This document shows positions 1 to 23,357 of a stretch of DNA of 23,357 nucleotides, piece after piece. Within the stretch, counting starts at the first letter, position 1. Every line of letters starts with the position of its first letter. The translations under genes and the position numbers were made by a program. The notes beneath the pieces are model-generated. The model ran no database searches. It saw only the letters and a list, made by a program, of their open reading frames with translations, and had not been told where the DNA came from. Origin of the DNA: a virus; the IMG/VR virus record IMGVR_UViG_3300005664_000094, positions 1 through 23,357 of that record. One strand, given 5' to 3'.

Positions 1-1555
1 TCTTTTCAAAGTCTTCTTTCATCGTCTTCTTCCTCATATCACAATATTCTGTAAGAAATCTACTTACAAATTCACCATATTCATCTCTGTAACTATTTTG
101 ACCAAAATTATTAATATAACCATTAATAATAGTAGTTAAATCATAAGTAATTTCATCAGTTAAGATTTGTTTTTGATTAACTTCAGTAAATTTCAATATA
201 GCACTACAAATAAATAACCAACTACTTAATTTTGTAAAATTAAGAGTAGGAGTATGCAATCTAAATTCAACTGTTCTTTTTCTTGTAAATACAAAAGGTA
301 CTAAATTTATCCAAAAATATCTGGAATGTATATTCCATTTTTGTGTTTGTCCTTTAGGATGCAAGAATGAATTTATATTATAAGTTTCATCTGTATGACT
401 TACTGTATTATCTGATAAAAATGAATATAATCTATCAAAATCAACTTTTACATTTTTCTTATATTGTGTTTTACTAGTATTAAGATATAATTCTCTATTA
501 CCAGTTCCTAAATCATGTAATTTAGCACAATAATTCTTTGTAAAGTTTCTCTGATAATTTTCAGGCTTGGTCTTATACATAGGAAATAATGTAAATACTT
601 CATTTTGTATATTACGTGAAAGTTTATATAAAGCTAAACAAAATTCTTCAGATATATTTTTAACACCTGATATGTGTATGTGTACAGAGCATTTTTCATT
701 AAATTCGCATCTTTTATCTACTTCAGCAGCTAGTAATCTAAGGGTTTCAAGCCCTTTTTCACCAGTTAAAGGTATAGTAGTATATTCATAAGGTTCAACA
801 CCTCTTTCATCTCTTAAACTACCATCCTTTAATGGTACTACACCTAGAGGACCTATTAAGTTCTTAGGAATAGTACCATTACATGTTTCTATCTCAAATC
901 CAAAAGTATAGTTATCTAATAACTTTGCAGCATCAGTACATCTTCCAGTAGGCTGAATCAGATTCTTATGTTTATTATACTGTTGTATAATTTCCATGTA
1001 TGTATTATTAGATTCATCAGCATTATAATTGATACTTGTTCTATCATATTTAAACACTGCTTTTTGTCCAAGTTTCATTAAATGGGATGATGGGAGAGAT
1101 TTTTTATTAATCCATACTCCATCTTTTAATGATTCTACGTAACCTAATTTCTCTGCAATTTCTGCACTAATACAAATAGTGGAAGCAGATAATCTTTCTT
1201 GTGGATTTTCAGTTAAATAAACATTGTTAAAAGGATTAAGATGAAAATACCCAAATTGTCCTTGTTCATTATATATACCTTTTACAAGATTTTCATCTTC
1301 TTCAAGAATATTAATTAATTCCCAAGTTTGTGATTCTACATTAAATCCTATTTTACCATTATTCCACCTGTGCCACTTCATACTTCCATCTGAATGTCTT
1401 ACTCTAAAACAAGTTACTCCAGGAAGATAATATTTATTATCTGCTTTTATATATCTTGTTTCTTCACGTGGATATTTTACTATACTACCATCAAGCATCT
1501 CAACATCTACTTGATCTCCTTTTGTTAATTTAATCATTTCTTTCTTTTTCGTCAT
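1..1555 (-). CDS. Amidoligase (glutamine-synthetase-like fold), C-terminus cut by window edge
   Basis: The frame is open from the ATG at 1555 to the window edge, giving 518 codons without a stop. It has the three hallmark segments of the Amidoligase_2 family: FGFEIET at residues 218-224, SVHIHIS at 290-296 and VEFRLH at 429-434. Known members are predicted ATP-dependent ligases that join a carboxylate to an amine. These acidic and histidine residues are expected to bind metal and nucleotide. About 215 residues precede the catalytic domain. They are rich in aromatics and Gly-Asn turns, look beta-rich, and match nothing I recognise. The start lies 2 bases after the stop of the class II amidotransferase gene, so the two are probably co-translated. 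An alternative ATG lies six codons downstream. The neighbouring ATP-grasp, amidotransferase and cyclotransferase-like genes support an amide-ligation pathway. Substrate unknown. Confidence 0.87.
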   Translation of the reverse strand, partial: MTKKKEMIKLTKGDQVDVEMLDGSIVKYPREETRYIKADNKYYLPGVTCFRVRHSDGSMKWHRWNNGKIGFNVESQTWELINILEEDENLVKGIYNEQGQFGYFHLNPFNNVYLTENPQERLSASTICISAEIAEKLGYVESLKDGVWINKKSLPSSHLMKLGQKAVFKYDRTSINYNADESNNTYMEIIQQYNKHKNLIQPTGRCTDAAKLLDNYTFGFEIETCNGTIPKNLIGPLGVVPLKDGSLRDERGVEPYEYTTIPLTGEKGLETLRLLAAEVDKRCEFNEKCSVHIHISGVKNISEEFCLALYKLSRNIQNEVFTLFPMYKTKPENYQRNFTKNYCAKLHDLGTGNRELYLNTSKTQYKKNVKVDFDRLYSFLSDNTVSHTDETYNINSFLHPKGQTQKWNIHSRYFWINLVPFVFTRKRTVEFRLHTPTLNFTKLSSWLFICSAILKFTEVNQKQILTDEITYDLTTIINGYINNFGQNSYRDEYGEFVSRFLTEYCDMRKKTMKEDFEK

Positions 1556-1557
1556 AT

Positions 1558-3480
1558 TTATGAAAATAAAAGTCCCCGTTTTGGAGTATTATCATTATTA
1601 GTTTCATTTTTTGAAGTTATATTAGTTAATCTCCTCTTTACGTGTCTTACAGTCTTATTAATTGCTATGATGATATTTTCTAATTCAGTATCACTCATTT
1701 TTTCAGTAAATTGTGTACCAATATTTTCACCATCTTTTACAAAATCTAAAGCTGCATCAAGAAATTCTTCTTTTTCAACTTCATTTACTTCTTTAGTTAA
1801 TTTTTCAGGTAAAATAATTGGTGTAACTGCATTGTCTGCAAATGTTGCAAATAATTGTGTATTTTTTACTTTTTCATGTTTTGTTAAAGCTGTAGTACGA
1901 CCATTATTTTTAATTGTATCTGCTGCGTTTTGAGTAATACTTGTATTATCATAATCTGAACCTAAGAAATTACCATTAGAAAATACATATCCTCTATCAT
2001 AATCAAACAATGGATAAAATACACCTGTAGCATATACAGCACAATTATTTTGATAATCCCATTCTTTAGTTGCACCCCTATCATCATTAAAGTTAGATAC
2101 AAAACCATAAGTATACTTTACTATTTCTTGTAAAAAGAAACTAGTTTTATAATTATCTTCTTTAAGTATGATTTCTTCAGGACTAGTTTTAAGTCTTTTT
2201 TGTAAAGCATCAGCACATGTTTTATCCCTCATTATGAAACCCATATAGAAATAATATGTTTCAAGAGATGATTCATCTACTTTTATTTTACCACCTTTTT
2301 CATAACCTAAATAATCTAATTGTAGAGAAACAACTTCTTTTGGTTTATTACCACCAATCATATGCCCATTTTGAAAATATCTTCCTTTATGAAAATATAC
2401 TTTACTCTTCTTTTTAGAAGGATCAAATGTAAATGGTTCGTATTCAATCATACAAAACTTCTTTTCATTCAATTGCACACCACCAAATTTCTTAGCAGCT
2501 TTTAGTATTTTTTTGTAATTAGGATAATTTCTAAAAGTCTTTTCTATCGTAGTAAGAGATAAAGACCTAATGGGAACAGAACTGTTATTCCTATTATAAG
2601 AACTAGCAGTAGTATAACGGGAAGCAGACACCCCAGATGATCTAGTATCCACACATTGCGAGTTGTTCCTCTGTCCACTCCCCTGTGAAAAATTTTGTGA
2701 TTGAACAATTTCTCTGTTTACAAGAGTAATTTTAGCTTTTTTACCAGCTATAAATTTATAAACTTTGTTAGTTTCAAGATTGAATGTATTAGTTTCATTA
2801 CCACCAATTGCATATAATGCTTCTCTTATTGAAGAAAAATATAATGATTTTAATGGTTCATCTTCCCAAACAAACATTGGACGTTCTTCTTCCACAGCTG
2901 AAGTACTATATTCTTTTGATGCACCTTTATACACATATAATACATTAGGTTCATCCAAATAAAACCATGTTAATACAGCTTTACCTTTATATTCTTCTAA
3001 TACCTTATAAGGATGCTTTTCTTTTCTATTTTTAGCTAGAATAGAGAGCATTAGTTGAGAATCTACAGGATATGTCTCTGTCATATCATAAGCCTTCTTA
3101 AGCTCCTCACAATTACTAATAGAGCCATTATGTGCACCTATAAGTACTACATTATTATCAGGATCTGTAATTTCAAAAGGATGGGCATGATCTGGATTAC
3201 TTTTTTCACTCCATGATGTAGAAGCTTTTCTATTATGTACTATAATATTATAATTCTCATCATTCTCATTTACAACTAAATTCTTCTTTTCAATAAAGTT
3301 AGAAAAATTAGCTTGTTTAATTGAAGGATTTGGTTTAAAATCATCAACACCTTTACTTACAACATTATTTATTACAATACCACAGGCATCCGAACCTCTG
3401 CTAACATTATATAATCCTAATATTTTAATTTTATCTATATTTGCTGGCTTAACGCCTATATACATGCTTATTCCACACAT
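1558..3480 (-). CDS. Class II glutamine amidotransferase with long C-terminal extension
   Basis: The protein begins MCGIS, so Met removal would expose Cys2 as the N-terminal nucleophile of an Ntn-type glutaminase. Other family landmarks follow in order: HNRKAS at 82-87 (like the HTR segment of PurF and GlmS), AHNGSISN at 116-123, and VDSQ at 139-142. The glutaminase domain fills about the first 240 of 640 residues and should release ammonia from glutamine or hydrolyse a related amide. At about 268-312 comes a Ser/Asn/Arg/Gln-rich, probably disordered linker. About 330 residues follow that I cannot assign, and I see no synthetase or isomerase motif of PurF, GlmS or AsnB. It may feed ammonia to, or trim products of, the adjacent amidoligase and ATP-grasp enzymes. 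The ATG is fixed by the need for Cys2. Confidence 0.9.
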   Translation of the reverse strand: MCGISMYIGVKPANIDKIKILGLYNVSRGSDACGIVINNVVSKGVDDFKPNPSIKQANFSNFIEKKNLVVNENDENYNIIVHNRKASTSWSEKSNPDHAHPFEITDPDNNVVLIGAHNGSISNCEELKKAYDMTETYPVDSQLMLSILAKNRKEKHPYKVLEEYKGKAVLTWFYLDEPNVLYVYKGASKEYSTSAVEEERPMFVWEDEPLKSLYFSSIREALYAIGGNETNTFNLETNKVYKFIAGKKAKITLVNREIVQSQNFSQGSGQRNNSQCVDTRSSGVSASRYTTASSYNRNNSSVPIRSLSLTTIEKTFRNYPNYKKILKAAKKFGGVQLNEKKFCMIEYEPFTFDPSKKKSKVYFHKGRYFQNGHMIGGNKPKEVVSLQLDYLGYEKGGKIKVDESSLETYYFYMGFIMRDKTCADALQKRLKTSPEEIILKEDNYKTSFFLQEIVKYTYGFVSNFNDDRGATKEWDYQNNCAVYATGVFYPLFDYDRGYVFSNGNFLGSDYDNTSITQNAADTIKNNGRTTALTKHEKVKNTQLFATFADNAVTPIILPEKLTKEVNEVEKEEFLDAALDFVKDGENIGTQFTEKMSDTELENIIIAINKTVRHVKRRLTNITSKNETNNDNTPKRGLLFS

Positions 3481-3482
3481 TA

Positions 3483-4337
3483 TTACTTGCTTATTTGTTT
3501 ATTAATTAATCTTTTAATTTCTTCAAAATACTTTTGACTACCTACTTCTCCTAATGCAGGAGCACTATTTGTTTCTAAAACTATGAATTCACATGTTTTT
3601 CTCTTATTACCACTTGAATCTAAAGAACTTGCTACTCTTACATCTATAGCACCAATACTTAATCCAACTGCTTTTAGAGCTTTTACACTATGATCTATAA
3701 TTTCATTCCAATTTGTAGGTTTATCAAAAGAACTATTATCTTCTCCTACCCAAACACAGTTTGTACTATTAAAGAACCATCTATCTTTAGCATCTTCTTT
3801 ACGAAGTTTTCTCCATGCTAAGAAACATCCATCTTCTGTAACATGAAGTCTATATTCTCTAGCTCCATTAAAATACTCTTCAAAATAATATCCACTTGTT
3901 GATTTAGACAAGAAAGATTTCAAATCTTCTACTTTATCCAACTTCTTCATTCCTTCACCACCTTGTCCTACAATTTTCTTTGCTAAAATTGGAAATTTAA
4001 GTGATTTAAAATCAGGAAGTTCTTTTACTTCATAATATTTAGCATGTTTTAATCCATCTTTTACACTATCAAATGCTTCATGCATTAATAGTTTATTACG
4101 ACTAATTTCAACTGATTCAACTGTATTTAATTCAATTACTTTTGCACCAGGTCTAACTATTTCACTAGTATCTGTAAGTGAACCCATACGTATTATACTT
4201 CTTACAGGAAACATTAATTCTCTCAATCTTTCTTTAAGACCATCTGTAGAATAATTCTTAGTTCTTAATCTAGGTCTAAATTTAATTGGAACTCCTGATG
4301 AAACAATCTTCTTCTTTATTAATTTCTTTGTTAACAT
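3483..4337 (-). CDS. ATP-grasp ligase
   Basis: This 284-aa protein has ATP-grasp features. A lysine and glycine-rich loop, AKKIVGQGGEGM, lies at 119-130. A strand and turn, YFEEYFNGAREYRLHV, lies at 151-166. The metal-binding end is IGAIDVRV at 228-235 and VLETNSAP at 253-260, where D232, E255 and N257 are the likely Mg-ATP ligands. ATP-grasp enzymes activate a carboxylate as an acyl phosphate and couple it to an amine or thiol. The N-terminal part contains RSIIRMGSLTD, similar to the N-terminal region of phage ATP-grasp proteins. It lies two bases before the class II amidotransferase, and its start overlaps the upstream cyclotransferase-like gene by 56 bases in another frame. The overlap is long for this genome, so a later start is possible. 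Substrate unknown. Confidence 0.85.
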   Translation of the reverse strand: MLTKKLIKKKIVSSGVPIKFRPRLRTKNYSTDGLKERLRELMFPVRSIIRMGSLTDTSEIVRPGAKVIELNTVESVEISRNKLLMHEAFDSVKDGLKHAKYYEVKELPDFKSLKFPILAKKIVGQGGEGMKKLDKVEDLKSFLSKSTSGYYFEEYFNGAREYRLHVTEDGCFLAWRKLRKEDAKDRWFFNSTNCVWVGEDNSSFDKPTNWNEIIDHSVKALKAVGLSIGAIDVRVASSLDSSGNKRKTCEFIVLETNSAPALGEVGSQKYFEEIKRLINKQISK

Positions 4338-4755
4338 TATTTATTGGTTTTCTATTTAAAATATATCTAATCCAGTCTCCTCCTTTTACTTTCAAACTAT
4401 CAGCTACTCCATTCTTATATACAAATAAGAATGCTGGTACAGTTTTTTGTAACCAATTTGATTTTTGAAGTAATCTTACCATCATACAATCATTTCTTAA
4501 TGCTTCTGTATATATATCTGCCCATGTTTCATCATCACATTCCATTAAGTCACAAGTTACACCATTATCTTCTTCAAAGTTAATAGTAGGTCTTATTACA
4601 GGTATCTTATTATTTATACAATATAAGCTATAGTCTTCTATTCTAACTTTTTCTATAAAGTTAAAATAACCTACATCCTTATAAAATTCAGCAGCACCTA
4701 AACCATCTCTTAGACCACCATATGCTAAAATATATTTTTTTTCAGATTTAATCAT
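4282..4755 (-). CDS. Gamma-glutamylcyclotransferase-like (GGCT/AIG2 fold) protein
   Basis: The 157-aa product starts with a strand leading into AYGGLRDG at residues 11-18, which matches the YGSLR-G nucleotide-independent substrate loop of the gamma-glutamylcyclotransferase/AIG2 superfamily. Later segments, VRIEDYSLYCI and a hydrophobic AFLFVYK, also fit the fold. Known members release 5-oxoproline from gamma-glutamyl amines or peptides. A catalytic glutamate is expected in the middle; E84 is a candidate but my alignment there is uncertain. It precedes the ATP-grasp gene with a 56-base overlap and follows the 264-aa unknown by one base (TAAAATG). In this setting it could remove or edit gamma-glutamyl groups made by the ligases; that is inference. 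The C-terminal tail, about 20 residues, is polar and may be dispensable. Confidence 0.72.
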   Translation of the reverse strand: MIKSEKKYILAYGGLRDGLGAAEFYKDVGYFNFIEKVRIEDYSLYCINNKIPVIRPTINFEEDNGVTCDLMECDDETWADIYTEALRNDCMMVRLLQKSNWLQKTVPAFLFVYKNGVADSLKVKGGDWIRYILNRKPINNVNKEINKEEDCFIRSSN

Positions 4756-4756
4756 T

Positions 4757-5551
4757 TTATAAATTTTTCCAAGCTTCTACTTTCATACCAAATTCATCAT
4801 TTTCATCACCATTTAAGATGCCATTTTTTGCATCTGAACTGTAATAAAACATTCTTTTCTTAGTAGAATGACAATATGAACTTCTAAAACCTTTTAATTT
4901 ACTTTCATTTTCAGCAAATGTATATAATATATCTTTTACTTCTTTTAATGTACATTTAGGATAGTAATATTTAGCAATTTTATATACATCACCTAAACTT
5001 CTTCTACATCCTGCTTCTGTATCAACATCTTTATTATCAACAAGAATTGTATCTCTTTCTTCATTCCATTTTGTAAAGAAATTCTTAAGAAAATCTTCAA
5101 GACTCTCTTTTCTTTTCTTCAATAATCCTTGTACTCTAATTGCTTTTATTTCTTTATTAATTTTTTCTTCTAATTGTGTTAGTTTGCTTACTTGTGCTTT
5201 TGTTGCTGCTACTCTTGGCATAATACCTGTTTTCTTTGTTAAAAATCTTCTTACTTGCTTTTCTACGTCAATATTATCATTCGGATTAACCTTCATTACA
5301 ACTTCATCTTCACCAATTGTATGTATAATCTCATTACTTCTAAATAATACAAAATTTTCTGTGATAACTTTTCCTCTAAATATAACTTCATAACCATCAC
5401 TTTCTATTTCTAATAATTCATACGAATGTTTATTTTGTGCTAAAAATTTATCACCTTTCTTATAACTAGTATTTCTTATTTTATAAGATTTATTATGTTC
5501 ATCATATCTTGCTTTTGTAGGAAAATTTCCATTTCTAAAATATCTACTCAT
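4757..5551 (-). CDS. Unknown phage protein, paralogue of the split pair at 14341-15091
   Basis: I do not recognise a named family for this 264-aa protein. Residues 28-80 look like a small beta domain (YKKGDKF to EIIHTIG). Residues 118-165 are charged and helical, probably coiled. The C-terminal third carries DVYKIAKYYYPKCTLKEV (188-205) and SSYCHSTKKRMFYYSS (224-239). Two consecutive small genes just upstream of the DNA polymerase carry the same elements: IHTIG in the 111-aa protein, and DLYRLTTYYFPKTKLEDI plus a similar S-x-C-x2-T-x4-F segment in the next. The single gene here therefore looks like the fused form of that pair. It sits three bases after the uracil-DNA glycosylase gene. A role in DNA metabolism is guessed from location only. 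Confidence 0.78.
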   Translation of the reverse strand: MSRYFRNGNFPTKARYDEHNKSYKIRNTSYKKGDKFLAQNKHSYELLEIESDGYEVIFRGKVITENFVLFRSNEIIHTIGEDEVVMKVNPNDNIDVEKQVRRFLTKKTGIMPRVAATKAQVSKLTQLEEKINKEIKAIRVQGLLKKRKESLEDFLKNFFTKWNEERDTILVDNKDVDTEAGCRRSLGDVYKIAKYYYPKCTLKEVKDILYTFAENESKLKGFRSSYCHSTKKRMFYYSSDAKNGILNGDENDEFGMKVEAWKNL

Positions 5552-5554
5552 TCT

Positions 5555-6283
5555 TTACCAATTTATTGTAAATTCTTTACCATTATTTGCTTCTATTATT
5601 TCATTAGCTCTACTAAAATGTTTACAACCTTTGAATTTCTTAGTTTCACTTGTATTAAGTGGACTTGGATGTCCTGCAATTAATACATGATTTGTATGTT
5701 GATTAATAAAGTTTAAATACATTTGAGCTTTTTCACCCCAAAGCATATAAATTAAACCATTATTTCTTACACTTAATAAACTTAATACATAATTAGTAAA
5801 TGGTTTCCATAATTCTAAATGTGCGCCTGTTACTCCTACTTCTGTAGTTAATGCTGTATTTAATAATAATACACCTTGTTCTGACCATTGTTTTAAATTA
5901 GCTTCATCTTGTTTAACACCAAGAAATGTACGTAAATTTAATCCATCATCAATATCATTTTCAACTTCTTGAATAATATTTCTTAAACTAGGTGGAACAA
6001 ATCCTTTTACTCCACTTCCAAATGCTAATCCACATGCAACAGGTTGACCATTATGTAGTTGTTGATAAGGATCCATTCCTAATATCACTACTTTTAAATC
6101 ATCATATTTGCAATATTTAAAAGCATTTAAAAACTCTGTATCTATAGGTACAACAGATTTACCTTTTGCTTTTATATCTTTTAAACTTGATATTATTTTA
6201 TCAAATTCTACAGATTCAAAGAAAGGTTTTAACTGCTTATACCATCCTTCTTCTACCAGTGGTTTTAATATCTCTGGATTCAT
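5555..6283 (-). CDS. ung: Uracil-DNA glycosylase, family 1 (UNG-type)
   Basis: This 242-aa protein should remove uracil from DNA by cleaving the N-glycosidic bond. The water-activating loop is LGMDPYQQ at 68-75, with the catalytic Asp at 71 and the thymine-excluding Tyr at 73. The uracil-pocket strand GLAFG is at 85-89, the Asn-bearing LLLNT at 139-143, and the leucine-loop HPSPLN at 205-210 with the catalytic His. The length matches cellular UNG. Two positions normally invariant in the GQDPYH motif differ here, Q to M and H to Q. The start is clear because TAATATG joins it to the acetyltransferase gene upstream. Together with the dUTPase at 15198-15617 it suggests the phage keeps uracil out of ordinary thymine-containing DNA. 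Confidence 0.93.
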   Translation of the reverse strand: MNPEILKPLVEEGWYKQLKPFFESVEFDKIISSLKDIKAKGKSVVPIDTEFLNAFKYCKYDDLKVVILGMDPYQQLHNGQPVACGLAFGSGVKGFVPPSLRNIIQEVENDIDDGLNLRTFLGVKQDEANLKQWSEQGVLLLNTALTTEVGVTGAHLELWKPFTNYVLSLLSVRNNGLIYMLWGEKAQMYLNFINQHTNHVLIAGHPSPLNTSETKKFKGCKHFSRANEIIEANNGKEFTINW

Positions 6284-6284
6284 A

Positions 6285-6860
6285 TTATAAATTTATTACT
6301 GATAAGTAAACTCTATTATTAGTTCTTCTATTTATTACTTCATATAAATCTTTCCAACCATTAGTTTTTAATAATTTTCTCTGATTTATATTAGTTTCAA
6401 TATCTGTACAAAACATAAGACTATATCCTAATAATCTACCAATATCTTGTCTAAGATTATTCATAGTAGTTCCTACTCGTTTACCTCTATATTTTTCTGA
6501 AACAAAAGCTTTACAAGATACAATTATAGCACAACAATGAGGCATTTTATATAACTCAAAAGTAGCTAAAATATCATTTCCTATTGTAATACAGTATCCT
6601 CCTTCACTCCAATTATTCCATCGAAATAATTCTATTTGCTTTCCTGTTTCAATTCCTTCTTTATCTTTTTCAGGTTCAAAATATTTTATTTCTTTTATTT
6701 CTTGAACTGTTTTATCTTTTAAAATATTTTCTAAATTATTTCCCCAAAAACATCCATATCCTGATGAACTTTTTTTAAAGAATCTTAATTTCTCTTCTTT
6801 ACATTTTAATAATCCAGATAAAAGTTTTTTATATTTATCTAATACCTCTTCTGTTTTCAT
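6285..6860 (-). CDS. GNAT-family acetyltransferase
   Basis: The C-terminal half of this 191-aa protein has the GNAT fold signature. A strand, IIVSCKAFV (112-120), leads into YRGKRVGT (124-131), the R-G-x-x-x-G/A pyrophosphate-binding loop for acetyl-CoA, followed by a helix. After it come a strand (SLMFCTDIE) and N159-QRKLLKTNGW, the typical motif B. The N-terminal 80 residues are unassigned. The substrate cannot be told. The stop of the primase overlaps its ATG in an ATGA junction, and it is followed by the glycosylase gene after one base, so it is part of the replication transcript. GNAT-fold enzymes include aminoacyl and peptidyl ligases that accompany amidoligases, so a link to the nearby amide-ligation genes is possible but unproved. 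Confidence 0.8.
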   Translation of the reverse strand: MKTEEVLDKYKKLLSGLLKCKEEKLRFFKKSSSGYGCFWGNNLENILKDKTVQEIKEIKYFEPEKDKEGIETGKQIELFRWNNWSEGGYCITIGNDILATFELYKMPHCCAIIVSCKAFVSEKYRGKRVGTTMNNLRQDIGRLLGYSLMFCTDIETNINQRKLLKTNGWKDLYEVINRRTNNRVYLSVINL

Positions 6861-7858
6861 ATTATATTTTTTAAAATTTCTTCACTCATTCTTTTACCAT
6901 GGTTTTTATAAAAATCACTAATATCTTTTTCTTCAAATTCTATTGGAATATATGTATGTTGACAATCATATAATGTTGACATTCTTTCTCCACATATTAA
7001 ACCAGGTTTATCATTATCATAGAAAAATATAATTTTGTTAAATCTTTCTTTTAAATGTCTGATAAAATCAGGATTAATATAATGTCCCTCACCATGTGTT
7101 GCAACAGCATTATATCCTAATTCATATAAACACATTACATCTTTCATACTTTTAGTTATGATACATAATTCACCTTTATCAGGTAATTGATCATAACCTT
7201 GAATATCCCATTCATTATTAGCATTACTAAACCATTTGTTAGGAAATACTTCATTAGGAATGTATATTTTCTTATTTTTAGTACGAGGGAAGTAATATGC
7301 ATATATTGGAAAATTATCTGTATAAACTCTTCTAATAGAGTCATTGACCCAATATCTGTTTACACAATATACATTATATTTATTTAACGTATCAATAGTG
7401 ATTCCATAACTACTCCAGTCTTTTAAATCTTTTTCATTAAATTCCTGAGTTAAGAATTTTATATCTTTCTTCTCTTTCTTTATATTTAAATCATGATTAA
7501 TTTGCTTTATGAGGTTTAAATCTTTCGATATACCTCCTAAGTTTAAATTAAAGTCATTATTTATTTGATTACAAGCTTCCCAGAAATTGCATTTATACAA
7601 TCTCATAATAAACTTAAAGCAATCACCTCCATCACCTCCTGCACCATGATCTTTGTACATTAATTTCTGTACAAATCTATTATAGTAAACAGCAAATGAT
7701 GGATGTGGATCACTTCCAGGTCTTAAAGGGGAACTAAATACTTCCCCAATCTCAAAGTTTTTATCTATATATCTCCTAAAGATTTGTTCATCTGTAATAA
7801 ATAATAAAATATTCTCCTTTGATAGAGGAAGTATTTGTTTTCCCTTTGTAGTTATCAT
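6857..7858 (-). CDS. DnaG-type primase with Toprim domain
   Basis: This 333-aa protein has a DnaG-like layout. The N-terminal segment FSSPLRPGSDPHPSF (41-55) followed by YKDHGAGGDGGDCFKFI corresponds to the DnaG zinc-binding domain, but the zinc-binding Cys/His set is missing. The Toprim part is CIITKSMKDVM (232-242), GYNAVATHGEG (248-258) and IIFFYDNDKPG (276-286). E257 and the D281-x-D283 pair are the likely metal-binding acids, while the usual E of motif I is replaced around K236. It would make RNA primers for the adjacent replication proteins. It is much shorter than cellular DnaG (about 580 aa) and lacks a C-terminal helicase-binding domain. Its ATG overlaps the stop of the 73-aa gene as ATGA. 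Confidence 0.87.
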   Translation of the reverse strand: MITTKGKQILPLSKENILLFITDEQIFRRYIDKNFEIGEVFSSPLRPGSDPHPSFAVYYNRFVQKLMYKDHGAGGDGGDCFKFIMRLYKCNFWEACNQINNDFNLNLGGISKDLNLIKQINHDLNIKKEKKDIKFLTQEFNEKDLKDWSSYGITIDTLNKYNVYCVNRYWVNDSIRRVYTDNFPIYAYYFPRTKNKKIYIPNEVFPNKWFSNANNEWDIQGYDQLPDKGELCIITKSMKDVMCLYELGYNAVATHGEGHYINPDFIRHLKERFNKIIFFYDNDKPGLICGERMSTLYDCQHTYIPIEFEEKDISDFYKNHGKRMSEEILKNII

Positions 7859-8076
7859 CTCACTGGTTTATATTCTGTTAGAATTCTTTGTTTAATTACG
7901 TCTAAGTTTTGAGGTTTTTCATCATTGAAATTAACTATAGGAGAAGTATCAGCTTTATAGATTTTGAAAGAATATATGTTTTTCTTTTCATTATCATCTA
8001 TAGTTGTGACACTTCCTCGAATAGTTTGATTCTCAAATACTCTTGGTATAAACTTTACCTTAATATTAGAATACAT
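7855..8076 (-). CDS. Small unknown protein (73 aa)
   Basis: No family recognised. The short protein looks like a compact beta sheet (VKFIPRVFE, RGSVTTIDD, IYSFKIYKA) with a basic, proline-containing end. It starts inside the last codons of the SSB-like gene (11-base overlap) and ends in an ATGA overlap with the primase start, so it is held between two replication genes and is very likely translated. The location suggests a replication accessory role, but nothing in the sequence shows a specific activity. Confidence 0.72.
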   Translation of the reverse strand: MYSNIKVKFIPRVFENQTIRGSVTTIDDNEKKNIYSFKIYKADTSPIVNFNDEKPQNLDVIKQRILTEYKPVR

Positions 8077-8671
8077 TTCCGCTAGATTGTTGCTCTGTAG
8101 TTGTAGTATCTACTTTTACAGGGCGTAAATCATTTTTATTAGTAGGATCAAGGTCTTTTAGACATTTATCTAAACCCTTTTCTTCTACTTCAGCATTAGA
8201 TGCAAAAGCTTTATATCTACTCCAGTGTAGACGAGTTCCAGTTTTACCTGAACCATCATTCTTAAGATATTGTTCACCCACAATACGTCCCCAGAAGAAT
8301 TTTCCAGTGATCAGAGGAGTGATTTTTTCCATATACACTTCAAGAGTTTCAGCACTAATAGCATCCACTTGTTCACGTACACCTAATTTATCAGCTAAAA
8401 GAGCTAATTGACCAATGAATTCATTAGTTTGCTCTTCAGTCTTCATATAGATGGTATTTACAGTACCTACTTGTCCTGTAGCACCTTCTGCTGGTTCCCA
8501 ACCTGGTGTAGTAATTGGAGGAGTCTCCAACTTAAAACTTACCTGAGTAGATGTACCTGCTGCTGATTTACGTTGAGTGATTTCATTAATTTTTACATTA
8601 TATCGACCTATATTAAGGTATTTACCTAATGAGTTACTTGTTTGAGATTTTACTCCATTTGTTGAAATCAT
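8066..8671 (-). CDS. Putative single-stranded-DNA-binding-type protein
   Basis: The 201-aa product begins with about 15 polar residues. A beta-rich region follows (YNVKINEITQRKS, TQVSFKLETPP, GTVNTIYMKTEEQ), then a helical stretch (90-120) and KFFWGRIVGEQYL. The last 30 residues are polar and acidic and end in NVF. This layout (an OB-like beta core, flexible tail and hydrophobic terminus) is what phage SSB-type proteins show, and the gene lies between a P-loop ATPase block and the primase. There is no motif that proves ssDNA binding, so the call rests on composition and context. The start is the only ATG near the open frame and follows a T/A-rich 29-base gap. Confidence 0.5.
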   Translation of the reverse strand: MISTNGVKSQTSNSLGKYLNIGRYNVKINEITQRKSAAGTSTQVSFKLETPPITTPGWEPAEGATGQVGTVNTIYMKTEEQTNEFIGQLALLADKLGVREQVDAISAETLEVYMEKITPLITGKFFWGRIVGEQYLKNDGSGKTGTRLHWSRYKAFASNAEVEEKGLDKCLKDLDPTNKNDLRPVKVDTTTTEQQSSGNVF

Positions 8672-8700
8672 ATTTTTTTTCTTATTTTTTGTTTTTATTT

Positions 8701-9540
8701 TTAAAATTCTGGTGTACCACGAGTCATACTTGGTGCTTCTACTATTAATTCTGATAAAGGTCTATCAAATATTGATACTTCTCCACCTCTTGTAGTTGAT
8801 TGAGTACTACCCCATCCAGCAGGTATTTTCTTTTTTGCTGGATTTTCTCTTAATCTTGCATTATATATACCAGTATTATCAGTATAATCATATCTAGCTC
8901 CATTAGTTTCTAAACTTACTTGTGGATTATATTGTGTTTCATTATATAAATTAAAGAATACATATCCAGGAAAATGTTCATCATCTGTATATGATTCTAA
9001 TCTTACATAAATTAACTCTCCATAAGTATTATTTAGTTCTCGCCAATCTGCTGAAGATTTAATTCTTCCATTACCTGCAACTAACCAACCTTCACTTTCA
9101 TCCTTTGCTTTAAATATAAGAATTCTCTTAGTGTCTGTATCAAATGAAAATCCTACATATTGTGTTTCAGATTTAGCATCAATTAATAACAAACTTCTTA
9201 AAGTTGTAGATAAATAGATATTCTTCTTATCTGGTAATAGTTCAATTACTGCACTATCTTCATATTTATCAGGTCTCTCATCTCTATGTCCTTTAAAGAT
9301 AATATTTTTAAGATTGTATTTTTCATCTCTTAAATTTATGTCAGCTAAAGGTACTAAAGCATTAGATTGCTGATTTCTACTTGAAGGAACATTATATTGA
9401 ACTACAAATACATTATTTTCTGCATTATATTTTGCAATATAAATAGGAGTTCCTGCCTGTAGTCCATGACCTGAATCAAATCTTATTGTGGCATTTTTAC
9501 CACATAACTTCTTATAATAAAGCTCTTGCTTCTCATTCAT
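8701..9540 (-). CDS. Unknown protein (279 aa) in replication block
   Basis: I do not recognise this protein. It is mostly predicted beta strands broken by Asn/Asp/Gly turns. There are two possible repeats of barrel-like sequence: IRFDSGHGLQAGTPIYIAKY near the start, and TQYVGFSFDTDTKRILIFKA in the middle. The last 50 residues are low in hydrophobics, with many Gly, Thr, Arg and Ser, and are probably disordered. No catalytic pattern, signal peptide or membrane segment is seen. It lies two bases after the P-loop ATPase gene and 29 bases before the SSB-like gene. It may therefore act with recombination or replication proteins, but that is location only. Confidence 0.78.
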   Translation of the reverse strand: MNEKQELYYKKLCGKNATIRFDSGHGLQAGTPIYIAKYNAENNVFVVQYNVPSSRNQQSNALVPLADINLRDEKYNLKNIIFKGHRDERPDKYEDSAVIELLPDKKNIYLSTTLRSLLLIDAKSETQYVGFSFDTDTKRILIFKAKDESEGWLVAGNGRIKSSADWRELNNTYGELIYVRLESYTDDEHFPGYVFFNLYNETQYNPQVSLETNGARYDYTDNTGIYNARLRENPAKKKIPAGWGSTQSTTRGGEVSIFDRPLSELIVEAPSMTRGTPEF

Positions 9541-9542
9541 TT

Positions 9543-10256
9543 TTAATCATTATATTTATCAATTAATTCACTTACTAAACCTAAATCATTAGGAATATAT
9601 AAGTCTTTAAACATACCTATTGGTGATTTAGCTGGATATTTACCATCAAAGTTAGTAACAAAGTTATAACTCATTTTGTTGTCATTACCTTTTGTTACAT
9701 TAGTGTATAAAATTACACTAAATAAACCTTCTAATGTTAAATAATCATCTACCATTTTACCAACGGTTTTCATCTTAAATCCTGATTCTCCATCTGCTTC
9801 AGGATGCCACAAGAAATAAACTTTTAAATCTCTTCTTGTGTTTTTAGCAGCTTCCATGATTTTACTAATATTTACACCAATATCACTAAATTTATTATAA
9901 CCTGCTTCTTTAGCTCTACGCATAAATTCAAAAGCCATAATATATTGTGCATCATCTATAACTATACTTTTTATATCAGTTCTTGATGCAGAGATTAATT
10001 TAATGATTTCTGCAATAATAGTAGCATCTGATGTTTCAGCATAATTACCACCTTCACTTATCTTACCATTATAAAGACTTTTCCAGCCTCTGAATGGTAA
10101 ATCTTTTCCAGCTACATTTATAATAGCTGTTTCTTTAGGATTTAAACCCTTAATTTTTAATTCTGGAAAGTTTCCAAGACTAGTAGATTTACCAGTACTT
10201 GATTTTCCCACTATTGCTATACTTGACAATATTTCATATTTTCTCTTAAATTTCAA
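9543..10256 (-). CDS. P-loop ATPase of the phage AAA_24/Sak4-like type, TTG start
   Basis: The 237-aa protein has a Walker A motif GKSSTGKST at 17-25 and a Walker B-like strand SIVIDDAQYI near 97-106. Further on are a strand ending in LWHPEAD and a beta-hairpin region (FVTNFDGKYPAKSP). This is the layout of small RecA-core phage ATPases that work beside single-strand annealing or SSB proteins (Sak4-like, Pfam AAA_24). It probably remodels ssDNA-protein complexes in recombination or replication. No ATG exists between the upstream in-frame stop and the Walker motif. The best start is TTG at 10256, sixteen codons before the P-loop. It lies 24 bases after the DnaB-like gene and two bases before the 279-aa unknown. 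Confidence 0.82.
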   Translation of the reverse strand: MKFKRKYEILSSIAIVGKSSTGKSTSLGNFPELKIKGLNPKETAIINVAGKDLPFRGWKSLYNGKISEGGNYAETSDATIIAEIIKLISASRTDIKSIVIDDAQYIMAFEFMRRAKEAGYNKFSDIGVNISKIMEAAKNTRRDLKVYFLWHPEADGESGFKMKTVGKMVDDYLTLEGLFSVILYTNVTKGNDNKMSYNFVTNFDGKYPAKSPIGMFKDLYIPNDLGLVSELIDKYND

Positions 10257-10280
10257 TTTTCTTAGTAGTATTATTCAAAT

Positions 10281-11342
10281 TTAAATGTATTGTTTGTATA
10301 ATTCAGGATTCTTTTTGAATTCATCTGCTGGTGGCAGCTCCTCAAAATAGTTAGTTGCACCATTAAAATATAATCCCACATAAGATCCATTAAGACCATA
10401 ATTTCTGTCTTTAAGGAACAGAAGTGATCTATACTTATCCTTAAGCTTTTCTATGTCATATCCCCTATGAATAGCTAGTTTATATCTTGCTGGAGCAAAT
10501 AATCCTAATATTAAATCAGCGTCTCGTTGTGTTTCCTTATTATTAGCTAGACCATTGAGACTTGGTTCAACCTTTTGCTCTAAAGTTTCACCTTTAAAGA
10601 ATTCTAATTTCTCTGTTTCAGCAGCTTGTTGTTGAATATTAATCACTGTACAATTAAATCTTTTACAAAAGCCTTTTAAGCAATATTCTTGTGAGAAAAA
10701 ACTTAAACTTTCTCTTTGACTTAATCCTTTTTCAGCAGTTAATAAACCCACGTGGTCAGTAATTACAAAGTAATGTGTATTATCTTTATGATTATAACCT
10801 GTAATATGACCCATCTCATTTTTAACATATTCCCCGGACTCAGAAATTTCAAAGTGATCTCTCACTTCTTTATATATACCAAAGGGATTATGAATATGAT
10901 CTTTTACAATTACAAATGATGTTAATTCATTAATAAAGCTTTCACATTCTCTAATTTTAGATAAATGATCTTCTGATATTGTGAATTTACCAAGTGACTT
11001 AAGTTGTGCAGTTGATAATTCTATATTATATTTTTCATATAACATTGCTGATACAAAAGACATCCAAAATTCTTCTACAGTTTCTTCTAGTGCAAAATAA
11101 AAGATTTTTGCTTTTACTGAAGGATTTAATTTAATAAAATTATATATGGAAGCAATAGTAAAGAATTTAGTAAATTTAGTTTTACCAATTCCACTACTTG
11201 CTGTAATAATCCAATATTTACCTTTTTCAAATCCTGGAAATTTTTCAGCTAATCTAGGAAAAGGTGGGCTAATTGAATTTACCCTTCCTTGTTCCTTATT
11301 CTCTTTATTTTCCAGAATCTTGTTATAAATTTTATCAAACAT
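10281..11342 (-). CDS. DnaB-like replicative helicase (SF4, RecA core)
   Basis: This 353-aa protein contains Walker A ASSGIGKT (48-55), a catalytic glutamate after the next strand (FALEE, E85/E86), Walker B YFVITDHVGLL (191-201) and a Gln-rich sensor INIQQQA (235-241). Near the end RSLLFLKDRNYG resembles the arginine-finger and DNA-binding-loop end of DnaB. These are the SF4 helicase motifs. The N-terminal domain that binds primase in cellular DnaB is absent, since only about 40 residues precede the ATPase core. The first ATG overlaps the last base of the upstream stop (TAATG), indicating coupled translation with the loader-like gene. It should unwind DNA ahead of the phage polymerase. Confidence 0.88.
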   Translation of the reverse strand: MFDKIYNKILENKENKEQGRVNSISPPFPRLAEKFPGFEKGKYWIITASSGIGKTKFTKFFTIASIYNFIKLNPSVKAKIFYFALEETVEEFWMSFVSAMLYEKYNIELSTAQLKSLGKFTISEDHLSKIRECESFINELTSFVIVKDHIHNPFGIYKEVRDHFEISESGEYVKNEMGHITGYNHKDNTHYFVITDHVGLLTAEKGLSQRESLSFFSQEYCLKGFCKRFNCTVINIQQQAAETEKLEFFKGETLEQKVEPSLNGLANNKETQRDADLILGLFAPARYKLAIHRGYDIEKLKDKYRSLLFLKDRNYGLNGSYVGLYFNGATNYFEELPPADEFKKNPELYKQYI

Positions 11343-11998
11343 TAAACATCTTCACTAAAAACATCCTTCTTTTCAACCGTATCTTCTTTCATAAGTTGAA
11401 TATAAATATTATATTCTTTCTGATGAAGCCAAGTAGGACTTGCTTTCATAAATTTGAAGTCACTAAATGAAGATTTGAAATTATTTATTGAGTTTTTCTC
11501 TCTCATTTTAATTTCATAAACTAAAGCTTTAATTATATCTTCATGTGAAGCTTCTTCAAGTGCTTTTTTGTAGTATTTCTTACAATGTTCTTTATCACTA
11601 CGTAATACTCTGGTGCGAGGATACCCTTGATATTTATCAGATGTAGGAAATGTCTCCCAAAATTCATTAAATTGTGTGTCAAATGTTGTTAATATAACAT
11701 CAGTTAATTCAGTATTTTTTATTTCATCATAAAATTGATTGGTGGTTTGCATCACTTCTTCACCTTTTTCAGTAATAAATATATTATGAATTAAATCTGT
11801 TCCTATTTCATCATCATACAGACTCAAAAACCCTCGTCTTATCAGATTTTGAACTATCTCCTTCCTGTTTTTTACTTGGAAGAGGTATTCCTCTATTGGA
11901 GTATATTCTTTGTAGAATAAACTTTCCAATATTGCGAATTGTTCTAAACTTATCTGATGTTTCTTCAATATTCCTTCGTTGATTATCTTGAATATCAC
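11342..11998 (-). CDS. Putative replication initiation/helicase-loader-like protein, GTG start
   Basis: The N-terminal 85 residues look like a winged-helix unit (helical start, IISLEQ-type helix, then RRGFLSL and IFITEKG). The C-terminal half carries FWETFPTSDKYQGYPRTRVL, then YYKKALEEAS and ASPTWLHQKEY. This resembles the end of phage DnaD/DnaT-like loaders, where a Trp-containing segment follows a helical domain. The gene is directly upstream of the DnaB-like helicase with a TAATG overlap, which fits a loader. No ATG is available at the 5' end: an in-frame TAA lies two codons before GTG at 11998. The upstream reading frame at 11814-12074 overlaps it by 185 bases in another frame, so an authentic start by a +1 shift from ATG at 12074 is also possible. 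Function is inferred. Confidence 0.7.
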   Translation of the reverse strand: MIFKIINEGILKKHQISLEQFAILESLFYKEYTPIEEYLFQVKNRKEIVQNLIRRGFLSLYDDEIGTDLIHNIFITEKGEEVMQTTNQFYDEIKNTELTDVILTTFDTQFNEFWETFPTSDKYQGYPRTRVLRSDKEHCKKYYKKALEEASHEDIIKALVYEIKMREKNSINNFKSSFSDFKFMKASPTWLHQKEYNIYIQLMKEDTVEKKDVFSEDV

Positions 11999-12074
11999 TA
12001 AACATTATTTCTTTATTATTTTCAATAAATTGCTTTGTTAAGAATTCATGCTCAATACATTCATAGTCATTCAT
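11814..12074 (-). CDS. Small ORF (86 aa) overlapping the loader-like gene, possibly its 5' part
   Basis: The ATG at 12074 sits one base after the stop of the 122-aa gene (TAATATG), the same junction used by clearly real genes here, so translation probably does start there. The first 27 or so residues (MNDYECIEHEFLTKQ onward) look like ordinary coding sequence. From about residue 26 the frame runs through the N-terminal coding region of the loader-like protein in a different frame and turns Arg/Lys/Ser-rich, as out-of-frame sequence does. Either a short real protein has a long overlapping tail, or this is the true beginning of the downstream gene, joined by a +1 shift or broken by a sequence error. 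No function recognised. Confidence 0.38.
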   Translation of the reverse strand: MNDYECIEHEFLTKQFIENNKEIMFSDIQDNQRRNIEETSDKFRTIRNIGKFILQRIYSNRGIPLPSKKQEGDSSKSDKTRVFESV

Positions 12075-12075
12075 A

Positions 12076-12444
12076 TTAAAAACCAGACCATCTAATATGA
12101 TCTGCTCTAGTTATATTATTAACAATTTCATAGTTTCTAATAGATTTACGTAGATTATTTATCTCTGTTTCTTTAGCTATATTTAATCCAGAACTACGTC
12201 CTGCTACTTCTACTAAGTTATTTAAATCACCATACATACCAGCTAACTTTGGATGTTCATCTTTCAATTTATTCCAATGATGTGATGTTTTAGGTAATAT
12301 GTCTTTAGGTGAAACAGGATTATTCTCTATTTCATCTATCACTTCATTAATTGTCATAGCAGACAATTCTTCTTTTATTGGTGGTGGCTTAGTTACTTCT
12401 ACTTTCTTTTGTAAAGTAGGTTTATCTGTTATATTATTTTTCAT
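12076..12444 (-). CDS. Small unknown protein (122 aa) between polymerase and loader genes
   Basis: No family recognised. The first 30 residues are polar and proline-containing (VEVTKPPPIKEE) and likely flexible. The rest is helical and charged, with TINEVIDEIENNP, HHWNKLKDEHPKLAGMYGDL and a C-terminal helix ending in a basic ADHIRWSGF. Its ATG overlaps the stop of the DNA polymerase as TAATG, and its stop is one base from the next ATG, so it is embedded in the replication operon. A bridging or accessory role at the replisome is a guess from position. Confidence 0.75.
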   Translation of the reverse strand: MKNNITDKPTLQKKVEVTKPPPIKEELSAMTINEVIDEIENNPVSPKDILPKTSHHWNKLKDEHPKLAGMYGDLNNLVEVAGRSSGLNIAKETEINNLRKSIRNYEIVNNITRADHIRWSGF

Positions 12445-14348
12445 TAAAATAAACTCATTTGTTTTGTTTCTATTACTTCTAGTATTTTCTTACATTCCAT
12501 AATATAAAAATTGTAATTTATATTATAATCACTCCATTCTTTCTCAATAAAATCATTGAATACTGTCACTTCAAATCCTTTATTGATAATTTCACTAGTT
12601 CCCTTCTTATATTGTTTTATAAATGTATGACCTGGAGTTGATATATAATATCTTACATTCTTTTGTTGTTTCTCAACAACTTCTTTATCTACATCTAAAT
12701 GATGTGTTTCTCCATAACTATCTTTACTAAACTTTTGTCTTCCACAAAAATCATAAATATTCCTATGATTCTTGACTGTTTCCTCAACAGGTATTCCATT
12801 GACAAAGTAGTTTGATATAGCTAAAGGTACTATTTTAAAGGAATTATCCTTATGAACCTCTTTGTCAATTTCAAAAGCACCTTTATATTTGACTTTACCT
12901 TTTGTAGATATAGCCATATAGTTATTAACGTCTCTAATTATCATTTTAGAATACTCTACATATTCTAAATTAAGATTAGTATTTTCTTCCCATCCTTTAC
13001 AAATATCATAATACATTGGAAGTAAATCTTTTCTAATTTTAACTGTTATACCATCAGTATTGATTTGTAATACTTTAAGTCCAATTATTTCATCAACAAG
13101 AGCTTCAGCTAACATAGCTAACATTAATTGACCATTAATTGTAGTTTTTAATGTATATAATGGATCATATAAGAAACTATGTATATCATTAGATTTACCA
13201 TATACACTATTTAAGCTTAATTTAAATCCATCAGAAAGAGTCATATTTCCTGCCTTTTTAGCTACTATTCTCTGATTTAGTATATCTTCATACACTTCAC
13301 AGAATTTAGGTCCTAAATGGGCTGGAAATAGCTTATTTTGCACTGCTATATTCGGATATAAAGAATTTACATCTAGGTCGAGTATAATATAATCATCATC
13401 TGACTCATATACTCCTGGTTTTATACAACCATGTATTCCCCCTGTTCCAAAATCATATTTAAAACCCTTATAAATAACACTATTAGCTATTGCACCTTTA
13501 GTATTAGTTACTTCTTTACTTTTAAGATTATCTAATAGACTATTAAATTCTTTTGATTGAAATTTAATATAATCAAAGATACAATCTTTAATTTTAATAT
13601 TAGGTCTGTAGGTTCTTTGTTCCTTAATTTCCCAAGGATCTTGTCCTGTAGCTTCAGAAAACAGTTTTAATACTAATTCTTCACCTATCTTACTATCTGG
13701 ATAATTTATGCAAGGGAGATTATATTTATTAATCAAATCCTTACGTAAATTAATTTTAGCTTCACTTAACTTATAGAACTTAAATGTAGCAAGAACATCA
13801 TTTAAGTTATATTTTAATATATCCTCAATTTCATCTTCTGTAATATCATTTCTTGTATGTTCTATAGGCATTTCCATTACATTTGGAAAACACATAGATA
13901 TTTCAAGTGATTTTAATGAAGTAGCTCTAGCTTTATTATTAAAATGCCATAATTTAAATAAATCTAATTGTTGTATTAAAACATCTTTTCTTTTGATTGC
14001 TACAATTTTAACAAAATTCTCTTGATTTTGAGAATCAATAATTTCTTGTGCTTTCTCATATATATCATCAATTATATCTTGTATAGATATAACTCCATAA
14101 TAATTTAATTGAGATTGCCAAAATGTAGCTTTTTGTAGTATTAAATGTATAATAGGATAATCAAAGTTAACATTGTTAAATCCAATTCCTCCTTTACATT
14201 GTTTTAAATGTGTTATTAATTCTTCTAGTTCAAATTTATCATTATGAATAACAAATTGAACTATTTCTTCAGTATCTACATTTATTGCGCTATAAGTAAA
14301 TGCTGAAGCAAGGGTTTCTATATCGTATACATATAAATTTCTATTCAG
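12444..14348 (-). CDS. Family B DNA polymerase with 3'-5' exonuclease, probable CTG start
   Basis: From CTG at 14348 the protein is 634 aa. Exonuclease motif I is VYDIET (7-12, D9 and E11), ExoII is GFNNVNFDYP (D63), and ExoIII is YNLND (Y180 to D184). The polymerase part has TGGIHG, motif A DLDVNSLYP (from D324), motif B KLSLNSVYGK and motif C INTDG (N430-T-D432-G). So it is a proofreading DNA polymerase. The spacing between motifs A and B is short, so there is no TPR2-type insertion of protein-primed enzymes. The first ATG of this frame is at residue 152, inside the exonuclease domain, and would destroy ExoI and ExoII. Between the preceding in-frame stop and ExoI the only plausible start is CTG, eight codons before D9. 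It overlaps the upstream gene by 8 bases. Confidence 0.9.
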   Translation of the reverse strand: MNRNLYVYDIETLASAFTYSAINVDTEEIVQFVIHNDKFELEELITHLKQCKGGIGFNNVNFDYPIIHLILQKATFWQSQLNYYGVISIQDIIDDIYEKAQEIIDSQNQENFVKIVAIKRKDVLIQQLDLFKLWHFNNKARATSLKSLEISMCFPNVMEMPIEHTRNDITEDEIEDILKYNLNDVLATFKFYKLSEAKINLRKDLINKYNLPCINYPDSKIGEELVLKLFSEATGQDPWEIKEQRTYRPNIKIKDCIFDYIKFQSKEFNSLLDNLKSKEVTNTKGAIANSVIYKGFKYDFGTGGIHGCIKPGVYESDDDYIILDLDVNSLYPNIAVQNKLFPAHLGPKFCEVYEDILNQRIVAKKAGNMTLSDGFKLSLNSVYGKSNDIHSFLYDPLYTLKTTINGQLMLAMLAEALVDEIIGLKVLQINTDGITVKIRKDLLPMYYDICKGWEENTNLNLEYVEYSKMIIRDVNNYMAISTKGKVKYKGAFEIDKEVHKDNSFKIVPLAISNYFVNGIPVEETVKNHRNIYDFCGRQKFSKDSYGETHHLDVDKEVVEKQQKNVRYYISTPGHTFIKQYKKGTSEIINKGFEVTVFNDFIEKEWSDYNINYNFYIMECKKILEVIETKQMSLF

Positions 14349-14754
14349 ATATTTTTATTTTCTTTCTATTTTTCAATCTAATAGATATATCAGATTTTCT
14401 ACCTCCATTAGATGTAGGCCAAAAAACCGTTTGATTCGTTGTAGAACATTGACTAGCTCCTATACTGTTTTTACTTCTGATATATTTAATTATATCTTCA
14501 AGTTTTGTTTTAGGAAAGTAATAAGTAGTAAGTCTATATAAATCAGCAGCTCCTCTCATTCTACCTTGTGGACATTGATACCCACCAGTTTCTCTTATAG
14601 TAGATTCTCCAGTTCTTACATAGTTTGTAACCTTACCAATTGCTCTATCTATTACTTCTTCAAAAGATTTAGGTTTGAATGTCTTCTCAAATGTTTTATT
14701 AAATCTAATTTTAGACATTTGATCTAAATCTTCTTGTATTTCTTTTAATTTCAT
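14341..14754 (-). CDS. Unknown protein, C-terminal half of the split paralogue pair
   Basis: I take the ATG at 14754 (137 aa), because it follows the upstream stop by one base as TAATATG. An ATG seven codons earlier (14775) would overlap that gene. The N-terminal 60 residues are helical and charged. Then come RGAADLYRLTTYYFPKTKL and ASQCSTTNQTVFWPTS, which align with the C-terminal third of the 264-aa protein at 4757-5551. The end is very basic (GGRKSDISIRLKNRKKIK), suggesting nucleic-acid binding. The TAG stop overlaps the probable CTG start of DNA polymerase. Function unknown; position argues for a polymerase-linked role. Confidence 0.77.
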   Translation of the reverse strand: MKLKEIQEDLDQMSKIRFNKTFEKTFKPKSFEEVIDRAIGKVTNYVRTGESTIRETGGYQCPQGRMRGAADLYRLTTYYFPKTKLEDIIKYIRSKNSIGASQCSTTNQTVFWPTSNGGRKSDISIRLKNRKKIKISE

Positions 14755-14755
14755 A

Positions 14756-15091
14756 TTAAAATATTTGTTCTCCATCTACTTCTAAGAATGAATCTGGTCT
14801 AATATCAGAAGGAAATGTATCTGTTTCCTCTTCTATATTAGATGTTAATACACCTATTGTATGGATATAGCGTTTATTAAATGTTTTTTTAAATCCTACA
14901 GGATATACATTACTTTCTAAAATCTCACAAAAGAATCTCTTTGTACCATATACAATTTGTTTCTCTTTAGGCATTTCATCAAGTATAAATGTTAATCCTT
15001 CTGCTTTTTCTTCTAATATAAGAGCTTTACCAAAAGGCTTTGTTTCCTCTTGGTAATTCTCATATATATCAATTTCTTGACCTGCTTGCAT
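14756..15091 (-). CDS. Unknown protein (111 aa), N-terminal half of the split paralogue pair
   Basis: No known family. It appears to be a small beta domain (GKALILEEKAEGLTFILDE, TKRFFCEILES, then KRYIHTIGVLT). The segment ending in IHTIG matches the same position in the 264-aa protein at 4757-5551, whose C-terminal part matches the next gene. It is the first gene after the only real intergenic gap in the window, so it probably opens the replication transcript. The last 30 residues are acidic. The ATG at 15091 is the only one available. Confidence 0.75.
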   Translation of the reverse strand: MQAGQEIDIYENYQEETKPFGKALILEEKAEGLTFILDEMPKEKQIVYGTKRFFCEILESNVYPVGFKKTFNKRYIHTIGVLTSNIEEETDTFPSDIRPDSFLEVDGEQIF

Positions 15092-15197
15092 TATATTTTT
15101 GTTTTTATATATAATAATCCCCCTTACTAGTAACTTACACCAGTCCTTACAGGATTGTATAGCTAATTTTCAGAACTATAGTATTATATTTTTTATG
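15092..15197 (-). promoter_or_regulatory. Intergenic gap, candidate control region of the replication operon
   Basis: This 106-base stretch between the dUTPase stop and the 111-aa gene has no ATG on the minus strand, so no gene begins in it. It is the longest space between genes here. Read on the minus strand it holds an A/T-rich TATACAAT-like box (15154-15161) without a clear -35 partner, then spaced GTAAG repeats, then an A/T-rich leader. I see no strong hairpin followed by a T-run and so call no terminator. A promoter or operator is the natural guess but unproved. Confidence 0.35.
15122..15150 (-). repeat. Three spaced GTAAG repeats with a 10-bp palindrome
   Basis: On the plus strand CTTAC occurs at 15123-15127, 15134-15138 and 15146-15150. 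The spacing is 11 and 12 bases, about one helical turn, and the outer two are extended to CCTTAC. The first overlaps the perfect palindrome TTACTAGTAA at 15124-15133. Repeats on one face of the helix are typical of a regulator-binding site. The small size means chance cannot be excluded. Confidence 0.4.
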
Positions 15198-15617
15198 TTA
15201 TACTCCACTACTTCCAAATCCTGTTACTCCTCTTACACTAGTAGATAATTCCTGAACTTCTTCAAATTCAACTTCTGGATAAGGTAGAATAACTAATTGT
15301 GCTATTCTATCTCCTGTGTTATAACCAGCAAATTCCTGGTCAATAGTTTTAAATCTACATTTAATACTACCTCTATAACCAGAATCTATTACACCTATTG
15401 AATTAGCTAATACAAATCTTGTAGTAGAAATACTACTTCTAGGAAATATTAATCCAACAAATCCTTCAGGAATCTCTACAGATAATCCTGTATCATATTC
15501 TGTATAATATCTTGTTTCATTTACTGAAATACATGTTAAATCCATTCCAGCATCTCCATGTTTTGAATAAGATGGAATTACAGCTAAATCACTTAGTTTT
15601 TTAATCTTAACTTTCAT
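15198..15617 (-). CDS. dut: dUTPase (trimeric dUTP pyrophosphatase)
   Basis: The 139-aa protein contains all five trimeric dUTPase motifs in order: DAGMDL (22-27), PRSS (near 59-62), GVIDSGYRGSI (uracil-recognition hairpin with the catalytic Asp), GDRIAQLVI, and RGVTGFGSSG at the C-terminus that closes over the phosphates. Its length is typical for bacterial and phage enzymes. It converts dUTP to dUMP and pyrophosphate, limiting uracil in DNA and feeding dTMP synthesis. The ATG lies inside the end of the 143-aa gene (11-base overlap). It sits between the ribonucleotide reductase and the replication block, and complements the phage uracil-DNA glycosylase. Confidence 0.96.
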   Translation of the reverse strand: MKVKIKKLSDLAVIPSYSKHGDAGMDLTCISVNETRYYTEYDTGLSVEIPEGFVGLIFPRSSISTTRFVLANSIGVIDSGYRGSIKCRFKTIDQEFAGYNTGDRIAQLVILPYPEVEFEEVQELSTSVRGVTGFGSSGV

Positions 15618-16038
15618 TGATTAATTTTGCAATTGCTTTAGCTTTATCAATTTTCGATGTTCCTTTCTTATCAATTATAGATAATGTCTGATATACTTTA
15701 ATAGTATTTTCATCATATATATCCATTTCATAAGCTTTCATGATACTAAGCTTTTCTTGTAAAGAAGCTTTTTCTTTTTCTAAAGAATCAATTTCTTCTT
15801 GAATTTGTGCTTTGGTTAGAGCATATAGTTTTATTTCATTACCATATACTGAACCAGCAGATTTACCATCTTCAAATCTAACTATATAATAACCACCATA
15901 TTGAGTATAACCATTTCCATTATTACAAGAATTAATTACTAATACTGTACCATTATATAAATTACTGTTTCCACTTAAATTTGTTGTACCATTATATACA
16001 ACTTTGTCTCCTTTTTTAAAAATTTTTGTTCCTTTCAT
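15607..16038 (-). CDS. Unknown protein with small beta domain and coiled coil (143 aa)
   Basis: No named family. Residues 1-72 resemble an SH3-like or KOW-like barrel: FKKGDKVVYNG, NGTVLVINS, GYYIVRFEDGK and GNEIKLY. Residues 74-105 form a heptad-like coiled coil (QEEIDSLEKEKASLQEKL), followed by a short helical end. Proteins of this kind often bind nucleic acid or bridge partners, but no specific activity can be claimed. The stop overlaps the dUTPase start by 11 bases, and the gene follows the ribonucleotide reductase after 7 bases. Confidence 0.75.
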   Translation of the reverse strand: MKGTKIFKKGDKVVYNGTTNLSGNSNLYNGTVLVINSCNNGNGYTQYGGYYIVRFEDGKSAGSVYGNEIKLYALTKAQIQEEIDSLEKEKASLQEKLSIMKAYEMDIYDENTIKVYQTLSIIDKKGTSKIDKAKAIAKLINES

Positions 16039-16045
16039 TTTTATT

Positions 16046-17959
16046 TTATTTTATTGGACAACTTCCATTTTGACATTCATCTATTCCATCTATAATATCA
16101 GAATCTTTAATATTAGCTGATGTTATAGGTTCTATATCTTTAATCATCATTTCATATAATTCCTTAGAAATTGTTTCATAAGGAGCTTGTATAAATCCAT
16201 GATTATGATATAATAGAAAAGATAATGTTTTAAAGTTGTTTTTATAATTATCATTTAAATACTTCTTAATATCTTCTAAATCTTCTGCTTTGTAATATAC
16301 AGTACAACTTACAGAGTTATCACTCCATTCAGATTGTAATCTTCTTACAGTTTCTAATTGATCTTTCCAGCTAAAATCTGATGCAATAGGTGTTCCTGAT
16401 GGAACTTTACATGGAAATGATACTACCATTGTAGATGTATCATAACTTCCATCAAATTTAATTTGATATTCAATAGGATAACCATGCTTCTTACATACAT
16501 CTATAAGTGGTGAATTAGAAGCTATTCTAACTCTTCTTATATAATATGGTCCAGCAGGTGATGGGTGACCTCCAGGAGTTACACCTTTAAGTAAACTTAA
16601 TGTACCAGATGGTTTCATTGTAGTCAACTTAATGGATCTTGGATAACCATGTTCCTTTGAATAAAAATCATCAAATTCTCTTAACCATTCATAAGCATCT
16701 TTTAACCAGGATTTTTGTTCCTCACTAGCTTGAAGATAACCTGTTATACCAATACCCATTCTCATATTCTTATGAACTACTTCTTCTGTCTCTTTTAAGC
16801 TACAATGTAAATTTAAACTATGTTTATTTACAATATAAGTTAATCTAAGACATGTTAGTAATTCTTTATAAGAACTAATATTAGATAAAAATATCTCTGA
16901 AAGACAACATGTTTCATAGTTTTCAAGTGATTGTTCAGCACATGGATTAAATCCAACTATGTTAGGATCAGGATATTTAGTTTCTCCTGTTCTACCACAT
17001 TCTCGTGCTAATCTCATATTAATGAGTCCATAAGGTTCACCTTGTTTATAAGTGTCCCAAAACTCATTAAGTAATAATGAAGTATCATCACATGCTACAG
17101 AATTATTAGACATAGCTCTCCAGTTAGGAATAGTACCTAAGTCCCATCTCTTTGCTTTCAAGAATTCTACATCATCATAATCTCCAATAGCAATTTGCGC
17201 TGACCTACGAACATTACCTGACACTACGACACTACCAATAATATTCATTATATCTAAACAATGTATAGGTTTTAATTTCTTACCTGCATTTTCATTTAGA
17301 ATTCTATGAATTTCATTAATTCCCCAACATAATTCATCAGGACCTGATGCTATACCCCCAAATCCTTTAATTATAGCCCCTTTAGAGCGTATTAATTGTG
17401 TGGAATAGGTAAACCCTTCACCTGAATAAAAATGAGCTTTAAGTACCTTTCCAAGCAATTTAACCCATCCTTCTCTAGTATCAGGAACTATAAAATCAGC
17501 TGATTGATCATCAAATCTTTCAATTTTAATCTTCTTTTTATGTAGTTTAGGAAGTTGATATACATATTCTTTCTGAATATTGTATCCTACTCCACATCCT
17601 AACATAAGCATCTCAAAAGCCCATGTAAATGGTCTTATTGGATTATCTACAACAACAGTTGCACAATTCTGCAAAGAAGGTAATCCTAACTTATCAACAG
17701 TCTTTGTACCAAGTTGCCACATAAATCTACCAGCAGTAGACCATTTAAGATTCATTCTAGTGTTAAAATAATCTTCCTTATCTTTTTCACTAAAATTTAT
17801 ACCTAATTGTTTCTCACATGCTGCTAACTCTCTGTTAACTACTTGATCAAATTCTTCTGTTTTAGAATTAAGATCATCTTCTTTGCATCTTCGTGCATAG
17901 GTTCTTTTAAATGTTATATAACCTATTTCTCCCCAAGGAACTTCTATTTCTTTACTCAA
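16046..17959 (-). CDS. nrdJ: Adenosylcobalamin-dependent (class II) ribonucleoside-triphosphate reductase
   Basis: This 637-aa protein matches the monomeric class II reductase of Lactobacillus leichmannii type. NPCAEQ places the radical Cys at 340 and the catalytic Glu at 342. C99 in LQNCATVV and C351 form the active-site redox pair; the 11-residue step from C340 to C351 equals that of C408 to C419 in the Lactobacillus enzyme. The C-terminal CQNGSC (C629/C634) is the reducing shuttle. It makes deoxynucleotides without oxygen but needs adenosylcobalamin from the host. It is about 100 residues shorter than the model enzyme. There is no suitable ATG; TTG at 17959, five bases after the upstream stop, is the best start, and the first ATG would come at residue 69. 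Confidence 0.95.
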   Translation of the reverse strand: MSKEIEVPWGEIGYITFKRTYARRCKEDDLNSKTEEFDQVVNRELAACEKQLGINFSEKDKEDYFNTRMNLKWSTAGRFMWQLGTKTVDKLGLPSLQNCATVVVDNPIRPFTWAFEMLMLGCGVGYNIQKEYVYQLPKLHKKKIKIERFDDQSADFIVPDTREGWVKLLGKVLKAHFYSGEGFTYSTQLIRSKGAIIKGFGGIASGPDELCWGINEIHRILNENAGKKLKPIHCLDIMNIIGSVVVSGNVRRSAQIAIGDYDDVEFLKAKRWDLGTIPNWRAMSNNSVACDDTSLLLNEFWDTYKQGEPYGLINMRLARECGRTGETKYPDPNIVGFNPCAEQSLENYETCCLSEIFLSNISSYKELLTCLRLTYIVNKHSLNLHCSLKETEEVVHKNMRMGIGITGYLQASEEQKSWLKDAYEWLREFDDFYSKEHGYPRSIKLTTMKPSGTLSLLKGVTPGGHPSPAGPYYIRRVRIASNSPLIDVCKKHGYPIEYQIKFDGSYDTSTMVVSFPCKVPSGTPIASDFSWKDQLETVRRLQSEWSDNSVSCTVYYKAEDLEDIKKYLNDNYKNNFKTLSFLLYHNHGFIQAPYETISKELYEMMIKDIEPITSANIKDSDIIDGIDECQNGSCPIK

Positions 17960-17964
17960 TTATT

Positions 17965-18825
17965 TCATACTTTCTCTTCTTTTTCAACTTTCTTTGATGT
18001 ACTTTCTGTAACTACTTCAGGTAATTCTATACCATATTCTTTACATAAGTTACGAGCCATGTCTCTATTATTAGTATCTATTACCATAGGAAGAAGTTCA
18101 TATAAATCCTTATTTAATTCTCTTCCTTCGTTAATAAAATCCTGTATTTTAAGTACTTGGTTATAAACCCATGCAGTATAAACTTCTGAAGTAAGCCAAT
18201 AGTTAGATAAAGCTCTACATTCTACACCAAAATTCTTAAATCTGAAACTTCCTGCCTTACCATATAATTGTCTCCTTTCTGTATCAGGATCAAGCAATAT
18301 ACTTGGCATTGTAAGGAATAAATCAAATAATCTAACTATTTGTTCACTAACTTCTTCTGTTGGATTATCATAACCTATAGCTACGTGTCCTCCACATACT
18401 CTTAGATTATCTATTGCATCTGGTGGAGTGTTTTGTTCACCCTTCCATACATTATAGTCTGGATCACAACCAAAAGTGTTAGCTTGTTTTGTATTTAAGT
18501 GATTAGCATTAAATCTTGCACTTGCCTGAATAACAAGATCCAGTTCTTCTGGAAGATGTTCTCTCATGTATTTTAAAGATTGTTTATGATATGAAATCCA
18601 TTCATCTTCATTTGTTGCAGGTGGGATATTATATTCAAGTGCTACACAATCTACTTGCCACATAAAACCTTTAGGAAGATTATCCATTTGTAATGGTCTC
18701 TTCTTAGTTCCTTTTATGAATCCTACAGCAGAGTGAAATTCATTATTTACATTATTCCAGAGAAATACTTCTGGATCTGAACCTACAAGTAGGTTACTAA
18801 TTATTGGTTTATTTTGTTTTTTCAT
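17965..18825 (-). CDS. PhiEco32-type COOH-NH2 ligase (amidoligase type 2)
   Basis: The 286-aa protein shows the signature segments of the phage phiEco32-like COOH-NH2 ligase family: GSDPEVFL (15-22), VDCVALEYNIPPA (58-70), GCDPDYNVW (119-127), CGGHVAIGY (144-152), RRQLYGKAGSFR (184-195) and VECRALSNYWL (201-211). The glutamine-synthetase-like fold predicts ATP-dependent amide bond formation through an acyl phosphate. The His of the GGHxxxG segment and the acids of the DPE and LEY segments should bind metal and ATP. The last 30 residues are charged. It shares its start region with the end of the 371-aa orphan (17-base overlap) and is followed by nrdJ. Two amidotransferase-fold genes lie upstream, so it belongs to the second amide-chemistry cluster. 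Substrate unknown. Confidence 0.92.
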   Translation of the reverse strand: MKKQNKPIISNLLVGSDPEVFLWNNVNNEFHSAVGFIKGTKKRPLQMDNLPKGFMWQVDCVALEYNIPPATNEDEWISYHKQSLKYMREHLPEELDLVIQASARFNANHLNTKQANTFGCDPDYNVWKGEQNTPPDAIDNLRVCGGHVAIGYDNPTEEVSEQIVRLFDLFLTMPSILLDPDTERRQLYGKAGSFRFKNFGVECRALSNYWLTSEVYTAWVYNQVLKIQDFINEGRELNKDLYELLPMVIDTNNRDMARNLCKEYGIELPEVVTESTSKKVEKEEKV

Positions 18826-19924
18826 TTATTTCAAATATTAAAAAATAAGCGGGATAATATCTTGTATCTTTACCATAAGTTTCATCATTTAATGATTTAC
18901 CTTTCAAATATATTCCATTACCTTCGTATTTTTCATATGAAGTTAATTTTTCTATATTAGTATAATTAGCTACACAATAAGTATTTGACTTAATTTCAGG
19001 TAATTTATTTCCAGGATTATTAGAATTAAAATATTCTAACTTAGTAATTTCTGTTTCAAATATTTCTTCTAAAAGTTTCTTTACTATTTCAAGACTTTTT
19101 GTATGGTCTTGAGTAGTAGTTTGTTTAATAGGAGTACTTGAATTAGGATCATAATGTAAACATTTTGTAGATGGATAAGTATTAAAGAAATCACTTATAA
19201 CACCTAAACAAGCATTAAAATTATTCTGACTATAATACTTTTGAACTAATTTAAAATATAAATCTTTTATGAAATATTGTGATAAATTAAATCTTGAATC
19301 ATTATTATTTACAAAAGCATAAAATCCAAAATAATAATTAGCATATCTTATATTTAATTGTCCTTTTTCACATTTATCTAAATCTTTCTTTAGCTCTTCA
19401 GCTGTAGTAGGAAAAAATGGATTACCAGGATGTAATAAAGTAAATGTAGCATTATGATTTTTACTATTATAATGTGCTAATAATAAAGCTTGTAGTGGAT
19501 CTATATCTTTATCTGTTTCAAGTATTCTATATGTTTCTTCAATAATATTATGTGTTGGATACCATAAGTATCTAATTAATATCATTGTTATATACATTTT
19601 AAAACCACTTTTTACTTCAGACTTGTCTATAGTAAAGAAGTCACCATCATATTCAAACACTAAATCAAAATTAGATTTTAAAAATGTTAACCATTTTTCA
19701 ATTTCTTCTTTTGTATAATGTTTAATTCTATGATCAGCAGGTCTAAATTTTACATATTTAGCTGTATTAGCATAATAAGCATCTTTTAAAAACTGCATAC
19801 ATCCTTTAGTTTGGTCTTGTACTTCTCCACTTGTAGGATATAAAATACCTTGTGTATTTAAACACCATTGTGCATGTTCACTATTCTTGTACTTGTTAAT
19901 CGGATTTCTAAATCTTAATTCCAT
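18809..19924 (-). CDS. Unknown protein (371 aa) inside the amide-ligase cluster
   Basis: I recognise no family or motif. The N-terminal part contains LRFRNPINKYKN and HAQWCLNTQGI. The middle is helical and aromatic-rich (FKMYITMILIRYLWYP, QALLLAHYN, YYFGFYAFVNN). The C-terminal third has mixed strands (NTYCVANYTNIEKL, YYPAYFLIFEIN). No signal peptide or clear transmembrane segment is seen. It is linked on both sides: its start overlaps the end of an amidotransferase gene by 17 bases, and its end overlaps the COOH-NH2 ligase start by 17 bases. It may therefore be a substrate carrier, partner or further enzyme of that pathway. Confidence 0.78.
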   Translation of the reverse strand: MELRFRNPINKYKNSEHAQWCLNTQGILYPTSGEVQDQTKGCMQFLKDAYYANTAKYVKFRPADHRIKHYTKEEIEKWLTFLKSNFDLVFEYDGDFFTIDKSEVKSGFKMYITMILIRYLWYPTHNIIEETYRILETDKDIDPLQALLLAHYNSKNHNATFTLLHPGNPFFPTTAEELKKDLDKCEKGQLNIRYANYYFGFYAFVNNNDSRFNLSQYFIKDLYFKLVQKYYSQNNFNACLGVISDFFNTYPSTKCLHYDPNSSTPIKQTTTQDHTKSLEIVKKLLEEIFETEITKLEYFNSNNPGNKLPEIKSNTYCVANYTNIEKLTSYEKYEGNGIYLKGKSLNDETYGKDTRYYPAYFLIFEINEKTK

Positions 19925-20618
19925 TTAATAAATTAATTATTGTTTTGTTAGAGAATTTATCATTTATCTCTTCAGGATGCCATTGTACCCCTACTACATT
20001 AAGTCTTTTGTGTTTAAGAGCTTCAACATATTCTCCATCTTCATCTACATAAAGAATTTCTAAATCTGATCCTACATTATTCCATCTTACAGCTTGATGA
20101 TGTAAAGAATTAACTTTTACTTCTCTATTTTTTGCTACTTCTTTTAATTTCAAAGTATCAATTTCAGGATAATATAATAAATTTCCTGCCTCATCACGTA
20201 CAGGTTGAGATATTTTATGTGTTAATTCCCATCTAGGTGAAGAAGAAGGATGATACATATGCTGTGTAATTACACTACCATACTTTACAGCTATTTGTTG
20301 CATACCTAAGCATATACCAAATATTGGAACTTGAGCATCAATATATTGTTGTAAATTCACTTCAAAGAAATATTCCTTATATGCATCAGATTCACTATTC
20401 ATAAAACTTGGAGCTGATCCATATCTATATGATGGTGTATCTTTACCTCCAGGTAACACTACTAAATCTAATCCTTGTCTTATACCTTCTTGTGGTGTTA
20501 ATATTTCTACTACACCAAATTTAGAAAAGTATTCAAGATATGATTTAGTTACTCCAAATGAACTTTCACCTATACTCCAACCTACAATTCCTATGTGTTT
20601 TGTTTTATCTTGCGACAT
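19908..20618 (-). CDS. Class I glutamine amidotransferase-like protein B
   Basis: The protein has the class I amidotransferase/peptidase C26 fold. An oxyanion-region LPGGKDTPSY (55-64) precedes the nucleophile elbow FGICLGMQQI with Cys103. VNSLHHQAV (169-177) is typical of gamma-glutamyl-GABA hydrolase-like members. VQWHPEE (211-217) supplies His214 and Glu216. The fold cleaves gamma-glutamyl amides or glutamine. No synthetase domain is attached, so it acts alone or with a partner. I choose the ATG at 20618 (236 aa); a TTG at 20633 would add five residues and overlap the preceding gene. It is a distant paralogue of the next upstream gene and overlaps the 371-aa orphan by 17 bases. Confidence 0.88.
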   Translation of the reverse strand: MSQDKTKHIGIVGWSIGESSFGVTKSYLEYFSKFGVVEILTPQEGIRQGLDLVVLPGGKDTPSYRYGSAPSFMNSESDAYKEYFFEVNLQQYIDAQVPIFGICLGMQQIAVKYGSVITQHMYHPSSSPRWELTHKISQPVRDEAGNLLYYPEIDTLKLKEVAKNREVKVNSLHHQAVRWNNVGSDLEILYVDEDGEYVEALKHKRLNVVGVQWHPEEINDKFSNKTIINLLNGIKI

Positions 20619-20622
20619 TTTA

Positions 20623-21366
20623 TTAATTTTCAATGTTATTAAATACTTGTATCTCTTCTTGCTCTTTTTTTAATTTAAAATAATCATTATTTTCAAATGT
20701 ATTATTTATCACTTCATTTAGATAGTTTAATGTTTTTTCATAACTATATTTATTATAACCCATCATTTCTGGGTGAAATTGTATAGCTAAACCTCTAATT
20801 CCTGGAAACCAAACAATTTCTGGTTCAATTACATTATCATTAATTTTTGCAAAATCAGGAAAAACATTCTGTTTATCATTTCCATCTAAATAACTCTTAC
20901 TTAATCCTTCTGTCCATCCTAATACTTTATACTTGTCTTTTGGCATATTCCAAGGATATAGCATTTGGTGATGTATAGAATTAGTAACAAGTGTTAAACC
21001 ATCGTGTGTAGTAATATCATGATTACCATGATGATTTCTTACATCTTGTATAAGTTTACCACCTATTTCATTTTGCATAGCACACATCAATTGAGCACCA
21101 CGACAAATTCCAATGATATATTTACCATCTTTTACAGCTCTTTTATAATAAGCCATATGACGCTCATCAGTATCTTCCCAAAAACTAGTTCTATGACCAG
21201 CTTTTTCATTATAAATAGCAGGATTTATATCTGCACCACCAGGAAATATTACTATATTAGCATCATCCCATTCAGTTTCTCTACTATTTTCTATCCAGTA
21301 TCCATCATCATGACCTACTGAAAATGTCTTAAATTTACTTTCTTTTACTTTGTTTTTGTATTTCAT
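20623..21366 (-). CDS. Class I glutamine amidotransferase-like protein A
   Basis: This 247-aa protein carries the complete triad of the class I amidotransferase/peptidase C26 fold: FPGGADINPAIY (41-52), the elbow IIGICRGAQL with Cys88, TNSIHHQML (128-136), and IQFHPEM with His198 and Glu200. The paired His in the SIHHQ segment is usual in gamma-glutamyl hydrolases of the PuuD type. It probably hydrolyses a gamma-glutamyl bond or supplies ammonia. The C-terminal 30 residues are charged and helical. Four bases separate its stop from the ATG of protein B, so the two are translated together. Why a phage keeps two such enzymes is not clear; different substrates or a heterodimer are possible. Confidence 0.88.
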   Translation of the reverse strand: MKYKNKVKESKFKTFSVGHDDGYWIENSRETEWDDANIVIFPGGADINPAIYNEKAGHRTSFWEDTDERHMAYYKRAVKDGKYIIGICRGAQLMCAMQNEIGGKLIQDVRNHHGNHDITTHDGLTLVTNSIHHQMLYPWNMPKDKYKVLGWTEGLSKSYLDGNDKQNVFPDFAKINDNVIEPEIVWFPGIRGLAIQFHPEMMGYNKYSYEKTLNYLNEVINNTFENNDYFKLKKEQEEIQVFNNIEN

Positions 21367-21403
21367 TATTTTTTAGTTATTAAATTTATAATACATTAAA
21401 TGT

Positions 21404-21706
21404 TTAGAATTTATACACCCATAGTTTAAGGTTACCTTCTACATAACCATATCTTCTTTGTAGTGTATCTTCTATTAAATTAAATCCTACTTTTTTCAAA
21501 GTTTCATCTAGAGTTGTTTCTTTAGGAGATGTTACAGTAAGAATTGATCTTTCACCTGATTCTCTTTCAGCATATGTCCATTCTTTACTAAATGCTTCTT
21601 TTTTGAGTTGATTAATAAATTGATTTAATTCTTCTTGTGTTGTATCATTACTAGTTCCTGACAAGAAACATATAGCACAACAAGGTAATTGTGTTTTTAT
21701 TAACAT
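21404..21706 (-). CDS. Unknown protein (100 aa)
   Basis: No family recognised with confidence. A cysteine-rich start (PCCAICFLSG) is followed by a polar helix (QEELNQFINQLKKEA), two strands and a conserved-looking end, GFNLIEDTLQRRYGYVEGNL. A distant acetyltransferase-like end is conceivable but no CoA-binding loop is visible. The ATG is one base after the stop of the 25-aa microgene (TAATATG), so it is the last gene of that small cassette. A 37-base A/T-rich gap follows it. Confidence 0.72.
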   Translation of the reverse strand: MLIKTQLPCCAICFLSGTSNDTTQEELNQFINQLKKEAFSKEWTYAERESGERSILTVTSPKETTLDETLKKVGFNLIEDTLQRRYGYVEGNLKLWVYKF

Positions 21707-21707
21707 A

Positions 21708-21785
21708 TTATTTCAATTTTTGTTTTACTAATTCTTTTAATTCATAACAATATCCAGTTGGTTTATGTCTATATCTTTTATTCAT
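21708..21785 (-). CDS. Microgene, basic 25-aa peptide
   Basis: The peptide reads MNKRYRHKPTGYCYELKELV and then five residues ending in K. The N-terminal half is strongly basic and aromatic and the rest is a short amphipathic helix. It starts three bases after the stop of the upstream 31-aa gene and ends one base before the next ATG. This regular end-to-end packing is the main reason to call such a short frame. Confidence 0.5.
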   Translation of the reverse strand: MNKRYRHKPTGYCYELKELVKQKLK

Positions 21786-21788
21786 AAT

Positions 21789-21884
21789 TTAATCTCCTGT
21801 AAATTTAATACCTTTAGGATATACTTTCTTAATATAAGATTTAGTTTTAACTTTAGGTGTTTTTGGTAATTTTAATATTTTCAT
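21789..21884 (-). CDS. Microgene, basic 31-aa peptide
   Basis: The 31-residue product is Lys- and Pro-rich, with about ten lysines (MKILKLPKTPKVKTK at the start) and an acidic last residue. The ATG at 21884 overlaps the TGA of the zinc-binding microgene as ATGA, which favours this start over an in-frame ATG three codons earlier. A peptide this basic could bind nucleic acid or ribosomes; no family is known to me. Confidence 0.5.
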   Translation of the reverse strand: MKILKLPKTPKVKTKSYIKKVYPKGIKFTGD

Positions 21885-21955
21885 AATGTACATCCCTCAC
21901 ATGGTTTAGGATTATCAGAATTAGTTCCACAAATAATACAGTTAGATTTAGTCAT
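21881..21955 (-). CDS. Microgene, 24-aa putative zinc-binding peptide (CxxC...CxxC)
   Basis: The peptide has Cys-x2-Cys, nine residues, Cys-x2-Cys (C6, C9, C19, C22; NCIICG and PCEGC), a complete treble-clef or ribbon-like zinc knuckle in 24 residues. Four regularly spaced cysteines in so short a frame are unlikely by chance. The ATGA overlap with the next gene supports translation. It may be a structural knuckle that binds a partner protein or nucleic acid; its target is unknown. Confidence 0.58.
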   Translation of the reverse strand: MTKSNCIICGTNSDNPKPCEGCTL

Positions 21956-21959
21956 GCTA

Positions 21960-22052
21960 TTAGTTAAGGTTAAATAAATTATTTAAAAACTCTTTAGTAT
22001 AAAATGTAGTTGTATAGTGTGCTATACAATATAATGTAATTGCTAATAACAT
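21960..22052 (-). CDS. Microgene, 30-aa peptide with hydrophobic N-terminus
   Basis: The product begins MLLAITLYCIAHYTTTFY, a hydrophobic segment of about 12 residues that could be a short membrane anchor. It is followed by a polar, Asn-rich end. The ATG lies two bases after the stop of the 369-aa gene and the stop is four bases before the next ATG, in line with the packing of the cassette. The segment is short for a full membrane span, so membrane insertion is uncertain. Confidence 0.45.
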   Translation of the reverse strand: MLLAITLYCIAHYTTTFYTKEFLNNLFNLN

Positions 22053-22054
22053 AA

Positions 22055-23164
22055 TTATTTGTTTAATTCTTCGTATTCTTTAATTATTAGCTTAATATCA
22101 CTTAAAGTAACATTTTCCCAATATCCTATTTTGTATGTAGCTGATTGTAAAGTTACATCCCATTGATTTAAAAAAGAAATTGGTTGTCTAAGTCTTCTTA
22201 AATCATCTAATTTAATTTCAATACTTCCTACACCTATTACTTCTATCTTACCTTTACTAATTTTAATAGTTTTACCATTAGATAGTGTTAATACTTTTTC
22301 TTTGTATTGTTTTACTTCATCTTCAGTAGCTAATCTGTATGAATTTGGATGTTTACTTGGATTAAAACCTAAAGTTCTTGTAGTTTTTAAATTTCTTCCA
22401 CCTATCCAATATGTTTGAAGATTAGTTATTTCAATTATATTATCCTTATCTGCTCCTTCGCAAATATCTTTCTTAATAAATAGAAACTGTCCTAATTGAT
22501 AGTCATTTTTGTATACAGGTTTCCAATCACTTACAATATCAAAAGGTAAGTCTAAATAAGTTCCAGCAGCAGAATAATAATCTACTCCATATGAATTATG
22601 TCTATAAACAAATAAATGTCCTTCTTTTACTTTTCCATTAAATAAGTCTTTAGGTGCTTTATATCCTATTATTTCTTTATCTATTGTTTTTGTGTTGTTT
22701 AAAACATGTTTTTTAAATTGTTCAAATGTTATTTCTGTATAATCTTTTGGTTTACTACTACAACAATCTATACTTTCTGTTATATCAGAATAAACATACT
22801 TTTTATCAGATGTAAAGTTGTAAGGGGCTTTTGTATTTAATTTTTTATTAAAATAATCATTAACTATTTCACTATTCTCTTTATTTCTTTTAATACACCA
22901 TTTTTCAGGAAGTTTATATTCTTCTTTTTCTATAAAGTCTAATAGAGGAACTGTTGGTAGAGTTGTTGTACTACTAAACCACCAATTTTGATTTATTTTG
23001 GTTTTAAAATAATAAGTTGTAGTACCTTTTGGAGTATCTCTGTCATTAGGAAAAGCTACTTTTATCACTTCTTTAAGTAATTCTTCATCTTTCATATTAT
23101 GCTTCAAAGCTATTCTACCTTCTCTTAGATCTTTTATAAGTTTTTCGTTTAATTTGTATTCCAT
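22055..23164 (-). CDS. Unknown modular phage protein (369 aa)
   Basis: I do not know the function. The protein looks modular. An N-terminal helical region is followed by a beta unit with tryptophans (INQNWWFSSTTTLPTVP), a linker module (LPEKWCIKRNKENSEIVNDY) and DYTEITFEQFKKHVLNN. A beta-rich domain, a short strand pair (LSNGKTIKISKGKIEVIGVG) and a C-terminal helix-rich end follow. Segments like the W-C-I-K and E-I-T-F-x-Q-F-K-K parts recur as linkers in phage hypothetical proteins, from memory and not verified. A CC pair lies near residue 134. It starts two bases after the 47-aa gene and is followed by the microgene cassette. Confidence 0.75.
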   Translation of the reverse strand: MEYKLNEKLIKDLREGRIALKHNMKDEELLKEVIKVAFPNDRDTPKGTTTYYFKTKINQNWWFSSTTTLPTVPLLDFIEKEEYKLPEKWCIKRNKENSEIVNDYFNKKLNTKAPYNFTSDKKYVYSDITESIDCCSSKPKDYTEITFEQFKKHVLNNTKTIDKEIIGYKAPKDLFNGKVKEGHLFVYRHNSYGVDYYSAAGTYLDLPFDIVSDWKPVYKNDYQLGQFLFIKKDICEGADKDNIIEITNLQTYWIGGRNLKTTRTLGFNPSKHPNSYRLATEDEVKQYKEKVLTLSNGKTIKISKGKIEVIGVGSIEIKLDDLRRLRQPISFLNQWDVTLQSATYKIGYWENVTLSDIKLIIKEYEELNK

Positions 23165-23166
23165 AT

Positions 23167-23310
23167 TTAATATGTTCTTACTAAGTTATTGTAATAATTT
23201 TGTGGAAGTAGTTTAGCTTCCTGTTGGCATAAATGACATTTTTTATACCATAACATTGAAATTCCATGTGTTTTACATGATTTCATATAAGTGTTGTTAA
23301 ATAAGCTCAT
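23167..23310 (-). CDS. Small protein (47 aa) with CxxH...CxxC putative zinc site
   Basis: The 47-aa product has Cys12-x2-His15, nine residues, Cys25-x2-Cys28 (SCKTHG and KKCHLC), the same spacing as the 24-aa microgene but with one His. A helical, basic C-terminus follows. The ATG overlaps the TGA of the cut-off upstream gene as ATGA, and the stop lies two bases before the next ATG. A zinc-knuckle protein is likely; the role is unknown. Confidence 0.6.
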   Translation of the reverse strand: MSLFNNTYMKSCKTHGISMLWYKKCHLCQQEAKLLPQNYYNNLVRTY

Positions 23311-23357
23311 ATATTTAATGTTTTAGAGTATTCTAAATAGTTATTTTTAAATTTAGG
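23307..23357 (-). CDS. 3' end of a gene cut by the window edge
   Basis: The frame is open from the window edge for 16 codons and ends in TGA that overlaps the next ATG (ATGA). The visible residues (PKFKNNYLEYSKTLNI) are too few to assign. The coupled junction is the main reason to call it a real gene end. Confidence 0.5.
   Translation of the reverse strand, partial: PKFKNNYLEYSKTLNI

Follow-up and report, generated by a model that had tools for sequence, protein, structure and literature searches.

A split phage amide-ligase cassette in a crAss-like phage, and a hydrophobic leader on the glutaminases of its relatives

The window, the whole 23,357-nucleotide stretch analysed (IMG/VR virus record IMGVR_UViG_3300005664_000094, positions 1 to 23,357), carries all of its recognisable genes on the minus strand. 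At positions 1-4755 lie four ORFs separated by 2-bp gaps or overlapping, just as the original prediction, made from the DNA letters alone, had placed them. Profile searches against Pfam and PHROG assigned every one of the four proteins to the family proposed for it, leaving none unplaced, and the catalytic motifs are intact in all four and invariant or nearly so among divergent homologs. The GGCT-like (GGACT/AIG2) protein (4282-4755, minus strand) matched PF06094 (GGACT) at 21.7 bits, slightly below the cut-off of 22.8, and phrog_2520 with an E-value of 2e-6; its alignment contains the YGGLR motif, the conserved Glu84 and GDW. The RimK/Ddl-like ATP-grasp ligase (3483-4337, minus strand) matched phrog_2599 (RimK-like ATP-grasp; E 7e-24) and, weakly and well under the cut-off, Pfam. 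It has REYRLH and ETNSAP motifs, its profile matched PDB chains of RimK-type enzymes, Ddl and cyanophycin synthase, and translation may actually begin inside the ORF, past the ATG at 4337.

The class II (Ntn) glutaminase, which also has a C-terminal domain (1558-3480, minus strand), begins Met-Cys-Gly with no leader. It scored 26.0 bits against GATase_6, slightly below the cut-off of 27, and matched phrog_14519 (E 7e-11), and residues C2, R28, H82, R84, P101 and H117-N118-G119 are invariant among 62 homologs. Its structural model has an Ntn fold, with Foldseek matches to GFAT, GlmS, PurF and AsnB at E-values down to 2.5e-11. The adjacent Amidoligase_2 protein (GS-like COOH-NH2 ligase type 1; 2-1555, minus strand) runs past the window edge at the 3' end of its gene, leaving 518 aa visible. 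It matched PF12224 (28.9 bits, cut-off 22) and phrog_2443 (E 3e-22), and E221, E223, D244, E257, H292, H294, R412, E430 and R432 are invariant among 56 homologs; three rows from annotated phage records were left out of both homolog alignments. The AF2 model of the amidoligase (pLDDT 91) is predicted to adopt the GS/GCL fold, with the GS/GCL/YbdK/PafA-Dop architecture extending across residues 194-518. VIA-align superposed the model on glutamine synthetases, YbdK, GCL and Dop with Z of 10-11 over 220-240 residues, and Foldseek gave E-values of only about 1e-3. These fold-search matches are filled by the Ntn domain of the glutaminase and the GS-fold domain of the amidoligase, and give no evidence of a new fold in the C-terminal domain of the glutaminase or the N-terminal domain of the amidoligase.

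Layout of the cassette and comparison with known systems

The four genes are real, but they make up only half of the cassette. A second minus-strand block lies about 13 kb away, at 17965-21366. It contains a phiEco32-like COOH.NH2 ligase type 2 (17965-18825, minus strand; PF14395 at 28.2 bits, above the cut-off; phrog_3815, E 3e-66; GSDPE, GGH and ECR motifs), which is a displaced part of the first-block cassette. At the other end of the block are two copies of a Peptidase C26 (class I GATase-like) gamma-glutamyl hydrolase, both with intact Cys/His/Glu motifs. Copy a (19908-20633, minus strand; GICLG Cys, HPE) matched PF07722 at 91.5 bits; its best NCBIfam match, under that model's cut-off, was gamma-glutamyl-CDP-amidate hydrolase, and it also matched PuuD. 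Copy b (20623-21366, minus strand; GICRG Cys, HPE) matched PF07722 at 55 bits and phrog_7218 at E 2e-27. Between the ligase and copy a is a fast-evolving 371-aa protein (18809-19924, minus strand) with no family match, for which a single-sequence scan found no close relatives. In profile-profile comparison it matched a cassette-associated family described below, family X (76%, E 2e-5; 11 unrelated window proteins scored under 1%), of which it is probably a divergent member.

The best matches of the window's DnaB are crAss-like, at 31-34% identity, structural genes fall outside the window, and the gene layout resembles that of phi14:2 and cr108_1; we therefore call the source phage crAss-like from its sequence and leave its order and family unfixed. 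Amidoligase_2 and class II glutaminase genes adjacent across a 2-bp gap, a COOH.NH2 ligase type 2, ATP-grasp and GGCT-like genes and two C26 copies are all present, and we are highly confident that the window carries a phage amide-ligase ("peptidoglycan modification") cassette of a crAss-like phage, split in two blocks. The usual layout, which is not a strict requirement, is a single contiguous block, which the window lacks; published description (PMC11945000) allows variation in position, domain organisation and number, so the two-block layout does not exclude membership. In the loci we surveyed, the second-block families are usually found within the first block or next to it, so we regard the cassette of the window as split. 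In a sister contig (L194, ~78% identical at the DNA level), a COOH.NH2 ligase gene follows a homolog of the 371-aa protein about as far from DnaB as in the window, which indicates that the displacement was inherited and is no assembly accident. In a more distant relative (L087), the COOH.NH2 ligase lies at 100 kb of a 115.6-kb contig and the other cassette genes at 0.5-6.3 kb.

The combination of GGCT, ATP-grasp, glutaminase and amidoligase belongs to a published and widespread phage cassette (PMC5498523, PMC11945000, PMC3890496). PMC5498523 and PMC11945000 credit the proposal to Iyer et al. 2009 and Hardies et al. 2013, and this "peptidoglycan modification cassette" is known from phiEco32, LUZ24, PaP3, RIO-1 and Pseudoalteromonas HP1. 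The published accounts call the set a peptidoglycan modification module and put forward the hypothesis that the wall is altered and superinfection hindered. The predicted reading of a pathway that makes and edits amide or gamma-glutamyl linkages is supported; its occurrence in a phage is no surprise. The window is a new member of an already known kind of cassette, in a split layout also found in a sister phage.

We found the same gene set in phi14:2, cr108_1, Lbo-JY46, SU7 and HP1. The RIO-1-like, LUZ24-like and phiEco32-like cassettes share with the window the GGCT, ATP-grasp, class II glutaminase, Amidoligase_2, COOH.NH2 ligase type 2 and class I-type GATase families, tight packing, and a position in the early or replication region. 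They belong to podoviruses of Proteobacteria, whereas the window phage is crAss-like and has its cassette split by ~13 kb, with two C26 copies and the divergent 371-aa protein in the second block. A second comparison is Cellulophaga phage phi14:2 (Steigviridae, Crassvirales), whose g037-g041 include GGCT, ATP-grasp, glutaminase and amidoligase genes in the same order as in the window, with 30-38% protein identity where BLAST matched. Unlike the window, phi14:2 has its COOH.NH2 ligase within the block, no C26 found by profile search, and a glutaminase with a hydrophobic leader. The crAss-like phage cr108_1 (gp028-gp034) shares ATP-grasp, two copies of family X, C26, COOH.NH2 ligase, glutaminase and amidoligase at ~25-38% identity, but in one contiguous block in which no GGCT was found.

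Occurrence of the cassette among relatives

Combining IMG/VR profile scans with fetched phage records gave 166 sequences, the window included, with 82 distinct loci that were well flanked (at least 7 kb before and at least 5 kb after the glutaminase). All six core families occur together in 63 of these 82 loci, bearing out the expectation that the genes co-occur elsewhere. By family, GGCT was found in 72 of the 82 loci, ATP-grasp in 78, C26 in 73, COOH.NH2 ligase in 80 and amidoligase in 81; because loci were fetched through ATP-grasp or amidoligase and then filtered for glutaminase, the counts for those three families are conditional and those for the other three are not. Among 104 cases of a glutaminase followed by an amidoligase, 102 have the two genes no more than 100 bp apart (median gap 2 bp). 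The co-occurrence of the cassette families is far beyond chance, and the cassette is among the most conserved multi-enzyme sets of several unrelated phage groups. What emerges from the survey is a pathway of six families in which the pairing of glutaminase and amidoligase is almost fixed.

Three large phages (L150, L151 and L156) have kept C26, COOH.NH2 ligase, glutaminase and amidoligase, and no GGCT or ATP-grasp was found near their cassettes, which points to the four retained families as the core. Outside the group, none of the six families was found in the 37 kb searched of Maribacter phage Panino. Family X lies inside or beside the cassette at 29 loci, those of the three large phages included; it has no significant Pfam match and a single weak PHROG match. 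It adjoins C26, sometimes in tandem (L004:15849-17765, L150:4881-6686, L081 and L077).

We also considered where the cassette might come from and what else it might be. No relative of the crAss-type amidoligase was confirmed in the genome collection as a sign of bacterial origin. The COOH.NH2 ligase was found on eight MAG contigs, and all five of those checked carry more of the cassette, so they are apparently phage contigs in bins. PADLOC matched no cassette protein to a defence system.

A hydrophobic leader before the catalytic cysteine

In 51 of 103 distinct glutaminases, a hydrophobic leader of 22-48 aa (median 28) directly precedes the catalytic Cys; the other 52 start Met-Cys. Examples are L002:21701-21793 (phi14:2), L096:7911-7991 and L143:8088-8168, with 48 other loci. 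The lowest leader hydrophobicity (KD15) is 2.07, and 0.15% of control 27-mers reach 2.0. Net charge is +1.8 on the C-terminal side of the hydrophobic core and +0.1 on the N-terminal side. The leader has a Lys-Pro-Lys region and ends x-L-[S/N] before the Cys, with Leu at -2 in 44 of 51. Among the cassette proteins, only the glutaminases have a hydrophobic segment at the N terminus. The leader is absent from the window glutaminase, from half of its relatives, and from the non-crAss phage glutaminases with checked starts.

Between close relatives the leader is present or absent by precise in-frame differences, with third codon positions favoured among the changes inside it (131 of 289). Mapped onto an Ntn-domain tree, the trait must have switched 28 times, and well-supported branches force at least 17 of those switches. 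A missed start codon does not account for the leader: the codon before the Cys is AAT, TCT, AGT or another non-start, and in the inspected examples an in-frame stop and a spacer precede the leader. It does not fit a lipoprotein or Sec signal, with its charges after the hydrophobic core instead of before it and often Asn at -1. Nor do leaderless phages seem to encode it in a small ORF of its own: only 4 of the 52 have any candidate, none convincing. Within a limited literature coverage, we found no published description of the leader.

Because class II glutaminases require a free N-terminal Cys, removal of the leader is to be expected, probably through self-cleavage. From these features we predict that in the relatives, though not in the window, the glutaminase inserts into the membrane, processes itself and faces the cytoplasm. 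In a fuller scenario for crAss-like phages, the glutaminase would cut off its own N-out/C-in leader at the catalytic Cys and supply ammonia, at the membrane, for an amidoligase to amidate wall precursors linked to lipid, with the leader repeatedly gained and lost by precise in-frame changes; as a whole we consider this rather doubtful.

Several glutaminase annotations begin too late and so lose the catalytic Cys. In five phages the apparent glutaminase start is ATT or ATC, right before the Cys codon (L184:101-103, phiEco32; L005:7302-7304; L187:101-103, O4; and L168 and L169 near 5000). These starts follow a GGAGG- or GGTGG-like site, in several cases with a small inverted repeat just upstream.

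Candidate substrates and neighbouring genes

Judging by its motif and fold, the class II glutaminase would free ammonia from glutamine through its N-terminal Cys. The near-invariant gene pairing suggests that this ammonia is passed to the adjacent GS-fold amidoligase, which would amidate a carboxylate. By family, the COOH.NH2 ligase type 2 and the ATP-grasp enzyme may add amino-acyl or gamma-glutamyl groups, and the C26 hydrolases and GGCT protein may take gamma-glutamyl groups off. The most likely putative substrate is the stem peptide of peptidoglycan precursors at the cytoplasmic face of the membrane, and new wall made during infection might thereby be altered, for example against superinfecting phages or early lysis. 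That the cassette acts on these peptide stems by the glutaminase/amidoligase/ligase/hydrolase route is our best explanation, though we rate it a little short of an even chance. We keep it as the most likely one on account of the leader in relatives' glutaminases, a clue to a reaction at the membrane: the leader hints that the chemistry takes place in the cytoplasm and faces the membrane, which would suit lipid-linked wall precursors, and lends mild support to the cell wall, the published guess and one of the four targets originally suggested. Counting against it, the window glutaminase, half of its relatives and the checked non-crAss glutaminases are leaderless, so membrane insertion is not essential. 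Moreover, soluble gamma-glutamyl compounds are also among the substrates of the C26 and GGCT families, and no cassette gene strongly resembles a peptidoglycan-specific enzyme, the Ddl-type match of the ATP-grasp protein being weak.

Almost as likely as a wall substrate is a product that is soluble or linked to protein. The cassette could plausibly make a small amide-linked peptide or metabolite, or attach a tag to a protein of host or phage, by way of a gamma-glutamyl handle that C26 and GGCT later take off; the logic might parallel that of putrescine use (PuuA/PuuD) or butirosin synthesis. Distant matches are consistent with this: those of C26 copy a to gamma-glutamyl-CDP-amidate hydrolase (its nearest in NCBIfam) and PuuD, of the ATP-grasp profile to RimK-type and cyanophycin enzymes, and of the GS-fold to YbdK, GCL, PafA and Dop. 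Such a product would not account for the membrane leader that half of the glutaminases surveyed carry. It is improbable that the genes are independent enzymes of glutamine, glutathione and gamma-glutamyl turnover, scavenging nitrogen and amino acids for nucleotide synthesis in the replication module. They do sit among nucleotide-metabolism genes (RNR, dUTPase, UDG) in the window and its relatives, but the strict co-inheritance and order of three ligases and a glutaminase argue for one pathway. Amide-linked hypermodified bases exist in other phages, and the cassette sits in the replication region, so its enzymes might modify the bases of phage DNA with amino-acyl or amide groups. We regard this as very improbable: DNA, another of the targets first suggested, finds no support in the window, where inspection by eye of the 23 kb recognised no hydroxymethyl-pyrimidine, base-kinase or deazaguanine gene, and the dUTPase and UDG suggest ordinary thymine DNA. 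The identity of the substrate would show how these phages reshape the infected cell.

A GNAT acetyltransferase (6285-6860, minus strand; PF00583, 21.9 bits) is a doubtful accessory. In one relative a GNAT gene (L131:6074-6643) overlaps the ATP-grasp gene inside the cassette; we rejected GNAT as a cassette member, as it is missing between primase and UDG in the sister contig. The PolB frame of the window (12444-14348) extends 5' of its first ATG at 13895 and takes in the YDIET exonuclease motif, the most plausible start being a CTG at ~14348, where the sister contig has TTG. The window RNR (16046-17959) shares 61% identity with the RNR of Maribacter phage Panino but only 24% with the one in the same place in the sister contig (L194:1558-2715); judging by these identities, the gene has apparently been replaced between the two phages. 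Window ORFs 4757-5551 (264 aa) and 14341-14775 (144 aa) have near-equal numbers of homologs and equal numbers of loci, and may belong to a single family found repeatedly around the replication module. In Leptolyngbya phage Lbo-JY46 (L003:8255-12464), PncB and PrsA, genes of NAD salvage, directly precede the cassette copy.

Follow-up and report, generated by a model that had tools for sequence, protein, structure and literature searches.

The genes at positions 17,965–21,366 are the right half of one known phage amide-ligase cassette, the left half of which lies at positions 2–4755. The window (the whole stretch of 23,357 nucleotides that was analysed) is a fragment of the genome of a gut-type, crAss-like phage, and the analysis covers only the genes inside it. 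That these genes constitute the amide-ligase cassette is very likely. Its core, comprising the type-2 COOH-NH2 ligase, Amidoligase_2, an ATP-grasp ligase and a class II amidotransferase (GATase), has been shown to travel together, while class I GATases, a cyclotransferase and a protein family denoted family X are accessories. What is new here is modest: replication genes divide the cassette in two, as they also do in a second contig, and a 371-aa protein of the right half can probably be assigned to an undescribed cassette-linked family. The genes are as follows.

2–1555, minus strand: Amidoligase_2, left arm, at least 518 aa, running off the window (PF12224 above cut-off; phrog_2443, 3e-22)
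1558–3480, minus strand: class II GATase, left arm, 640 aa, N-terminal MCG, long C-terminal part (GATase_6, 1e-5; phrog_14519, 7e-11)
3483–4337, minus strand: ATP-grasp ligase, left arm, 284 aa (phrog_2599, 7e-24)
4282–4755, minus strand: gamma-glutamyl cyclotransferase-like protein, left arm, 157 aa (GGACT, 3e-4; phrog_2520, 2e-6)
17,965–18,825, minus strand: phiEco32-type COOH-NH2 ligase type 2, 286 aa (PF14395; phrog_3815)
18,809–19,924, minus strand: 371-aa protein, probable divergent family X member (L002 homologue, profile match, Cys and Arg kept)
19,908–20,633, minus strand: class I GATase/peptidase C26, copy a, 241 aa (PF07722, 91.5 bits)
20,623–21,366, minus strand: class I GATase/peptidase C26, copy b, 247 aa (PF07722, 55 bits; phrog_7218, 2e-27)

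All cassette genes of the window are on the minus strand, in the early/replication region. The four right-arm open reading frames were confirmed and overlap one another by 11, 17 and 17 bp. The two arms are 13.2 kb apart, and the replication and nucleotide genes between them, including primase, helicase, polymerase, dUTPase and RNR, are flanked by cassette genes. With the left arm counted in, the window holds three predicted ligases (Amidoligase_2, ATP-grasp and the type-2 ligase) and, in two different folds, three amidotransferase-fold proteins (one class II, two class I), as the initial annotation had it. Promoter-like sites in the window occur at chance level (57 vs 57.8), and a scan of the window gave no RNA families and no tRNAs. 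A frameshift suspected in the polymerase gene was rejected because the frame is open.

This cassette has already been described as a 'Peptidoglycan Modification Cassette' with three linkages plus degradation genes, for which synthesis and trimming were proposed (PMC5498523). The initial annotation treated the right arm as a second, separate cluster, but in related phages the arms form one contiguous cassette. This is seen in LUZ24/PaP3-like and Zobellviridae phages, in UFV-P2 (PMC3890496), and as one block in phi14:2, cr108_1, Lbo-JY46, L004, G021 and PaP3; contiguity is the usual state, but it is absent also in G006 and G012. Co-occurrence was surveyed in 61 ligase-bearing records, made up of 22 informative phage or IMG/VR records and 39 further contigs of at least 40 kb; a 23rd ligase record, a 13-kb fragment, stands outside the 22. 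All four core families were present in 22/22 informative records, and the further contigs carried the class II GATase in 39/39 cases, the ATP-grasp in 38/39 and Amidoligase_2 in 36/39. This gives 61/61, 60/61 and 58/61 overall, among records mostly chosen via the type-2 ligase, so that the association was tested mainly in one direction. In the reverse direction, four further records chosen by ATP-grasp (three) or class I GATase (one) all contained the type-2 ligase. Phage Marvin is without it. Amidoligase_2 lies no more than 3.2 kb downstream of the type-2 ligase in 77 of 83 distinct loci, and none of five crAss-like controls carried any cassette gene. Class I GATases occur in 13 of the 22 informative records and 32 of the 39 contigs, and C26 and the cyclotransferase can each be missing in the phages surveyed. 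The near-constant co-occurrence of the arms in ligase-bearing records supports the earlier suggestion that they belong to one pathway; joint occurrence across relatives, set at that time as the test, held, and the arms were not found to come and go independently.

The phiEco32-type assignment of the right-arm ligase was borne out by a profile search (PF14395, 28.2 bits, cut-off 25) and by an almost full-length match to phrog_3815, 'COOH.NH2 ligase' (E 3e-66). All 18 columns that are invariant across 17 ligase homologues, including GxDPE, R/H and R..YG..R..GxExR, are present in the window ligase and form a putative active site. This ligase occurs in 310 phage records. It is phage-restricted: its signature across contigs of 84,980 species gave 8 stretches, mostly in short MAG contigs. 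The invariant residues of Amidoligase_2 are E, H and R (15 homologues). The left-arm ATP-grasp matches its counterpart in Cellulophaga phage phi14:2 at 38%; it, the class II GATase and the cyclotransferase score slightly below their Pfam cut-offs, with PHROG matches that are significant (7e-24, 7e-11 and 2e-6).

Both class I GATases score well above the Peptidase_C26 cut-off of 20.5 bits, and the complete Cys-His-Glu triads attributed to them are indeed present, as GICLGMQ plus HPE in copy a and GICRGAQ plus HPE in copy b. The triad is retained in 14 of 15 class I homologues; its loss in most of them, named beforehand as a refutation, was not seen. The nearest PDB relatives of copy a are Lin1909, the GATase subunits of GMP synthase, and PuuD. 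The description of the two copies as paralogous stands in a broad sense (23% identical) and fails if a recent duplication is meant. Copy b is 39–44% identical to the cr108_1 and L004 copies, copy a matches a second copy in Lbo-JY46 at 36%, and the presence of separate counterparts of each in L004 and Leptolyngbya phage Lbo-JY46 marks them as two old sub-lineages.

The 371-aa protein had been called an orphan, which it probably is not. It has a homologue at the equivalent place in L002 (37%), the only clear one; no close relatives were found among phages or viral contigs. A family X profile built from 30 members, with the 371-aa protein left out, recovers it with E 3e-5 to 3e-4, in a match that covers residues 110–165 only and was obtained with HMMER filters off; controls were at about 0.03 or worse. 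The profile misses it at an inclusion threshold of 1e-4, and pairwise hhalign of the protein against individual neighbours yielded no significant match. In the family X alignment, its C42 and R118 fall in the columns of the invariant Cys and Arg. All family X members found lie 0.9–5.3 kb upstream of the ligase on the same strand, and the 371-aa protein is directly upstream of it, also on the same strand. Judged from these alignments and its position, it is probably a divergent member of this undescribed cassette-linked family. The AlphaFold model of the 371-aa protein is poor (pLDDT 50), and a fold search with it was therefore discarded as meaningless. One family X member gave a moderate model (pLDDT 67, pTM 0.75), for which Foldseek returned no PDB match. 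A likeness of family X to PafA, a carboxylate-amine ligase, came top in VIA-align and was rejected as too weak (Z 4.8, rmsd 3.9 over 157 residues), and the family X profile gave nothing against either ligase profile. It is conceivable, if rather unlikely, that family X, with the 371-aa protein, has an active role in the cassette that has escaped recognition, either as a Cys/Arg-dependent enzyme or as a carrier that the ligases would act upon. The cassette would then be a defined multi-step pathway with an overlooked missing component, in this phage lineage split around the replication genes.

The chemistry of the cassette is likely to be of the gamma-glutamyl/amide type. As an overall explanation we lean slightly towards one in which the ligases build amide links and the accessories trim them, with peptidoglycan as the likeliest target; taken by itself, the assignment to peptidoglycan is tentative. 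Early in infection, three ATP-dependent ligases would join carboxylates to amines or amino acids by amide links, probably gamma-glutamyl or isopeptide. The class II GATase would provide ammonia from glutamine, or be a matching amidase, and the C26 proteins, which are PuuD/gamma-glutamyl-hydrolase-like, would, together with the cyclotransferase, act on gamma-glutamyl groups by cleavage or cyclisation, whether for deprotection or to clear host material. The most likely target would be the peptide of peptidoglycan or its precursors, and the benefit may be an altered cell wall or superinfection exclusion. Iyer et al. 2009 reportedly described the cassette and proposed peptidoglycan as its target, which later papers repeat; Hardies et al. 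2013 is a further reference for the phage peptidoglycan modification cassette. Superinfection exclusion has been proposed for the cassette (PMC10580990; PMC11253131), and prophages with an amidoligase and a cyclotransferase have been reported, with the type-2 ligase unmentioned (PMC11253131; PMC11318856). The literature search turned up neither biochemical nor genetic tests of a cassette member. The place of the cassette among replication genes would suit a nucleic-acid target equally.

The gamma-glutamyl steps could alternatively serve a soluble metabolite or nitrogen salvage, in a PuuA/PuuD- or butirosin-like scheme of protection and deprotection where polyamines or amino acids would be converted by the ligases into gamma-glutamyl amides and set free again by C26 and the cyclotransferase. 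Copy a matches PuuD, PF06094 (GGACT) comprises gamma-glutamylamine cyclotransferases, and a nicotinate/nicotinamide phosphoribosyltransferase and PRPP synthetase near the cassette in three phages hint at metabolite work. For Phage-ZRK32, a growth-promoting effect with ammonium or nitrate has been reported; the authors credit it to these genes, although the study did not separate out their effect (PMC10945688). However, the ligases lie outside the PuuA family, with no match of any window ligase to PF00120 (glutamine synthetase family) in a Pfam search, and the two releasing enzymes are dispensable across phages; we regard this explanation as unlikely.

Hypermodification of DNA, in which the ligases would join a carboxylated base of the phage genome to amines or amino acids, as the unrelated CmoY does with 5-carboxymethylcytosine, is quite improbable. 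In the phages examined, the genes around the cassette do include those for primase, polymerase, UDG and dUTPase, and ATP-dependent amide ligation to a DNA base by a phage has experimental precedent (PMC12783734). Yet no base-modifying methyltransferase or hydroxymethylase was found among the window proteins scanned, DNA of the cassette-bearing phage tf was cloned after digestion with RsaI, HpaI, EcoRV and SmaI (PMC3517423), CmoY is an asparagine-synthetase homologue outside these ligase families, and it is hard to see what a gamma-glutamyl hydrolase and a cyclotransferase would do in such a scheme. Modification of host proteins is just as doubtful; here a RimK-like ATP-grasp and its fellow ligases would attach amino acids to, for instance, RNA polymerase or a ribosomal protein so that the phage can take over the host. 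The ATP-grasp falls in phrog_2599, named ribosomal protein S6 glutaminyl transferase, and the cassette genes are in the early region, but a PHROG name does not equal a function, and the combination of three ligases with enzymes that remove gamma-glutamyl groups suggests a small molecule or peptide made in several steps.

The cassette is widespread, including LUZ24, PaP3 and phiEco32, and its near all-or-none association together with the conserved family X reduces the question to a single testable pathway in culturable phages; its crAss-like members connect it with an abundant gut phage order. The cassette of RIO-1, phiEco32, LUZ24, PaP3, PA11, tf and CW02 resembles that of the window in its location, on one strand next to replication genes, and in its ATP-grasp, class II GATase, cyclotransferase and pair of GS-like amidoligases, whose two subtypes are also the same. 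In the RIO-1/phiEco32 type the ligase arm is adjacent to the rest, whereas in the window it is far removed, and the two class I GATases of the window are lacking in phiEco32, LUZ24 and PaP3. Lbo-JY46 has both class I sub-lineages, the cyclotransferase, both ligases, the ATP-grasp and the class II GATase in common with the window, but differs in its single operon, in the NAD-salvage genes upstream, and in a third class I copy that is catalytically broken. A split like that of the window recurs in G006 (IMGVR_UViG_3300007960_000020), where RNR, a class I GATase and the ligase are followed by polymerase, helicase and primase, and then by cyclotransferase, ATP-grasp, class II GATase and Amidoligase_2. 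This contig has one class I GATase, and its ligase does not group with that of the window; a single origin of the split layout is therefore not supported. The closest genomic relatives are the crAss-like phi14:2, cr108_1 and contig G021, which share with the window a cassette beside primase and UDG, contiguous in all three. The number of class I GATases is 0 in phi14:2, 1 in cr108_1 and 2 in both G021 and the window, and the window ligase groups with that of G021 (98/95).

The four minus-strand reading frames of the right arm (17965-21366) lie exactly where the initial annotation had placed a second amide-chemistry cluster, with neighbours overlapping by 11-17 bp. Pfam and PHROG profile matches identify the 286-aa protein as a phiEco32-type (type-2) COOH-NH2 ligase, the 241-aa and 247-aa proteins as class I GATase/peptidase C26 (copies a and b), and the products of 2-4755 as Amidoligase_2, a class II GATase, an ATP-grasp protein and a cyclotransferase-like protein. 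In alignment the ligase keeps every residue invariant among 17 type-2 ligases. The class I triad is complete in both window copies and retained in 14 of 15 homologues, rather than lost in most of them; the single exception is found in Leptolyngbya phage Lbo-JY46:

L006:18763-19524, third class I GATase of Lbo-JY46, catalytic Cys and His gone (GIGRGAS, NSDPE)

The window, a 23-kb IMG/VR fragment, is from a crAss-like phage as judged by its DnaB, which matches Crassvirales and Lbo-JY46. Both cassette arms are on one strand, 13.2 kb apart, in this minus-strand order:

Start: class I GATase b, class I GATase a, 371-aa protein, type-2 ligase
After the ligase: B12-type ribonucleotide reductase, dUTPase, polymerase, DnaB, Sak4-like ATPase, primase
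After the primase: GNAT, UDG, cyclotransferase, ATP-grasp, class II GATase, Amidoligase_2

The polymerase (12444-14345, minus strand) was named by homology to contigs L002 and G006. Its frame is open up to an apparent CTG start (TTG in L002), and start-codon lists lacking CTG therefore give a 483-aa truncation. The proteins of 4757-5551 and 14341-14775 have a common C-terminal domain of ~60 aa (28% identity, E 1e-6) that matches no Pfam family; L002:4645-5049 looks similar. In L002, a close relative, the reductase gene (1294-3602) is apparently interrupted, in the manner of an intron or intein, by an HNH endonuclease ORF ending NGSCPIK, which is the C-terminus of the window reductase; the L002 reductase looks to be of another type than the window's.

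Six cassette families were searched in 28 whole records. Type-2 ligase was present in 23, and 22 of these carry Amidoligase_2, ATP-grasp and class II GATase together, the other being a 13-kb fragment (G001/L002). C26 occurs in 13/28 and cyclotransferase in 16/28, counts that include five crAss-like controls lacking all six families (cr128_1, cr106_1, cr116_1, cr126_1 and PhiCrAssBcn21). Among 39 more contigs of at least 40 kb, from a type-2 ligase signature scan of viral contigs, class II GATase is present in 39, ATP-grasp in 38, Amidoligase_2 in 36 and C26 in 32. Four further records were selected by another cassette gene (ATP-grasp for three, GATase I for one), and each has the type-2 ligase. 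Mycobacteriophage Marvin, which published work credits with an amidoligase and GATase, lacks it. As sampling was mainly ligase-first, what these surveys show is that where the type-2 ligase occurs the other three occur too. The arms thus travel together across the ligase-bearing records, which supports the suggestion that they form one pathway.

GS-like ligases and ATP-grasp enzymes use ATP to activate a carboxylate, which is then coupled to an amine. C26 enzymes, e.g. PuuD and gamma-glutamyl hydrolase, cleave gamma-glutamyl amides, and GGCT/GGACT enzymes release 5-oxoproline from gamma-glutamyl amines. With three ligases and two kinds of gamma-glutamyl-removing enzyme, the gene content fits a build-and-trim scheme, in which the ligases would build gamma-glutamyl or isopeptide links stepwise and C26 and the cyclotransferase would trim them. 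Peptidoglycan side chains and superinfection exclusion have been proposed as target and role (PMC5498523; PMC10580990; PMC11253131). For a DNA base as target, CmoY is a precedent (PMC12783734); however, no base-modifying partner turned up among the window genes, and ordinary enzymes cut the DNA of the cassette-bearing phage tf (PMC3517423). The only experiment on the cassette found in the literature is growth data for phage ZRK32, in which the effect of the cassette genes is not separated from the rest (PMC10945688). Earlier papers had already described the cassette with its gene list and proposed synthesis plus degradation; the initial annotation's observation is confirmed and its one-pathway reading supported, while its synthesis-and-trimming proposal had been published before. 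What this analysis adds is the split arrangement and a probable family for the 371-aa 'orphan'.

Of 83 distinct type-2 ligase loci followed by 3 kb or more of sequence, 77 have Amidoligase_2 within 3.2 kb downstream. In phi14:2 the cassette is unbroken, in the gene order primase, cyclotransferase, ATP-grasp, ligase, class II GATase, Amidoligase_2, UDG; it is also contiguous in L004, where it includes two class I GATases, and in cr108_1, Lbo-JY46 and G021. G006 is split as in the window, with the same flanks, whereas G012 is split differently. Because in a ligase tree the window groups with contiguous G021 (support 98/95) and not with G006, the window-type split may have had more than one origin, or ligases may have been exchanged. 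Three distant phages have genes for nicotinate/nicotinamide phosphoribosyltransferase and PRPP synthetase a few kb from the cassette, on its upstream side:

L006:6766-10975
L010:4991-7272
L016:2731-5273

Cassette genes also occur at ~301-307 kb of MT135025.1 (L172), the 349-kb record of Vibrio phage V07 (Straboviridae, flagged as unverified). Their scores closely resemble those of the cassette genes in 50-kb Vibrio phages, and the record is possibly a chimeric assembly.

The 371-aa protein matches no Pfam or PHROG family and nothing among phages. It has a homologue at the same place in L002 (37% identity) and probably belongs to a wider family, in which case 'orphan' would no longer describe it. 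In many cassettes the ligase or class I GATase is directly preceded by a ~300-aa protein of no known function, and iterated profiles merge these proteins into one family, X, for example:

L092:3061-3942 and homologues, unannotated, ~300 aa, upstream of type-2 ligase

An X profile built from neither the 371-aa protein nor its L002 counterpart finds the former at E 3e-5 to 3e-4 (16-19.6 bits), against ~0.03-0.07 for the best reversed or shuffled sequence in the same rounds. The match is limited to residues 110-165 and is not recovered with stricter inclusion. The invariant Cys and Arg of X align with C42 and R118, and membership is probable, though not proven, on these comparisons. Of 61 ligase loci with sufficient sequence on the upstream side, 24 have an X member, always upstream of the ligase and on the same strand; phrog_34254 and phrog_27195, neither of known function, match members of the family.
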